Assembly (NCBI RefSeq): GCF_004345675.1
Contig: NZ_SLWU01000004.1
Span: 62,001 to 126,000, forward strand
DNA from: Caldanaerobacter subterraneus
GTDB taxonomy: Bacteria > Bacillota > Thermoanaerobacteria > Thermoanaerobacterales > Thermoanaerobacteraceae
Reading direction: 5' to 3'
DNA: 64,000 bases
Position numbers and translations under genes: made by a program. Positions 1 to 64,000 of the stretch are shown here, in pieces. Below the pieces are notes generated by a model. It had not been told where the DNA came from. It saw only the letters and a program-made list of their open reading frames with translations, and searched no databases. How positions within the stretch are numbered: position 1 is the stretch's first letter; every line of letters starts with the position of its first letter.

Positions 1-1907
1 AGACTTTAATACTTCCGCTTGTAGGAAGAGAGATACCTGTCATTGCGGATGAGTATGTGGACCCCTCCTTTGGGACAGGAGCTGTAAAGGTGACTCCAGC
101 TCATGACCCCAACGATTTTGAAATAGGTGTAAGGCATAACCTGCCTTTTATAAATATAATGAATGAGAATGCGACAATAAACGAAAATGGAGGTAAATAC
201 GAAGGCCTTGACAGGTATGAAGCTAGGGAAAAAATAGTGAAAGACCTTGAGGAACAAGGACTTCTCTTGAAAGTAGAGGAGCATGTCCACAATGTAGGTC
301 ATTGCTACAGATGTGATACAGTTGTTGAGCCTTTGCTTTCTGAACAGTGGTTTGTCAAAATGGAACCTCTGGCAAAGCCAGCTTTACAGGTAGTAAAAGA
401 GGGTAAAATAAAATTTGTACCCGAGAGGTTTGAAAAAATCTACACAAATTGGCTGGAAAACATAAAAGACTGGTGCATTTCAAGGCAGCTGTGGTGGGGA
501 CACAGAATACCAGCTTGGTACTGTGAAGATTGCGGCCATGTGACAGTTTCTAGAGAAGATCCTGTAAAATGTGAGGCCTGTGGCAGCACTAACATACATC
601 AGGACGAAAATGTGCTGGATACATGGTTTAGCTCTGCGTTGTGGCCTTTCTCAACCATGGGATGGCCAGAGGAAACTGAAGATTTGAAGTACTTCTACCC
701 AACAGATGTATTAGTCACAGGTTATGACATAATATTCTTCTGGGTTGCAAGAATGATATTCATGAGCCTTGAATTTATGAAAGAAATACCATTTAAGTAT
801 GTGTTAATTCACGGACTTGTAAGGGATGCCCTTGGAAGAAAGATGAGCAAATCATTGGGGAATGGAATAGATCCTCTGGAGGTTATAGAGAAGTATGGAG
901 CTGATACACTGCGCTTTACGCTTGTAATAGGAAATGCGCCCGGAAATGACATGAGATTTAGCTGGGAAAAGGTAGAGCACAGCAGGAATTTTGCGAATAA
1001 GCTGTGGAATGCATCCAGGTATGTGCTTTTGAACCTGGATGAAAATGATACAAATCTGTACATTGACAATCTAACTCTTGCAGATAAGTGGATATTGACC
1101 AGATACAATAACATTGTAAAAGAAGTAACAGACAATTTAGAAAAATTTGAGCTGGGAGTTGCTGCTTCAAAGCTTTACGACTTTGTGTGGAGCGAGTTCT
1201 GCGACTGGTATATAGAGCTTAGCAAGCCTGTCCTTTACAGCGACAATGAGGAAGCCAAGAAAGTTACAAAATCTGTATTAAGATATGTGCTTGACAATAC
1301 ATTGAGGCTTTTGCATCCTTTCATGCCATTTATTACCGAGGAAATATGGCAGAATTTGCCTCATGAAGGGGAAAGCATAATGGTGGCAGAATGGCCAAAA
1401 TACAGGGAAGACCTTGATTTTGAAGAGGATGCTAAAAAGGCGGAAATTATAATGGAGGCTATACGCGCTATAAGGAATATAAGGGCGGAAGCCAATGTAT
1501 CTCCTTCTAAGAAGGCAAAAGTAATAATAGCTGTTGAGAAAGAAGAGCATGAGAAAATTTTTGAGTCTGGTAAAAACTATATAATGAAACTTGCTGGAGC
1601 GAGTGAAGTGGCAATTGAAAGAAACAGAGGCAACATACCTCAAAAAGCTATGAGTGCGGCCATTTCCGCAGGACTGGTAGTTGTACCCTTAGAAGAGCTA
1701 ATAGATCTTGAAGAGGAGATAAAGAGGCTTGAAGAGGAAAGAGAAAAGGTATTGAAGGAAATTGAAAGGGCTCAGGGCCTTTTGAACAATGAAAATTTTG
1801 TCAAAAAGGCTCTTGAAAAAGTAGTAAATGCAGAAAGAGAAAAGCTTGAAAAGTACACTGCTATGTTAAAGAACATAGAGGAAAGATTGAGCCTTTTAAA
1901 TAGTTAA
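1..1907 (+). CDS. valS: valine--tRNA ligase, C-terminal part (5' end outside window)
   Basis: Class I aminoacyl-tRNA synthetase that charges tRNA-Val in the cytoplasm. The frame is open from base 3, so the gene starts upstream of the window. About 634 codons remain of a protein that is usually about 880 residues. Visible features are the end of the CP1 editing region ([20 protein letters not shown], an editing-domain hallmark), the zinc-ligand-like CxxC pairs in the CP insertion, the [14 protein letters not shown] segment, the KMSKS loop near base 845, the anticodon-binding helical domain, and the C-terminal Glu/Lys-rich coiled-coil arm typical of ValRS. It is followed after 19 bases by an acetyltransferase gene and then folC, probably as one transcript. 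The assignment is secure; only the 5' end is missing. Confidence 0.97.
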
Positions 1908-1926
1908 TCCTGTCAGGGGGAGTTTT

Positions 1927-2472
1927 ATGATTTCTCTTTTCAAAAATTTAAAAAGGCAAAAGAAAGAACCAGATATTGTAATAAGGGAAGCGAAGGTAAA
2001 AGATGCCAAGGGCATAGTCAAACTTTTAAATAGCATTGGAAAAGAAAAAGTGTATATAGTCTCGGAGAGCTTCAACTGGACGGAAGAAGAGGAGAGGCAG
2101 CTTATTAAAAATCTCGACAGGACCAAGGACCTGATTCTCGTAGCAGATTATGGGGGTGAGATTGTAGGCTGTCTCACCCTCTTCCGCTACTATGGCGGAA
2201 GGTCTCCAAAAGTGCAGCATATTGGAGAAATAGGAATAAGTGTGGATGCGCGTTTTAGAAATAGAGGAATTGGCACCAGGCTTTTTGAGGAGGCTATAAA
2301 ATGGGCAAAGAGTAGAGGTTATGAGAAACTTTGTCTGAGCGTGTTTAGCACAAATGAAGTAGCCATACATCTTTACAAAAAATTTGGCTTTATAGAAGAG
2401 GGGAGGAGAAAAAAGCAGTTCAAAATAGGCGATGAATATGTAGATGAAGTTTTAATGGGACTATTTTTATAA
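1927..2472 (+). CDS. GNAT family N-acetyltransferase
   Basis: A 181-residue protein of the GCN5-related acetyltransferase family, which transfers the acetyl group of acetyl-CoA to an amine. The acetyl-CoA pyrophosphate-binding motif A is present as RNRGIGTRLFEEA near residues 113-125. The later LSVFSTNEVAIHLYKKFGF segment is the usual motif B. The start ATG follows a purine-rich CAGGGGGAG about six bases upstream. The substrate cannot be told from sequence; the C-terminal motif ending in DEVLMGLFL resembles members acting on small amines or protein N-termini. It lies between valS and folC on the same strand with short gaps, so co-transcription is likely. Confidence 0.85.
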   Translation: MISLFKNLKRQKKEPDIVIREAKVKDAKGIVKLLNSIGKEKVYIVSESFNWTEEEERQLIKNLDRTKDLILVADYGGEIVGCLTLFRYYGGRSPKVQHIGEIGISVDARFRNRGIGTRLFEEAIKWAKSRGYEKLCLSVFSTNEVAIHLYKKFGFIEEGRRKKQFKIGDEYVDEVLMGLFL

Positions 2473-2495
2473 ACTTAAAATAGGGGATGGGGCAA

Positions 2496-3782
2496 ATGAC
2501 ATATGAAGAGGCTATCCAGTACATTCACAGTACTTACAAGTTCGGCATGAAATTAGGACTTGAAAATATAAGAAGGCTTTTAGGATATATGGGGAATCCT
2601 GAAAAAAATCTCAAAATTATCCATGTAGCAGGGACCAATGGAAAAGGGTCCACTTCTTCTTTTATAAACAGCATTTTAAAAGAAGCTGGCTATAAAGTGG
2701 CTCTTTATACTTCCCCTTACCTGGAAGAGTTTGAAGAGAGGATGAAAATAAATGGAGAAAATATTTCCAGGGAAAAGCTCGTTTACTATGTAGAGTACAT
2801 AAAGCCAATAATTGCAAGGATGGTACGGGAAGGATATAATCATCCAACAGAGTTTGAAGTCATCACTGCCATTGCTTTTAAATATTTTTCCGATGAAGAA
2901 GTAGACTTTGTAGTGCTGGAAGTAGGACTGGGGGGGAGATTTGATGCCACAAATGCTATTTCTTCTTCTCTCGTTTCAGTTATAACTTCTATTGATTATG
3001 ACCATATGGATAAGCTTGGAAATACCTTAGGAGACATAGCCTATGAAAAAGCAGGGATAATAAAGAAGAAAGGAGTTGTAGTAAGTTTTTACCAGCAAGA
3101 AGAGGCCTTAAAAGTGATTAATGATGCCTGTGAGGTAAAAGAGGCGTATTTAACTGTTTTGGATAAAAGTAATGTAGTGATAAAAGAGCAAAATTCGGAT
3201 TTTCAGGTTTTTGATTATAAAAATTTTAAGGATTTGAAGATAACTCTTCTGGGTACTCATCAGATTTACAATGCTTCTCTTGCGGTGGAAGTCATTCAAA
3301 AACTTAAGAATATTTATGGATATAGAATTGAGGAAGAGGCAATAAAAAGAGGCTTAATGAGTGCGAAGTGGCCTGGGAGATTAGAAGTCATGAAAAAAAG
3401 GCCGTACGTAGTAATAGACGGTGCACACAATCCGCAGGGGATGACAGTACTGAAAGAAAGCCTGAAATTATTTAATTATAGGAGATTAATTTTGGTTATT
3501 GGGATGCTTAAAGATAAAGAAGTAAATAAAATGCTTAATATCATAACTCCTGTGGCAGATGTGATTATAACTACTACTCCGCTAAGCGACAGAGCTTACA
3601 GCGCAAAAGACCTTGCCAGCAAAATTTCTAGAAATAGTGTGTTCGCAGTAGACCAAATTGACAAGGCAGTGAATGAAGCACTAAAAATGGCAGGTGAAGA
3701 GGATATGGTCCTTTTTTGTGGATCTCTTTACATGATAGGCCATGTGAGGAAATTGTTAAGAGGAGTACTAAATAAAAAATGA
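2496..3782 (+). CDS. folC: bifunctional folylpolyglutamate synthase / dihydrofolate synthase
   Basis: A Mur-ligase-superfamily enzyme that adds glutamate to dihydropteroate or to folates using ATP in the cytoplasm. The P-loop VAGTNGKGSTSSF lies near residue 46. LGGRFDATNA (near residue 148) and DGAHNPQGM (near residue 307) are the other family signatures. Total length is about 428 residues, normal for FolC. Two in-frame ATGs exist. I chose 2496 because AGGGG at 2482-2486 sits nine bases before it, whereas the ATG at 2487 would begin directly after that site. Likely the third gene of a valS-acetyltransferase-folC transcript. Confidence 0.95.
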   Translation: MTYEEAIQYIHSTYKFGMKLGLENIRRLLGYMGNPEKNLKIIHVAGTNGKGSTSSFINSILKEAGYKVALYTSPYLEEFEERMKINGENISREKLVYYVEYIKPIIARMVREGYNHPTEFEVITAIAFKYFSDEEVDFVVLEVGLGGRFDATNAISSSLVSVITSIDYDHMDKLGNTLGDIAYEKAGIIKKKGVVVSFYQQEEALKVINDACEVKEAYLTVLDKSNVVIKEQNSDFQVFDYKNFKDLKITLLGTHQIYNASLAVEVIQKLKNIYGYRIEEEAIKRGLMSAKWPGRLEVMKKRPYVVIDGAHNPQGMTVLKESLKLFNYRRLILVIGMLKDKEVNKMLNIITPVADVIITTTPLSDRAYSAKDLASKISRNSVFAVDQIDKAVNEALKMAGEEDMVLFCGSLYMIGHVRKLLRGVLNKK

Positions 3783-3830
3783 CTTTAATATAATGAAAGG
3801 TGTAGAGCCCGTGAAGAGAAGGTGGTTGTT

Positions 3831-4061
3831 ATGGAAATTACAGGTAACACATTGCTGCAGGAGATAGATAAAGCACTAAAGGCAATGAAGGAAGCAGAGA
3901 GAAATTTAGAGATGTTAGAAAATGACAACTACCTTAAGATAAAATTGGCTCGACTGAAGTACGACTTTGCGAGACAGGAATATTTGAGACTTTTGAGAAT
4001 TGCCAGGGAACAAAAGCTAAAATATAACATGAGCGAATTGGCGGAGAAAATAGTAGACTAA
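3831..4061 (+). CDS. small coiled-coil protein, possibly YaaL/DUF2508-like
   Basis: A 76-residue, charged, helical protein with no signal peptide. The ATG at 3831 has AAGGTGG ending about five bases upstream; an in-frame GTG at 3822 is the alternative. The second half (LARLKYDFARQEYLRLLRIA) resembles the helix of short DUF2508/YaaL-type proteins, but this is a resemblance by eye only. It follows folC by 48 bases and is closed by a small hairpin. Function is unknown. Confidence 0.6.
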   Translation: MEITGNTLLQEIDKALKAMKEAERNLEMLENDNYLKIKLARLKYDFARQEYLRLLRIAREQKLKYNMSELAEKIVD

Positions 4062-4067
4062 TGACAA

Positions 4068-4089
4068 AAGCGGTCCCAAAAGACCGCTT
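4068..4089. terminator. short bidirectional hairpin between convergent genes
   Basis: Perfect 8-bp stem AAGCGGTC/GACCGCTT with a CCAAAA loop between the ends of two convergent small genes. The flanking T or A run is weak, so it may terminate only modestly in either direction. Confidence 0.55.
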
Positions 4090-4092
4090 AAG

Positions 4093-4269
4093 TTATTGTT
4101 CAGGAATTTTGATTTCCTCTTCGAAATCGCATTTAGAATTTTGCGAATGAGCGCAGCAAAAGCCATTGCAATTATGAATACATGTAATTGCATTACATTT
4201 CTTCATCGTAAATAGATTAAATTTTATAGGCTTTAAATCCTGCATCATTGCTATCTCGAAGTATGTCAT
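4093..4269 (-). CDS. small cysteine-rich protein, DUF1540-like
   Basis: A protein of about 58 residues. Its central segment CNAITCIHNCNGFCCAH follows the spacing of the DUF1540 pattern (C-x4-C-x3-N-x2-G-x-C-x-A), a small family common in spore-forming Firmicutes and probably metal-binding. A further Cys lies eight residues downstream. Two ATGs lie close together. I prefer 4269 because GAGAGG is spaced eight bases from it but only two from the ATG at 4275. Function is not established for the family. The gene stands alone between two terminator-like hairpins. Confidence 0.6.
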   Translation of the reverse strand: MTYFEIAMMQDLKPIKFNLFTMKKCNAITCIHNCNGFCCAHSQNSKCDFEEEIKIPEQ

Positions 4270-4391
4270 AGTCATCGCCTCTCATACTTTTGATACTTAT
4301 ATTATACACTCTATTCATTTATCTGTCAATTGCAAGTAAGAAAATTAAAATTTCAAAATATGGAGTAATTTTTGGACCTTTACCCCAAATA

Positions 4392-4430
4392 GAAAAAGCT
4401 TTTGCAATTATTTTAAGCTTTTTCTTTATT
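4392..4430 (+). terminator. hairpin just upstream of the tRNA gene
   Basis: Ten-base-pair stem GAAAAAGCTT/AAGCTTTTTC (4392-4401 with 4415-4424), then TTTATT. No plus-strand gene ends close by, so it may insulate the tRNA promoter or be a leftover of a lost gene. Confidence 0.45.
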
Positions 4431-4457
4431 GAAAAAACAGAAGGGATATGGTAAAAT
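4429..4457 (+). promoter_or_regulatory. sigma-A-type promoter of tRNA-Pro
   Basis: TTGAAA (4429-4434), a 17-base spacer, then TAAAAT (4452-4457). The mature tRNA begins nine bases further on, the expected distance for a short 5' leader. Confidence 0.65.
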
Positions 4458-4466
4458 AAACATTGT

Positions 4467-4541
4467 CGGGGCATGGCGCAGCGGTAGCGCGCGCGGTTCG
4501 GGACCGTGAGGTCGCAGGTTCAAATCCTGTTGCCCCGACCA
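4467..4541 (+). tRNA. tRNA-Pro (anticodon CGG)
   Basis: All four arms fold by hand. The acceptor CGGGGCA pairs with TGCCCCG, followed by discriminator A and an encoded CCA. The D-stem is GCGC/GCGC. The anticodon stem CGCGG/CCGTG encloses TTCGGGA, giving anticodon CGG at 34-36, which reads CCG codons. The T-stem GCAGG/CCTGT encloses TTCAAAT. The C1 start and A73 discriminator agree with bacterial tRNA-Pro. Confidence 0.97.
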
Positions 4542-4646
4542 TAATAGTAATCATGCATGTTCCAGGACTTATCCACAGGCTAAAAAAACGTGTGGTTGCA
4601 AAGCAATTAAAATATTGTGGTAATGACAACAATATATCAGAAAAAT

Positions 4647-4694
4647 AAGGCCACCCTACTGTTAAAATTAACAAGAGGGTGGCCTTTTATAATT
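4647..4694 (+). terminator. terminator downstream of tRNA-Pro
   Basis: Perfect 11-bp stem AAGGCCACCCT/AGGGTGGCCTT (4647-4657 with 4676-4686) followed by T-rich sequence. It ends the short tRNA transcript. Confidence 0.85.
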
Positions 4695-4951
4695 TTTTTA
4701 TTACAAGCATTTTGTCTTCCTTAGAAATTTCTAAATTATAAAACTTCCTGATTATAAAACTTCCTGCAAGACTCTATAGTTGTCTCTATAAGTTTTTCCT
4801 GACCGTTTATTTCAAATAAATGTATGGATTTAGACAAAGAGTCCTTGTATTCTTCTCTGCCAAGGTTGTACTCTGCAATTGCTTTTCTAAAGTATAAAAG
4901 CCCCAAGCTACTTAAGTAGAGTGGTGTGATAAGAAAAACAGAAGAGTACAT
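4687..4951 (-). pseudogene. C-terminal fragment of a TPR-type protein, frameshifted
   Basis: The minus strand encodes about 65 residues with tetratricopeptide-like periodicity (SLGLLYFRKAIAEYNLG, then SLSKSIHLFEING). This resembles the C-terminal arm of TPR-containing transcription regulators. The 5' part is missing: the homology stops where the IS21 remnant begins. A 16-base tandem duplication near the 3' end shifts the frame and introduces an early stop. Removing one copy restores about 15 further codons (ending KMLVIKKL) before a natural stop at 4687-4689. It is not expected to be functional. Confidence 0.6.
4735..4766. repeat. 16-bp perfect tandem duplication
   Basis: ATTATAAAACTTCCTG occurs twice head to tail (4735-4750 and 4751-4766). 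It lies inside the TPR fragment and explains its frameshift. Confidence 0.9.
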
Positions 4952-5127
4952 GGTACTACAGGAGAGAGACCAATTGACAGACTAAAAAGGGAAAACTAAA
5001 AGCCGTTGCCTCCATTGGATAAATATCAAAAATTTCTGGAGGAACTAAGGAAGGTACACAAAGATGGTCTTTTGAGTTATGATGGTGTAAGATATAAAGT
5101 ACCATGGCAGTACAGTAGTAAAGAGGC
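4949..5127 (+). pseudogene. IstA transposase C-terminal fragment (IS21)
   Basis: The reading frame gives HGTTGERPIDRLKREN, an in-frame TAA at 4997-4999, then the C-terminal IstA region (DKYQKFLEELRKVHKDGLLS and GVRYKVPWQYSSKEA). The HGTTGERP motif is characteristic of the IstA C-terminus. The DDE catalytic core is missing and the stop codon breaks the rest, so it is dead. The frame ends close to 5127, where the IstB frame begins. Confidence 0.75.
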
Positions 5128-5439
5128 AGTGATGAGGACTACATCAGGCCAAGGCTTCTTGTTGTAGATGAAGTAGGGTATTTGCCTTTAGACAGCCTTG
5201 GAGCAAATCTCTTTTTTCAGCTGATAAGCGCGCGGTATGAAAGAGGGAGCATAATACTTACAAGCAACAAAGGATTTGGGGAATGGGGTGAACTAATGGG
5301 GGATCCAGTTCTTGCAACCGCGGTATTGGATAGATTGCTGCACCATGCTTATATAATCAACATAAGAGGTAACAGCTATCGTTTAAAGGATAGGTTAAAG
5401 ACTGGTCTTTATTACGGTAGTCCAAATGGTAAGGCTTAA
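5122..5439 (+). pseudogene. IstB ATPase C-terminal fragment (IS21)
   Basis: The frame has DEDYIRPRLLVVDEVGYLPL (Walker B region), then FFQLISARYERGSIILTSNK, the sensor region, and LDRLLHHAYIINIRGNSYRL near the end. These are IstB hallmarks. The N-terminal half with Walker A is deleted, so no ATPase can be made. No start codon with a ribosome site is seen. Confidence 0.85.
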
Positions 5440-5511
5440 AATTAAAAAAACGCAGGGTGGGTCAATTTAAAACCGTTGAAAATGGGTCAATTTTAATTCG
5501 CTATTGACACC

Positions 5512-6034
5512 TCTAATATTTTTTAAAAAGAATTTCTACCATTTATTCTATAATTAAGGCAACAAAATGTAAAGCTATAAAACAAAAAATTAACAAACAA
5601 AGGGACACTTTCCTGTTTTCAATTCTACTCAAGACCACTCTGCTCATAAAATTTACACGCAATTCATTTTGTGAAATGATTTTTTGTATTCTTAAAGCCT
5701 TAATTTTACTCTCTGAAGATATTTTACAAATTTAACCTGTTGTAACTTACAGTTACAAAATTAAAATTTTTCACTGGCGATATATGAAAAAAGAAGAAAA
5801 AGAAAGAAAAATATAGATAACTTCGCTAAAACGAAATATTGGGAGGGCTCTTCAAAGATTTTACTGTTTTACTGGGAGAGGTAAGAATGTTAGGATAAAA
5901 TTGAAAGAGGATTTAGGAGGTGAAGGAGATTAAAAAAGTGATAAATTTGCTAATAGTAAGGTTTTATAAAAAACGGGTAAATAAGTTAGGGTATTCTATT
6001 TAAAAAAATGTTCGCAAGGAAGCTAAAGTAGTAA
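5512..6034. other. non-coding or decayed stretch upstream of an ABC permease fragment
   Basis: No credible gene is seen. It holds the first copy of a 45-base direct repeat (5758-5802) and a 19-base segment repeated exactly at 8394-8412. There is also a 26-residue frame starting GTG near 5926 behind AGGAG that ends at 6000 (KEIKKVINLLIVRFYKKRVN). That frame looks like the N-terminal stub of a membrane protein. The stretch is AT-rich and probably eroded ABC-transporter DNA. Confidence 0.5.
5758..5802 (+). repeat. 45-bp direct repeat, copy 1
   Basis: Matches 6418-6462 with about six differences. The shared core is TTTTTCACTGGCGATAT followed by an A/G-rich run. Copy 2 lies just before the ribosome site of the ABC ATPase gene at 6481, so copy 1 is probably a leftover leader of a similar operon. 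The two copies are 660 bases apart. Confidence 0.8.
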
Positions 6035-6355
6035 AAAATCATATATATTATTTCAAATTTTTGTATAAGCCTTCTTTCCTTTTGGTTTTATGAGGTAAAC
6101 AACATGTTTTATATATACGATGATTTAATGAAATTTGCTAAATATCCTGATGTAATATATTCAGGCATTATAAGGAAAGTATTTATGACTATTATACCTG
6201 TTATAATATTTTCCTCTTTTCCTGCAAGAATATTGATTGGACTTTCAAACCTTCAAGAAATATTTATATATCAGGCAATTTTATTACTCGTATTTTCAGG
6301 AATATCACTTACACTCTGGCAAAGGGGGCTTGTAAAGTATCAGGGGAGGGGATAA
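6035..6355 (+). pseudogene. ABC-2-type permease, C-terminal fragment
   Basis: The frame is open from 6035 and encodes about 106 residues with three hydrophobic segments. FAKYPDVIYSGIIRKVFM, then TIIPVIIFSSFPARILIG, then a last helix and WQRGLVKYQGRG match the C-terminal part of DUF990-type ABC-2 permeases (typically about 260 residues). An ATG at 6104 has a GAGG site upstream and could give an 83-residue peptide. That would lack most membrane helices, so I treat this as a remnant. Confidence 0.65.
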
Positions 6356-6417
6356 AGTTTTAAGAGATGTACACTATGGTAGACAGTAGATTTAAATCGG
6401 TATGAGTTTTCTCTAAA

Positions 6418-6462
6418 AAATTAAGATTTTTCACTGGCGATATGTGGAAAAATGAGAAAAAG
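6418..6462 (+). repeat. 45-bp direct repeat, copy 2
   Basis: Partner of 5758-5802. It ends immediately before the CAGGGGTGG ribosome site of the next gene, so it may carry leader or regulatory information. Confidence 0.8.
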
Positions 6463-6480
6463 GCAGGGGTGGTTATAAAA

Positions 6481-7446
6481 ATGGATGACAAAATAGTCCT
6501 TAAGGCAGAAAATTTGGAAAAGACTTTTGGGGCTGGCAAGAAGGCAGTAAAAGCGGTGGATGGGGTATCTTTTGCTGTAAGAGAAAAGGAGATTTTTGCA
6601 CTTCTAGGTCCCAATGGTGCAGGAAAGACGACGACTGTGAAAATGCTTTTAAACCTTGTCTCTCCTGATAAAGGCAGTATACAAATATTTGGGGAAGATA
6701 TGCCTAAAGTTCAAAAAGAGGTAATGAAAGAAATAGGGACACTACTTGAAGGCTCAAGAAATCTATACTGGCATATGACCGTCAGAGAAAACGTTTATTA
6801 CTTTGCAAATTTGAGAGGGAAGTCTGCAAGAGAAGTAAAAGATGACATGGAGATGTGGGCAGAGAGGCTGAGGATACAGGACAAACTGGAAGAAGAGGTA
6901 GGCAAACTTTCAAGAGGGATGCAGCAGAAAGCCGCTATCATATGTGCACTTGCTACAAAACCAAAACTTTTAATACTCGATGAACTCCTCCTCGGGCTTG
7001 ATATTATAACAAGATTTGAAGTAGAGAAGCTGGTAAAAGAATTAAAAGAAATATCTACCCTTATCATTTCTTCCCATGACTTAAGATTTATTGAGAAAGT
7101 GTCTGATAGGATTCTAATAATCAATAAAGGGAAAGTAGTAGCAGAGGGGACTGCCTCAGAGCTCAGACATAAAATTTCTTATGCTAAATATAGATTTACT
7201 TTGAGAAAAAATGAAGAAAGCCGATATTTAGAAGAATTAAAAAGCATAAGAGGTGTTGAAATAAGTTTTTATGAAGGGAATATAGACACAGATATATTGG
7301 AGCTTACATTTGAAAAGCCAGAACTCATATATGATGTATTTGATATTTTTAGAAAATTTTCTGTAATACCAGTTGAGATAGACAATTTGGGGGAACCCTT
7401 TGAAGAGATATTCAAAAGTTTCGTAGAAGGAGGGGAAAACAAATGA
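6481..7446 (+). CDS. ABC transporter ATP-binding protein (ABC-2 exporter type)
   Basis: A 321-residue single nucleotide-binding domain that should energise the permease encoded next. Walker A GPNGAGKTT lies near residue 44. The signature is LSRGMQQKA near 142, Walker B is LLILDE near 165, and the switch His is in SSHD near 199. Walker B is followed by LLLGLD rather than the common PTxGLD. The last 100 residues resemble the accessory C-terminal domain of CcmA/DrrA-like ATPases. The start at 6481 is chosen because AGGGGTGG lies about nine bases upstream. It overlaps the permease start by four bases (ATGA), so they are translationally coupled. The cargo is unknown. Confidence 0.88.
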   Translation: MDDKIVLKAENLEKTFGAGKKAVKAVDGVSFAVREKEIFALLGPNGAGKTTTVKMLLNLVSPDKGSIQIFGEDMPKVQKEVMKEIGTLLEGSRNLYWHMTVRENVYYFANLRGKSAREVKDDMEMWAERLRIQDKLEEEVGKLSRGMQQKAAIICALATKPKLLILDELLLGLDIITRFEVEKLVKELKEISTLIISSHDLRFIEKVSDRILIINKGKVVAEGTASELRHKISYAKYRFTLRKNEESRYLEELKSIRGVEISFYEGNIDTDILELTFEKPELIYDVFDIFRKFSVIPVEIDNLGEPFEEIFKSFVEGGENK

Positions 7447-8228
7447 AGTATTTATGGGAAGCTGAATTGAGGAGGTTTGTGAAATTTATAAAGAATATGC
7501 CTACTGCTAATCTTCCATTCCTCATATTCCTCTACATACTCTTTTGGCTCATTAATTTTTCTTCTACTTTAGTTATAGGAAATGTAGAGAGCAGTAAATC
7601 TCTTACAGCTGCAAATATGCTGGGATACGTCATATGGTTTTTTGCAATGTTTTCAATATCTTCCATTGCACAAAATATGGAAGATGAGAGGATGCAGGGG
7701 ACTTTTGAACATCTTCATCTTTCCTCTGTAAGCATAAAGAGTATTTTCTTGGTAAGAGCTTTAATACATGCCATAGAATCTATTGTAATCATAGTGATAT
7801 TTATTTTGATAGTTGGATTGATTCACAGAGTAGTAGTTTTTACAAATGTTTATAGCCTTTTGGTTTTGCTTATACTTCTTCCTGGCCTTTATGGCTTTGC
7901 TTTCCTTTTAGCTGGCTTAGTCCTCATGATGAGAAGTAAAGAGGCGAAAAACTGGCTGGCAATACTGATATATGTTCTTTTAGTGCCACTACTCATTCCG
8001 GAAAGGATTTTGTCACCGGCAGTGAGGGAAATTTTCTCATATTTTCCTATGTTTCAAAGCGTTATGATGCTAAGGAAATTAAATATAGACAAAATTCCAT
8101 TAAATCTCATGGAAGTTGATTTTGTAAAACTTGTGATAACCTCTATACTGTTTTTTGTGATTGGGCTTTTAATCTTTGATATAGCAGACAAGAAGGCTAA
8201 AAAGAAAGGAATTTTGGGAATGTATTAG
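7443..8228 (+). CDS. ABC-2-type permease
   Basis: A 261-residue membrane protein with about six hydrophobic segments: near residues 25-45, 57-78, 106-128, 136-160, 172-190 and 230-250. The N-terminus is cytoplasmic and charged. The segment ENMEDERMQGTFEHLHLS between helices 2 and 3 is the usual cytoplasmic coupling region of ABC-2 permeases, often written as E-x-G-T-x-E. The stop overlap with the ATPase gene implies one export complex. No substrate can be inferred. Confidence 0.82.
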   Translation: MKYLWEAELRRFVKFIKNMPTANLPFLIFLYILFWLINFSSTLVIGNVESSKSLTAANMLGYVIWFFAMFSISSIAQNMEDERMQGTFEHLHLSSVSIKSIFLVRALIHAIESIVIIVIFILIVGLIHRVVVFTNVYSLLVLLILLPGLYGFAFLLAGLVLMMRSKEAKNWLAILIYVLLVPLLIPERILSPAVREIFSYFPMFQSVMMLRKLNIDKIPLNLMEVDFVKLVITSILFFVIGLLIFDIADKKAKKKGILGMY

Positions 8229-8234
8229 GAAGAG

Positions 8235-8333
8235 GTAGATATTTTCATTACAAGGGATAAAGATTTTCTTGATGTTAAAATTGAAAAACCATTAATTTTG
8301 ACACCGGTGCAGTTTTTAGAAAAGTTTGGCTAA
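8235..8333 (+). pseudogene. PIN-domain toxin, C-terminal fragment
   Basis: The frame reads VDIFITRDKDFL, then ILTPVQFLEKFG and stop. In COG1569-type PIN ribonucleases the D-x-F/I-(V/I)-T-(G)-D-x-D-(L/F) segment carries the last acidic catalytic residues, and TP-x-(E/Q)-F-L-E ends the protein. Only about 32 of roughly 140 codons remain, and no start or antitoxin gene is present. The G before the catalytic D is R here. It is a relic of a toxin-antitoxin locus. Confidence 0.6.
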
Positions 8334-8334
8334 G

Positions 8335-8478
8335 ATGCAATACTGTGTTTATAGTTTTGCAATTATCCTGGCTATAGAAAATTACTCGGATTTTGTTAGG
8401 ATAAAATTGAAAAAAGCTATAGTTTTACCAGGAATAGTACCTTTTCTACTTGTGATATTGGCTTATATTATTGAATGA
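8335..8478 (+). other. short frame encoding a hydrophobic peptide, status uncertain
   Basis: From an ATG at 8335 a 47-residue frame reads through two hydrophobic stretches (CVYSFAIILAI; LPGIVPFLLVILAYII) to a stop at 8478. There is no clear ribosome site. It shares 19 identical bases with 5888-5906. It may be a remnant of a transporter or a small membrane peptide; I cannot decide. Confidence 0.3.
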
Positions 8479-8524
8479 AGGCAAAATTGGAAATTAAATC
8501 CTTTAAAACAAAGGAGGGTTAGGG

Positions 8525-9460
8525 TTGGGAGCGCTGATAAAAACGGTGGATTTAACTAAAGTATATCCCAATGGGATTAAGGCAAATGATGCGATAAATA
8601 TCTTGGTAGAGGAAGGAGAAATTGTCGGTATTATTGGACCAAATGGAGCTGGGAAGACTACTTTGATAAGACAGATATTGGGATTGCTCCGTCCTACAGA
8701 GGGCAGAATAGAAATTTTAGGAGAGGATATATCTAAAAGACCAAGCATCATCAAGGATAACATTGGATACTGCCCTCAAAGTATTTTGTATTTTCCTTCG
8801 CTTACTGTTAAAGAAACAATTGAATTTGCTTTGAAATTTAAAGGGGTAAAAAAAGAGGAATTATCTCAAAAAGTTGATAAAGTGCTGAAAGAATCGGGGC
8901 TTGAAGGGTTTAAAAACTACGCAGGGTATATGCTATCTTCTGGTTTGATGAGGATGCTGTTACTAAACATAGCAATTGCGAGGGAAGCTCCAATTCTAAT
9001 ACTTGATGAGCCCACAGCTATGATTGACATAATTTCAAAAACACAGGTTTGGGAGAGAATATCCCAGTTGAAAAGTGAAAATAAAAGAGCTATTTTGATT
9101 GCAAGTCATGATATGAATGAAATAAAATCCCTCTGCGATAGAGTTTATGTAATAGTAAAAGGCAAAATTATAGCCGAAGGGTCCCCCGAAGAAATTTCAA
9201 CTTTAATGAAAATGCCTGTAGAAATGACTTTTATTCCTTTAGATGGGGAAAAAGTTGAGTCAATTTTAGAATTTTCACATCCAGTTAGCTTTACTAAGCA
9301 CGGGAGCGTGTTTGATGTCTCATTTGAGGAACTGGATAAAGGAATAGAATTTATAAATAAATTAAAAGAAGTAACAGAGATTAAGTATCTGGAATTAGAA
9401 TCTCCATCATTTGAAAAGACTATTTTAAAACTACTGAAGGAAGGAGATAAAAATGAATAA
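8525..9460 (+). CDS. ABC transporter ATP-binding protein (second ABC-2 unit)
   Basis: A 311-residue ATPase starting at TTG, preceded by a strong AAAGGAGGG about eight bases upstream. Walker A GPNGAGKTT lies near residue 38. The signature is LSSGLMRML near 140, so LSGGQ is degenerate. Walker B is LILDEPTAMID near 160, and the switch His is in ASHD near 195. The C-terminal 90 residues look like a DUF4162-type appendage. The following permease starts eight bases before this gene's stop, so the pair is coupled. Together with the upstream pair this makes two ABC-2 systems in tandem. Confidence 0.87.
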   Translation: MGALIKTVDLTKVYPNGIKANDAINILVEEGEIVGIIGPNGAGKTTLIRQILGLLRPTEGRIEILGEDISKRPSIIKDNIGYCPQSILYFPSLTVKETIEFALKFKGVKKEELSQKVDKVLKESGLEGFKNYAGYMLSSGLMRMLLLNIAIAREAPILILDEPTAMIDIISKTQVWERISQLKSENKRAILIASHDMNEIKSLCDRVYVIVKGKIIAEGSPEEISTLMKMPVEMTFIPLDGEKVESILEFSHPVSFTKHGSVFDVSFEELDKGIEFINKLKEVTEIKYLELESPSFEKTILKLLKEGDKNE

Positions 9461-10190
9461 AATTGCCACAGGAATACAGATGGAATTTAAGAGCCTAAGG
9501 ATGTACAAGTGGCAGGTAGTAAGCAGCTTTTTGATTTTACCCCTTTCATACGTTTTTGTGCTTTTACTATTTGGAGGAATTAGAGGAGAAATAGTAGCCT
9601 ATTTAGTTTCTGGTTATATGGTTGCGACCTTCATTGGAGCATTTTTAGGGTTATACGCTATAAGGATATGCAATTTAATGGAACCTCAGGTACTTGAATT
9701 ATACTCCACCATGTCTGTGAACATAAAAGAAATAGCTCTTTCACTCGCTCTTACTTATATCATTTTTACACTACCGGTAGTAATAATATCGTCATATATC
9801 TCTGTAGTATTTGCCAGTGAAGTAAGTGCAGGCTTTTTAATAGCTGGTATAATACTTTCCCTTGTAGTGATTTTACTTATTGGGACTTTCTTGGGGCTTT
9901 TGATTAAAAACGTATTTATAGCACAGGGGATTATACCTTTGTTGTCATGGGTATTTTTGCTTATTGCTCCTGTGTACTATTCAGTAGAGCATTTAAATCC
10001 AATATACAGAGGAATACTCATGATAAATCCTGTAACCCATTGTCTGAATTTAATTAGATTGGGATTGGGGTTTGAAAGTGTGATCAATGTAACTGAAAGT
10101 GCAATTTACCTGGCGATTCTAATAATTGTCCTTGGTGCATATTCTTTAAAAGCGATAAATAGAGTGTACATCCTTGAAAGATTCTATTGA
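9453..10190 (+). CDS. ABC-2-type permease (second unit)
   Basis: A 245-residue protein with about six membrane segments, beginning KIATGIQMEFKSLRMYKWQ, the charged N-terminus common to ABC-2 permeases. The late segment LNPIYRGILMINPVTHCLNLIR matches the conserved LNPL-x(n)-P-x-(T/Y) region before the last helix in the DrrB/NodJ group. Coupled by overlap with the ATPase gene upstream. Confidence 0.82.
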   Translation: MNKIATGIQMEFKSLRMYKWQVVSSFLILPLSYVFVLLLFGGIRGEIVAYLVSGYMVATFIGAFLGLYAIRICNLMEPQVLELYSTMSVNIKEIALSLALTYIIFTLPVVIISSYISVVFASEVSAGFLIAGIILSLVVILLIGTFLGLLIKNVFIAQGIIPLLSWVFLLIAPVYYSVEHLNPIYRGILMINPVTHCLNLIRLGLGFESVINVTESAIYLAILIIVLGAYSLKAINRVYILERFY

Positions 10191-10259
10191 AAGGTAATTA
10201 CTTTCTTGAGGATCTTATTCAAAAAATAAAGAGCCTCATAAAAAGGGAGAAGAATAAAA

Positions 10260-10865
10260 ATGAGGATGAATTTTAAAATAATTTTTGTAATTTTAATTAT
10301 TGCACTGGTGCTAAATATTTTAATAATACGCATAAATGACCTTAAAGTTGCAAGTGGAAGGGGTATAGTAACTTCTTTTGTGTGGGATAAAAAACTTGCT
10401 GACAATGTAGAAAATGGGATTAGAGTAGAGATTTATGGACCCAATTATGTTGATAGGAGTAGCAAATTGCAAACATACCAGATAAGATTAAGCCAATCTA
10501 TTTACAAGAATGAGAACTGGATAATGTTATCTTCTATGAAAGTAAAAGTTAAGGCTCCTCATAATAAAGGGAAGGGCTTATGGGTGCGTAAATCCAACGC
10601 AAAAGCATTGTTTTTTGAAAAATATTTAATAGGGGAACCTTTTGTTTTTGGGATGTACAACAGTGGAGAAGCCTATTGGGAAATTGACACATTATTTTCT
10701 GCCCCAACCTTTTATAAGGAAAGGAATGAAAACAATGATATATCATTGGAGATGTACATGTTGCCTATAGCAGGTATAGGAGAATATTTGTGTGAAGGGA
10801 AGGTGTATGTTGAGATAACGTTTTATGATGTCTTAAATAGAATTGTACATAAAAAGAAGCTGTGA
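10260..10865 (+). CDS. membrane-anchored hypothetical protein
   Basis: A 201-residue protein with one N-terminal hydrophobic helix (FKIIFVILIIALVLNILII) and an otherwise soluble, beta-rich sequence that would lie outside the membrane. No Cys lipobox, catalytic motif or known domain is recognised. The ATG has AAAAGGGAGAAG just upstream. It follows the second permease by 69 bases and probably belongs to the same locus as a partner of the transporters. Confidence 0.6.
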   Translation: MRMNFKIIFVILIIALVLNILIIRINDLKVASGRGIVTSFVWDKKLADNVENGIRVEIYGPNYVDRSSKLQTYQIRLSQSIYKNENWIMLSSMKVKVKAPHNKGKGLWVRKSNAKALFFEKYLIGEPFVFGMYNSGEAYWEIDTLFSAPTFYKERNENNDISLEMYMLPIAGIGEYLCEGKVYVEITFYDVLNRIVHKKKL

Positions 10866-10993
10866 AGTCCCGTATTATGTGAAAATTGGGGGTTAAATGG
10901 CTAAGTTCAGCTCTGTAACAGAAGTAGCGATATAGGGATAAGTATTGAGTATTAAGAAAAGAAAAGTTTCCCAAAGGCATTCCTCTGCATATT

Positions 10994-11944
10994 ATGAAAC
11001 TATACTGGTATGTGGGGGGATGCTTTTTGTATTTATATGTGACTAGTATGGGAGAAGATTTTGTTGATCGGATTGATTTGGAAAAACACTCAAGAGATTC
11101 TGTTAGAATAAAGTCTTATAACAATAAACATCTTCCATTAAATATCTATTCTAAATACCTCTGTGGACCTCATAGGTTGATTTTAGATGAAAATAGAAAG
11201 AAAATTTACACTCTAAACTGTTATGATAATTCAATCAGCGTAATAGATAAAGAAAAGTTTGAATTTGAAGGATCGTGGTATGTAGGGCTTTACCCTGTTG
11301 ATGGAGTTTTGTATAATGGCAATATCTTTATTGTAAATGCAGATTCTAATTCTGTTACTGTTTTCGATATAGAGGGAAAGAGAGTTATAGGGCAGTTTAA
11401 AGTAGGGAACTACCCGCAAAAAATAATCTACAACAGCAAGTATAATCTGTTTTTTGTAAGCAATATGAATTCAGGAGATATTTTATTAATTGAACCGGAG
11501 AATTATACAATTTTGGATTTCATAATAACAGGACCTAATCCTACAGACATAATTTTTTCGGAAGATGAAGAGTATCTTTATGTAGCAAATAGCTATTTTG
11601 ACTCCGGAGAGAATGGTAAAATTTCTATAATAGATTTGAGAGACTTTAAAATTGTGAAAGAGATAAATGCAGGAAAAGTCCCTATAAAAATTTACAAGGA
11701 GAATGATTTTCTGTACATCTTAAACGCTCATTCAAACACTTTTTGCCGAGTTCACCTTGTCACAAAAGATAAAGAAGAGGTGTACTGTGGAGAGACACCC
11801 TCAGATTTTTGTTTACATGACAGATATGTTTATGTAGCCTCCTTAGGAGATAATAAGATTTACATTTTTGATGTAGCAAACATGGAAAAGGTGGGAGTTA
11901 TAAAAACAAGAAAAGAACCCTCCGGTCTTATCATTGACCAGTAA
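10994..11944 (+). CDS. YncE/YVTN-type beta-propeller protein
   Basis: About 316 residues made of repeated blades with the pattern ...PxxI-x-(Y/F)-x-x-x-x-x-(L/I)-(Y/F)-V-(A/S)-N...D. Examples are KIIYNSKYNLFFVSNMNSGD, then EDEEYLYVANSYFDSGENGK and DRYVYVASLGDNKIYIFD. That gives six to seven blades of a surface-binding propeller. The start is uncertain: no good ribosome site precedes the ATG at 10994, and an ATG at 11048 (MGEDFVDR) is possible. No signal peptide is clear. Its last 14 bases overlap the convergent regulator gene. Function unknown; it may accompany the ABC transporters upstream. Confidence 0.7.
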   Translation: MKLYWYVGGCFLYLYVTSMGEDFVDRIDLEKHSRDSVRIKSYNNKHLPLNIYSKYLCGPHRLILDENRKKIYTLNCYDNSISVIDKEKFEFEGSWYVGLYPVDGVLYNGNIFIVNADSNSVTVFDIEGKRVIGQFKVGNYPQKIIYNSKYNLFFVSNMNSGDILLIEPENYTILDFIITGPNPTDIIFSEDEEYLYVANSYFDSGENGKISIIDLRDFKIVKEINAGKVPIKIYKENDFLYILNAHSNTFCRVHLVTKDKEEVYCGETPSDFCLHDRYVYVASLGDNKIYIFDVANMEKVGVIKTRKEPSGLIIDQ

Positions 11945-12446
11945 GGGCTTTAATTATATAAGCATATACATCTTGAGATTTTTGTTTCCAGTTATCACAT
12001 ATAAGCTTCGCTTGCTCGCTGTTGACCACGTTTATGTTTAGCTCAATTAAGACTATTCCATTTTCTACAACTTTGCAATTGGCTATATATTGATTTTCGG
12101 CCTTTTTATAATAAGTTGCTATATACTGGGACTCTTGCTTTATCTTTTCTTTGTTTAAAAGAATGTATTCATCTATTTTTTGCCTTGTTTCGAAGGGGAT
12201 TCTTGTAAAGAACAACTTCAGAATTTCTATTCCTTTTTCTGTTATGAAGTATTTTTCCTCTTCTATTTCTACGAATCCGCTTTCTACAAGCTCATCTACG
12301 TATTGTTTTAAGTAAAAATAGTTCATAAGTTTGTTGTCCAGAATGATTTTGCTGAGCTGTTCGTCTGTAATAGGCATGTTGATCCGGTTTAAGATATACA
12401 GGATTATAAGCTTATTTTCTGCCAATTCTTGTATTTCGTACGCCAA
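11931..12446 (-). CDS. DUF4364 family putative transcription regulator
   Basis: A 171-residue protein. The N-terminal half (ENKLIILYILNRINMPITDE, then LKQYVDELVESGFVEI and KYFITEKG) has the layout of a winged-helix DNA-binding domain, as in the DUF4364 family of Clostridia. The C-terminal half is a small beta-rich region of unknown role. The start is TTG at 12446, preceded by GAGGTGG about five bases upstream. The gene converges on and slightly overlaps the beta-propeller gene. A regulatory function is inferred from the fold only. Confidence 0.75.
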   Translation of the reverse strand: MAYEIQELAENKLIILYILNRINMPITDEQLSKIILDNKLMNYFYLKQYVDELVESGFVEIEEEKYFITEKGIEILKLFFTRIPFETRQKIDEYILLNKEKIKQESQYIATYYKKAENQYIANCKVVENGIVLIELNINVVNSEQAKLICDNWKQKSQDVYAYIIKALTGQ

Positions 12447-12516
12447 GTTACCACCTCACATTACACTACATGTGGTACGTTTAAATTAATTCTATCACAA
12501 AATGTACAATAAAGAA

Positions 12517-12539
12517 AGAGAGTACAGGAAGTACTCTCT
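12517..12539 (-). terminator. terminator of the spore protein gene
   Basis: Perfect 9-bp stem AGAGAGTAC/GTACTCTCT with a 5-base loop. On the minus strand it is followed by TTCTTTATT, so it ends the transcript of the small acid-soluble protein gene immediately after its stop. Confidence 0.85.
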
Positions 12540-12540
12540 T

Positions 12541-12846
12541 TTAAGACCTTCTTTGCATATACTCTGATTCACTGCCTGCAGCACCTTGCTGACCGCCTTG
12601 TGCAGGGGGAGAACCATATATGCTGATGCCTCTAGCCATTGCCGATTCTGCGAAATGAACCATTCGCCTTAACATTTGTCCTCCTACTTTTCCGCAGTCT
12701 CTACTGCTTATATGTCCCCAGTAATCTTCAGACCCTTGTTTTACAGGCAAACCCAATTCTGAAGCGATTTCGTATTTCATGTTGTCAAGAGCTTTATGAG
12801 CTTCTGGTACCATTTTTGGTCTGTCATTCCAACTTCCTCTTGCCAT
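12541..12846 (-). CDS. alpha/beta-type small acid-soluble spore protein
   Basis: A 101-residue DNA-binding protein that coats the chromosome in dormant spores and supplies amino acids on germination. The central block has LDNMKYEIASELGLPV, where EIASELG is the GPR protease cleavage site. It continues with DYWGHISSRDCGKVGGQMLR, the conserved G-x-(L/I/S)-(T/S)-(S/A)-R-(D/E)-x-G-x-x-GG-x-M pattern. N- and C-terminal tails are longer than in typical 60-70-residue members, and the C-terminus is Gln/Gly-rich. AAGGAGG precedes the ATG by seven bases. Expected to be under sigma-G control; I could not confirm a sigma-G promoter by eye. Confidence 0.9.
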   Translation of the reverse strand: MARGSWNDRPKMVPEAHKALDNMKYEIASELGLPVKQGSEDYWGHISSRDCGKVGGQMLRRMVHFAESAMARGISIYGSPPAQGGQQGAAGSESEYMQRRS

Positions 12847-12977
12847 CGAAATCCCTCCTTTTATGATTAATTTGTGTACATACTGCAGAAATATACTTTG
12901 AAAAAATTTTAAAAAATAGATTTTGTTGTGCTAAAATATTTGTATAGCAAAAATTTTGGCAAAGGGTGGATAAATTT

Positions 12978-13667
12978 ATGGACAAACAGGAGATTTTGGA
13001 GAAAAAGATAAAAGAGTGGGGAGCTTCTCTGGTGGGGTTTTCGAATCTTGAGGAGATTGTACCTGAGAATCTTTCTGATATTCCCTATGGAATTAGTATT
13101 GTAATTAAACTGTCTGACAGGATAGTAGATGAAATAACAGACAAACCCACACACACCTATTATCATCACTACAGGGCAGTAAATAATCTGATTGATCTGA
13201 TAACTTTAAGAACAGTGCTTTTACTTGAGAAATGGGGGTACAAAGCTTTGGCTGTACCTGCTTCTCAGTCGATTGCAGATCTGGGAGAGTACAGAGGGCT
13301 TTTTCCTCATAAAACTGCTGCTACCCGTGCAGGCTTAGGATGGATAGGTAAAAATGGGCTTCTCGTGACAGAAGAGTATGGGCCCCGCGTCAGACTAGGA
13401 ACGGTTCTAACAAATATGCCTTTAAGGACAGGAACACCTATAACACAGAGCAGGTGTGGTAGCTGCAGGATATGTGTTGATGCCTGCCCTGCTATGGCTC
13501 TTTACGGTACCTTGTGGAAAGAAGGAATTCCAAGAGAAGAGATAGTAGATGCTAAAGCTTGCAGTGAATACATGAAAAATTTTAAACACATAGGTAGGGG
13601 GCATGTTTGCGGAATTTGCATGGAAGTGTGTCCTTATGGAAAGAGGAAAAAATCTGTTGACAGGTGA
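12978..13667 (+). CDS. 4Fe-4S double-cluster protein related to epoxyqueuosine reductase (COG1600-like)
   Basis: About 230 residues. SRCGSCRICVDACPAMAL near residue 160 supplies one cluster's cysteines, and HVCGICMEVCPYGKR near the C-terminus supplies the second, as in the ferredoxin-like domain of QueG-type proteins. The middle part (AATRAGLGWIGKNGLL) is the hallmark K-x-(A)-A-x-x-A-G-L-G-x-x-G-K-N region. The N-terminal cobalamin-binding part of true QueG is shorter here, so the substrate is uncertain. ATG 12978 is preceded by AAAGGGTGG; a GTG at 12966 is also in frame. The gene is divergent from the spore protein gene. Confidence 0.78.
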   Translation: MDKQEILEKKIKEWGASLVGFSNLEEIVPENLSDIPYGISIVIKLSDRIVDEITDKPTHTYYHHYRAVNNLIDLITLRTVLLLEKWGYKALAVPASQSIADLGEYRGLFPHKTAATRAGLGWIGKNGLLVTEEYGPRVRLGTVLTNMPLRTGTPITQSRCGSCRICVDACPAMALYGTLWKEGIPREEIVDAKACSEYMKNFKHIGRGHVCGICMEVCPYGKRKKSVDR

Positions 13668-13698
13668 AAAGGTTTTTGATAAAATGAAGATGAAGTAA

Positions 13699-13712
13699 CC
13701 AAAACGTTTTGG
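13699..13712. promoter_or_regulatory. LacI-type operator, autoregulatory
   Basis: Perfect palindrome CCAAAACGTTTTGG with the central CG typical of LacI-family sites. It lies 14 bases before the regulator's ATG, so bound repressor would block its own expression. A near copy lies at 14755-14770 before the phosphorylase gene. Confidence 0.8.
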
Positions 13713-13726
13713 GAAAGGTGAAGAAG

Positions 13727-14737
13727 ATGGCGGTTACAATAAAAGACATAGCAAAAAAAGCAGGAGTTTCCATAACCACTGTTTCTCGAGCATTGAACGG
13801 GTACCCGGATGTAAGCGAAGAAACTCGAGAAAAGATAAAAAAAATCGCTGAAGAATTAAATTATACTCCTAATTCTATTGCAAGAGGGCTTGTAACTAAC
13901 AAGACCCAAACAATAGGTATGATTGTATCAGAACTCATAAAGCCGGGAGTATATCATCCATTTTTTCTTGAAGTACTTGCAGGAATAAAAGCAGGGCTAA
14001 AAAAGGACAGATATGACCTTATACTTTTTACTGTGGACCCAGAGAGTCAAGATGCCACTTCTTATGAAAAACTTTGCAATGACAGGAAAGTGGAAGGAGC
14101 AATTGTAGAAGGGTTGAGATTAAGCGACCCTTACATTGAAGAGATAAAGGGGACACAAATTCCTACAGTTTTAATTGACATACCGATTTTGACAGATAAA
14201 GTTGGATATGTAAGTTCAGATAATGTTCAGGCGGCTTTTGAAGCCACTAGTTATCTTATTAAATTAGGACACAAAAACATAGGATTTATAAACGGTCATA
14301 AAGATGCGGCTGTTAGCTTTGAAAGATTGGAAGGATATAAAAAAGCTCTTGAAAAAAATGATATCCCTTACAGAGAAGAGTATGTGATTTTTGCTGATTT
14401 TACACAAGAAGGCGGTTATAATGCCTTTAAAACCCTGATTTTTGAACACCCTGAAATAACTGCAATTTTTCACGCTTCTGATTTAATGGCAATGGGGTCC
14501 TACAGGGCGGCAAAGGATTTGGGAATGAGGATACCGGAGGATATCTCTTTGGTAGGATTTGATGATATAGAACTTGCATCACTTATCACGCCGGCATTGA
14601 CGACTATAAGGCAGGATACTTTTAAGATGGGATATACTGCTGCAAAACATTTGCTTGCAATTATAAGAGGAGAAAAGCCTCAACATATAGTTATTCCCCA
14701 TAAACTTGTAGTTAGAGATTCTGCAAGGAAATTGTGA
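13727..14737 (+). CDS. LacI family transcription regulator of the first GH65 module
   Basis: A 336-residue repressor. The N-terminal helix-turn-helix is TIKDIAKKAGVSITTVSRAL, followed by the hinge (NSIARGLVTNKT). The periplasmic-binding-protein-like effector domain fills the rest (GMIVSELI; DLMAMGSYRAAKDLGMRIPED; ALTTIRQD). The ATG at 13727 has AAAGGTG six bases upstream. It is followed by the phosphorylase gene on the same strand, and matching operators precede both genes. This supports local control, probably relieved by the disaccharide or a breakdown product. Confidence 0.9.
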   Translation: MAVTIKDIAKKAGVSITTVSRALNGYPDVSEETREKIKKIAEELNYTPNSIARGLVTNKTQTIGMIVSELIKPGVYHPFFLEVLAGIKAGLKKDRYDLILFTVDPESQDATSYEKLCNDRKVEGAIVEGLRLSDPYIEEIKGTQIPTVLIDIPILTDKVGYVSSDNVQAAFEATSYLIKLGHKNIGFINGHKDAAVSFERLEGYKKALEKNDIPYREEYVIFADFTQEGGYNAFKTLIFEHPEITAIFHASDLMAMGSYRAAKDLGMRIPEDISLVGFDDIELASLITPALTTIRQDTFKMGYTAAKHLLAIIRGEKPQHIVIPHKLVVRDSARKL

Positions 14738-14754
14738 TATTTTTTTAAAAGTCA

Positions 14755-14770
14755 TCCAAAACGTTTCGGA
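14755..14770. promoter_or_regulatory. LacI-type operator before the first phosphorylase gene
   Basis: TCCAAAACGTTTCGGA is a near-perfect palindrome that differs from the site at 13699-13712 at one position within the shared 14-base core. It lies 28 bases before the phosphorylase ATG. The same repressor probably binds both sites. Confidence 0.78.
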
Positions 14771-14797
14771 TAAAATCTTTGCCAGAGGTCAGGAGGT

Positions 14798-17110
14798 ATG
14801 CAAGTGATAAAAAAAGTAGAAGAATTGATGAGTGATGCTAAATGGCTTGTTTTTCAAGAAGAGTACAACAAACTCAATGGCAAATATGAGACACTTTTTG
14901 CTCTTACAAATGGATACATGGGAATAAGAGGAACATTTGAAGAGGGAAGCGAAGGAGAAAGGCCGGGAAGTTTTATTGCAGGTATTTTTAACAGAGGAGA
15001 AGCGCAAGTTAGGGAGCTGGTAAATGTACAGAACTGGATGAGGTTGAAAATATATATAGAAGGGAAAGAGATAAGGCCTGATAGGTGTGAGTTGCTAGAA
15101 TTTCAAAGGATACTAGACATGAAAAAAGGTGTTCTGTTTAGGAAAACAGTGGTGAAGGACGATAAAGGTCGCGTTACAAAAATTGAGGGGTACAGATTTG
15201 TAAGCAGAAGCAATAGACATCGTTCAGCTATCAGGTTTTTTATAACTCCTTTGAATTATGAGGGTGTAATAGGAGTAGAAAATCTCATAGAAGGAACTGC
15301 CTTAAATTCAGCTACACATCCTAAATACAGAGTGAAGCATTTAAAAGTAGTTAAAAACGAGAGCATATGTAAAAGTGGAATTTACCTTGAAACTGCTACT
15401 ACTGATGAAAACAAGCGTATAGCAGTTGGAAGCACCTTGAGGATTTATAATTTAGAAGATATAAATAGAGAAAATATTGCTTTCTTTAGAAGATTTATCC
15501 CCTTAGGAGAAAACAGTGCGGAGTATCTGGAGTTTAAAGGAGAAAGAGAGAAAACAGTTGTAGTAGACAAGTTTGCTGTGACTTACACTTCAAGAGATGT
15601 TGAAAAGGATTTGTTGAAAAATGCTGTTGAAAATGACTTGTTTGATTTTGTATCTAGAGGGTTTGATGAAGAGTTGGAAAAGCATATTGCAGAGTACGAC
15701 AAGCTCTGGTCTGTCGCAGATATAACCATTGAAGGGGATGAAGAAGCTGATATAGCATTAAGGTTTAATATTTTCCATCTCATGAGCTCTGTAAATGAAA
15801 AGGACCCTTGGGTAAGTATTGGTGCAAAGGGGCTTCATGGAGAAGGCTATAAAGGGCATGTCTTTTGGGATACAGAAATATTTATGCTGCCATTTTTCAT
15901 ATACGTATACCCTGAAGCTGCAAGGACTCTTTTGATGTACAGATACAATATGCTTGATGCTGCGAGGAGAAATGCGGCGCTAAATGGCTATAAAGGAGCG
16001 CAGTATCCGTGGGAGTCAGCAGACACAGGAATGGAGGAAACTCCTAAATGGGGTTTTGATTATAAAGGAAATCCTGTGAGGATATGGACAGGAGATTTGG
16101 AGCATCATATAACTGCTGACGTGGCTTTTGCGGTTTGGGAGTATTTCAGGGCCACAAATGACATTGATTTTATGTTGAATTTTGGAGCAGAAATTATTCT
16201 TGAAACGGCTAGATTCTGGGCTTCTCGGTGTGAATACGTAGAGGAATTGGACAGGTATGAGATAAACAATGTAATAGGCCCTGACGAATTTCACGAACAC
16301 GTTAATAACAACGCCTACACTAATTATTTTGCGAAGTGGAATATTAAAAAAGGGTTGGAAATGCTCAATTTTCTAAAAGAAAATTACCCTGATTATTACT
16401 ATGCCATTACTCATAAAATTTCCTTGACTCCTGAGGAAGTAGAAAAGTGGAAAGAAGTAGAAAGAAAGATATATATACCATACGATAAGGAAAAGAAACT
16501 TATTGAGCAGTTTGAAGGGTATTTTGAGAAAAAGGACTATGTCATTGAAAAGTTTGATGAAAATAATATGCCAGTATGGCCTGAAGGGGTAGATGTTACA
16601 AAACTGGGTGATACACAGCTTATTAAGCAAGCAGATGTTGTTATGTTGATGCTTTTGATGCCGGAAGAATTTGATGAGGAGACGAAGAGAATCAATTACG
16701 AGTATTACGAAAAAAGGACTATGCACAAATCTTCTTTAAGCCCCAGTATGTACGCTATTATGGGATTAAAAGTAGGAGACCATAGAAACGCCTATCAATC
16801 CTTTATAAGAAGTGCCAAAGTAGACCTTGCAGATAATCAAGGTAACGCAGTGGAAGGTATTCACGCTGCTTCTTGTGGTGGCACATGGCAGGTAGCTGTT
16901 TTTGGATTTGGAGGATTAGAAATTGACAGAGAAGGGACGTTAAATATAAATCCATGGCTTCCTGAAAAATGGGATAAACTTTCTTATAAGGTATTTTGGA
17001 AGGGGAATTTGCTTGAGGTAATAGTTACAAAAGAGGATGTGTTAGTGAAAAAATTAGAGGGAAAAGGGAATGTAAAAGTTAAGGTAAAAGGAAAAGAAAT
17101 AGTGTTATAA
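14798..17110 (+). CDS. kojP: GH65 disaccharide phosphorylase, probably kojibiose phosphorylase
   Basis: A 770-residue cytoplasmic phosphorylase that would split an alpha-glucobiose with phosphate into beta-glucose-1-phosphate and glucose. It has the N-terminal beta-sandwich (GYMGIRGTFEEG), the (alpha/alpha)6 barrel (WDTEIFMLPFF), the general-acid Glu at about 497 in GPDEFHEH, and the phosphate-binding Ser-rich HKSSLSPSM. The specificity loop is long and runs WESADTGMEETPKWG to WTG (residues 405-432). From memory this Trp-Glu plus later Thr arrangement marks kojibiose phosphorylases; trehalose or nigerose phosphorylase remain possible. AGGAGG precedes the ATG. A binding-protein and permease gene follow, as I recall for the T. 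brockii kojP cluster. Confidence 0.75.
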   Translation: MQVIKKVEELMSDAKWLVFQEEYNKLNGKYETLFALTNGYMGIRGTFEEGSEGERPGSFIAGIFNRGEAQVRELVNVQNWMRLKIYIEGKEIRPDRCELLEFQRILDMKKGVLFRKTVVKDDKGRVTKIEGYRFVSRSNRHRSAIRFFITPLNYEGVIGVENLIEGTALNSATHPKYRVKHLKVVKNESICKSGIYLETATTDENKRIAVGSTLRIYNLEDINRENIAFFRRFIPLGENSAEYLEFKGEREKTVVVDKFAVTYTSRDVEKDLLKNAVENDLFDFVSRGFDEELEKHIAEYDKLWSVADITIEGDEEADIALRFNIFHLMSSVNEKDPWVSIGAKGLHGEGYKGHVFWDTEIFMLPFFIYVYPEAARTLLMYRYNMLDAARRNAALNGYKGAQYPWESADTGMEETPKWGFDYKGNPVRIWTGDLEHHITADVAFAVWEYFRATNDIDFMLNFGAEIILETARFWASRCEYVEELDRYEINNVIGPDEFHEHVNNNAYTNYFAKWNIKKGLEMLNFLKENYPDYYYAITHKISLTPEEVEKWKEVERKIYIPYDKEKKLIEQFEGYFEKKDYVIEKFDENNMPVWPEGVDVTKLGDTQLIKQADVVMLMLLMPEEFDEETKRINYEYYEKRTMHKSSLSPSMYAIMGLKVGDHRNAYQSFIRSAKVDLADNQGNAVEGIHAASCGGTWQVAVFGFGGLEIDREGTLNINPWLPEKWDKLSYKVFWKGNLLEVIVTKEDVLVKKLEGKGNVKVKVKGKEIVL

Positions 17111-17148
17111 AAGGTACAGGCAGGTGTTATTTTAGCCTGCCGTACCTT
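17111..17148 (+). terminator. intercistronic hairpin between phosphorylase and binding-protein genes
   Basis: AAGGTAC-A-GGCAGG pairs with CCTGCC-GTACCTT around an 11-base loop (13 pairs, one bulged A). It starts right after the phosphorylase stop. No T run follows, so it looks more like an mRNA-stabilising or partial terminator element than a full stop. Confidence 0.65.
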
Positions 17149-17260
17149 GAAATAAATTTAAGTTTTAAGGGGGGGGGATAAATAGAGGAAAAGATTAAAA
17201 AATTTTAAAATACCCTCAGCAAAATATTTTAATATAAAATTATGAAAGGGGAAAGTGGAA

Positions 17261-18508
17261 ATGGGTAAAAAGTTTTTGAGCATCTTAGTTTTGATTTTCT
17301 TTGTGTTAGCTACTGTGTTAGCAGGATGTTCTCCGAGCAAAACAAGCGAGTCAAAAACAGAGACCCAAGAAACGGTAAAGCCTGTAACTATAAAGTTGGG
17401 AATGTGGTCTTCGTCTCCAGCAGAAATGAAAATAGTGGAAGACCAAATAGCTAAGTTTAAAGAAAAATATCCAAATATAAATGTGCAAATTGAGACAATT
17501 GTGGGAGATTACATGCAACAATTACAAACACAACTTGCGGCAAATACAGCACCAGATATATTTTATCTTGACAGCATGCCAGCGCCTCAACTTATGTCTT
17601 CAGGAGTCTTGGAGCCGCTTGATGAATACATCAAAAAATACAATGTGGATGTAAATGATTTCGAACCAGCTTTGCTTTCAGCTTTTCAGTGGGAAGGAAA
17701 GACTTACGGCTTGCCAAAAGACTATAACACTTTAGCGCTGTTTTATAACAAAGATATGTTTAAAGAAGCAGGAATAAATGAGCCACCTAAGACATGGGAA
17801 GAATTAAAAGATGCAGCTAAAAAATTAACAAAAGATGGTGTGAAAGGTTTAGTTTTATCAATAGACCTTGCAAGATTTAATGCTTTTATACATCAAAATG
17901 GCGGTTCGGTATATAAAGGGGGAAAACCTACATTAAATCTTCCTGAAAATGCGCAGGCTCTTGATTTTTATGTAGGTTTCATTACAAAAGACAAAGTTGC
18001 TGATACACCACAAAACATGGGAGAAGGTTGGAATGGAGACGCTTTTGCTGCTAAAAAAGCTGCAATGGCAATAGAAGGTGGCTGGATGATACCATTTCTT
18101 AAAGAAAAAGCTCCTGATTTAAACTATGGTATAGCAGAACTTCCAGCGGGAAAGCAAAAAGCTACAATGGTTTTTACTGTCGCATATGTTATGAATAAAA
18201 ACAGCAAACATAAAGATGAAGCCTTCAAACTTATTGAGTTTTTAACCGGTAAAGAAGGCCAACAATTTGTAGTAGAAGCGGGACTTGCACTGCCTTCCAG
18301 AAAATCTATGGGAGCTAAATTTAAAGAAAAATATCCTGAGAGAGCCGCTCTTGTAGATGGAGCTTCATATGCAGTGCCATGGCAATTTGGTTTGGATGGT
18401 CCAAAGATAGTGGATGCGGCTAATAAAGCCTGTGAAGCATTAATAATGGGACAAATAACCAATGCTCAACAAGCTCTTGATAATGCACAAAAGGAAGTTG
18501 GACAATAA
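17261..18508 (+). CDS. ABC sugar transporter, substrate-binding lipoprotein
   Basis: A 415-residue CUT1-family solute-binding protein. It has an N-terminal signal with a lipobox (VLAGC) near residue 23, so it is anchored outside the membrane. The mature part has the usual binding-protein fold markers (PDIFYLDSMPAPQLMSSG, YGLPKDYNTLALFYNKDMF, AMAIEGGWMIPF). The ATG at 17261 has AAAGGGG about ten bases upstream; a GTG at 17255 is in frame but badly spaced. It precedes the two permease genes and presumably delivers the alpha-glucobiose used by the phosphorylase. Hairpins flank the gene on both sides, which suggests separately set mRNA levels. Confidence 0.9.
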   Translation: MGKKFLSILVLIFFVLATVLAGCSPSKTSESKTETQETVKPVTIKLGMWSSSPAEMKIVEDQIAKFKEKYPNINVQIETIVGDYMQQLQTQLAANTAPDIFYLDSMPAPQLMSSGVLEPLDEYIKKYNVDVNDFEPALLSAFQWEGKTYGLPKDYNTLALFYNKDMFKEAGINEPPKTWEELKDAAKKLTKDGVKGLVLSIDLARFNAFIHQNGGSVYKGGKPTLNLPENAQALDFYVGFITKDKVADTPQNMGEGWNGDAFAAKKAAMAIEGGWMIPFLKEKAPDLNYGIAELPAGKQKATMVFTVAYVMNKNSKHKDEAFKLIEFLTGKEGQQFVVEAGLALPSRKSMGAKFKEKYPERAALVDGASYAVPWQFGLDGPKIVDAANKACEALIMGQITNAQQALDNAQKEVGQ

Positions 18509-18517
18509 TTTAGGTAA

Positions 18518-18545
18518 GCAGCACCTTACTTTCGTGAGGTGCTGC
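18518..18545 (+). terminator. intercistronic hairpin after the first binding-protein gene
   Basis: Perfect 9-bp stem GCAGCACCT/AGGTGCTGC with a 10-base loop. A T-rich run (ATTTTTTTA) begins about eight bases after the stem, so termination would be partial at best. It lies between the binding-protein gene and the permeases. Confidence 0.65.
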
Positions 18546-18583
18546 AGTTATGATTTTTTTAGGATGAAGGGAAGGATGTCTTC

Positions 18584-19483
18584 ATGGGAACTAAAATGGC
18601 TATGAGAAAGAGATATTTATACGAAGCTTTGACAGGGTATGCCTTTATGTTGCCTTTTATTGCTTCGATATCTATTTTTTTGATAGGACCATTAATTTAT
18701 GCTTTTATTATAAGTTTTAAAGAATTTTCTTTTTTAAATCCTGGAGCAAGCCGATGGATTGGATTTGAAAATTATATAAAATTATTCAGTGACCCAACAT
18801 TTAAAAGAGCTCTTTTAAATACAACACTTTATTCTTTAGGAGTAGTACCAACACAGCTAATTATTGCCTTAATACTAGCATTAATTGTAAATTCAGATAT
18901 TAAAGGAAAAACATTTTTTAGAGTTGCCTATTATATACCAACTGTTACCTCCACAGTTGCAGTTTCTGTAATATTTTTATATCTATTTAAAGCGGATGGT
19001 TTGGTTAATGCTTTGCTAGCTAAATTTGGCATACAAGGGCCTACTTGGTTTTACGACGTCAGGTTTGCGCTTCCTTCAATTATGATGATGGCAATATGGT
19101 CTTCTGTAGGTAATTACATGGTGATTTTTCTTGCAGGATTACAGGATATACCATCAGAATTGTACGAGGCTGCAGAAGTAGATGGAGCTAATAAATTTCA
19201 AAGGTTTTTCAAAATTACCCTTCCAATGTTGAGGCCAATAGTGTTTTTTAATCTAGTAATGTCATTAATTGGTACTTTTCAGGTTTTTGACCAAGCCTAC
19301 GTAGTATCGCGAGGAACTGGCGGCCCCCTTGATGCTACGATGACAGTCGTGCTGTATATATATAGGACAGGATTTAGAGATTTTAACATGGGTTACGCTT
19401 CAGCTATGGCTTTTGTATTATTTGTGATAATACTGATATTGACCCTTATACAGCGAAGACTTTTCAAAGAGGAAACCTATTAG
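18584..19483 (+). CDS. ABC sugar transporter permease (MalF-like)
   Basis: A 299-residue inner-membrane protein with six hydrophobic segments. The EAA loop that contacts the ATPase is YEAAEVDGANKFQRFFKITL near residue 200. The length and N-terminal helix pattern fit the first permease of CUT1 systems. It is followed after 13 bases by the second permease. No ATPase gene is present in the cluster. Confidence 0.9.
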   Translation: MGTKMAMRKRYLYEALTGYAFMLPFIASISIFLIGPLIYAFIISFKEFSFLNPGASRWIGFENYIKLFSDPTFKRALLNTTLYSLGVVPTQLIIALILALIVNSDIKGKTFFRVAYYIPTVTSTVAVSVIFLYLFKADGLVNALLAKFGIQGPTWFYDVRFALPSIMMMAIWSSVGNYMVIFLAGLQDIPSELYEAAEVDGANKFQRFFKITLPMLRPIVFFNLVMSLIGTFQVFDQAYVVSRGTGGPLDATMTVVLYIYRTGFRDFNMGYASAMAFVLFVIILILTLIQRRLFKEETY

Positions 19484-19496
19484 GAGGTGGCAATAG

Positions 19497-20306
19497 ATGC
19501 AAAAAATGTTACGGTTTTTATTTTACATCGTTGTAGTAGGATATGCAGGAATTACACTTGGCCCTTTTATATGGTCTATAATAACATCTTTAAAACCTAC
19601 CAGTGAATTAAATACTTTTGCTGTCAATATAAAACATTTAACGTTAGATAACTATAAAATGATAATTACAAAATTTCCCTTTTTGAGATGGTTTATAAAT
19701 AGTGCTATAGTTGCAGCGATTGTCACTTTTGGCAATATGCTTTTTAATTCTATGGCAGGATATGCATTGGCAAGAATAAATTCTCCTGGAAGAAATTTAT
19801 TATTTTTAATTGTGCTTGCTCTTATGATGATACCAGGTCAAGTTGTGATGGTACCCACATACATTCTTCTCAGCAAATTAGGCTGGGTAAATACCTATAT
19901 GGGACTTACAATTCCTTTTTTGACTAGCAATTTTGGAATATTTTTAATGAGACAGTTTTTCCTGACAATTCCGAGGGAGTTAGAAGAAGCTGCCACGATT
20001 GATGGGATGTCTAGGTTTGGAATTTTCTTTAAAATAGTTTTGCCTTTGGCAAAACCTGCATTGGCTACCCAGTTTATATTCATGTTTACTGGTAATTGGA
20101 ATAGCTTTTTGTGGCCTAGCCTCTTGACATCCACTAGTGACATGTATACACTACCTGTAGGTCTTAACTCTTTTTATGGGCAGTACTACCAATTCTGGAA
20201 TCAAGTGATGGCAGGAGCAATACTTTTGACATTGCCAACTATAGTAATCTTCCTCATATTCCAGAGATATTTTGTTAGAGGTATTGCAACAACTGGCTTA
20301 AAATAA
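19497..20306 (+). CDS. ABC sugar transporter permease (MalG-like)
   Basis: A 269-residue permease with six membrane segments and the EAA motif EEAATIDGMSRFGIFFKIVL near residue 162, as in MalG-type partners. AGGAGGTGG precedes the ATG. It pairs with the permease upstream. The beta-phosphoglucomutase gene follows 19 bases later, so transport and phosphorolysis are one transcript. Confidence 0.9.
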   Translation: MQKMLRFLFYIVVVGYAGITLGPFIWSIITSLKPTSELNTFAVNIKHLTLDNYKMIITKFPFLRWFINSAIVAAIVTFGNMLFNSMAGYALARINSPGRNLLFLIVLALMMIPGQVVMVPTYILLSKLGWVNTYMGLTIPFLTSNFGIFLMRQFFLTIPRELEEAATIDGMSRFGIFFKIVLPLAKPALATQFIFMFTGNWNSFLWPSLLTSTSDMYTLPVGLNSFYGQYYQFWNQVMAGAILLTLPTIVIFLIFQRYFVRGIATTGLK

Positions 20307-20325
20307 TTTATAAAGGAGGATTAAA

Positions 20326-20976
20326 ATGTCAAAATATGAAGCAGTAATTTTTGACCTAGATGGAGTGATAACAGACACGGCAAGGTATCACTACCTTGCA
20401 TGGAAGAAACTTGCCGATGAGCTGGGAATATATTTTGATGAAGTGATAAATGAGAGGTTAAAGGGAGTGAGCAGGTTAGAGTCTTTAGAGATAATTCTGG
20501 AAAGGAGCCAAAAACAGTATTCTCAAGATGAAAAAGAGTACCTTGCAAATAAGAAGAATGAATACTACAAAGAGATGATTAAAAAAATTACTCCAGAGGA
20601 TTTGCTTCCAGGAGTAAAAGAGTTTATTGAAGAGCTTAAAAAAAGAGGAATTAAGACGGCAATTGCATCAGTTAGCAAGAATGCCTTTACTGTAGTTGAA
20701 AATTTGAAGATAAAAGACAAATTTGACTATATTGTGGATGCCAATGAAATAAAGCGCGGTAAACCTGATCCCGAGATATTTTTAAATGCAGCAGAACACC
20801 TTAGAATTTCTCCTGAAAAATGTATAGGGATAGAGGACTCTGCTGCGGGTATCACTGCTATAAAAAGGGCAGGGATGTTTGCGGTTGGAGTAGGCAATCC
20901 TGAGACAGTAAAAGAGGCGGATTTGATTTTAAAAGATATGACAGAGGCAGGCAAGATAGTGGAACTATTGGATTAA
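20326..20976 (+). CDS. pgmB: beta-phosphoglucomutase
   Basis: A 216-residue HAD-superfamily enzyme that converts beta-glucose-1-phosphate into glucose-6-phosphate. Motif I is FDLDGVITDT with the catalytic Asp pair at residues 8 and 10. The cap domain has the YHYLAWKKLADELGI helix. The Ser/Thr motif is TAIASVSKN, the Lys motif is GKPDPEIF, and the metal motif is GIEDSAAGI. It is the only such gene between two GH65 phosphorylases, both of which release its substrate. AAAGGAGG precedes the ATG, and a terminator follows directly. Confidence 0.93.
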   Translation: MSKYEAVIFDLDGVITDTARYHYLAWKKLADELGIYFDEVINERLKGVSRLESLEIILERSQKQYSQDEKEYLANKKNEYYKEMIKKITPEDLLPGVKEFIEELKKRGIKTAIASVSKNAFTVVENLKIKDKFDYIVDANEIKRGKPDPEIFLNAAEHLRISPEKCIGIEDSAAGITAIKRAGMFAVGVGNPETVKEADLILKDMTEAGKIVELLD

Positions 20977-21008
20977 ATTCCCCTTTTAAGAAGGGGAATA
21001 ATTTTTTA
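20977..21008 (+). terminator. terminator after pgmB
   Basis: Perfect 9-bp stem ATTCCCCTT/AAGGGGAAT, 5-base loop, then AATTTTTTATA. It ends the first sugar module. Confidence 0.88.
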
Positions 21009-21018
21009 TAAATTCCTC

Positions 21019-21047
21019 TTGAAATGTTGTGAAGATGATAATATAAT
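21019..21047 (+). promoter_or_regulatory. promoter of the second LacI gene
   Basis: TTGAAA (21019-21024), 17-base spacer, TATAAT (21042-21047). The operator begins four bases after the -10, so repressor would cover the start point. Confidence 0.8.
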
Positions 21048-21050
21048 ATA

Positions 21051-21068
21051 ACTGTAAGCGGTTACAGT
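21051..21068. promoter_or_regulatory. LacI-type operator before the second regulator gene
   Basis: ACTGTAAGCGGTTACAGT is palindromic apart from the centre. It differs clearly from the CCAAAACGTTTTGG sites of the first module and matches the site at 22123-22140. Confidence 0.82.
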
Positions 21069-21090
21069 AAATCTGGAAAAGGGTGTTGAG

Positions 21091-22104
21091 ATGGCTACAA
21101 TAGATGATGTAGCAAAATTAGCAGGGGTTTCAATTGCGACAGTATCGCGGGTATTCAACAACAGTCCCTGGGTAAGTGAAAAAACTAGGGAAAAAGTTTT
21201 AAAAGCAGCAGAAGAACTGGGGTATAAGCCCAGTATGCCGGCGAGAAGCCTGGCAATGAAAAAGACAAATACTATTGGTTTGATTGTGCCAGATATATCA
21301 AACCCTTATTATGCAGAGGTTGTAAGGGGTATCGAAGACGTTTGCAATATTTACAAGTATAACATTATACTTTGCAACGCAGATAATAAAAGAGAAAAAG
21401 AGTTTCAATATATAGATATGTTGAAAAACAGGTGGGTAGATGGCGTAATATTTCACTGCGATTATTTTTCAGAGGAGCATTACGAGGTTTTTAAAAACAG
21501 CAATTTAAAAGTGGTCTTGGCAGGCAGGACTACAAAATTTGATGTCCCTTATGTTGGAATTGACAATTTTAAAGCGGCTTATGATGCGGTAAATTACTTA
21601 ATTTCACTTGGCCATAAAAGGATAGGTATTATTCACGGACCTTTAGATGATATGAAAGAAACTATAGACAGTGTAGATAGGCTAAAAGGTTACAAGCAGG
21701 CACTTATTGACAATGGGCTTACAATTTATGAAGAACTTATAAAAGAGGCGAATTTCAAGTATAAAGGCGGCTACAAGGCCGCTATGGAGATGCTAAAAGG
21801 AGAGATTACTCCTACTGCTATTTTTGCAATAAGCGATATCATGGCTATGGGGGCTATAAATGCTGTGTTTGATAAAGGGCTTTCCTGCCCGGAGGATGTT
21901 TCTGTAATTGGATTTGACAATATTGATTTGTCGGAAGCTACAAGACCGGCTCTTACTACTGTGTCACAGCCTATGTATGAAATAGGTGCTATTGCGGCGA
22001 GAATGCTTATAAAGATTATAAATGGAGAGGAAATAAATAATTCTCAAATTATTTTGAAACACAAATTGGTTTTGAGGAATTCTGTTGTTCCTTTAAGGAG
22101 TTGA
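21091..22104 (+). CDS. LacI family transcription regulator of the second GH65 module
   Basis: A 337-residue repressor with helix-turn-helix TIDDVAKLAGVSIATVSRVF, hinge SMPARSLAMKKTNT and a two-lobed effector domain (GLIVPDISNPYYAEVVRGIE; SDIMAMGAINAVFDKGLSCPEDV; ALTTVSQP). Its own operator overlaps the promoter start region. A matching operator lies between its stop and the following permease gene. The recognition helix differs from that of the upstream paralogue, in line with the different operator sequence. Confidence 0.92.
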   Translation: MATIDDVAKLAGVSIATVSRVFNNSPWVSEKTREKVLKAAEELGYKPSMPARSLAMKKTNTIGLIVPDISNPYYAEVVRGIEDVCNIYKYNIILCNADNKREKEFQYIDMLKNRWVDGVIFHCDYFSEEHYEVFKNSNLKVVLAGRTTKFDVPYVGIDNFKAAYDAVNYLISLGHKRIGIIHGPLDDMKETIDSVDRLKGYKQALIDNGLTIYEELIKEANFKYKGGYKAAMEMLKGEITPTAIFAISDIMAMGAINAVFDKGLSCPEDVSVIGFDNIDLSEATRPALTTVSQPMYEIGAIAARMLIKIINGEEINNSQIILKHKLVLRNSVVPLRS

Positions 22105-22122
22105 ATTTCTTTTATTTTTAAA

Positions 22123-22140
22123 ACTGTAAGCGCTTTCAGT
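22123..22140. promoter_or_regulatory. LacI-type operator before the second transporter operon
   Basis: ACTGTAAGCGCTTTCAGT, the same ACTGTAAGCG half-site as at 21051-21068. It lies 39 bases before the first permease start and probably controls the transporter, binding-protein and phosphorylase genes. Confidence 0.8.
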
Positions 22141-22178
22141 AAAAGCAAATGTTTAAGAAAGGAAAGGAGTAATAGCAG

Positions 22179-23036
22179 ATGTCCTATGTAAATTTTGTAA
22201 AAAAATATAAACTTGAAATTGCTATGATTTTACCGTTGCTGCTCTACATTTTAGGATTTACAATTTATCCTATTATACAGACTATTACTTTGAGTTTTCA
22301 AGATCAATATACCAAGGCTTTTACATTGGCAAATTATAGAGAAATAATAGGAAAAACGGAGTTTAAGCAGGCTTTTTTCAACACAATAGCTCTTACTTTT
22401 ATAAGCCTTACTCTAGAAATGACTGTAGGACTTGTAATTGCTTTGATTTTACGGAGGAATTTTAGGGGAAAAGGGCTTTTAAGGTCTTTAATGCTGGTAC
22501 CAATGGGGGTACCTACTCTTGTGTCAGGTGTTGCGATGACCTATATTTTTGGGTTGTATGGTTATTTTAATGCGCTTTTGCAAAAACTACACATTATTGA
22601 AATGCCTGTAGATTGGGCAAGTGGTGGTTTTAAGACATTACTTATGGTTTCTGTAGCTGATATGTGGAAAGTTACTCCGATGGTTATACTTTTGCTTTCG
22701 GCTGGGCTTGAAAGTATACCAGATGAAGTTTACGAAGCTTCTAATATTGACGGGGCGACAGCGTGGCAAACTTTTAAATATGTGACATTGCCACTTCTAA
22801 AGCCCTCTATAACGATGGCCTTGATTTTAAGGGCGATAGATGCTTTTAGAATATTTGAACTTGTTCTTGTACTGGCAGGTCGTGCTACTCCTGTTATTTC
22901 TACCTTTGCATATGATGAGTATAGAAATTATGCCAATGTGCATACATCGGCAGCGGCATCTACCATATTACTCCTAATAATAGCAGTATTTATAGTGAGC
23001 TACTTAAAAATAGCTGGTACTAAGGAGGAAAGATGA
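22179..23036 (+). CDS. ABC sugar transporter permease (MalF-like), second module
   Basis: A 285-residue protein with six membrane segments. The first is near residues 13-35. The EAA loop is YEASNIDGATAWQTFKYVTL near residue 190. AAAGGAG precedes the ATG. It overlaps the next permease gene by four bases (ATGA), so the two subunits are made in equal amounts. Confidence 0.9.
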   Translation: MSYVNFVKKYKLEIAMILPLLLYILGFTIYPIIQTITLSFQDQYTKAFTLANYREIIGKTEFKQAFFNTIALTFISLTLEMTVGLVIALILRRNFRGKGLLRSLMLVPMGVPTLVSGVAMTYIFGLYGYFNALLQKLHIIEMPVDWASGGFKTLLMVSVADMWKVTPMVILLLSAGLESIPDEVYEASNIDGATAWQTFKYVTLPLLKPSITMALILRAIDAFRIFELVLVLAGRATPVISTFAYDEYRNYANVHTSAAASTILLLIIAVFIVSYLKIAGTKEER

Positions 23037-23866
23037 TGAGAGAAGTAAATATTAGCGAAAAGATTTCAAAGGTAGCTTATATTCCAATAGCTATAATAGC
23101 GGCAATATTGATGGTTATACCAGTATATATACTTTTTATGACTTCCTTTGCAGTGCCAAGTGATATATTGAAACCCCATCCAGATTTTTTCATCACTCGA
23201 TTTACTTTAGACCATTGGAGATCTGTATTGGCTTCAGGAAATCTATGGCCTCCTTTTAGAAAGAGTTTTGTTGTGGCGACAATTACTACTATCATCGCAA
23301 TTGTAATGGCTGCTCCAGCGGCTTATGTTATAGCGAGGATGCCATCCAAAATAAAATACCCAGTAGTATTATCACTGTTTTTTACAAGAATGTTTCCTGA
23401 TGTAGGTATTGCTCTTCCAATAGCGGTACAATTCATACGATTAAATTTAATGGACACTTATTTAGGGTTAGTCATGGCACACCTTATCGTAAATTTACCT
23501 TTTGCAGCATGGATATTAGTTGGAACTTTTGAGACAATACCAAAGGATTTAGAAGAAGCTGCATTGGTTGATGGAACAAGTAAATTGACGGCATTATCAA
23601 AAATTATAATGCCAATTGCACTTCCTGGTATAGCTGTGACTGCTATATTTGTGTGGCTGAATTCATGGAATGAATTCACCTATGCTCTTTACCTGACTAT
23701 CTCAGACAGGACTTTACCGCTTCAAATTTACTATTATGTTCAAAGGGGAGGAATTTTTGATTCTGCCACATATGCGGCAATACTCACAATCCCTGTAATG
23801 CTTGTGACTTTCTTTTTACAAAAGTACATGAAGAGTGGATATCTTGCAGGGGCTGTAAAAGGTTAG
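23033..23866 (+). CDS. ABC sugar transporter permease (MalG-like), second module
   Basis: A 277-residue permease with six membrane segments and the EAA motif EEAALVDGTSKLTALSKIIM near residue 182. The AAGGAGG inside the preceding gene serves either of two adjacent ATGs (23033 or 23036). No ATPase gene is nearby, so a shared MsmK-type ATPase elsewhere in the genome must be assumed. Confidence 0.9.
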   Translation: MMREVNISEKISKVAYIPIAIIAAILMVIPVYILFMTSFAVPSDILKPHPDFFITRFTLDHWRSVLASGNLWPPFRKSFVVATITTIIAIVMAAPAAYVIARMPSKIKYPVVLSLFFTRMFPDVGIALPIAVQFIRLNLMDTYLGLVMAHLIVNLPFAAWILVGTFETIPKDLEEAALVDGTSKLTALSKIIMPIALPGIAVTAIFVWLNSWNEFTYALYLTISDRTLPLQIYYYVQRGGIFDSATYAAILTIPVMLVTFFLQKYMKSGYLAGAVKG

Positions 23867-23867
23867 T

Positions 23868-23902
23868 ATATACGTATCCGAGCTTCTCGGATACTGTATA
23901 TA
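23868..23902 (+). terminator. intercistronic hairpin before the second binding-protein gene
   Basis: Inner perfect stem GTATCCGAG/CTCGGATAC with a 3-base loop (23874-23894), extended by TATATA arms outside one unpaired base. A-rich rather than T-rich sequence follows, so it is a stabiliser or partial terminator. Confidence 0.7.
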
Positions 23903-23937
23903 AAAATTAAAATTTAAGGAGGAGGTTTTTCAAAATT

Positions 23938-25185
23938 ATGAGGAAGTTTTATGCCAAATTAATAGCAATCCTAGTTATTGTATCACTTGTGGGAACACTA
24001 ATTGCTGGCTGTGGGGGTGGCAGTAGTCAATCAGAAGCAAGAAAAAAAGTTTTGAAAGTTTCAATGGGACTTGGAGAAGTAGAGTGGGAAGTGATGAAAG
24101 AGCATATTTTCCCGCCCTTTGAGGAAAAGTATGGTGTAAAAATTGAACCTCTTCAAATTGAAGCAGGAGACCTTATTCCAAAATTAGAGGCTATGCACAA
24201 AGCAAATGCGATGGATATAGACATTATAACACAAGATAATATGCAACTTGCTCCGCTTGTAGCAAAAGGGCTTGTGGAAGATTTGTCTCAGTACAGAGAC
24301 ATGATACCAAAGGAAGTAATACCAAGTCTTGTGCCAGTAGGAGAGTTTGATGGAAAGTTGTACTTTATGCCGTATAGACCAAATGTAGAAATAGCTTTCT
24401 ACAACAAAGATAAATTCAACGAATACGGTTTAAAACTACCTACAAATTGGGATGAGCTTTTGGAGATTGCAAAAACTTTTAAAGAAAAAGAGGGTATAGG
24501 CAGAGTCATAATTAAACTAAATTTAGGGCCTGATAGTACCGTTCACATGTTTGACCTTATAAGGTCTGCTGGCGGTGATCCAACAGTATTGAATGATGAA
24601 GGTTCAATAAAAGCATTTGAGTTCTTAAGGGAAATATATCCCTATCTTTCACCTGACTCAAAGAAAGCTGACTGGAATACACCTGTAGAATATCTTGCAA
24701 AAGAGACCGTATATTTGGTTCGAAATTGGCCTTACACTGCAAACGTTCTTGTAGAGAAGTATGGGAAAGAGAACATCTTGGCATATCCTGGTTGGGCAGG
24801 GCCGGTTAAAACCTCCAACGTTTTGGGAGGAGAGGTTATAGGAATACCAACTGGTTCACCTAATAAAGAGATGGCTATGAAATTTATGGAATACCTTATG
24901 AGTAAAGAAGTCCAAGAGAAACTTGTCACTAAATTAGGATGGCCTTCAATGAGAAGTGACGCTTATGGGAAGGTTGCAGAGTGGCAAAAACCATATTTTG
25001 AAGCTATAAATGAGGCTTTAAAACATGCAGAACCAAGGCCAAACCTTGTATACTGGGCTGATGTGGACAAAGCTATAAATGGAGCATTGAGAGAAATAAT
25101 ATTTGAAGGCAAAGATATCAAGACAACTCTTGATAAATACCACAACATGATAGAAGAAGCTAAGAAAGCTGCAGAAAGCAAGTAA
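23938..25185 (+). CDS. ABC sugar transporter, substrate-binding lipoprotein, second module
   Basis: A 415-residue CUT1 solute-binding lipoprotein with a signal helix and lipobox LIAGC near residue 25. The mature part contains DIDIITQDNMQLAPLVAKGL, then YFMPYRPNVEIAFYNKDKF and the C-terminal KEVQEKLVTKLGWPSMRSDA region. Unlike in the first module it follows its permeases. It is only distantly similar to the first binding protein, which suggests a different sugar. Hairpins lie on both sides. Confidence 0.9.
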   Translation: MRKFYAKLIAILVIVSLVGTLIAGCGGGSSQSEARKKVLKVSMGLGEVEWEVMKEHIFPPFEEKYGVKIEPLQIEAGDLIPKLEAMHKANAMDIDIITQDNMQLAPLVAKGLVEDLSQYRDMIPKEVIPSLVPVGEFDGKLYFMPYRPNVEIAFYNKDKFNEYGLKLPTNWDELLEIAKTFKEKEGIGRVIIKLNLGPDSTVHMFDLIRSAGGDPTVLNDEGSIKAFEFLREIYPYLSPDSKKADWNTPVEYLAKETVYLVRNWPYTANVLVEKYGKENILAYPGWAGPVKTSNVLGGEVIGIPTGSPNKEMAMKFMEYLMSKEVQEKLVTKLGWPSMRSDAYGKVAEWQKPYFEAINEALKHAEPRPNLVYWADVDKAINGALREIIFEGKDIKTTLDKYHNMIEEAKKAAESK

Positions 25186-25194
25186 AAATGTTTT

Positions 25195-25234
25195 AAATTT
25201 GAGTCGGAAACGGCTTTGTTTCCGACTCAAATTT
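25195..25234 (+). terminator. strong hairpin after the second binding-protein gene
   Basis: Perfect 17-bp stem (25195-25211 with 25218-25234) around loop GGCTTT. The 3' arm ends in ATTTTG, a short T run. It separates the binding-protein gene from the phosphorylase gene and may reduce but not abolish read-through, because no new promoter is obvious before the phosphorylase. Confidence 0.8.
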
Positions 25235-25261
25235 TGAATAAAGTAAGAGTGGAGGATGGAT

Positions 25262-27607
25262 ATGGTGAAAAAGACGAAGAAGCCCATTTACCCTTTTGAA
25301 GATTGGACAATAAGGGAGACAGAGTTTAGCATAGAAACAAACTATAGAAATGAGACAATTTTTGCTCAGGCGAATGGATATATGGGAATGAGAGGAAATT
25401 TTGAAGAAGGGTATTCAGGACCTGACGGTACTTCCTTAAAAGGGACTTATATTAATGGGTTTTATGAAATACACGATATCGTCTACCCTGAAGGGGGATA
25501 CGGTTTTGCGAAAACAGGGCAGACCATGTTAAATGTGGCTGACAGCAAAATAATAGAATTGTACGTAGGAGAAGAAAAATTTGACCTTTTAAAAGGTAAA
25601 ATCCACTTTTATGAAAGAGTACTTGATATGAAAAAAGGTTGTGTAGAAAGAAAGATAAAGTGGGAGTCTCCTTCAGGAAAGATTGTAAATGTAAAAATAA
25701 AGAGAATTGTTTCATTGCAAAGGCAACATTTAGCAGTAATTTCTTTTTCTGTAGAACCTGTTAATTTTACGGGAAATATAAAATTTGTATCTGCTATTGA
25801 TGGAGATGTGAGGAACATTACTGAGAGCGAAGATGTAAGAGTGGGTTCAAATCTGAAGGGGAGAGTTTTAGAGACCGTTGAAAGAGGAGCAAATGACTTT
25901 GAGGGATGGATTTCTCAAAAAACACAAAAAAGCAACCTTTCATATACTTGCGCAATGAAAAATGAACTCATTGGGACAGAAAAATACGAGGTTTTGAACA
26001 GCATAAAAGAAGATAGGGTAGAGGTTGCAGTAGCTTTTAAAGCTGAGAAGAACAGGGTATACATTCTGAATAAATTTATATCTTATTATACCTCAAAAGA
26101 TTGCGACAAAAGTGAAACAATGAAATTGGCCTTAGAAGAAGTGAGAAGAGCACAAGAAGATGGATTTTGCAAAATAGAAAAAGAGCAGGAAGAATTTTTG
26201 CAATCTTTCTGGGAAGATGCCGATGTAGTAATAGAAGGAGATAAGGCTCTGCAGCAGGGTATAAGATTTAATATGTTTCACCTTTTGCAGTCTGTCGGTA
26301 GAGACGGAAAAACTAATATTGCAGCAAAGGGACTTACTGGGGAAGGGTATGAAGGCCATTACTTTTGGGATTCTGATATTTATATATTGCCTTTTTTCCT
26401 TTACACGAAGCCAGAAATTGCAAAAGCTTTAATAATGTATAGATATAACCTCTTAGATGCTGCGAGAAATAGGGCTAAAGAGTTGGGGCATAAAGGAGCT
26501 TTATACCCCTGGAGGACAATTGATGGACCTGAATGTTCTGCATACTTTCCTGCTGGAACTGCTCAATATCACATAAATGCTGATATAGTTTATGCTTTAA
26601 AAAGGTATGTGGAGGCCACGAATGATTTGGATTTTCTCTATGACTACGGCTGTGAAATAGTATTTGAAACTGCAAGGTTTTGGGAAGATTTAGGAGCGTA
26701 TATTCCTCTTAAAGGAAATAAATTCTGTATAAACACTGTCACTGGTCCTGATGAGTATACGGCATTGGTTGATAATAACGCATATACAAATTATATGGCA
26801 AAAATGAATTTGGAATACGCCTATGATATTGCAAACAAAATGAAAAAGGAAGTGCCTGAAAAGTATCAAAAGGTCGCTTCAAAACTAAATCTAAAGGATG
26901 AAGAGATTGCTTCGTGGAAAAGGGCAGCTGACAATATGTACCTTCCTTACTCGGAAGAGCTTGATATTATACCACAGGATGACAGTTTTTTGTATAAAGA
27001 AAGGATAACAGTGGATGAAATACCGGAAGATCAATTTCCGTTATTACTTCACTGGCACTACCTCAACATTTACAGGTATCAGATTTGCAAACAGCCTGAT
27101 GTGTTGCTTTTGATGTTTTTACAGAGAGAAAAATTTACTATAGAACAGCTTAAAAAGAATTTTGATTATTATGAACCTATTACTACTCACGACTCTTCCC
27201 TGTCGCCAGCAATATTTAGTATACTTGCCAATGAAATAGGGTATACTGACAAAGCTTATAAATACTTTATGATGACTGCAAGGATGGACTTGGATGATTA
27301 CAATGACAATGTAAAAGATGGAATTCATGCTGCAGCAATGGCAGGGTCCTGGAGTGCCGTTGTAAATGGTTTTGGAGGAATGAGAGTTTATACAGATGAA
27401 CTGCACTTTACTCCAGGACTGCCTGAGGGATGGAAGATGCTCTCTTTTAATGTAAAGTACAAAGGAAGAAAGATAAATGTAAAATTAACTCATGAAGAAT
27501 CAGTATTTACACTTTTGGAAGGAGAACCTATAGAAATTTTCTATTTTGACAGAAGAGTATTAATAAAGCCAGGAGAAAACATACTAAAAGGGTATGAGGA
27601 GAAGTGA
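25262..27607 (+). CDS. GH65 disaccharide phosphorylase, probably trehalose phosphorylase
   Basis: About 781 residues with the same three-domain GH65 plan as the enzyme at 14798: GYMGMRGNFEEGY at the N-terminus, WDSDIYILPFF in the barrel, general acid Glu near 498 in GPDEYTALVDNNAYTN, and THDSSLSPA for phosphate binding. The specificity loop is quite different and shorter (YPWRTIDGPECSAYFPAGTA), so the acceptor linkage should differ. I favour alpha,alpha-trehalose phosphorylase from the T. brockii precedent, but this is inference. The start is set at 25262 because GTGGAGG is six bases before it and directly abuts the ATG at 25256. Confidence 0.7.
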   Translation: MVKKTKKPIYPFEDWTIRETEFSIETNYRNETIFAQANGYMGMRGNFEEGYSGPDGTSLKGTYINGFYEIHDIVYPEGGYGFAKTGQTMLNVADSKIIELYVGEEKFDLLKGKIHFYERVLDMKKGCVERKIKWESPSGKIVNVKIKRIVSLQRQHLAVISFSVEPVNFTGNIKFVSAIDGDVRNITESEDVRVGSNLKGRVLETVERGANDFEGWISQKTQKSNLSYTCAMKNELIGTEKYEVLNSIKEDRVEVAVAFKAEKNRVYILNKFISYYTSKDCDKSETMKLALEEVRRAQEDGFCKIEKEQEEFLQSFWEDADVVIEGDKALQQGIRFNMFHLLQSVGRDGKTNIAAKGLTGEGYEGHYFWDSDIYILPFFLYTKPEIAKALIMYRYNLLDAARNRAKELGHKGALYPWRTIDGPECSAYFPAGTAQYHINADIVYALKRYVEATNDLDFLYDYGCEIVFETARFWEDLGAYIPLKGNKFCINTVTGPDEYTALVDNNAYTNYMAKMNLEYAYDIANKMKKEVPEKYQKVASKLNLKDEEIASWKRAADNMYLPYSEELDIIPQDDSFLYKERITVDEIPEDQFPLLLHWHYLNIYRYQICKQPDVLLLMFLQREKFTIEQLKKNFDYYEPITTHDSSLSPAIFSILANEIGYTDKAYKYFMMTARMDLDDYNDNVKDGIHAAAMAGSWSAVVNGFGGMRVYTDELHFTPGLPEGWKMLSFNVKYKGRKINVKLTHEESVFTLLEGEPIEIFYFDRRVLIKPGENILKGYEEK

Positions 27608-27628
27608 CCTCATACCCTTTTAGTATGT
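27579..27628. terminator. 21-bp perfect inverted repeat spanning the phosphorylase stop codon
   Basis: Positions 27579-27599 pair without mismatch with 27608-27628 around an 8-base loop that contains the TGA stop (27605-27607). The arms contain CTAAAAGGGTATGAGG and its complement. Only a weak T run follows (TTAATATTTT). It could terminate in either direction and may also affect release or mRNA decay. Confidence 0.75.
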
Positions 27629-27681
27629 TAATATTTTACAGGTTCGCTACCTTTTTGCCCTCCAAATGCCTTGAAAATTTT
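27628..27681 (-). pseudogene. relic of a gene end resembling the subtilase C-terminus
   Basis: The minus strand reads KAFGGQKGSEPVKY then stop, preceded in frame by another stop. Twenty-four of 25 bases (27628-27652) match 46221-46245, the extreme 3' end of the subtilase gene (GGSEPVKY stop). Only this tail is shared, so it is a fragment. Confidence 0.5.
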
Positions 27682-27775
27682 TTACTTACTTACTTGACTT
27701 TTACTGTTTGTCTATAGAATGATGGCTAAATCCGAACATTAATTTAGTTTTTTATAAAAAAATTCGCAAATAAGG

Positions 27776-27804
27776 TTGACTAATATTAAAAAAGTTGATA
27801 AGAT
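27776..27804 (+). promoter_or_regulatory. promoter of the purine permease/pur transcript
   Basis: TTGACT (27776-27781), 17-base spacer, TAAGAT (27799-27804). A TATAAA at 27804-27809 is an alternative -10. The guanine aptamer begins about 25 bases downstream. Confidence 0.65.
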
Positions 27805-27829
27805 ATAAATGTGACAATTGAATAAAAAG

Positions 27830-27900
27830 CACTCATATAATCTCGAGAATATGGCCTGAGAGTCTCTACCGAACAACCGTAAATTGTTCGACTATGAGTG
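27830..27900 (+). ncRNA. guanine (purine) riboswitch aptamer
   Basis: The conserved purine aptamer elements are in order: TATAATCTCG after P1, ATATGGCCTGAGAGTCTCTACC in the P2/J2-3 region (split for length: ATATGGCC, TGAGAGTC, TCTACC), CCGTAAA in P3, and GACTATGAG at J3/1. P1 pairs CACTCATA (27830-27837) with TATGAGTG (27893-27900). The specificity base at 27892 is C, which selects guanine or hypoxanthine over adenine. It lies in tandem with the PRPP aptamer and has no terminator of its own. Confidence 0.95.
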
Positions 27901-28019
27901 AAAGTGTACCTAGGGTTCCAGCCTATTTATAGGTGTTCGGACCGAGCGGTACAGGTATATTTTTATTTTTTTATATACCACACCTTAGGGACAAAAGCCC
28001 GGAAGGATAGGTTTCACTC
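27896..28019 (+). ncRNA. PRPP riboswitch aptamer (ykkC subtype 2b)
   Basis: The ykkC-family core is present: CTAGGGTTCC, GTTCGGACCGAGCGG, and AGGGACAAAAGCCCGG followed by GGATAGGTTTC. A long variable hairpin lies at about 27951-27980. The closing helix pairs GAGTGAAA (27896-27903) with TTTCACTC (28012-28019). The ending GGATAGGTTTC and purine-gene context point to the PRPP class rather than guanidine or ppGpp. It sits directly after a guanine aptamer and shares five bases with it. PRPP binding should turn expression on. Confidence 0.9.
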
Positions 28020-28064
28020 GTGTTTAATTTGCGAAATCTATTGTTTGCGGGCTTTTTGTTTTAA
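27993..28064 (+). terminator. riboswitch-controlled intrinsic terminator
   Basis: AAAAGCCCG (27993-28001) pairs with CGGGCTTTT (28048-28056) and ATAGGTTTC (28007-28015) with GAAATCTAT (28033-28041), then TTTTTGTTTT. Both 5' arms are conserved parts of the PRPP aptamer, so aptamer folding and termination are mutually exclusive. Confidence 0.9.
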
Positions 28065-28114
28065 ATTGTCGTAGAAGTTGCAAAATAAAAATAATATGGA
28101 ACAGGAGGATTATG

Positions 28115-29497
28115 ATGGAAAAGGTGAGTAAAGTGAGGAACAAAAATTTTTTAGAAAATCTAGCAAATAGGATATGGAGGTTAGAAAATTATAATACCAA
28201 TGTAAAAACAGAGATATTAGCTGGGATTACCACGTTTATAACAATGGCTTATATTATGTTTGTGAATCCCATTATACTAAAAGAAGCAGGGATGGACGCA
28301 GGAGCGGTATTTGTAGCTACTTGTCTTTCAGCGGCTATTGGAACTTTCATGATGGCTTTTTATGCTAATTACCCATTTGCACAAGCTCCAGGTATGGGAC
28401 TTAACGCTTTCTTTACTTATACTGTCGTTTTAACAATGGGATACAGTTGGCAAGAGGCTTTAGCTGCAGTTTTCTTTTCAGGAATTATATTTATTTTGAT
28501 TACTTTGTTTGGAATACGGGAAATGATTGTCGATGCTATACCTATGTCTTTAAAATATGCAGTAAGTGGAGGAATAGGTTTATTTATAGCTTTTATTGGA
28601 CTTAAAAATGCTGGTATAATCGTGGCAAATCAAGCAACTTACATTGGATTTGGCGATTTGACTAATCCTGGGACACTTCTTGCCATTGCGGGACTTTTTA
28701 TAACAGCCATATTAATGTCGAGAAATATCAAAGGATCTATACTTCTTGGAATATTAATTACTACAGTATTGGGACTTTTTACTGGAATAGTGAAATTACC
28801 TTCTGATTTTAGTGTAATTAAAATGCCACCAAGTCTTGCACCAACATTTCTTAAACTTGATATAAAAGGGCTTTTGGGAATTGGTGAGAATATCGGCTTT
28901 ATTTCTTTAGTTACAAGTGTGCTATATGTAGTGTTGTCGTTTGCTTTTGTAGATTTATTTGATACCATAGGGACCTTTATAGGAACAGGATCAAAAGCAG
29001 GAATGTTAGATGAAAATGGCAAAATGCCTAATATGAAAAAAGGACTAATGGCGGATGCTATTGCCACCACGATAGGGTCACTTTTGGGAACTTCTACTGT
29101 GACTACTTACGTTGAGAGTGCTGCAGGTATTGCAGAAGGTGGTAGAACGGGACTTACTGCTTTTGTGACAGGTATTTTGTTCTTGGCAGCATTGTTTTTC
29201 TCACCAATAGCTTTACTTGTTCCTACAGAGGCAACTGCTCCTGCTCTTATTATTGTTGGAGTTTTGATGATGGGTTCTATTAAGAAGATAAATTTTGAAG
29301 ATTTTACAGAGGCTATGCCAGCTTTTCTTACTATAATTGCTATGCCTTTCACTTTTAGCATTGCCAATGGTATTGCTGCAGGTCTTATTGCATATCCTAT
29401 TGTAAAAATTGCATCAAAAAAAGCAAAAGAAATTCATCCAATGGTTTATTTTCTTGCAATTTTATTCATATTAAGATTTATAACTTTATCAGAGTGA
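28115..29497 (+). CDS. NCS2 family purine (guanine/hypoxanthine) permease, AzgA/PbuG-like
   Basis: About 460 residues with 12-14 membrane segments. The N-terminus ENYNTNVKTEILAGITTFIT is characteristic of the AzgA/PbuG group. It also has APGMGLNAFFTYTVV, then SFAFVDLFDTIGTFIGTGSK and STVTTYVESAAGIAEGGRTG. It imports purine bases by proton symport. AGGAGG at 28103-28108 favours the second ATG (28115); 28112 is the alternative. It is the first gene under the tandem guanine-PRPP riboswitch, which fits its role. Confidence 0.93.
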   Translation: MEKVSKVRNKNFLENLANRIWRLENYNTNVKTEILAGITTFITMAYIMFVNPIILKEAGMDAGAVFVATCLSAAIGTFMMAFYANYPFAQAPGMGLNAFFTYTVVLTMGYSWQEALAAVFFSGIIFILITLFGIREMIVDAIPMSLKYAVSGGIGLFIAFIGLKNAGIIVANQATYIGFGDLTNPGTLLAIAGLFITAILMSRNIKGSILLGILITTVLGLFTGIVKLPSDFSVIKMPPSLAPTFLKLDIKGLLGIGENIGFISLVTSVLYVVLSFAFVDLFDTIGTFIGTGSKAGMLDENGKMPNMKKGLMADAIATTIGSLLGTSTVTTYVESAAGIAEGGRTGLTAFVTGILFLAALFFSPIALLVPTEATAPALIIVGVLMMGSIKKINFEDFTEAMPAFLTIIAMPFTFSIANGIAAGLIAYPIVKIASKKAKEIHPMVYFLAILFILRFITLSE

Positions 29498-29501
29498 AAA
29501 T

Positions 29502-29536
29502 AAGAACCCAATTAGTACTTATCTAATTGGGGTCTT
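29502..29536 (+). terminator. hairpin between purine permease and purS
   Basis: AAGA-A-CCCAATTAG pairs with CTAATTGGG-G-TCTT around TACTTAT. There is no T run, so read-through into purS is likely. It may tune or stabilise the two parts of the transcript. Confidence 0.55.
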
Positions 29537-29604
29537 AAAAGAAATTTGGGCAAAGTAGAAGAAAGCATATTTAGAAATTTTGAAAAGACTTGGAGGTATG
29601 TGAA

Positions 29605-29853
29605 GTGCTAATTGCGAAAGTCTATATAACTTTAAAAAAAGGAATACTTGACCCTCAAGGAAAAGCAGTAAAGGGAGCTTTGCACTCATTAGGATACGAA
29701 GAAGTAAAAGAAGTGCGGGTTGGGAAATATATAGAATTAACTTTTGAGGATGGCGATTTATCCCTCCTAAAGGACAAAGTAGATGAGATGTGCAAAAGGA
29801 TACTGACAAACCCAATTATTGAAGATTACACCTTTGAAATTGTGGAGGGATAA
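29605..29853 (+). CDS. purS: phosphoribosylformylglycinamidine synthase, PurS subunit
   Basis: An 82-residue small subunit of the FGAM synthase complex with PurL and Pur[20 protein letters not shown] is the PurS signature, and [17 protein letters not shown] follows. The start is GTG at 29605, since GGAGG (29592-29596) lies eight bases upstream. First gene of purSQLF. Confidence 0.93.
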
Positions 29854-29855
29854 AG

Positions 29856-30530
29856 ATGAAATTTGCTGTTATAGTTTTTCCAGGGTCCAATTGCGATGTA
29901 GACTGCTATTATGCTGTTAAAGATGGGCTTGGGGAAGAAGTAGAATATGTGTGGCATCAAGAAAAAAATTTGAGTAAGTACGATGTTATAATGTTACCAG
30001 GAGGATTTTCTTATGGTGATTATTTGAGGGCAGGAGCTATTGCTAGGTTTTCGCCTGTTATGGAGGCTGTCAGAGAAGAAGCAGAAAAAGGAAAATTTAT
30101 TATAGGCATATGCAACGGATTTCAGATACTTACAGAAGCAGGGCTTTTGCCGGGAGCATTGAGAAAAAATGAAGGGCTGAAATTTATCTGCAAGACTGTC
30201 AGTATAATAGTTGAAAATGACGAAACTCCTTTTACTACAAGGCTTAAAAAAGGGCAGGAGATTTTACTTCCAATTGCTCATGGGGAAGGCAATTATTATG
30301 TAGATGACAAAACTTTAAAAGAACTAAAAGAAAACAATCAAATTGTTTTTAGGTACAAAGAAAATATCAACGGTTCTGTCGAGAGAATAGCCGGAGTTAT
30401 AAATAAAAAAGGAAATGTTTTAGGAATGATGCCTCATCCAGAGAGAGCTTATGACTCCTTGCTGGGTAATACTGACGGGCTTTATATCTTAGGGTCAATA
30501 GTGGATAATTTTGTAAAAGGCGGGGTTTAA
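29856..30530 (+). CDS. purQ: phosphoribosylformylglycinamidine synthase, PurQ glutaminase subunit
   Basis: A 224-residue class I glutamine amidotransferase that feeds ammonia to PurL. The nucleophile Cys is in [11 protein letters not shown] near residue 86, and the His and Glu are in MPHPERAYD near residue 195. [13 protein letters not shown] opens the protein, as usual. It starts two bases after purS and ends two bases before purL. Confidence 0.96.
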
Positions 30531-30532
30531 GG

Positions 30533-32734
30533 ATGAATAAAATATGGAGAGAATTAGGACTTACTGATGAGGAGTATGAGAAGATTATTTCGATATTAGG
30601 AAGAGAACCTAATATAACTGAATTAGGTATGTATAGTGTTATGTGGTCTGAACATTGTTCCTATAAAAACTCTAAACCTCTTTTAAAATATCTACCTACA
30701 AAAGGCGAAAGAGTAATACAAGGACCGGGAGAAAATGCAGGAGTATTGGATATTGGAGATAATCTGGCAGTTGTGATGAAGATAGAAAGCCATAACCATC
30801 CTTCTGCGATTGAACCCTATCAAGGAGCAGCTACAGGTGTTGGAGGAATAATAAGAGATATATTTACAATGGGGGCAAGGCCGATTGCTCTTTTGGATTC
30901 TTTGAGATTTGGAATTCCTGATGATAAAAGGACTAAATATCTCATTGAAAACGTGGTAGCCGGTATAGCGGATTATGGAAATTGCATAGGAATTCCTACA
31001 GTGGGTGGGGATACCTATTTTGAAGAAAGTTACAAAGGGAATCCTTTAGTAAATGCGATGTGTGTAGGAATAGTGGAAAAAGACAAAATAAAGAAAGGGA
31101 TAGCAAAAGGTATAGGTAATCCTGTTATGGTAGTAGGTGCTACCACGGGGAGAGACGGTATCGGAGGTGCAAGCTTTGCTTCTCAGGAGTTAAGCGAGGA
31201 ATCAGAAGAAAAAAGGCCTTCTGTTCAAGTTGGTGACCCATTTATGGAAAAACTGCTTTTAGAGGCTTGTTTAGAACTTTTTGAAACAGATGCCGTAGTT
31301 GCTATACAAGATATGGGAGCGGCAGGTCTTACCTCTTCTTCTTGCGAGATGGCTTCCCGCGGTGGAGTTGGAATGGAGATTGACCTTGATAAAGTGCCTT
31401 TGAGAGAAGAGGGAATGACACCTTATGAAATAATGCTTTCTGAATCTCAAGAGAGGATGTTGGTTGTAGTAAAGAAAGGCAAGGAAGAAGATGTGCAAAA
31501 GATATTTAAAAAATGGGGACTGAATGCCGCCACAATAGGGAAAATCACTGATGATGGAATGATAAGAGTGATTAAAGATGGAAAAATAGTTGCGGAAGTT
31601 CCAGCCAAGTCTTTAACGGAAGATGCTCCACAATATGTGAGAGAAGAAGAAGTGCCTAAATGGCAAGAAGAGGTCAAGAAATTGGATATAAATGAAGTAA
31701 AACCTCCAGAGGATATGAATAAAGTTCTAAAAGATGTAATTTCTTCTTTAAATATTGCAAGTAAAGAATGGATATACAGTCAATATGATTATATGGTGAG
31801 GACAGACACAGTAATAACTCCAGGAATGGATGCGGCTGTTGTGAGGATAAAAGGTACAAGAAAAGCTATTGCATTAACAACGGATTGCAATGGTAGGTAT
31901 TGTTATTTAGATCCCTATATAGGTTCTCAAATTGCTGTAGCAGAGGCAGCTCGAAATCTTTGTATGGTTGGTGCTAAGCCTATAGGGGTTACAGATTGTT
32001 TGAATTTTGGCAATCCAGAAAAGAAAGAAATATATTGGCAGTTAAAAAATTCTATATTTGGAATAGCTAAAGCCTGCGAAACTTTTCAAATCCCTGTGGT
32101 AAGCGGAAATGTCAGTCTTTACAATGAAAATGAGGGAGAGGCCATTTATCCTACTCCTGTAATAGGAATGGCAGGCCTTATAGAGGATGTATCAAAAATC
32201 TGTACAATGGACTTTAAAAAAGAAAGAGATGTAATTATAATTTTAGGTGAGAATAAAGGAGAGATTGGAGGAAGTGAGTATCTTAAAGTTTGCTTTGGAA
32301 TGGTAAAAGGGCAACCACCTCAAATAGACTTGGAAAAGGAAAAAAGATTGCAAGAATTGGTGCTAAAACTTATTGATGAAGGCTTAATTAACTCTTCTCA
32401 TGACATATCAGAGGGCGGTTTTGCGGCTGCCTTGGTTGAAAGTGCAATTTCAGGCAAAAAAGGTGCAAAAATTTCGCTACAAACTTCTCTGAGAGCAGAT
32501 ATAGAGTTGTTCTCTGAATCTCAATCGAGAGCATTAATTACTGTAAGTCCTGAAAAAGTAGATGAAGTGTTAAAAATAGCTTATGAACACCAAGTTCCAG
32601 CGCAAAAAGTAGGAGTTGTAGAGGGTAAAGATATTGTAATTGATGTAAATGGCAAAAGAATAATAGACCTTCCTTTAGAAGTCTTAGAGGAAAGCTGGAG
32701 AGGGAGAATAAAATGGGAAATGGAGAGAAATTAA
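30533..32734 (+). CDS. purL: phosphoribosylformylglycinamidine synthase, PurL subunit
   Basis: A 733-residue ATP-dependent synthetase, the short PurL form that works with PurS and Pur[20 protein letters not shown] is at the N-terminus, [20 protein letters not shown] near residue 86, and GGVGMEID marks the metal-binding region. The second half repeats the AIRS-like fold ([14 protein letters not shown]). It overlaps purF by 22 bases. Confidence 0.97.
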
Positions 32735-34110
32735 AAGAGGAATGTGGTGTTTTTGGTGCCTTTAGTTTGTCCACTTCAGTTACTTCTTATATCTATTATG
32801 GCTTACAAGCCTTGCAGCACAGAGGGCAGGAAAGTTCAGGTATAGCTATTTATAATGGCGAAAAAATAAATTGTATTAAGGGGTTGGGACTTGTCAGCGA
32901 GGTCTTTAATAAGGAGAATTTAAAGACATTAGAGGGGAAAATGGGGATAGGCCATGTAAGGTATTCTACTACAGGCAGCAATAACATTATAAATGCTCAA
33001 CCCCTCGTTGCTAATTTTAAAAACAAATATATGGCTCTTGCCCATAATGGCAATTTGATAAACGCAGAAGAGTTAAGATGCCTATTGGAGGAGGATGGTA
33101 GAATATTTCAAACTACAACTGATAGTGAAATAATTCTCCATCTAATTGCAAAAAATTTTCAAGAAAACTTAATCGGAGCTCTTTTAGAAACAATGAAACA
33201 AATAAAAGGTTCATATGCTTTGGTGATTTTAACAGACAATAAATTAATAGGGATAAGAGACGTAAACAGTATAAGGCCTCTTTGCATAGGTAAAAAAGAT
33301 GACACTTATTTCTTATCTTCTGAGTCTTGTGCTTTTGACGTAATAGGAGCAGAGTTGATACGAGATGTAGAAGCAGGAGAAATAGTTATAATTGATGGAA
33401 AAGGAATAGAGTCTGTTAAGTTAGAAGTAGAAGAAAAAAAGATGCCTTGTGTTTTCGAATACATCTATTTTGCTAGACCTGACAGTGTCATAGATGGAAA
33501 AAGTGTTTATTTTACACGATTGGAGATGGGCAAAAGATTAGCTGAAGAAGCACCTGTAGATGCAGACTTGGTAGTACCAGTTCCAGATTCAGGCATTGCC
33601 GCTGCAAGAGGTTACTCTCTCAAAACAGGTATACCAATGGGTGAGGGACTTATAAAAAATAAATACATTGGAAGGACTTTTATTGCTCCCGACCAAAGGG
33701 ATAGAGAGACAGGCGTGAGGATAAAGCTAAATGTCTTAAAAGAATTGGTTCAAGGCAAAAGGATAGTTTTAATAGATGATTCAATTGTTAGAGGCACAAC
33801 TATGAAAAGATTAGTGAGTCTACTAAAAAATGGAGGAGCAAAAGAAGTCCATGTTAGGATAAGTTCACCCCCTGTTAAATATTCTTGCTACTTTGGAATT
33901 GATACCCCGACAAAAAAAGAACTGATAGCGGCGAGGATGTCAGTTGAAGAGATGTGCAAATTAATAGGAGCTGACAGCCTACAGTTTTTAAGTATTGAAG
34001 GGCTTATAAAAAGTGTAGGACTTAAATCTATTTGCACAGGTTGCTTTGATGGCAATTATCCTATGTATGTTCCAAAAGAAAGAAGTAAATATCTTTTTGA
34101 GAAAAAATAA
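32713..34110 (+). CDS. purF: amidophosphoribosyltransferase
   Basis: A 465-residue enzyme that commits PRPP to purine synthesis. It carries a ten-residue propeptide before the nucleophile Cys in EECGVFGAF, the B. subtilis-type form. Four Cys consistent with a 4Fe-4S cluster are seen (in [15 protein letters not shown] and SICTGCFDG). The PRPP loop is [13 protein letters not shown]. It is the last pur gene here; purM, purN, purH and purD do not follow. Confidence 0.97.
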
Positions 34111-34186
34111 AAAGGGTGAGAGAAAGTTAATTAAACCTAAAAGCTTATTACTCACAAGAATTGATGAAAAAGGAGAAAATCACGAT

Positions 34187-34912
34187 ATGCCGCGTATTGA
34201 AAAAGATTTCTTTGGAACAGGAGTGAATGCAAGCTTAAAATATATGTTTAAAGTGATAGAACTTTTGCGCGATTTTACTAAAATAGGCTTGGCTCGGTCT
34301 GATTACCTCATGGATGCAACACAAAATGCAGATGTATTTGTGGAATGCTCGGGTCTTTTAAAAGCCTTGGCGGTGAATCTATCAAAAATTGCAAATGACT
34401 TAAGGCTCTTATCATCTGGTCCAAACACGGGTTTAAACGAGATAAACTTACCTGCTGCACAAGCAGGTTCAAGCATTATGCCTGGTAAAGTAAATCCTGT
34501 CATACCTGAACTTATAAACACCATATCATTCCAGGTTATGTCAAATGATGTTGCAATAACCTTAGCAGCCCAAGCAGGTCAGCTTGAGCTAAATGCATTC
34601 TTGCCTTTAATTGCAAACAATTTGCTTGAAAGCCTCAAAATTCTCAAAAACGGAATCAGGATATTCAGAAAACAGTGCATTGATGGAATAACAGCAAACA
34701 AAGAAAGATGTCTTGAGTTTGCCAAAAAGACACCTTCTATTGCCGCTGCATTGATTGATAAAATAGGGTATGACAAGGCAAGTGAAATTGCTAAAAAAGC
34801 CATTGCCGAGAATAAGGAAATAATTGAGGTGGTAAAGGAATTGAAGATCTTAAATGAGAATGAGGCTGAAGCACTACTAAATCCTTTTGAATTTGTAAAG
34901 TTTAAAGAGTAA
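34187..34912 (+). pseudogene. aspA: aspartate ammonia-lyase with a large internal deletion
   Basis: The frame starts with the normal aspartase N-terminus (RIEKDFFG) and jumps directly to TGVNASLKYMFKVIELLRDF. It then continues intact through ATQNADVF and the lyase signature GSSIMPGKVNPVIPE to a normal C-terminus. Only about 241 residues remain of about 470, and some 200 residues including N-terminal active-site parts are gone. The reading frame is kept, so a short protein could be made. Aspartases need residues from three chains, so activity is unlikely. AGGAG lies 11 bases before the ATG. hydF follows. Confidence 0.8.
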
Positions 34913-34936
34913 AAAATTTTGAAAGGGCTGAAAAAG

Positions 34937-36148
34937 ATGAACACAACACCGCGAAGTGAAAGGCTTCATATAGCAATATTTGGAAAAAGAAATGCTGGAA
35001 AATCAAGTTTGATTAATGCAATAACAAATCAACCTATTGCGATTGTATCCCCAACGCCTGGCACGACAACCGATCCTGTTTACAAATCAATGGAGATTTT
35101 ACCATTGGGACCTGTTGTTTTGGTTGATACAGCTGGAATTGATGATGTGGGTGAGCTTGGAAAACTCAGAGTTGAAAAAACACTTGAGGTTTTAAACAGG
35201 ACAGACATTGCCATTTTGGTTGTCTCTGAAATAGACGATTTGAATTTTGAAAAGCAGCTTATAAAGCTTTTTAGAGAGAAAAAAGTGCCGAGCATTGGGG
35301 TTTTGAATAAGATAGACTTAGACAAAGACTATAAAGAAAAACTCTCCTACCTGCAATCAACCTTAGGTATCAAGTTCTTACCAGTTTCATGTGCTACATT
35401 AAAAGGTATTGAGGAGCTTAAAAACGAAATAGCAAGGTCTGTGCCAGATGTTGGCGAGGATTTGCGTATAGTGGGGGATTTGATAAACCCCGGTGACTTC
35501 GTTATTTTGGTCGTACCAATCGACAAGGCTGCGCCAAAAGGAAGGCTGATTTTGCCTCAGCAACAGACCATACGAGATATATTAGACAGCGATGCAATTG
35601 CAATTGTGACAAAGGAGTATGAGCTAAAAGAAACTTTGGAGAATTTAGGCAAAAAACCCGCAATTGTGGTTACAGACTCACAGGCATTTTTGAAGGTTGA
35701 TGCCGACACACCACCTGATATCCCTATGACATCATTTTCCATACTTTTTGCAAGGTATAAAGGCGACCTGTTTGAGTTTGTCGAGGGTGTAAAGAAGATA
35801 AAAAACCTAAAACCCTCCGATACGGTTTTGATTGCAGAAGCATGCACTCATCACAGACAATCGGATGATATTGGTACTGTGAAAATCCCTCGCTGGATTA
35901 GACAAATTGCAGGTTTTGATATAAACTTTGAATGGGTATCGGGTTATGGCTATAAGAAAGACCTTTCAAAATATGCCCTTATTGTTCACTGTGGGGGGTG
36001 CATGATAACAAGACGTGAAATGCTTTATAGAATAGAGCTTGCAAAAAGCTATGGCGTACTAATTACAAACTATGGGGTTATGATTGCGTATGTGCATGGC
36101 GTCCTGCCAAGGGCACTAAAGCCTTTTGGAATTGAGTTTAAATATTAA
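34937..36148 (+). CDS. hydF: [FeFe]-hydrogenase maturation GTPase HydF
   Basis: A 403-residue scaffold that carries the H-cluster precursor and hands it to the hydrogenase. GTPase motifs are GKRNAGKSSLINA (G1), VDTAGIDD (G3) and LNKIDLD (G4). The C-terminal cluster ligands are CTHHR near residue 304 and HCGGC near residue 354. GAAAGGG is nine bases before the ATG at 34937. hydE and hydG are not in the window. The aspA-hydF pairing is known from hydrogenase-maturation neighbourhoods in other thermophilic anaerobes, as I recall. Confidence 0.95.
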   Translation: MNTTPRSERLHIAIFGKRNAGKSSLINAITNQPIAIVSPTPGTTTDPVYKSMEILPLGPVVLVDTAGIDDVGELGKLRVEKTLEVLNRTDIAILVVSEIDDLNFEKQLIKLFREKKVPSIGVLNKIDLDKDYKEKLSYLQSTLGIKFLPVSCATLKGIEELKNEIARSVPDVGEDLRIVGDLINPGDFVILVVPIDKAAPKGRLILPQQQTIRDILDSDAIAIVTKEYELKETLENLGKKPAIVVTDSQAFLKVDADTPPDIPMTSFSILFARYKGDLFEFVEGVKKIKNLKPSDTVLIAEACTHHRQSDDIGTVKIPRWIRQIAGFDINFEWVSGYGYKKDLSKYALIVHCGGCMITRREMLYRIELAKSYGVLITNYGVMIAYVHGVLPRALKPFGIEFKY

Positions 36149-36150
36149 AC

Positions 36151-36333
36151 TTAAATTGAGCAGGTAGCAAACAAATTAAAAGTGCAATTTCTATTATCTT
36201 GTTTCATTAACAATACGCCTATTAGATGAATGCCAGGTTTTCGACTCGGGAATATTCTTATAACTCTTTCACGACAACAAACTTCTTCATTCAGGCGCTC
36301 TAACATGTTTGTAATGCGAAGCCTTTTTCCACA
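36151..36333 (-). pseudogene. IS256-family transposase C-terminal relic
   Basis: The minus strand reads KRLRITNMLERLNEEVCCRE, then VIRIFPSRKPGIHLIGVLL and stop. TNMLERLN-x-E-x-(K/R)-R-R-x-(R)-V-x-x-(I)-F-P is the C-terminal signature of IS256-type (Mutator-like) transposases. The catalytic core is missing. It is separate from the IS256 remnant at 43.3-44.2 kb, which lacks this C-terminal part. Confidence 0.75.
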
Positions 36334-36812
36334 GTTATATAGACTTAACTAATTTCTTTAAACCTTATAATGGGAAAAGGATGAATAGGAAAACACATAT
36401 TAAATTAATAATTTTATTCCATGTATTCTTATTCAGAACGTTCTTTCTTGGGGAATTTCAAGAAAAAGTCAGAAAAGCAAACTCTTTTTACTGACTTATA
36501 AGAGATAATTTTGGTGGAGAATATGGGTTTACCTAGGGCTACTTTTTATGAAACACTCTTGAAAAATTTTTTTGAGATGGTATAATATTAGCTAGATTAA
36601 CTGGAATAAATAAAAGTTAAATCAGAACGATAGACTAGATTAACGACTCAAGAGAATTATTTTTTTACCCTTGAATGTATAATTATAAAAAAAGTTGCAT
36701 ATATATTTATGAAACGATATGCATAGAACTTTAATAAAAGAACTTCAAATAAATGTAGGAAAATTTAGAAACTTTATAAATACAGCGAGAATAATACTGT
36801 GGGATATACTTT
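36334..36812. other. long AT-rich region upstream of carA
   Basis: No gene is recognised. It contains a promoter candidate (36559-36586) and, downstream of it, two copies of CTAGATTAAC (36592-36601, 36634-36643) in the presumed leader of carA. No terminator-attenuator or PyrR-type anti-antiterminator is evident. Confidence 0.5.
36559..36586 (+). promoter_or_regulatory. promoter candidate for carAB
   Basis: TTGAAA (36559-36564), 16-base spacer, TATAAT (36581-36586). This would give a leader of about 240 bases before carA, which is long and may be regulated. Confidence 0.55.
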
Positions 36813-36830
36813 GTGAAGAGGTGTGTTGGT

Positions 36831-37901
36831 ATGAAAGGTTATTTAAAACTTGAGGATGGAAGTATATTTGAAGGTGAGTTAATAAGCAAAAACAAAAAAG
36901 GATATGGAGAAGTTGTTTTTACTACAGGGATGACAGGCTATCAAGAAGCCATAACAGATCCTTCCTATGCAGGGCAAATAGTTGTCATGACATATCCTTT
37001 AATAGGAAATTACGGTATTAACAAATACGACTTTGAATCAGAAAAGCCTCATATAAGGGGATTTGTGGTACGGGAATATTGCGATAAGCCCAGCAATTTC
37101 CAAAGTGAGGAGTCGCTTTTAAGCTATCTTGATAAGCACAACATACCAGTATTATCGGGAATTGATACAAGGGCTTTGACAAAAAAGCTTAGAGAAAATG
37201 GAACTATGAGAGGAATTATAACTTGTAACCCTGACGACGACATAGAATTTGACCAAACAAATCTTTTAGAAGAAGTTTCTACAAAAAGGTCATATCGTAT
37301 AGCGGGTATTGGCCCAAAACTTGCTTTTATTGACCTTGGCACAAAGAAAAGTATTTTAAAGATGCTAAATTCTGTTGGGTTTGACATTTATGTGTTTCCT
37401 TATAATGCAAGTTATGATGATGTTATGCAAATAAATCCCGATGCAATATTTCTTTCAAATGGACCAGGAGACCCTAAAGATGCAGTTGATGCAATAGAAC
37501 TTACTAAACACTTTATAGGTATGAAACCTGTGCTGGGGATATGCTTAGGGCATCAAATAATAGCCCTTGCTCTTGGATGCAATACAGTAAAGATGAAATT
37601 TGGCCACAGAGGTGCAAATCAACCTGTTAAAGATTTGCTGACAAATAAAGACTATATAACTTCTCAAAACCACGGATACGCTGTTGAAGAGGAGTCAATA
37701 GATAAAGACAAGATAACTGTAACCCACATAAACTTAAACGATGGAACAGTAGAAGGCATTATGCATAAGTTTCTGCCAGTTTTTTCTGTACAATATCATC
37801 CTGAGGCATGTCCTGGTCCTCGTGATTCAACAGATATTTTTGATAAATTCATGGATATAGTCATGGTTTACAAAAGGAGGTTTTATTTTGCCGAAGTATA
37901 A
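36831..37901 (+). CDS. carA: carbamoyl-phosphate synthase small subunit
   Basis: A 356-residue glutaminase subunit that passes ammonia to CarB. The N-terminal domain has [16 protein letters not shown] and the class I amidotransferase nucleophile is in LGICLGHQI near residue 240, with the HPEA pair near residue 325. The ATG at 36831 has AGAGGTG seven bases upstream. The gene overlaps carB by 14 bases. Confidence 0.96.
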
Positions 37902-40900
37902 GGATATTAGTAAGGTTCTGGTAATAGGCTCAGGCCCTATTATAATAGGGCAAGCAGCGGAGTTTGATTATTCAGGAACCCAAGCCTGTAAATCTTTAAA
38001 GGAAGAAGGAGTACAAGTAGTACTTGTAAATAACAATCCAGCTACCATAATGACTGATACTGATATAGCAGATATTGTTTATATTGAAAATCCTACTGTA
38101 GAAGTAGTTGAAAAAATCATAGCAAAAGAAAGGCCCGATGGAATTCTTGCTACCTTAGGAGGACAGACAGGGCTTAACCTTGCTGTTAAACTCAAAGAAG
38201 CAGGAATTTTGGATAAGTACAATGTAAAACTTTTAGGAACTTCTTTTGAGTCAATAAAAACTGCAGAAGATAGAGAACTTTTTAAAAGAAAAATGCAGGA
38301 AATAGGAGAGCCAGTTGCTGAAAGTCTCACAGTCACAAATGTAGAGGATGCACTTAAATTTGCTAAAAATTACGGTTATCCTTTGATAATAAGGCCTGCA
38401 TATACACTCGGAGGTACAGGCGGTGGTATAGCCCACAATGACGAAGAACTTATATCGATTGTGGACTTAGGTCTTAAAAAGAGTATGGTTGGAGAAGTAC
38501 TTGTTGAAAAATCTCTGTATGGATGGAAAGAAATAGAGTTTGAAGTAATGAGAGATGCTGCTGATAATTGCATTACGATTTGCAGCATGGAAAATTTTGA
38601 TCCAGTAGGAGTTCATACAGGAGATAGTATAGTTGTAGCGCCAGCGCAGACTTTGTCAGATTACGAGTATCAAATGTTAAGAAGTGCAAGCATTAAAATA
38701 ATCAGGGCTTTAAAAATTGAAGGTGGATGTAATATCCAATTTGCTTTAGATCCCCAAAGCCATAAATACTACGTTATAGAAGTAAACCCAAGGGTTAGTC
38801 GTTCAAGCGCACTGGCATCAAAAGCGACAGGTTATCCTATTGCAAAGGTTGCTGCAAAAATTGCAATAGGGCTTAGACTTGATGAAATAAAAAATCCCGT
38901 AACAGGTAAAACAACTGCATTTTTTGAACCTGCACTGGATTATGTTGTGACAAAAATACCGAGATGGCCTTTTGACAAATTTTATACTACTGATAGAAAA
39001 ATAGGTACACAGATGAAGGCGACAGGAGAAGTAATGGCAATAGAAAGGTCTTTTGAAGCCTCCCTCTTGAAGGCCGTAAGGTCATTAGAGATAAAAGCTT
39101 ATGGTCTTAGGTTAGATAGTGTAAGAGGCATGGGAACAAAAGAAATACTGGAGGGCATTTCAGTGCCTAATGATATGAGGCTGTTTTATATAGCAGAAGC
39201 TCTTCGCCGCGATATAGACATTAATTATATTAACGACGTTACAAAAATAGACAAATGGTTTTTGAATAAGCTTTCAAATATTGTAAATATGGAAAAGGAA
39301 ATAGAAGAAAATGAGCTAAGTAAAGAAATTCTTAAAAAAGCAAAGAGAATGGGCTTTTCAGATAGAGAGATTGCAACGATAAAGGGAATTAAAGAAGAAG
39401 ATGTGAGAACATTGAGGAAAAAATATGGCATATACCCTTCATATAAAATGGTAGATACCTGTGCAGCGGAATTTGAATCAGTTACACAATATATATATTC
39501 AACTTATGGCGAAGAAGACGAAGTTGAGACCCATGATATACCAAAGGTAATTGTAATAGGTTCTGGTCCTATAAGAATTGGTCAGGGGATTGAATTTGAT
39601 TATTGCTCTGTGAAAGCTTTATGGGCTTTGAAAGAAGCTGGGATTAAATCTATCATAATAAACAACAATCCTGAAACTGTCAGCACGGACTTTGACACGG
39701 GAGACAGATTGTATTTTGAGCCTATTACATTGGAGGATGTTTTAAACATCTATGAAAAGGAAAAACCACTGGGTGTAATGGTAATGTTTGGTGGACAGAC
39801 GGCGATTAATCTTACAGAAGAGCTAGTTAAAAATGGAGTAAAAATATTAGGAACCTCTTTTAAAAGTATTGACATAAGTGAGGACAGAGAAAAATTCTCA
39901 AAACTTTTAAAAGAATTAAATATCAATCAACCTAAAGGAGGATATGCATTAACAGTAGAAGATGCAAAAGATATAGCCTTAAAACTTGGATTTCCACTTC
40001 TTGTAAGGCCTTCCTATGTTATAGGTGGTCAGTCTATGGAAAAAGTTAACACACTCCAAGAACTGATTGACTATGTGAAACATGCGACAGAAGTATCTCC
40101 AGGCAAACCTGTTTTAATAGATAAGTATATAGATGGAAGAGAAGTAGAAGTTGACGCAGTATCAGATGGCGAATGTGTATTAATACCTGGAATAATGGAA
40201 CATATAGAAAGAACCGGGGTGCATTCAGGAGATAGTTTCTCAATATATCCTGCAAGAAATTTGACTGAACGGGAGATAAACACTATTATCGAATACACAG
40301 AAAAGATTTCAAAAGCTTTAAACATAAAAGGACTTATAAATATTCAATTTGCTGTAAAAGAAGGTACTGTATACGTGTTAGAAGTAAACCCCAGAGCTTC
40401 ACGTACTGTACCTATTATGAGCAAAGCAACAGGTGTACCTATGGTGAAACTGGCAGTAGAAGTGGCCTTAGGCAAAAAGCTAAAAGAGTTAGGTTATAAA
40501 GGCGGTTTATGGCCGCAGACCCCATATACAGTTGTAAAAGCTCCTGTATTTTCCATGGAAAAATTGACAGATGTTGAAGTTTCATTAAGTCCTGAAATGA
40601 AATCAACTGGAGAAATAATGGGTATAGATTTAAGCTATGAAGGAGCACTTTACAAAGCTTTAGAAGGAGCAGGTCTTAAAATACCTAAAAAAGGGAAAAT
40701 CCTTCTTTCAATAGCGGAAAGAGATTTTCAAGAAGCAGTATCTTTAGTAGAAAAATTGCAGAGCTTGGGGTATGAAATATATGCAACCTACAGGACTGGA
40801 AAGTATTTCAGTTTGATGGGGATTCATGCAAATATTATGTCTCTTGATCATGCAATAAAATTGCTGAAGAATGGATATTTTGATGCTGTAGTGAATACAC

Positions 40901-41106
40901 CAACAAAAGGGAAAAAACCTGATAATGCAGGATTTAAACTAAGAAGAACCGCGGTAGAATATAGAATTCCTCTTTTTACATCTATAGATACTATAAAAGC
41001 GGCATTAAATGCTGTGTCAAAGGTAAATATAAACGGCTTGTCCGTTTTATCTATGAACGAATATCAAGAAATACAAAAAGATAATGTCAAAAATTTAGTT
41101 TTGTAA
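37888..41106 (+). CDS. carB: carbamoyl-phosphate synthase large subunit
   Basis: A 1072-residue enzyme that makes carbamoyl phosphate for arginine and pyrimidine synthesis. It has two homologous ATP-grasp halves ([17 protein letters not shown] near residue 14; [15 protein letters not shown] near residue 560). The C-terminal MGS-like allosteric domain has [11 protein letters not shown]. The start is TTG at 37888 with AAAGGAGG seven bases upstream inside carA. No arg or pyr genes are adjacent, so the pathway cannot be told from context. Confidence 0.97.
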
Positions 41107-41160
41107 GGAGGGTTTAAAAGTATTAAGGTGAAAAAGAAGTAGTGCTTATTTATTTAAAGA

Positions 41161-41216
41161 GGACTTGACACCTCAGGAATCATACCCTGGCTTAAAGGTG
41201 TCAAGTTCAATATTTA
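41161..41216 (+). terminator. terminator after carB
   Basis: GGACTTGACACCT (41161-41173) pairs with AGGTGTCAAGTTC (41196-41208), 13 pairs with one G-T. A small inner CAGG/CCTG stem and a modest T-rich tail follow. Confidence 0.75.
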
Positions 41217-41314
41217 TTCATCAGATTACAAATACATCCAAATATAAGGTCAACCACCACGTTTTCTATATATAAAAGTGGGGTTGTTATCAGTTTAAAC
41301 GGTTAGTATATTAT

Positions 41315-43156
41315 TTACACTATAGAAATTTTATAATCTTTCAACCACATATTTATTTGTACGAGGTAAGCAAAAAGCTGTGGGGAACCCATAAGCTGTG
41401 AAAACCAGGCAGGGTCATAGGCTTTTGCATCTGTTTCTATAAGTTCTGCAATTTTATTTTTATCTACAAGTTGCAAAAGTGGGGATGTACTGTCGTTAAT
41501 TATTTGTTTTAGCCATTTTTTAACGATGTTTTTAAATACAGGATTGTGTGTTTTAGGGTAGGGACTCTTTTTTCTTTCAATTACCTCAATAGGGATGTAA
41601 CCTTTTAGAGCATACCTAAGTATTCCTTTTTCTCTGTTGTTTAAATTTTTCATTTCCCACGGTATGTTCCATACATATTCTACAAGTCTGTAATCTAAAA
41701 AAGGTACTCTTGCTTCTAAGCCTACTGCCATACTCATTCTATCCATTCTGTCAAGAAGCATAGGCATAAATCTTGTTATGTTAAGGTAAAACATTTCCCT
41801 CATTCGGGTATTTTTGGGGTCTTCTCCATTAAGCTTTGGCACTTCATTTAAAGCTTCGTTATATCTATCATTTAGATATTCTAAAGGCCTTATGTAATTA
41901 ACAACTTCTGGCAGAAGCAATTTCATGCGTTCATTAACCATTCTTGTCCATGGGAATGTGTGACTTCCAATTGATTCCTTATTTCTAAACCAGGGATAAC
42001 CTCCAAAAACTTCATCAGCACCTTCTCCTGATAGGGCGACTGTTGCTCCTTTTTTTACTTCTTTTAAAAATAGATATAAAGATGAGTCTATATCTGCCAT
42101 ACCAGGAAGGTCTCGAGCGTATAAGGCTGGCTTTAGAGCATGTGCGAGTTCTTCATTGTCTATAAATACATAGTTATGGTCTGTGTCAAGTTTATTTGCA
42201 ACAAATTTTACCCAGTCTGCGTCAGAGTTTGGTTGAAATTCGTTTGGCGTAAAATATTTATCATTACTTACATAATCTACAGAATATGTTATAAGTTTAT
42301 GACCTTTTTGTTTTAATTCTTCATTTGCGAAGAAAGATACAGCAGTTGAATCAAGTCCACCTGAGAGCAATGAACATAAAGGTACGTCTGAAACAAGTTG
42401 TCTTACTGATGAGTCTTTAAGGAGATACCTTATTTTTTCCGCCGTTTTCTCAAGGCTATCTTCATGGGGAAGACTTTGTAATGACCAGTATTTGCTTATG
42501 TTTACTCCATTTTTGGTAAATATGAGGTAATGTCCGGCTTTTAATTCTTTAATGTCTTTAAAGACACCACATCCGGGAGTTCTTGAAGGTCCCATTACAA
42601 ATATTTCTGCAAGACCTTGTGAGTCTATCTCTGGTTTTACATGAGGATGTGCTAATATTGCTTTGATCTCTGAACCAAATATCAAAGATCCGTTTTTAAT
42701 GGTATAAAATAGTGGCTTTATTCCGAGATGGTCCCTGGCAATAAAAAGCCTATTTTGTACTTCATCCCATATTGCAAAAGCAAATATTCCATTAAATTTT
42801 TTAACACATAAAGGACCCCATTCTATATAAGATGTCAAGATAATTTCAGTATCTGAACGGGTATTAAAAGTATATCCTAAAGATATGAGTTCGTTTTTTA
42901 ATTCATCCATATTGTAGAGTTCTCCATTGTGGATGATGACAAAATTTTTTTCACCGTATTTTTTTATCATTGGTTGAATTCCGCCTTGTGGATCTATAAC
43001 AATTAAACGGCGGTGACCCAAAACACAATGCTTTGATAGCCATACTCCCGAACCGTCAGGGCCTCTTTTTTTAAGAGTATTAGTCATTTTTTCGATTACT
43101 TCATTTTGGAGTGATAAGTCCATATCAAAGTTAACCCAGCCCGCTATTCCACACAT
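41315..43156 (-). CDS. asnB: asparagine synthetase (glutamine-hydrolysing)
   Basis: A 613-residue enzyme that converts aspartate to asparagine using glutamine and ATP. The N-terminal Ntn glutaminase begins MCGIAGWVNF with the nucleophile Cys2. The synthetase domain has the PP-loop SLLSGGLDSTAV near residue 260. LSGEGADEVFGGYPW and RMDRMSMAVGLEARVPFLD are further signatures. The start at 43156 is set by Cys2 and by AGGAGG upstream; a longer frame to 43246 would bury the essential Cys. It faces carB, with a terminator between. Confidence 0.95.
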   Translation of the reverse strand: MCGIAGWVNFDMDLSLQNEVIEKMTNTLKKRGPDGSGVWLSKHCVLGHRRLIVIDPQGGIQPMIKKYGEKNFVIIHNGELYNMDELKNELISLGYTFNTRSDTEIILTSYIEWGPLCVKKFNGIFAFAIWDEVQNRLFIARDHLGIKPLFYTIKNGSLIFGSEIKAILAHPHVKPEIDSQGLAEIFVMGPSRTPGCGVFKDIKELKAGHYLIFTKNGVNISKYWSLQSLPHEDSLEKTAEKIRYLLKDSSVRQLVSDVPLCSLLSGGLDSTAVSFFANEELKQKGHKLITYSVDYVSNDKYFTPNEFQPNSDADWVKFVANKLDTDHNYVFIDNEELAHALKPALYARDLPGMADIDSSLYLFLKEVKKGATVALSGEGADEVFGGYPWFRNKESIGSHTFPWTRMVNERMKLLLPEVVNYIRPLEYLNDRYNEALNEVPKLNGEDPKNTRMREMFYLNITRFMPMLLDRMDRMSMAVGLEARVPFLDYRLVEYVWNIPWEMKNLNNREKGILRYALKGYIPIEVIERKKSPYPKTHNPVFKNIVKKWLKQIINDSTSPLLQLVDKNKIAELIETDAKAYDPAWFSQLMGSPQLFAYLVQINMWLKDYKISIV

Positions 43157-43333
43157 AAAAATCCTCCTAAAATTTGAATCTATAACTAAATATATTCTCC
43201 TTTTTTGCCATTGATACATGTTATAATTTTCTAACGAACCACCCATGCTTAAACAAGCACAATCAGGAATGAAAAGTTTTCAAGTTGCAAAAAAGTTCTA
43301 TATTAAATATTGGGGTGGATAAAAATCCTTACA

Positions 43334-44133
43334 TTATTTGAAGCAGTTCCTTAATTGATGTATTATACATCTTTGTATCTCTGATTTTGGAAATGCTGCT
43401 TGTATTGCTTCTTTTATCCCTGTTAATCCATCTACAGAAAATACTAAAACATCTTCTACTCCTCTGTTCTTTAGCTCATTTAATACTCCAAGCCAGAATC
43501 TTGAACTCTCACTTTCTCCAATCCAAATCCCTAATACATCTTTTATGCCTTCTATCGTTACCCCTAATACTACATAAGCCGCTCTATTGATAATATGACC
43601 GTCTGTTCTTACTTTGTAATGGATGGCATCCATAAATATGAAAGTGTATATCTTTTCTAATGGCCTTGATTGCCATTCTTTTATTTCTGGTACTATTCTT
43701 TCGGTTATTTTACTTACCATTTCTGCAGATAGTTCTATTCCATACAGGTCTTTTATTTGGTCATGAAATCTTAAGTTGACATACCTCTTGCATATAGAGC
43801 TATTACTTTTTCTTCAATTCCTGATATGTCTCTTTTGTATTTTGGAACTATTTTGGGTTCAAATTCTCCTTGTCTATCTCTTGGAATATCAATTTCCATC
43901 TCACCAAATTGCGTTTTTACTGTCTTTTGACTATAGCCATTTCTTGAATTTTGAGTATCTTTGTCTTTTTTGTCGTATCTTTCGTAGCCAAGTTCTGTTG
44001 AAAGTTCTGCTTCAAGCATTTCTTGAATAGTATCTTTAAAAAGGTTTTTTAATGATGTATAAAGGTCTGGAATAGATTGAATATTGTTTTCACTAATGAA
44101 ATTTCTTAATTGTTCTTTTGTCAATAGTGACAT
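43334..44133 (-). pseudogene. IS256-family transposase, frameshifted and truncated
   Basis: The first frame (44133-43771, 120 residues) carries LLTKEQLRNFI, the helix-turn-helix and ELGYERYDKKD. It ends at a stop after GMST. The homologous protein continues in another frame as LRFHDQIKDLYGIELSAEMV from about 43763. The second frame has the DDE motif FIFMDAIHYKVR and VLGIWIGESE, then CIIHQLRN, and stops. The shift needs a one- or two-base change near 43770. The last third with the catalytic Glu is lost. Confidence 0.85.
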
Positions 44134-44196
44134 TTTTAAAACCTCCTTCTTGGTTTAGTATATATTCTAATTCTTACCAAGAAAGAGGTTTTTAAT

Positions 44197-44224
44197 CAGT
44201 TTACACAAAATTTTTTACAGTCTC
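44197..44224. repeat. terminal inverted repeat of the IS256 remnant
   Basis: A 28-base end, reading outward as GAGACTGTAAAA on the transposase strand, in the position and with the composition expected for an IS256-type left end. No partner copy was found near 43.3 kb. Confidence 0.7.
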
Positions 44225-44293
44225 GCCCTTTGGGTACTTTAAATTTTTATCCATTATTTGGAGTTTTAAAGAAAATTTTATCCAGATATATAC

Positions 44294-44327
44294 AGCCCCT
44301 GTTTCCGGAACTAGGAAAACAGGGGCT
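44294..44327 (-). terminator. terminator after pdxT
   Basis: AGCCCCTGTTTCC (44294-44306) pairs with GGAAAACAGGGGCT (44314-44327) with one unpaired A. It follows the pdxT stop on the minus strand; the T run is weak. Confidence 0.7.
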
Positions 44328-44358
44328 TAAATTTTGTTTTGTCAACAAACTGAAAGGC

Positions 44359-44928
44359 TTAAGAGTTAAGCCTTAAAAAATATCTATAAAAGCTTAAATC
44401 ATCTGTAAGTTCTGGATGAAATGCTGTAGCAAGTAAATTGTCCTGCTGTGCCGCAACAATTTTACCCTCATATTTTGCAAGTATCCTAACACCATCCCCT
44501 ACACTCTCTATATATGGTGCTCTTATAAACACCGCTTCTATCTCATTTTCAGATACTGCTGGTATTATAAGTCGTGTCTTGAAACTGTCAATCTGACTTC
44601 CGTAAGCATTTCGTCTAACAGTAATATCCATTATTCCAAGGTGTATCCTCTCATCATTAACTATATGTTTAGCCATAAGTATCATTCCTGCACAAGTACC
44701 CCATATAGGAACTTTTCTCTCGTTTAACTTTAAAATGGCATCTTTAAGCCCAAAATCTACAAGTATTTTTCCTATTGCAGTGCTTTCGCCACCTGGAATA
44801 ATGAGGGCATCGAGAGTTAATATAGTGTCCCTGTCCTTTGCCTCTACCGCTTCAATTCCTTTTATAAGCTTTAATTTATCCATATGTTCCTTAACAGAGC
44901 CTTGAACTCCCAAAACTCCTACGCGCAA
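44359..44928 (-). CDS. pdxT: pyridoxal 5'-phosphate synthase, PdxT glutaminase subunit
   Basis: A 189-residue class I glutaminase that feeds ammonia to PdxS. VGVLGVQGSVKEHMDKL is at the N-terminus, IIPGGESTAIGK near residue 45, and the nucleophile Cys is in WGTCAGMILMA near residue 78. His-x-Glu is in AFHPELTDD near residue 170. The start is TTG at 44928; AGGGG lies seven bases before it, and it overlaps nothing essential of pdxS. It follows pdxS directly, as usual. Confidence 0.95.
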   Translation of the reverse strand: MRVGVLGVQGSVKEHMDKLKLIKGIEAVEAKDRDTILTLDALIIPGGESTAIGKILVDFGLKDAILKLNERKVPIWGTCAGMILMAKHIVNDERIHLGIMDITVRRNAYGSQIDSFKTRLIIPAVSENEIEAVFIRAPYIESVGDGVRILAKYEGKIVAAQQDNLLATAFHPELTDDLSFYRYFLRLNS

Positions 44929-44929
44929 A

Positions 44930-45808
44930 TTACCATCCCCTTGTTGCATATAAATCTTTTTCTTCCAGTTGCCTTATATCTATGCTGGCCATCGCTTCTC
45001 CTAGCCCTTCTGAAACTTCCGCAATTATTTCCGGCCTATCAAAATATGTTGTGGCTTTTACTATAGCAGCTGCCATTTTCTCAGGGTTTTGCGATTTAAA
45101 TATTCCTGAACCCACAAAAATTCCATCTGCACCCAGTTGCATCATAAGTGCCGCGTCTGCCGGTGTGGCAATACCTCCCGCTGCGAAATTCACAACTGGA
45201 AGTCTTCCGTGTTGTGCAACATATTTTACAAGGTCATAGGGCGCCTGAAGTTCTTTTGCAGCAGCCATAAGTTCGTCTTCCCTTAAAGTTGTAAGCCTTT
45301 TTATTTCGGCATTTATCGTCCTCATATGCCTTACAGCCTCTACTACATTTCCAGTCCCTGCCTCTCCTTTTGTCCTTATCATTGAAGCTCCTTCTCCTAT
45401 GCGCCTTAAAGCCTCTCCGAGGTTTCTCGCACCGCATACAAACGGCACTTTAAAATCCCATTTGTTTATATGGTACATCTCATCTGCAGGGGTTAAAACT
45501 TCGCTTTCATCAATAAAATCTATCCCGAGTGCCTCTAAAATCTGTGCTTCCACAAAATGCCCAATTCTAACTTTTGCCATAACAGGGATTGATACTGCTG
45601 CCTTTATCTCCTTTATTATTTTAGGGTCTGACATTCTTGCAACTCCGCCTCTTGCCCTAATATCAGCTGGAACCCTTTCAAGTGCCATGACAGCAACAGC
45701 ACCTGCTTTTTCCGCAATAATTGCCTGTTCTGGTGTTGTCACATCCATGATGACACCACCTTTTAGCATTTGGGCTAAATTTTTATTTAGTTCATACCTT
45801 TCATTCAT
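44930..45808 (-). CDS. pdxS: pyridoxal 5'-phosphate synthase, PdxS subunit
   Basis: A 292-residue TIM-barrel enzyme that makes vitamin B6 from ribose-5-phosphate, glyceraldehyde-3-phosphate and ammonia. [20 protein letters not shown], then [19 protein letters not shown] (with an active-site Lys) and [16 protein letters not shown] are signatures. The start at 45808 is placed after AAGGAGGAG; a longer frame has no ribosome site. A good promoter lies about 50 bases upstream. Confidence 0.97.
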
Positions 45809-45860
45809 TGTTCTACTCCTCCTTACAATTGTGTTGGTATTTGTATGTATCTTAATATCA

Positions 45861-45889
45861 ATTGTATCTCTTAAATCATAACAAGTCAA
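45861..45889 (-). promoter_or_regulatory. promoter of pdxST
   Basis: On the minus strand: TTGACT (45884-45889), 17-base spacer, TACAAT (45861-45866). No regulator site is evident. Confidence 0.75.
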
Positions 45890-46160
45890 TCAGAACATTA
45901 TAGATACAAAAAATTAAATATGTGATATTAAAAGAAGAAATTGGAGAGACAAATGGAGTATCATTAGCAATATAGGGGATATGCAAAATTAAGTAAAACT
46001 ATCAGAAACAAAAACCAGAATATGTATGATGTGTAATATACAACTATCAAAAACTTCGGCTGAATGGAAAAAACAAAGAAAGGGAAAAGAGGTGCTAAAA
46101 AAGAGCATAAATATTCTGTAGAAGGCAAATGCTAAAAAATAGGATGAACTGATCTAAGGA
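45890..46160. other. region without recognised gene between pdxS and the subtilase
   Basis: AT-rich, no frame longer than about 25 codons with a ribosome site, and nothing recognised apart from the terminator that follows. Confidence 0.5.
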
Positions 46161-46198
46161 AACCCTGTTGAGCAAGGGATTCCTTGCTCAACAGGGTT
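46161..46198 (-). terminator. strong hairpin after the subtilase gene
   Basis: Perfect 17-bp stem AACCCTGTTGAGCAAGG/CCTTGCTCAACAGGGTT with loop GATT. It lies 22 bases beyond the subtilase stop on the minus strand. Confidence 0.8.
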
Positions 46199-46220
46199 GG
46201 GTTATTTTAAGAGGTATTAC

Positions 46221-47906
46221 TTAATATTTTACAGGTTCACTACCTCCAGCGCTTAAATCAAAGAAATAATTGCCACTACCTCTATATGAATAAACTTTAA
46301 TATAGTAGGTACCAGTTTGTGAAGGAAGTATTGTTATTGTTTCTTGCCTTTGAGTCCCTGTAGAGCTTTTGATAAGTGTGCCGCTTGGATCATAGAGGTA
46401 TATATCAAAATCGGGATTGTAATTTGCCCAGTCAGGAATTATTAATGTTATTGCGATTGGATAACTTGTATTTGTTGCGTTAAAAGTCCAAATATCACTG
46501 TAACGAGAACCGGGCAGATAACCTGAAATGTAATAATGATTTGGTACATCAATATTATTTCCTCTAAAATTACCTGCTACCCTTATAGCTTCATAGCCAT
46601 CCAATCTTCCTGCACCATAGTCAACGTTTTTGCTTGGAGGTCCCCAGCTTTTTGCAGTAGACATTATTATATTTTTTGCATCATTTGGAGTGAGATTTGG
46701 ATTAGCGTTAAGCATAAGAGCAACAGTTCCTGCTACAAAAGGTGTTGCCATGCTTGTACCGCTGTATGTTACATATCCATTTACAGAATTCGCCTTTGCG
46801 GCAGTTATATTATATCCTGGGGCCGCAATGTCAGGTTTTATTCTTCCGTCAGCAGTAGGACCGCGGCTGGAAAAGCTTGCAAGGTTAAAGCCAAGTTCAC
46901 CTACATCTGCCATTGCTGCGACTGTTATGGCTTTTTCCGCAGCACCAGGGGACCCTATGGTGTATTTTGCAGGGCCAGAGTTTCCTGCTGCTACAACTAC
47001 TACAATACCGCTATCTACTGCTCTATTCACTGCTAATGAGGTAGAGTCAGTTCCATCAGAACTTGTAGAAGTGCCGAGGCTTAAATTTATAACTTTGATT
47101 CCGTATACATCTTTATTTTGAACAGCCCAGTCAATTCCTGCAGTTACAGTGCTCATGCTGCCGCTTCCATTTGCATCTAAAACTTTTATTCCTACTAACA
47201 AAGCATCAGGAGCAACGCCTTTGTAAAGACTGTTTCCAGCACCTGTACCTGCAGCAATACTTGCTACGTGAGTTCCATGGCCATTGTCGTCGTATGGTGT
47301 AGTTTTGTTGTTGATAAAGTCTTTCCATCCTATTATTTTTCCACCTGAGAGGTCAACGTGATTTCCGTCTATGCCTGTGTCAATAATTGCTATTGTTATA
47401 TTTTTTCCTGTGACTCCAAAATCACTCCGTGCTTTTGTGATTCCAAACCACTTTGTTGCGGTATCTAAAGTAGCATATACAGGTTCATCGTACTCAATTT
47501 GCTTTACTATTTCTAATTTAGATAATACATTAATTTGACTTTTAGTTAGATTGGCAGCAATTGAGGGTATAATTTTATATCTATGTTTTATATTAAATTT
47601 TCCGATGTTTTTTGCGATAGTGAATATATCTGCATCACTTACGGGTTTGTTAAAGGTTATTATAACAGGGAATTCTTCGCTATCTGGTTTATTAAGCAGT
47701 CTTTGCTCTAAGTTGTCAAAAATTTTATTTTTATTGGAATCTTGCATTGAAATTTTTTGAGGTGAAGAAGGGTAAATTTTAGAAGGAGAATCTATAGGCA
47801 GGTTTATTTGGTTAGGTTGAGCTTGTACTAGTATTTCGTTTAGCGAAATTAGACTTATAATTAGCGCTAGAGAAAGTAAAATTTTTGCTAACTGATGTTT
47901 TTTCAT
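46221..47906 (-). CDS. secreted subtilisin-like serine protease (S8)
   Basis: A 561-residue exported protease. It has a signal peptide (KILLSLALIISLISLNEILVQA), then an inhibitor-like propeptide (FPVIITFNKPVSDADIF and AANLTKSQINVLSKLEIVKQ). The catalytic domain has Asp in IIDTGIDGNH (near 176), His in GHGTHVASIAAG (near 212), and Ser in GTSMATPFVAG (near 384). The C-terminal 110 residues are a PPC-like beta-sandwich (YYISGYLPGSRYSDIWTF; GTYYIKVYSYRGSGNYFFDL). AAGGAGG precedes the ATG. It probably acts outside the cell on peptides, as in other thermophilic clostridia. Confidence 0.93.
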   Translation of the reverse strand: MKKHQLAKILLSLALIISLISLNEILVQAQPNQINLPIDSPSKIYPSSPQKISMQDSNKNKIFDNLEQRLLNKPDSEEFPVIITFNKPVSDADIFTIAKNIGKFNIKHRYKIIPSIAANLTKSQINVLSKLEIVKQIEYDEPVYATLDTATKWFGITKARSDFGVTGKNITIAIIDTGIDGNHVDLSGGKIIGWKDFINNKTTPYDDNGHGTHVASIAAGTGAGNSLYKGVAPDALLVGIKVLDANGSGSMSTVTAGIDWAVQNKDVYGIKVINLSLGTSTSSDGTDSTSLAVNRAVDSGIVVVVAAGNSGPAKYTIGSPGAAEKAITVAAMADVGELGFNLASFSSRGPTADGRIKPDIAAPGYNITAAKANSVNGYVTYSGTSMATPFVAGTVALMLNANPNLTPNDAKNIIMSTAKSWGPPSKNVDYGAGRLDGYEAIRVAGNFRGNNIDVPNHYYISGYLPGSRYSDIWTFNATNTSYPIAITLIIPDWANYNPDFDIYLYDPSGTLIKSSTGTQRQETITILPSQTGTYYIKVYSYRGSGNYFFDLSAGGSEPVKY

Positions 47907-48172
47907 TTTTCTTCATACCTCCTTAAAAATAAGTTTACTCTTGTTCTATTGAAGAAAATTTTTCACTTAATGATTATCACCCCCTCCAAAAATATCTTTT
48001 ATAAAAAGAGAGAAGCAATTTTTATGCCAGTTCATTGTGTATAAGTGAAACTGAGCGGAATTTTTTAAATGTCTATTTTTTTATACAGATTTTTATACAC
48101 TGAGCCCTGAATTTTTTGCCTACATGTGACCATATGTAAAATTTTGACGAATTATGTTGAAAAAATCTTTTT
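47907..48172. other. divergent intergenic region
   Basis: Between the subtilase (minus) and the AAA+ regulator (plus). On the minus strand a strong GGAGGGGGTG site at about 47975 precedes a five-codon frame, possibly a stray or leader frame. No operator palindrome was recognised. Confidence 0.4.
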
Positions 48173-49564
48173 ATGACAATGAAGGAAAATTTGGGTCTAT
48201 ATCTAAATAATAAATATATGGAAGGAAAAGAATGTATAGCAGTGAAAATGGTGATAAGTATGTGCAATAAGGATAAGGTTTACAAAGTTGTGGTAGAAAA
48301 AAGTAAAAACTTCAAATTGGAAGATTTCGTTTTAAGTAAAAGCGGTGCTGCTACTACAAATGAGATAGCAAGAATCCTTAACCTCGCGCGTTCTAATGTA
48401 TCAGCTATTTTGAATGAACTTGTAAGAGAAGAAAAAATTATTAAAATAGTTTCTAAACCGGTCTATTACGTTGAAAAAGAAATTTTTATTCAAGCTTTTG
48501 GGAAAAGAATTAAATATGAAATCAACTTCAGTGAATTGATAAATGTTGTGAGTGAAATTAAAGAGGTAGGAGTTGAAGCTTTTGGTTTTGATAATATCAT
48601 TGGATATAACGGTAGTTTGAAGGAACAAATAGAGCAGGCAAAAGCTGCGGTAGTTTATCCGCCTAACGGATTACATACTCTCATTATTGGACCACCCGGT
48701 TCGGGCAAAACTTATTTGGCGGAAAGTATGTATAAGTTTGGGCGTCGAAAAGGATTGAAAGGGTCTTTTGAGGTTTTAAACTGTGCAGATTATTACCACA
48801 ATCCTCAGCTTCTCCTCTCTCACCTGTTTGGTCATGCAAAAGGTGCTTATACAGGAGCTTTTGTTGAAAGAATAGGTTTGGTAGAAAAAGCGAATAATGG
48901 GATACTATTTTTAGATGAGGTTCATCGCCTTCCTCCGGAAGGTCAAGAAATGCTTTTTTATCTTATAGATAAAGGAATGTATAAAAGGCTGGGAGACACA
49001 GAGGAAAGAAAGGTAAATGTGATGATTATTGCAGCTACTACAGAAAAAATTGATTCGATACTCTTGAGGACTTTTATAAGAAGAATACCTGTTATAATTC
49101 AACTTCCTTCATTTGATGAAAGACCGGTCGAGGAGAAGATGGAAATAATTGTTTATCTCTTAAGGGAAGAATCCAAGAGATTAGGTGTGGATATTATTAT
49201 TTCTTCCCATCTGCTTTCTTTACTTTCTCTCTTTAAGTATGAAGGTAACATTGGGGAGTTGAAGTCTCTCATACAGCTCATCTGTTCCAAGGCTTTTCTA
49301 GCTAATTTTCAGATTAACAGAAAATTTATAAAATTAGATTCTGCTTTATTGCCTTCCAAATATTATAAAAAAGAAATTATTAATACAGAAACGTTTGATG
49401 AATTTTTTATCATAACTCCTTTTGGGAAAAGGAGCATTGACAGATACGATTTATACGAGTTTATAGCCGGGAAATATCATGAATTAAAATCAAAGGGCTA
49501 TGAAGAAAAAACAATTAGAAATAAAATAATTGATTACGTTAGTAATTTCTTAGATGATGTATAG
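48173..49564 (+). CDS. LevR-type sigma-54-interacting AAA+ regulator lacking PTS domains
   Basis: A 463-residue frame. An N-terminal winged helix (TTNEIARILNLARSNVSAIL) is followed by an AAA+ domain with Walker A GPPGSGKTYLAE, the sigma-54 contact loop GAYTGAF, Walker B GILFLDEVHRLPPE, and RTFIRRIPVIIQLP. This is the LevR/MtlR-like layout rather than NtrC. LevR proteins continue with PTS EIIA/EIIB and PRD domains to about 900 residues; here the protein stops about 60 residues after the AAA+ part. The start is uncertain: the frame opens at 48173, but an ATG at 48260 lies just before the HTH. It may be truncated. Confidence 0.75.
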   Translation: MTMKENLGLYLNNKYMEGKECIAVKMVISMCNKDKVYKVVVEKSKNFKLEDFVLSKSGAATTNEIARILNLARSNVSAILNELVREEKIIKIVSKPVYYVEKEIFIQAFGKRIKYEINFSELINVVSEIKEVGVEAFGFDNIIGYNGSLKEQIEQAKAAVVYPPNGLHTLIIGPPGSGKTYLAESMYKFGRRKGLKGSFEVLNCADYYHNPQLLLSHLFGHAKGAYTGAFVERIGLVEKANNGILFLDEVHRLPPEGQEMLFYLIDKGMYKRLGDTEERKVNVMIIAATTEKIDSILLRTFIRRIPVIIQLPSFDERPVEEKMEIIVYLLREESKRLGVDIIISSHLLSLLSLFKYEGNIGELKSLIQLICSKAFLANFQINRKFIKLDSALLPSKYYKKEIINTETFDEFFIITPFGKRSIDRYDLYEFIAGKYHELKSKGYEEKTIRNKIIDYVSNFLDDV

Positions 49565-49933
49565 CTGCTTCTTTTATAGCAAGCTTTTACTTTTTGTTTT
49601 TTTATCCCTTTTTACTAAAATTCCTACAGCGAGGGCAGTTAGAGGTATAGCACTTTCTTTTTGATAAAGGTTATCAAAGACAATTATAGCATTTTGTTTA
49701 AAAGAGTGTCAACAAAATTTAAATCAATATTTTTACATTTATGGAAATGTTCAATAAATGAGTATATATGAGAATATATAAGCATAGTATATCATAACAG
49801 AGGATAATAGCCTTTAATTGGGGATAATGAGAAGATACGAGAGTTGTCTTGAAAGGAGGAAGGAGCTATAATTGTAAACGAATTTAACTCCTGCTATTGT
49901 TGAAAAACAACAATAGAAAGGAGGAAGAAGGCT
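49565..49933. other. leader region before the cell-wall hydrolase
   Basis: No gene is recognised. The 3' half contains two near-copies of a ribosome-site segment, GAAAGGAGGAAG (49851-49862 and 49916-49927), and a hairpin between them. Confidence 0.5.
49894..49916 (+). promoter_or_regulatory. hairpin directly upstream of a ribosome site
   Basis: Perfect 9-bp stem CTATTGTTG/CAACAATAG with loop AAAAA. Its last G is also the first base of the GAAAGGAGG site used by the hydrolase gene, so it may modulate ribosome access or transcript stability. Confidence 0.55.
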
Positions 49934-50527
49934 ATGAAAAAAGTTGTAGCAGTAATACTTGCTTTTGTGATGGCTTTTGGAGTAGTCTCTCAGGCTTATG
50001 CTTATACGAAGGTGCACGTGGTATCAAGGGGAGAATCCCTGTATTTGATTGCAACATGGTATGGAAGCGATTTGGACAGCATAAGGCAGGCAAATAATAA
50101 GTGGGATAATTTGATATATCCAGGGGAAAAACTTTTAGTTCCTATAAAAGAGGACAGTGATTACTACAATTACTTGGTGGACAGGTATTTAATTGCTAAG
50201 ATGATATATGCTGAGGCTAGAGGAGAGAGTTTTGAAGGGAAGGTAGCAGTTGGAGCAGTGATTTTGAATAGAGTAAAAAGCGGAATTTTCCCCAATACAG
50301 TAGCAGGAGTTATTTACCAGCCTTATGCTTTTGAATCTGTGCTAAATGGAGAATTTTTCAACCACGAGCCCGACCTGGAAGCTTTTAAAGCGGCTGATGC
50401 TGCTTTAGCCGGTTGGGACCCAACAGGAGGAGCTTTGTATTTTTTCAACCCAGCGACTTCTACCTCCTGGTGGATATGGACAAGGCCTGTTACTACAGTA
50501 ATAGGTCATCACTGGTTTGCGAGATAG
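49934..50527 (+). CDS. LysM-containing SleB-like spore cortex/cell-wall hydrolase
   Basis: A 197-residue exported enzyme with a signal peptide (VVAVILAFVMAFGVVSQAYA), a LysM peptidoglycan-binding domain (HVVSRGESLYLIATWYGSDL), and a C-terminal hydrolase-2 domain. The catalytic Glu is in MIYAEARGESFEGK near residue 97, followed by VAVGAVILNRVKSG and the GGALYFFNPATS segment. It resembles SleB/CwlJ enzymes that open the spore cortex during germination. Its stop codon lies in the stem of the terminator. Confidence 0.9.
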   Translation: MKKVVAVILAFVMAFGVVSQAYAYTKVHVVSRGESLYLIATWYGSDLDSIRQANNKWDNLIYPGEKLLVPIKEDSDYYNYLVDRYLIAKMIYAEARGESFEGKVAVGAVILNRVKSGIFPNTVAGVIYQPYAFESVLNGEFFNHEPDLEAFKAADAALAGWDPTGGALYFFNPATSTSWWIWTRPVTTVIGHHWFAR

Positions 50528-50552
50528 GAGTAATTTCCTATCTCGCTTTTTT
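50519..50552 (+). terminator. terminator overlapping the hydrolase stop
   Basis: Perfect 11-bp stem GCGAGATAGGA/TCCTATCTCGC, 6-base loop, then TTTTTT. The TAG stop (50525-50527) is in the 5' arm. Confidence 0.88.
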
Positions 50553-50614
50553 ATAATAAATTCATTGATTTTGTAGGAAAATAAGGATTAGAAGTACACA
50601 AGAGGTGAATTTTT

Positions 50615-51142
50615 ATGAAAAAGATTTTTGTATTTGGAAGTAAAAAAGCAATTGCTTTAAAAAAATTTCTGGAGGATTTTTTTAAGGGGCGTGGTATTTC
50701 AGTAGAAGAGGTGAATTACAACTTGCCTTGTGATGTATTGGTGATTTACGATGTTTTTGATGAAAAACATGTGAATTTATTAAAAAATTATATCAATACT
50801 CTTCCTCCAAATGTTATAATAGCTAATGGGGATGTAAAGGATGTAAATTTGCTTTTTGATATGGGTTTTAGTTTTACTTTGATTACAGCTGGGTTAAACC
50901 CGAAATGCACAGCTACTGCTTCATCTATTTCCTATGAAGAAGGAGGATACAGGTTTAATTACTGTGTGCAGAGAGCGTTTAATAATTTGAAGGGCCAGTT
51001 AATTGAGCCTATGGAAATACCTGTTGAAATAAAAACGCCGGAACAGTATAATATATATAACTCATTGTTTGCGGTTACATTGTTGACGTTATTAGAAGGA
51101 AGAGAAAAATTTTTTGAATCGCCTGTCATAATCGGGGTGTAG
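50615..51142 (+). CDS. hypothetical protein resembling part of a Mur ligase
   Basis: A 175-residue cytoplasmic protein. AGLNPKCTATASSISYEEGG, then QRAFNNLKGQLIEPMEIPVE and NIYNSLFAVTLL recall the stretch between the ATPase core and the central domain of Mur-type ligases (A-S-x-(I), P-x-G-x-(H/Y)-N-x-x-N-x-x-A). The ATP-binding GTNGKT motif and C-terminal ligase domain are absent. A ribosome site AAGAGGTG precedes the ATG. It could be a non-catalytic relative. Function unknown. Confidence 0.55.
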   Translation: MKKIFVFGSKKAIALKKFLEDFFKGRGISVEEVNYNLPCDVLVIYDVFDEKHVNLLKNYINTLPPNVIIANGDVKDVNLLFDMGFSFTLITAGLNPKCTATASSISYEEGGYRFNYCVQRAFNNLKGQLIEPMEIPVEIKTPEQYNIYNSLFAVTLLTLLEGREKFFESPVIIGV

Positions 51143-51192
51143 GGTTAATATATTTTTAAAAGGACACATAAGGGGAAGGGGAGAGTGAACGG

Positions 51193-51843
51193 ATGGCAGG
51201 TAATTTTTTAGAAAACAATACCGTCACGCTGGTTGGAAAGGTTTTTACACTCCTTGAATTCAGTCATGAACTTTACGGAGAAAAATTTTTTAATTTTATT
51301 TTAGAGGTACCAAGGTTGAGCGAAACGAAAGACTACCTTCCGATAACTATCTCTAACCGGCTCTTCGAGGGAATGAACTTGGAAGTGGGGACAAGGGTGA
51401 AGATTGAAGGGCAATTGAGGTCTTACAACAGAAAATCTCCAGAAGAGGGGAAAAACAAGCTCATTCTCACTGTGTTTGCCCGCGACATCTCTGTTGTCCC
51501 GGAGGAGGAAGTTGTAAAAAACCCTAATGAAATTTTTTTGGATGGATTCATATGTAAAAAGCCAGTGTACAGGACTACGCCTTTAAGAAGAGAGATAACT
51601 GATTTATTGATTGCTGTAAACAGGCCTTATAATAAATCTGATTACATACCTGTAATTGCGTGGGGTAGAAATGCTAGGTTTTCTGAAAAACTTGAGGTGG
51701 GAGACCGCATAAGGTTGTGGGGGAGAGTGCAGAGCAGAGAATATCAGAAAAAGTTGGGAGACGAAGTGGTGACAAAAGTTGCTTATGAAGTATCTATAAC
51801 CCGCATGGAGGTAGTGGAAAAAGAATTGCAAAAAACAGAATAA
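51193..51843 (+). CDS. two-OB-fold single-stranded-DNA-binding-like protein
   Basis: A 216-residue protein with two consecutive OB-type segments. The first has NTVTLVGKVFTLLEF, then FNFILEVPRLS and LEVGTRVKIEGQLRSY. The second has IFLDGFICKKPVYRTTP, then TDLLIAVNRPYNKSDYIPVIAWGR (split: ITDLLIAVNRPYN, KSDYIPVIAWGR) and LEVGDRIRLWGRVQSR. The second half is close to bacterial SSB core motifs. Normal SSB has one OB domain and an acidic C-tail ending in DDDIPF-like residues, which this protein lacks. It may be a paralogue used in sporulation or repair. GGGGAAGGGG precedes the ATG. Confidence 0.72.
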   Translation: MAGNFLENNTVTLVGKVFTLLEFSHELYGEKFFNFILEVPRLSETKDYLPITISNRLFEGMNLEVGTRVKIEGQLRSYNRKSPEEGKNKLILTVFARDISVVPEEEVVKNPNEIFLDGFICKKPVYRTTPLRREITDLLIAVNRPYNKSDYIPVIAWGRNARFSEKLEVGDRIRLWGRVQSREYQKKLGDEVVTKVAYEVSITRMEVVEKELQKTE

Positions 51844-51854
51844 AAAGGTCAGAA

Positions 51855-51885
51855 AAAACACCCGAAAACTCGGGTGTTTTGTTTT
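51855..51885. terminator. bidirectional terminator between convergent genes
   Basis: Perfect 11-bp stem AAAACACCCGA/TCGGGTGTTTT with loop AAAC, flanked by A and T runs on either side. It serves the SSB-like gene and the dap operon. Confidence 0.88.
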
Positions 51886-52609
51886 AACCTCTTAAGTCTT
51901 CCATTAATTTTGTTTTTTCCCTGGTTTTTTCGTCTACTACTTTGACGATTTTAGCAGGTACACCTGCCACCACTGTATTAGGTGGTACATCTTCAATTAC
52001 CACTGAGCCTGCTGCGACCACAGCGCCGCGGCCTACTCTGACGCCCTCCAATATCACAGCATTTGCCCCAATCATTACATTGTCTTCAATTACAACAGGT
52101 ACACTGCTTGGAGGTTCTAGAACTCCTGCTATAACAGCTCCTGCACCAACATGGACGTTTTTCCCTATGATACCTCTTGCGCCTATCACAGCGTTCATAT
52201 CTATCATTGAGTTTTCGCCGATTTCTGCTCCTATGTTTATAACTGCTCCCATCATTATCACAGCGTTTTTGCCTATTTTGACTTTATCTCTTATTATTGC
52301 TCCCGGTTCTATTCTTGCATCCAGATGGGTTATATCTAAAAGTGGTATTGCTGAGTTTCTTCTGTCATATTCCAAGTGATAATACTTTATTCTGTCTTTG
52401 TTTTGCTCTATGACTTTTTCTACAACTTCTAATTCTCCAATGAGTATTTTAAAGTCTTCAGAGCCAAATATTTTCAATCCTTCCTCTTCTTCTACCTGGA
52501 TCTTCCCCTGTACATATGCCTTTACTGGAGTGGATTTTTTTGCTTCTTTGATGTATCTTGCAATTTCATAGGCGTTCGTCAGGTTATCATTTGTGTTCAA
52601 GTTTATCAT
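51884..52609 (-). CDS. dapH: tetrahydrodipicolinate N-acetyltransferase
   Basis: A 241-residue left-handed beta-helix acyltransferase of the acetyl-DAP route to lysine and peptidoglycan. Repeats of the hexapeptide pattern run from about residue 95 to 215 ([57 protein letters not shown]). The N-terminal [21 protein letters not shown] is typical for DapH. The ATG overlaps the dapB stop by four bases. AAGAAAGG touches the ATG, and an in-frame TTG three codons later is an alternative start. Confidence 0.93.
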
Positions 52610-53358
52610 CCTTTCTTTACAAGGTCTTCCATTGTATATAAGCCAGGTTTTTGACCTATTAAAAATTTAGCTGCTTTTAAAGCTCCATATCCAAAGACTT
52701 CCCTTGACTGGGCAGAGTGAGAAATTGTTATTACTTCATTGGGCCCTGCGAAGATTACATCGTGTTCTCCTACTATTGTCCCTCCTCTTACTGCATGTAT
52801 TCCTATCTCATTTGGCTTTCTTTGTTCTGTTTTTGTGTACCTTCCATACACGTATTCTCTTTTCTCAGGAAGAACCTGATTTATTGCATCTGCTATCATA
52901 AGTGCTGTGCCGCTCGGCGCGTCTTTTTTCATGTTGTGATGCTTTTCTACGATTTCTATATCAAATCCTTCTAAAACTTTTGCTGCTTCTTTTACAAGGC
53001 TTATCAGCACGTTTATGCCCAAAGACATGTTGGCAGATCTGAAGATAGGTATCTCTTTTGAAGCTTCTTCCACTGTTTTTAATTCTTCTTCGCTCAAGCC
53101 TGTTGTGGCAATGACCACAGGAATTTTTCTTTTTGCAGCTTCTTTTACTAAATTTGGAATGGCTTCGTGATAGGAGAAGTCTATGACTACATCTGCTTCT
53201 TCTTTTACTTCTTTTAGGTCAGAGTATACAGGGAAGTCTAGAGGGAAGGTGTTTTTGTCAACTCCTGCTACTACTTCAAATTCAGGATTTTCTTTTGCCA
53301 GCTTTGCTACTACTTTTCCCATTTTTCCATTGCAGCCGTGGATTATTAGCCTTATCAT
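52606..53358 (-). CDS. dapB: 4-hydroxy-tetrahydrodipicolinate reductase
   Basis: A 250-residue NAD(P)H-dependent reductase. The nucleotide site is [16 protein letters not shown] at the N-terminus and the catalytic motif is [15 protein letters not shown] near residue 145. [15 protein letters not shown] and [13 protein letters not shown] are further signatures. The ATG at 53358 shares one base with the dapA stop (TGATG) and has AAGGAGG upstream; TTG at 53361 is also in frame. Confidence 0.96.
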
Positions 53359-54251
53359 CAATTTTCCTCCTTTAAAAGGCCATACTGCCTTAAAACTGAC
53401 TTTAGGTATTCAAGGTTTTTCTCGCTCATTTCAACAAGCGGCAGGCGAAGAGGACCCACTCCAAAGCCCATGAGGTTCATGGCTGTTTTTACAGGTATTG
53501 GATTTGTCTCTATGAAAAGGGCCTTATTTAAGGGATTTAGTTCTAACTGCATGTCTCTTGCTTTTTCAATGTCTCCATTGAGGTATGCTGTCGTCATCTC
53601 ATGGATTTTTGCAGGAATTATATTTGCTGTTACAGAGATCACTCCAAGACCTCCTAAAGACATGATTGGTATTACCTGGTCATCATTTCCTGAGTATATT
53701 TCAAAAGATTTGCCCATTATGCGGGCGATTTCAGCGATCTGAGATATGTCTCCACTTGCTTCTTTCACTCCCACCACATTTTCTGCTTTTTTCCTGACTT
53801 CTAAGTACGTCTCAGGCAACATGTTTAAAGATGTTCTGCTGGGCACGTTGTAGATTATAATAGGTATATCTACGTGGCGTGCTATTTCAGTGAAATGAGC
53901 TACCAATCCTTTTTGTGTTGTTTTGTTGTAATAAGGGGTGATGACCAAAAGAGCATCTGCTCCGACTGATTGTGCGTATTCGCTGAGTTCAATCGCATGA
54001 GCAGTGTTGTTCGAACCGGTTCCTGCAATAACTGGTATTCTCTTTGCCACTTTTTCTACTGTAAATTTTATGGCTTCCTTTTGCTCTTCATCAGTCATTG
54101 TGGAAGCTTCACCCGTAGTTCCGCATATGAGGATTGCATCTGTTCCTTCTTTTATATGCCATTCAATCAATTCGCCAAGTTTGTCAAAATTCACTCCATT
54201 TTCAGTAAAAGGGGTCACTATGGCCACACATGAACCTTTAAATACAGGCAT
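53358..54251 (-). CDS. dapA: 4-hydroxy-tetrahydrodipicolinate synthase
   Basis: A 297-residue TIM-barrel aldolase that condenses pyruvate with aspartate semialdehyde. The Schiff-base Lys is in [13 protein letters not shown] near residue 163, with the catalytic Tyr in [13 protein letters not shown] near residue 135 and [13 protein letters not shown] near residue 47. It is the second gene of asd-dapA-dapB-dapH; it starts 14 bases after asd. Confidence 0.97.
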
Positions 54252-54265
54252 GCTCTATTCTCCTT

Positions 54266-55255
54266 TCACATATTTTTAATTACAAGTTCAGCAATCTGCA
54301 CGGCATTTGTTGCCGCACCTTTTCTTATGTTATCCGCCACAATCCACATGTTCACACCGCTGTAGACTGTCTCATCCCTTCTTATTCTCCCCACAAATAC
54401 CTCGTCTTTCCCTGTAGCAAAGGTGGCAAGAGGGTATAGGTTATGTTCAGGGTCGTCCATCACTACAACTCCGGGGGCATTTTTTAGAATTTCTATTAAC
54501 TCTTTCATCTCATAGGGCCGAGCAAATTCTACATTTACAGATTCGCTGTGAGAATTTACTACAGGAACTCTTACTGTGGTTGGAGAGACTTTTATAGAGT
54601 CATCTTTCATTATTTTCTTCGTCTCGTTTATCATTTTGAGTTCCTCTTTTGTATATCCGCTCGGGGTGAAGGAGTCAATGTGGGGAATGCAGTTATTCGC
54701 TATTGGATGAGGGAATACCTGGGGTGGTTCTCCTTTCTGCGTTCTTTCGAGGTCATCTATGCCTTTTTTGCCTGCCCCTGACACTGCCTGATAAGTAGAT
54801 ACGACAATGCGCTTTATCCTGTACTTGTCATGAAGGGGCTTTAAAGGCACTACCACCTGTATGGTGGAACAATTGGGGTTTGCTATTATTCCTTTATGCC
54901 ATGATATGTCTTCTGGGTTTACTTCTGGAACTATCAAAGGCACGTTTTCATCCATGCGCCATGCGCTGGAATTATCTATTACTACTATTCCACGGGATGC
55001 GGCTATTGGGGCAAATTGTTTGCTCACAGTAGCTCCTGCTGAGAATAAAGCTATTTGTATGTCCCTGTTGAAGCTTTCCTCTGTAAGTTCTTCTACGATG
55101 TACTCTTTGTTTTTAAAATAGAGTTTTTCACCGGCAGATTTGGATGATGCGAATAAGTACAGCTTATTGACAGGAAAATTTCTTTCTTCCATTACTTTTA
55201 GAAAAGTTCTTCCTACCATACCGGTAGCTCCGACAATTGCCACATTAACTCCCAT
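54266..55255 (-). CDS. asd: aspartate-semialdehyde dehydrogenase
   Basis: A 329-residue enzyme that reduces aspartyl phosphate. The NADP site is VAIVGATGMVGRTFLKVM at the N-terminus, the nucleophile Cys is in IIANPNCSTIQVVVPLKP near residue 129, and a catalytic His region is near 235 (VPVVNSHSESVNV). AGAGGAGG precedes the ATG. It leads a four-gene DAP operon. No lysine riboswitch was found upstream. Confidence 0.96.
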   Translation of the reverse strand: MGVNVAIVGATGMVGRTFLKVMEERNFPVNKLYLFASSKSAGEKLYFKNKEYIVEELTEESFNRDIQIALFSAGATVSKQFAPIAASRGIVVIDNSSAWRMDENVPLIVPEVNPEDISWHKGIIANPNCSTIQVVVPLKPLHDKYRIKRIVVSTYQAVSGAGKKGIDDLERTQKGEPPQVFPHPIANNCIPHIDSFTPSGYTKEELKMINETKKIMKDDSIKVSPTTVRVPVVNSHSESVNVEFARPYEMKELIEILKNAPGVVVMDDPEHNLYPLATFATGKDEVFVGRIRRDETVYSGVNMWIVADNIRKGAATNAVQIAELVIKNM

Positions 55256-55323
55256 TATTCTAATCCTCCTCTAATTCGGGCTTTTTTAATTTTATGCTGT
55301 ATTAAAGTGATTTGCTTATTTAA

Positions 55324-55352
55324 AATATATCATTACTATTATATGAAGTCAA
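55324..55352 (-). promoter_or_regulatory. promoter of the asd-dapABH operon
   Basis: On the minus strand: TTGACT (55347-55352), 17-base spacer, TATATT (55324-55329). The leader to the asd ATG is only about 60 bases. Confidence 0.75.
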
Positions 55353-55373
55353 TAAAATAAGGATTACATGAGA

Positions 55374-55414
55374 TAAAAAAGCCTAAAAAGTGTACAGATT
55401 TTACTTTTTAGGCT
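55374..55414 (-). terminator. terminator of the lipoprotein gene
   Basis: Perfect 12-bp stem AGCCTAAAAAGT/ACTTTTTAGGCT (55380-55391 with 55403-55414), followed on the minus strand by a T run. The last codons of the lipoprotein lie in the stem. Confidence 0.9.
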
Positions 55415-56186
55415 CTAAAACTTTTTCTAAAGATTTTAGGTTTTTAAGGAAAACTTCTGCTTTCACTTTTGTCAGCACTTTATTTTGGGATTTTACTGCC
55501 TTTTGAAGCTCTGATATGCTTGCATTAAATTTGTCAGCAGAAGTTTTGGCTTCTTTGGGCAATTTTGTTTTTAGAGTCTGCCATGTAGAACTTATGTCTA
55601 TTAAATCTTTGGAAATTTCATCCCATTTCTGTATTTCGCTTTTGAAGTCAATATCTTGCCCATAAAATTTAAGCTTTTTTATATCTAAAGAAGGGTCGGT
55701 GGAAAAGAGCCCTTCTAACTCAGGAATGTATTTGTATATTCCGTTAGCGTAGATTAACACGTCTATTTTTGATTTTTTATTGGCCACTAAAGTAAGGTCG
55801 TTGATAGCGGCGCTCATACTGTTTATCAAGTTTAACTTGGCGCCTTTCTTTGTGACTATAGGGTTTAAAGAGTTCCAGTTGCTGTGAATGTCTTTTACAG
55901 TTTTTTCTATCTCCTTCCAGCTTTTTTCGTTTGTTGAGGTTTCTTTTTTCTTATCTTTGTCAGAATCTTTTTTAGAAGAAGTTGAAGAGGGTTTTTCTTT
56001 TATTTTTTTTGCCTCACTGATTATTTTTTCTATGTCCTTTTCTATTTTTGTAAGTTCTTTTGGTATTTCGGTTTTTTGTGAAGTTTGGGGCTTTTTTTGC
56101 GCTTTATCCTGTTTTTTACATCCTGTCATGTTAAATATCAAGGCAATTATGAGGAGGGCGCTTAAGAGCTTTATAAATTTTCTCAT
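55401..56186 (-). CDS. lipoprotein of unknown function
   Basis: A 261-residue exported lipoprotein with signal helix and lipobox MTGC near residue 23. A Lys/Glu/Ser-rich linker (PSSTSSKKDSDKDKKKETST) follows, then a mostly helical C-terminal domain with SWKEIEKTVKDIHSNWNSLN and KWDEISKDLIDISSTWQTLK. These two segments look like repeats of one helical unit with a conserved Trp. No enzyme motif is seen. It lies just downstream of the ABC exporter genes on the same strand and could be co-transcribed. Confidence 0.75.
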   Translation of the reverse strand: MRKFIKLLSALLIIALIFNMTGCKKQDKAQKKPQTSQKTEIPKELTKIEKDIEKIISEAKKIKEKPSSTSSKKDSDKDKKKETSTNEKSWKEIEKTVKDIHSNWNSLNPIVTKKGAKLNLINSMSAAINDLTLVANKKSKIDVLIYANGIYKYIPELEGLFSTDPSLDIKKLKFYGQDIDFKSEIQKWDEISKDLIDISSTWQTLKTKLPKEAKTSADKFNASISELQKAVKSQNKVLTKVKAEVFLKNLKSLEKVLEPKK

Positions 56187-56231
56187 ATTACCACCTCAGG
56201 AATAGTATGCCCCTCCTCACTTGGCAGTATG

Positions 56232-58037
56232 CTAGCTGATTTTACTTTCTGACAGCTGATCTTTATACTGCAGCATATAGAGGTTGTAGTAAAGGCCTTT
56301 TTTCTGAAGAAGTTCCTGATGAGTTCCTATTTCTCTTATGCGGCCTTTGTGAAGGACTATTATTTTGTCAGCGTGCTGTATTGTGGAAAGCCTATGGGCA
56401 ATGACAAGCGTAGTGCGCCCTTTTGTCAATTTTTCAAGAGCGTCCTGTATCAGCCTTTCTGTTTCTGTGTCTATGTTTGCTGTAGCTTCATCTAAAACTA
56501 ATATCTTGGGGTTAAATGCTAAAGCTCTAGCGAAAGCTAAAAGCTGCCTCTGACCTGCTGAAAGGGTTGACCCTCTTTCTGTGACCTTTGAGTTATATCC
56601 TTCTGGGAGTTTTTTTATGAACTGATGGGCATTTACGTACTTCGCTACTCTGTATATGTCGTTGTCAGTTATGTTTTTGTTATTTAGCCTTATGTTTGAC
56701 TTTATGTCTCCTGTAAACAGGAATACATCCTGAAGGACTATGCCGATGTGTTTTCTCAAGTCTTGCTGCCTTACTTTTCTTATGTCAATTCCGTCAATTA
56801 ATATTTCTCCTTTTTGAATGTCGTAAAATCTGCACAAAAGGTTTATTATAGAAGTTTTGCCTGCACCTGTAGCTCCAACAAAAGCCACTGTTTCTCCAGG
56901 ATTTACTTCAAAAGATACATCTTTTAACACCCACTCTTTGCCATTGTAAGAAAACCACACGTTTTTAAATTCAATTTTCCCTTTAACTTCCTCAAGAGGA
57001 ATGGGGTTTTCAGGGTCTTTAACTTCCTCTTTAGTATCTAAGAGGATAAATATTCTCTCTGCAGAGGCCATTGCTGACTGAAGTATGTCGTACTTTTCAG
57101 ATATGTCAAATATGGGTTGAAAAAGCTGTTGAAGGTAATTTACAAAAGCGTACAGTACGCCAAATTCTATTTTTCCAGCGATTATATCTCTGCCTCCATA
57201 CCATATCAAAAGTGCTAAAGTAAGAGAGTAAATGACGTCCATAGAAGGGCGGAATATAGCAAATATTGTAAGCTGTCTCATGTTGGCGTCGTAGTACTCT
57301 TTGTTGATTTTTTTAAACTCTTCCATTTTTTTGTTTTCAGTCACAAAAAGCTGAACTATTTTCATGCCGCTTATGTGTTCTGAAAGGAAGGCATTTATCC
57401 GGGCAAGTCTCACTCTCACAAGGCGATATGCCTGAGAGGCAAGCTTTCTGTAAATGTACATTCCTGTCAGTATCAAAGGAGTGGTAGATAGAGCGATAAA
57501 TGCAAGCTTTAAGTTGTAACTCACCATGGCTATGACGATTCCCGCGATTATGAACACATCATTAAATAGGTTTGTTATGACACTTGTGTACATTTCATTT
57601 AAAGTGTCTGTATCATTTGTTACGCGAGTTACTAACCTACCAACAGGGTTTCTATCAAAAAATGATAGGGAAAGTTTTTGCAGGTGTTCAAAAATTTGCT
57701 GCCTTAAGTTAAATATTATTTTTTGACCTGTGTATTGGATGAGGTACACCTGCCCATAATTTATCAAAAATGCTACTGTTATTATTACTATGTACAGACT
57801 TCCAATTCTTATTACACCTTGTATCGCCTGTTCTTTGGAGATGTGGGGATTGTTTATGTAATTATCTATTGCTTGCTGTACAAGGTAAGGCCTTAAGAGG
57901 TTTGAGACGGTTACAAGTAAAATTGCTATGACTCCTATTAGTATATAAAACCAATAAGGCTTTGCATAGGTAAGAAGACGTTTCATTATTTTCCAGTCAA
58001 AAGGCTTTGCCATGATTTCTTCTTGCTGGTATTCCAT
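56232..58037 (-). CDS. ABC exporter half-transporter with canonical ATP site
   Basis: A 601-residue exporter with six membrane helices (residues 15-310) and a C-terminal ATPase domain. Walker A is GATGAGKTSI, the signature is LSAGQ, Walker B is ILVLDEATANID with catalytic Glu, and the switch His is in IAHRLS. The ATG at 58037 has GAGGTG six bases upstream. The partner gene ends 10 bases upstream. With that partner it should form a heterodimer of the BmrC-BmrD/TM287-288 kind exporting drugs, lipids or peptides. Confidence 0.93.
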   Translation of the reverse strand: MEYQQEEIMAKPFDWKIMKRLLTYAKPYWFYILIGVIAILLVTVSNLLRPYLVQQAIDNYINNPHISKEQAIQGVIRIGSLYIVIITVAFLINYGQVYLIQYTGQKIIFNLRQQIFEHLQKLSLSFFDRNPVGRLVTRVTNDTDTLNEMYTSVITNLFNDVFIIAGIVIAMVSYNLKLAFIALSTTPLILTGMYIYRKLASQAYRLVRVRLARINAFLSEHISGMKIVQLFVTENKKMEEFKKINKEYYDANMRQLTIFAIFRPSMDVIYSLTLALLIWYGGRDIIAGKIEFGVLYAFVNYLQQLFQPIFDISEKYDILQSAMASAERIFILLDTKEEVKDPENPIPLEEVKGKIEFKNVWFSYNGKEWVLKDVSFEVNPGETVAFVGATGAGKTSIINLLCRFYDIQKGEILIDGIDIRKVRQQDLRKHIGIVLQDVFLFTGDIKSNIRLNNKNITDNDIYRVAKYVNAHQFIKKLPEGYNSKVTERGSTLSAGQRQLLAFARALAFNPKILVLDEATANIDTETERLIQDALEKLTKGRTTLVIAHRLSTIQHADKIIVLHKGRIREIGTHQELLQKKGLYYNLYMLQYKDQLSESKIS

Positions 58038-58047
58038 TTTTATCACC

Positions 58048-59796
58048 TCAGCCTTCTTTTTGTATAGCTTCTTCTAATTGCTGTTTTTCATATATACTGT
58101 AATACAAACCTTTTAAATTTAGCAGTTCTTCATGGGTACCTCTTTCTACTATTTCGCCCTCGTCAAGAACTATAATTTCGTCTGCATTTTTGATGGTAGA
58201 AATTCTGTGGGAGACTATTATGGTAGTTCTGTCCTTCATAAATTCTTTTAAATTATTAAGTATCCTTTCTTCGGTGTTGGTATCTACTGCGGAGAGGCTG
58301 TCATCAAGTATTAAAATCTTTGGATCTTTTATTAAAGCTCTGGCGATGGCTATTCTTTGCTTTTGACCTCCTGATAGGGTTACACCTCTTTCACCGACAA
58401 CAGTGTCGTACTGCTGAGGAAATTCTACTATGTCTTTATGCACATCCGCCATTTCAGCGAATTTCTGTATCTTTTCCAGAGGTTCTTCTTTTGTAAAGGC
58501 TATGTTGTTAGCGATCGTGTCAGAAAAGATGAAGTTATCCTGAGGCACAAAGCCGATATTTTCTCTTAAAACTTTTAAGGGTATTTCGTTTATATCATGT
58601 CCATCTATGAAGATTTTGTCACAAGGTACGGTGTAGAGTCGCGCTATTAAGTTTACTAAAGTGCTTTTTCCACTTCCTGTTTTTCCAATTATAGCAAGAG
58701 TTTTGCCTCTGGGGATTTTTAAGTTTATGTTTTTCAATACAGGAGGTAGGTCTTTTTTGTATGAAAAGGTCAGATTTTTTATCTCTATATCTCCTTTTAT
58801 TGTAGTAATATTTGGATCAGCAAACTTGTCAGTTATCTCTGGCACTTCATTTAATATCACATTGATTCGCTCCATGGAAGCAGCCCCTCTTTGAAATATA
58901 TTTATGACCCAGCCAAAAGCCATCATGGGCCATATGAGCATGCCGAGGTAAGCAGTGAAAGCGACAAATTCGCCAAGACTTATCACACCTCTTATTACCT
59001 GAGTTCCACCGTATAAAAGAGCTATTGTAAAGCTTAAAGCTGCTAAAAACTGCACTGTCGGGTCAAATAGACCCCATATTTTAATCATGTTCATATTGGC
59101 AAGAAAATTTCTAAAATTTTCCTGACGGAAATTTTCTATTTCTTCTTTTTCTTGGACAAAAGCTTTTATGACTCTTATCCCAGAGATGCTTTCTTGAACT
59201 TTATCAGTTAACGATGCAAAAGCCTCCTGAACTTTTGTAAACCTTGCATGGATTATTTTTCCGAATCTATTGACTACCAGAGCTAAAACTGGCAGAGGCA
59301 AAAGGGCAAATAGGGTCAGCTTAAAATTAATAGTAAAAATCATTATGAGGATGATTGTGATGCTTAAAAATGAAGCATCAATTGACATTATTATCCCTGG
59401 CCCTGCGGCCATTCTTATGGCGTTTATGTCATTTGTGGCATGAGCCATTAAGTCTCCAGTCTTGTGTTCATGATAGTACTGAGGAGATAAGGTTAAAAGC
59501 TTGGAAAACAGCTCTTCTCTTAAGTCTTTTTCCAAAAGCCTTGACATTCCCATTATTTTAATGCGCCAAATAAAGCGAAAAGCAAAAACTAGTAAAGATA
59601 TACCTATTATCCACAAAGAGTAATTTAGTAATATTTTTGGAGTTAAATCTTTACTTTTAAATAAATCGGTTACACTGCCAAGTAGATGAGGAATTATCAT
59701 CTGAAGCAAGTCTACTCCTAATAAGAAAATGATTCCAATTATGTAATCCCATTTATGCCTCTTTATAAAAGGAATGACTGTTGTGAAACTCTTCAT
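58048..59796 (-). CDS. ABC exporter half-transporter with degenerate Walker B
   Basis: A 582-residue exporter with six membrane helices then an ATPase domain: Walker A GKTGSGKST, signature LSGGQKQR, and Walker B ILILDDSLSAVD in which the catalytic Glu is replaced by Asp. The switch His is in VSHRIS. In heterodimeric exporters this substitution marks the non-hydrolysing site, and it complements the canonical partner encoded next. The gene follows a promoterless-looking region shared with glnA on the other strand. Confidence 0.93.
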   Translation of the reverse strand: MKSFTTVIPFIKRHKWDYIIGIIFLLGVDLLQMIIPHLLGSVTDLFKSKDLTPKILLNYSLWIIGISLLVFAFRFIWRIKIMGMSRLLEKDLREELFSKLLTLSPQYYHEHKTGDLMAHATNDINAIRMAAGPGIIMSIDASFLSITIILIMIFTINFKLTLFALLPLPVLALVVNRFGKIIHARFTKVQEAFASLTDKVQESISGIRVIKAFVQEKEEIENFRQENFRNFLANMNMIKIWGLFDPTVQFLAALSFTIALLYGGTQVIRGVISLGEFVAFTAYLGMLIWPMMAFGWVINIFQRGAASMERINVILNEVPEITDKFADPNITTIKGDIEIKNLTFSYKKDLPPVLKNINLKIPRGKTLAIIGKTGSGKSTLVNLIARLYTVPCDKIFIDGHDINEIPLKVLRENIGFVPQDNFIFSDTIANNIAFTKEEPLEKIQKFAEMADVHKDIVEFPQQYDTVVGERGVTLSGGQKQRIAIARALIKDPKILILDDSLSAVDTNTEERILNNLKEFMKDRTTIIVSHRISTIKNADEIIVLDEGEIVERGTHEELLNLKGLYYSIYEKQQLEEAIQKEG

Positions 59797-59891
59797 AATA
59801 TCTCCCCCTTGAACTGTCTCTCATCTTTCTAAGAGGCATAATATTATTATAACGTAAACCTTTAAAATTTCAAAAATTTATTAAAACTATA

Positions 59892-59919
59892 TTGCAATAT
59901 GAAAAAAATGTGATATAAT
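59892..59919 (+). promoter_or_regulatory. extended -10 promoter of glnA
   Basis: TTGCAA (59892-59897), 16-base spacer, TATAAT (59914-59919) preceded by TGA, an extended -10. The leader to the ATG is about 100 bases. Confidence 0.75.
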
Positions 59920-59967
59920 AATTATTGGTTAAAATTGAATAAAATTTTGTGGGGTGGAAAGGGCAGT

Positions 59968-60015
59968 TTAAGGGGTGGGGAGCCTTTGGCAACTTCACCC
60001 TTAATTCTATTTTTT
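59968..60015 (+). terminator. terminator-like attenuator in the glnA leader
   Basis: TTAAGGG-G-TG (59968-59977) pairs with CACCCTTAA (59996-60004). An inner GCC/GGC stem caps it and TTCTATTTTTT follows. It ends right before the ribosome site GAGGAGG (60016-60022). An earlier AAAGGG (59958-59963) could pair with the same CCCTT and act as antiterminator. Confidence 0.6.
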
Positions 60016-60028
60016 GAGGAGGAAGACT

Positions 60029-61363
60029 ATGGGGAAAAAATACAGCAAAGAGGATGTATTGAAGCTGGCAAAAGAACATAAAGTAGAGTATGTGCACCTT
60101 CAGTTTACCGACATTTTTGGAATTATGAAAAACGTGTCTATTCCTGTAGAAGAGCTGGAGAAAGCTTTAAACAACGAAATTATGTTTGATGGGTCTTCAA
60201 TAGACGGTTTTGTGAGAATTGAAGAATCGGATATGTATTTAAGACCTGACCCTGACACTTTTGTCATTTTTCCATGGAAAAAAGAATCTGGAGTTGAGGC
60301 AAGGCTTATATGCGACATTTACAATTACGACGGAACTCCCTTTGAGGGAGACCCAAGATACGTTTTGAAGAGAAATTTGGAAGAGGCTAAAAAATTGGGG
60401 TATGAATTTAAAGTAGGGCCAGAATGTGAATTTTATTTGTTTTTGAAGGATGAAAAAGGAAATCTTACCACTATTACACAAGATGAAGCGGGCTATTTTG
60501 ACATGGCTCCGGTGGATTTGGGAGAGAATGCTAGAAAAGAGATGGTGGCAGCTTTAAAACAACTGGGCTTTGAGATAGAAGCATCTCACCACGAGGTTGG
60601 ACCTGGGCAGCATGAGATAGATTTTAAGTATGACGATGCACTAACTACTGCCGACAATGTGATGACATTCAAGATGGTAGTCAGGATAATTGCTCAAAAG
60701 CATGGATTGCACGCCACATTTATGCCAAAGCCTGTCTTTGGTATTGCCGGTTCAGGGATGCACATGAACATGTCGCTTACAAAAGATGGTAAAAATGTAT
60801 TTTACGACCCCAATGACCCGTTGGAGCTCAGCAAGGAGTGCTATAATTTCATAGGTGGATTGATGAAACATGCTAAAGGGATGACAGCTGTTACAAATCC
60901 AACAGTCAATTCATATAAGAGGCTGGTTTCAGGGTATGAGGCTCCTGTCAATATAGCTTGGTCTTTAAGGAATAGAAGCCCTCTTATAAGGATACCTGCA
61001 AAGAGAGGAGAAGCCACTAGAATAGAGTTAAGAAGCCCAGACCCCAGTAGCAATCCATACCTTGCGTTGGCTGTTGCGCTTGCAGCAGGGCTTGATGGAA
61101 TAAAAAATGGTATCATGCCGCCTCCACCTGTAAACGGCAATGTGTATCACATGAATGAGGAGGAGCTTAAAAATTTTGGAATAGAGAAACTACCCGGCTC
61201 ACTTGAAGAAGCTTTAAATGAACTTGAAAAAGATGAGGTTATAAAGAAGGCTTTGGGCAATCACGTGTACACAAAATTTATGGAAGCTAAGAGAGCGGAA
61301 TGGGATGAATACAAAATATATGTCACTCAATGGGAATTGATGAAATACCTTTCTACCTTTTAA
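60029..61363 (+). CDS. glnA: glutamine synthetase, type I
   Basis: A 444-residue enzyme that makes glutamine from glutamate, ammonia and ATP. The N-terminal domain has [20 protein letters not shown] and [12 protein letters not shown]. The ATP/metal site has GPECEFYLF and the conserved [11 protein letters not shown], with [10 protein letters not shown] after. The length of 444 and absence of the adenylylation loop fit the GSI-alpha form of Firmicutes. GAGGAGG precedes the ATG by six bases. No glnR gene is adjacent. Confidence 0.96.
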
Positions 61364-61370
61364 AAAAATT

Positions 61371-61418
61371 AGCAGCATTTTGCGCTTGAGTTTGCGCAAA
61401 ATGCTGCTTTTCCTTTTA
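61371..61418. terminator. terminator between glnA and iadA
   Basis: Perfect 15-bp stem AGCAGCATTTTGCGC/GCGCAAAATGCTGCT with 8-base loop, then TTTTCCTTTT on the plus strand. It can serve both convergent genes. Confidence 0.9.
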
Positions 61419-62594
61419 CTCTTCGAAAAAGCCTTTCTTTACAACTTTTCCTTCTCTTATCATAAATTTGCCTCTCGCTATGACTGAATGGATATTTAAA
61501 TCTTTGTCCAGTATGACTATGTCAGCGTCAGATTTTTCGGAAATGCATCCTTTTCTGGGGTATAAGTTCAATACTTTTGCCACATTTTCTGTTATTATTT
61601 TTATCCCTTTTTCAAGAGGGACAATTCCTTCTATAATTACTTCTCTTAAATCTCTGTAGAGTGTCTCTGTGCTCCCTACCATTACTTTTACCAGTTTTTT
61701 GTTTTCGTCAAACACAGGTATGCTGCCGTTGCTATCAGAGCTCATTGTGACTTTTTCTATTGGAAGCTTGTTTTCCAGGACTTTTTTAATCGCCTCTTTT
61801 GGGGTCAAAGCTGTTTTCGAATGGGGGTCAGGTTTTATGTCAGAGGTAAGGTCTATCGTTCCTCCCATTTCTATAAATTTCAAGCCATGTTCAAATAAAT
61901 GAGATGCCCTGTTTATGTGAGTTGGAACAAACTGGGTAATAGGTATTTCGGTTTTTTCTACAATTTCAAAAATAGGAGAAAGGCCTCTTATACCGTCTCC
62001 CACGTGAAGGTGCACTATTCCGGGTTTGCCACCTAGAAGTCCTCCAACTCTGGCTTCTGCTGCTAGTTTTGTTAAATCTTCTACTGTAGGCTGTGCAGAC
62101 CTGTGATCCGAAATCGCAATTTCACCTGTACCGATGACTTTGTCAATCAAGACGAGGTCTGACCTTACACTTCCTGTGAGGGTGCGCGTAGGTATCTCGT
62201 AAGCTCCTGTGTAAATATAAGTTGTTATTCCCTCCTGTTCTAGTGCTCTTGCTTTTGCGAGAAGCGAAGCCATTCCACGCGTTATTCCGTCTGTCCCCAA
62301 AAGCCCTACCACAGTAGTTATTCCGCCTTTTGTTATATCTGATAGAGTTATTTCTGGAGTTCTGGTTGAAGGACCACCTTCTCCGCCTCCCCCTGCTATG
62401 TGAACGTGCTGGTCAATAAAGCCGGGTACAGCTGTGAGACCCTCTACTTCTTCTACTATTTCTACATCCCCAAATTCTTTAAAAGGTTTTATTTGATCGG
62501 CTATTTTTATGACTTTCTCGCAACATATTAGTATGTCTTTTTTGCCTATTGGTTCCGGGGAGTAGACGTTTAATCCTTTTAGCAAAAGAAACAT
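61416..62594 (-). CDS. iadA: isoaspartyl dipeptidase (beta-aspartyl peptidase)
   Basis: A 392-residue amidohydrolase that splits dipeptides with isoaspartyl bonds, recycling damaged peptide. Metal-binding HxH is in PGFIDQHVHIAGGGGEGG near residue 62, with later GIVHLHVGDG and TSDIKPD for further ligands. GTRTPE-like (STRTPEITLSD) and DHRSAQPT are characteristic of IadA. The ATG at 62594 has AGGAGG six bases upstream. Confidence 0.92.
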   Translation of the reverse strand: MFLLLKGLNVYSPEPIGKKDILICCEKVIKIADQIKPFKEFGDVEIVEEVEGLTAVPGFIDQHVHIAGGGGEGGPSTRTPEITLSDITKGGITTVVGLLGTDGITRGMASLLAKARALEQEGITTYIYTGAYEIPTRTLTGSVRSDLVLIDKVIGTGEIAISDHRSAQPTVEDLTKLAAEARVGGLLGGKPGIVHLHVGDGIRGLSPIFEIVEKTEIPITQFVPTHINRASHLFEHGLKFIEMGGTIDLTSDIKPDPHSKTALTPKEAIKKVLENKLPIEKVTMSSDSNGSIPVFDENKKLVKVMVGSTETLYRDLREVIIEGIVPLEKGIKIITENVAKVLNLYPRKGCISEKSDADIVILDKDLNIHSVIARGKFMIREGKVVKKGFFEE

Positions 62595-62667
62595 AACAAT
62601 CCTCCTTTCCATATTAGTTTTTCATCAGTATATCAATATTATAACAGACCGGTGGCAAAAATTAGAG

Positions 62668-62754
62668 AAGTGGCCGGGACCTCGCCGAAGCCCGAAAAGC
62701 GAGCCTTTAGTTTTGTCCTTTGTAACTTACAAGCATTAACACAAAATGCCACTT
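62668..62754. ncRNA. unassigned GC-rich structured element
   Basis: AAGTGGC (62668-62674) pairs with GCCACTT (62748-62754). Inside are CTCGC/GCGAG (62681-62685 with 62699-62703), a possible pseudoknot CGGG (62675-62678) with CCCG (62691-62694) in its loop, and a second nested arm TTTTGT/ACAAAA with CTTTGTA/TACAAG. This looks like a three-way-junction RNA, but I could not match it to a known class. It is much more GC-rich than its surroundings. It could equally be an end of a lost IS200/IS605-like element. Confidence 0.35.
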
Positions 62755-62795
62755 AAAAGATAATGACTTTGTCAACAACCTGATTATAATTCATT

Positions 62796-62824
62796 TTGAA
62801 AAAGGATAGAATTTTTGTTATGAT
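62796..62824 (+). promoter_or_regulatory. promoter of the MocR-type regulator gene
   Basis: TTGAAA (62796-62801), 17-base spacer, TATGAT (62819-62824). A palindrome follows immediately. Confidence 0.75.
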
Positions 62825-62834
62825 AAATATAGAA

Positions 62835-62852
62835 AATTGTAACGATACAATT
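62835..62852. promoter_or_regulatory. operator-like palindrome before the MocR-type gene
   Basis: Perfect arms AATTGTA/TACAATT around ACGA, at the expected transcript start and 14 bases before the ATG. Probably the regulator's own binding site. Confidence 0.6.
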
Positions 62853-62865
62853 GTGAGGGGAAAGT

Positions 62866-64000
62866 ATGAATAAAATTGTTATTGACAGGAACAAAGAGAC
62901 ACCAATATACCTTCAGCTTTACTCTCAGCTCAAAAGGTTTATAGAAAATGGGAGCTTGCCACCAGGGTATAAGCTTCCAACAATAAGGAGTATGGCAAAA
63001 GAGTTGGGAGTCAATATTATAACTGTGGTCAATGCTTACAGGCTTTTAGAAGAAAACGGATATGTGTACACCAGAGTGGGAAGTGGAACTTACGTCTGTG
63101 AGGGCATTCAGAGGGATAGAGATTTGATAGAAGATATTGAACTTTCTGAGCACAGAGAGATACCTGTCAAAAAGGGGACTATAAATTTTGCCTCTTCATC
63201 CTTAAATCCAGAACTTTTCCTTGTGGATGAGTTTGCAGAGCTTATAAACAGAGTATTAAAAAGGGATAGAGGGTATGCTTTTGAGTATCAGGACAGCAGG
63301 GGATATAAGCCTTTGAGAGAGTCTATCCTCAAGTTTGTGAGGCTTTATGGAATAGAAACGGGAGTTGAAAACATTCAGGTCATCTCAGGAGGCCAGCAGG
63401 GGATAGACGTTGTGTCAAAAGCTTTGATCAATTTCGGTGACACAATAGTCGTAGAAAGACCCACATATTCATGGGCTTTAGCCTCTTTTCAATCGAGAGG
63501 AGCAGATATTCTAGAGGTAAATTTAAATAAAGACGGAATTGACATAGAGGATCTGGAAGATAAATTGAAGAAATTTAAGCCTAAGTTCATATACGTGATG
63601 CCGAATTTTCACAATCCCACAGGTATTTTATATAGCGATGAGAAAAAAGAAAAACTTGTAGGGCTGGCGGAGAAGTATGAAACTTACCTTTTAGAAGATG
63701 ACTTTGCAATTGAATTATCTTTTACAGAAACAGATGTATTCCCTCTCAAAGCTTTTGATAAGTACGACAGGGTGATATACCTAAAAAGCTTTTCTAAGGT
63801 TCACATGCCGGGATTGCGTCTTGGATTTATCATAGCCCCGGAAAAACTTGTGAGCAGTTTTCTCAAGGCAAAATATGTTACAGACCTCACTACTTCTGGG
63901 CTGATGCAGAGGGCTTTCGATTTATATTTGAGGGAAAACATCTGGAAGAAACACATTGAGGAAGTGAAAGGCGTAATGAGAGAAAGGTTTGAAAAGATGA
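62866..64000 (+). CDS. MocR-type GntR regulator with aminotransferase domain, 3' end outside window
   Basis: The first 378 codons of a gene with no stop before the window edge. The N-terminal GntR winged helix (YSQLKRFIENGSLPPGYKLP; LGVNIITVVNAYRLLEENGY) is followed by a fold-type I aminotransferase domain (YQDSRGYKPLRESILKF; VISGGQQGIDVVSKALI; MPNFHNPTGILYS). The PLP Lys is in YLKSFSKVHMPGLRLGF near residue 308. Such proteins sense PLP or amino acids; PdxR is one example. pdxST lies 17 kb away, so a B6 link is not shown. A palindrome overlaps its promoter. GAGGGG precedes the ATG. Confidence 0.9.
   Translation, partial: MNKIVIDRNKETPIYLQLYSQLKRFIENGSLPPGYKLPTIRSMAKELGVNIITVVNAYRLLEENGYVYTRVGSGTYVCEGIQRDRDLIEDIELSEHREIPVKKGTINFASSSLNPELFLVDEFAELINRVLKRDRGYAFEYQDSRGYKPLRESILKFVRLYGIETGVENIQVISGGQQGIDVVSKALINFGDTIVVERPTYSWALASFQSRGADILEVNLNKDGIDIEDLEDKLKKFKPKFIYVMPNFHNPTGILYSDEKKEKLVGLAEKYETYLLEDDFAIELSFTETDVFPLKAFDKYDRVIYLKSFSKVHMPGLRLGFIIAPEKLVSSFLKAKYVTDLTTSGLMQRAFDLYLRENIWKKHIEEVKGVMRERFEKM

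Follow-up and report, generated by a model that had tools for sequence, protein, structure and literature searches.

The 64,000-nucleotide stretch analysed here (the window) contains a leader RNA in which two aptamers precede one terminator, and this raises the question of how two ligands act on a single decision to terminate. We conclude, with a probability of about 0.93, that this RNA is a guanine-PRPP tandem riboswitch that has one transcription-termination platform and approximates an IMPLY gate, and that it works by exchange of a strand between helix P1 of the guanine aptamer and the end helix P0 of the PRPP aptamer. A preliminary description, made from the sequence, had proposed such a tandem riboswitch with one terminator, and it is supported by covariance models, gene context and relatives. 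The elements of the leader are:

27776-27804, forward strand: promoter-like TTGACT-17-TAAGAT with an extended TG (consensus scan only)
27813-27914, forward strand: guanine-type purine aptamer (RF00167; Rfam envelope, helical core 27830-27900)
27830-27837, forward strand: 5' strand of guanine P1, CACTCATA (= CACUCAUA), 8 Watson-Crick pairs with 27893-27900
27893-27900, forward strand: 3' strand of guanine P1, TATGAGTG (= UAUGAGUG), pairs with 27830-27837
27896-27903, forward strand: 5' strand of PRPP P0, GAGTGAAA (= GAGUGAAA), 8 Watson-Crick pairs with 28012-28019
27896-27900, forward strand: contested strand GAGUG, common to guanine P1 and PRPP P0
27899-28007, forward strand: ykkC-class aptamer, PRPP subtype (2b) (RF00442; our own PRPP model covers 27901-28019)
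27994-28055, forward strand: intrinsic terminator stem, predicted -25.8 kcal/mol, with a U tract (28051-28062) after the stem
28002, forward strand: G equivalent to G96, 10 back from the U that opens the 3' strand of P0
28012-28019, forward strand: 3' strand of PRPP P0, TTTCACTC (= UUUCACUC), which may reach 28022 with U-G pairs
28103-28108, forward strand: ribosome-binding site AGGAGG, read from the sequence; start codon at 28112 or 28115

Promoter-like sites in the region numbered 3, versus 2.2 expected from the consensus scan.

The identity of the two aptamers was established by covariance searches, as the preliminary description had suggested. The Rfam purine model RF00167 matches 27813-27914 with 91.6 bits (cutoff 37), placing the first aptamer among the purine riboswitches. 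Its sequence reads as that of a guanine and not an adenine aptamer: the base at 27892, within GACUAUG, is a C, which we take, by analogy with the xpt aptamer, to be the ligand-pairing base that specifies guanine. For the second aptamer the outcome was mixed. No separate PRPP family in Rfam matched this RNA, even at E<=1, and Guanidine-I (RF00442, ykkC class) was the sole ykkC-class model to do so (27899-28007, 66.5 bits, cutoff 63), a result that gives the aptamer a ykkC-class fold and favours guanidine or ppGpp as its ligand. A PRPP covariance model that we built from 34 tandem aptamers, all from outside Thermoanaerobacter, did however match 27901-28019 with 105.2 bits (E 8.6e-31), versus 35-62 bits for the other ykkC loci searched, a group that includes 27 loci with good scores under the Rfam Guanidine-I model. 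One further locus from the same comparison set (L172), at 99.3 bits, scores like the PRPP type. By these scores the aptamer belongs to the PRPP subtype (ykkC 2b), distinct from guanidine-I. In addition, the equivalent of G96, the base setting PRPP versus ppGpp specificity (PMC6031431), is a G here (28002), as it is at this offset in 106 of the 118 tandem loci listed; positions 27903 and 27904 would be A5 and G6 in the numbering of the T. mathranii crystal structure (from PMC6031431). With a guanine aptamer in tandem and purine genes downstream, guanidine or ppGpp is hardly credible as the ligand, and both identities were rejected on the model score, the G at the G96 equivalent and this context.

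The two aptamers meet in a strand that both claim. The strands and positions of P1 and P0 in the preliminary description are exact, and GAGTG (27896-27900) does lie in both helices, each of which has 8 Watson-Crick pairs; an end helix P0 is a defining feature of the PRPP class. P0 can moreover be lengthened by three pairs, U-G, A-U and U-G, between 27893-27895 and 28020-28022, and the contested stretch may therefore extend beyond five bases to the whole 3' strand of P1 (8 bases), if the U-G pairs do extend P0. Chance complementarity was rejected because the 120 tandem loci listed show this arrangement again, at a fixed spacing.

A single terminator was also correctly anticipated: one is predicted at 27994-28055 and none between the aptamers, which lie 4 nt apart; a terminator at that place was rejected. 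A terminator scan with a loop limit of 8 reported none, since this limit is too short for the 27994-28055 hairpin. In the predicted fold, the stem consumes the conserved 3' part of the PRPP aptamer together with P0 bases 28012-28015 (UUUC), the overlap with the terminator that had been read from the sequence. By nearest-neighbour energies, which are secondary-structure estimates that leave out ligand, tertiary contacts and kinetics, the isolated duplexes are nearly isoenergetic (P1 -8.7, P0 -8.5 kcal/mol), the predicted minimum of a transcript ending at 28025 contains P0 (-55.4, versus -52.9 with P1 forced), and a transcript that includes the terminator has P1 plus terminator as its minimum (-73.6, versus -66.1 with P0 forced).

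Downstream of the terminator, the RNA is followed by:

28112-29497, forward strand: NCS2-type purine permease (PF00860, 176 bits)
29590-29853, forward strand: purS (TIGR00302 / NF004630)
29856-30530, forward strand: purQ (NF002957)
30533-32734, forward strand: purL (NF002290)
32713-34110, forward strand: purF, the PRPP-consuming enzyme (TIGR01134)

With the permease, purS, purQ, purL and purF, the riboswitch precedes genes of purine synthesis as far as IMP. Between purF and hydF lies a C-terminal fragment of aspartate ammonia-lyase (34046-34912), the N-terminal half of which is absent; its homologues in the genus are only 57-59% identical and sited elsewhere, and the fragment may be the edge of a rearrangement.

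How would these parts work together? The guanine aptamer would be transcribed first, and P1 would take up 27893-27900. Upon completion of the PRPP aptamer, P0 would compete for 27896-27903. With P1 held by guanine, P0 would be unable to close, the PRPP aptamer would be weakened and the terminator, which uses 27994-28015, would win (OFF). If PRPP stabilises P0, P1 would give way, the terminator would be deprived of 28012-28019 and of the PRPP aptamer's 3' half, and transcription would continue into the permease and purSQLF (ON), whether guanine is present or not. This is the course that we infer for strand exchange in this RNA, both in its direction and in its kinetics. That guanine would turn expression off, and PRPP would turn it on and override guanine, is proposed by analogy with the ligand responses measured by others in a B. 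megaterium relative. The arrangement is that of an IMPLY gate, with the guanine aptamer immediately preceding the PRPP aptamer, and with one terminator. Were the aptamers instead separate, independent switches (NOT guanine AND PRPP), neither the sharing of one terminator by aptamers 4 nt apart, with none between them, nor a strand common to both helices would be expected; our analysis yielded no support for such independence, which we regard as very improbable.

The strand-exchange reading was examined further across tandem RNAs. A pattern scan in which each species was represented by one genome returned at least 118 tandem loci, those listed being mostly from Bacillota, with a few from Ktedonobacterales (Chloroflexota). 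Terminator-like folds overlap the equivalent region in 108 of the 116 loci listed. Allowing one P0 mismatch, P1 and P0 share at least two bases in 86 of the 99 distinct tandem RNAs listed, the mode being five, the number found in the RNA studied here. Going by these pairings, the contested strand is general across the listed RNAs. To ask whether shared bases match both partners, we used the 86 distinct RNAs with standard spacing among the loci listed (430 positions); apart from the first three U, the motif anchoring P0 makes no use of P0 pairing, and the pairs scored were not used for anchoring. Shared bases pair with P1 at 366, with P0 at 377 and with both at 334 of the 430 positions. The latter count compares with 304.9 +/- 3.9 after shuffling, no shuffle in 2000 reaching 334, and it drops sharply when either partner is slid by 1-3 bases. 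Related sequences in this set are not independent, and it was collapsed to 18 divergent representatives, for which the count is 63 versus 55.6 shuffled (1 of 5000 shuffles reaches 63).

Joint changes of the shared base and both its partners were found at all four variable shared positions: 27897 A to U in Desulfotomaculum and Desulforadius, 27898 G to A in Alkaliphilus, 27899 U to A in Carboxydocella thermautotrophica, and 27900 G to A in a soil Bacillota MAG. This covariation is carried by a few lineages because much of the shared strand, GRGUGAAAG, is near-invariant across the tandem RNAs listed; in some of the covarying lineages, P0 is bulged or mismatched farther along the helix. Our reading here is based on the presence of both aptamers, on how they are arranged, on conservation and on the coupled changes.

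Antagonism between the two ligands might also be steric or tertiary, with aptamers 4 nt apart clashing and the sharing incidental to the conserved tail GRGUGAAAG. Sherlock et al. gave a steric clash as an alternative (PMC5912903), and the distance between the aptamers is indeed constrained: GAC-to-CTAGGG spacing is 16-18 nt, and exactly 17 nt in 107 of the 120 parsed loci among the matches listed. Strict counting is also in its favour, as with no P0 mismatch allowed only 56 of the 99 distinct RNAs listed share at least two bases and the other 43 share one or none, which counts against strand exchange. A pure distance constraint, however, predicts no joint change of a shared base and both its partners, and such changes are seen at four positions. 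We therefore consider a purely steric or tertiary antagonism unlikely. It is probable that the contested strand is a device under selection throughout the class and that P1/P0 exchange is the general mechanism of guanine-PRPP gates, Ktedonobacterales (Chloroflexota) included, as far as sequence comparison can tell. The Dethiobacter-like and Ktedonobacterales RNAs require a mismatch or bulge in P0. The tandem guanine-PRPP-like RNAs of Ktedonobacterales (L029, L050, L077, L087, L102 and L117) score lower, at 50-66 bits, and their P0 seems to need a bulge.

A second tandem guanine-PRPP copy is present on another contig of this genome (G000:C6:81237-81427) because the purine operon is split in two. 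Its contested strand and P0 are identical to those in the window, whereas its terminator is shorter, with a stem that takes only the last P0 bases, and it controls the other half of the operon. The window locus (27830-34110) comprises the tandem and permease-purSQLF; the other (L174, G000:C6:79500-92500) comprises guaA, the tandem, a stop-interrupted permease frame, purE, purC, purM, purN, purH and purD. Each of the relatives searched within the genus has one tandem, and in one of them (G006) the operon is contiguous: guaA, tandem, permease, purE, purC, purS, purQ, purL, purF, purM, purN and purH. Operon genes other than purS, purQ, purL, purF and the permease were named by reading translations. 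The permease after the second tandem (L174, about 1990-2714) appears frameshifted, with no frame longer than 148 aa, unless this part of the assembly is in error. Two tandem copies each were also seen in Desulforadius, a Desulfotomaculum MAG and another Bacillota MAG (L042/L125, L129/L145 and L092/L144).

As a member of its class, the element is a textbook case. A set of 127 tandem examples, from Firmicutes, was reported by Sherlock et al. 2018 (eLife 33908, PMC5912903), who also described the IMPLY gate; both in vitro and in cells, the codA element of B. megaterium behaved as such a gate, guanine being OFF and PRPP ON and overriding in its measured logic (PMC5912903). The molecular coupling was left open there, and a 2022 review of tandem riboswitches still called the precise structural changes unestablished. 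Coupled changes in three strands speak directly, on comparative grounds, for strand exchange rather than a steric clash; we found no such evidence in the literature consulted on the class, supplements and Peselis and Serganov 2018 aside. Beyond what was known, the present analysis adds that the contested strand appears general in the class, that a shared base and both its partners change jointly, that a second copy accompanies a split operon, and that sharing may reach 8 bases. The natural variants of Desulfotomaculum and Alkaliphilus are ready compensatory sets for a termination assay.

Compared with known systems, the RNA resembles the B. megaterium codA tandem in architecture and expected IMPLY logic but differs in its downstream gene; for the codA tandem, a reviewer saw no overlap between the sensors, helix P0 being unpublished at the time (PMC5912903). 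P0 was found in the crystal structure of the T. mathranii PRPP aptamer (PDB 6CK5) by Knappenberger et al. 2018 (eLife 36381, PMC6031431), who described P0 and guanine P1 of the Thermoanaerobacter mathranii tandem as mutually exclusive. The preliminary description was thus right that such tandems are established in Thermoanaerobacter (PMC6031431), and its base sharing is correct; it had presented the exact sharing as its own reading, which is not fresh because Knappenberger et al. had proposed a contested P1/P0 strand for T. mathranii. The switch and the strand contest were already described in this genus in 2018, and the interpretation is supported, not new. The T. mathranii tandem (NC_014209.1:657606-657841) has the same aptamer order and one terminator and belongs to the same genus as the relatives used here; it is a separate locus, from another assembly than this RNA.
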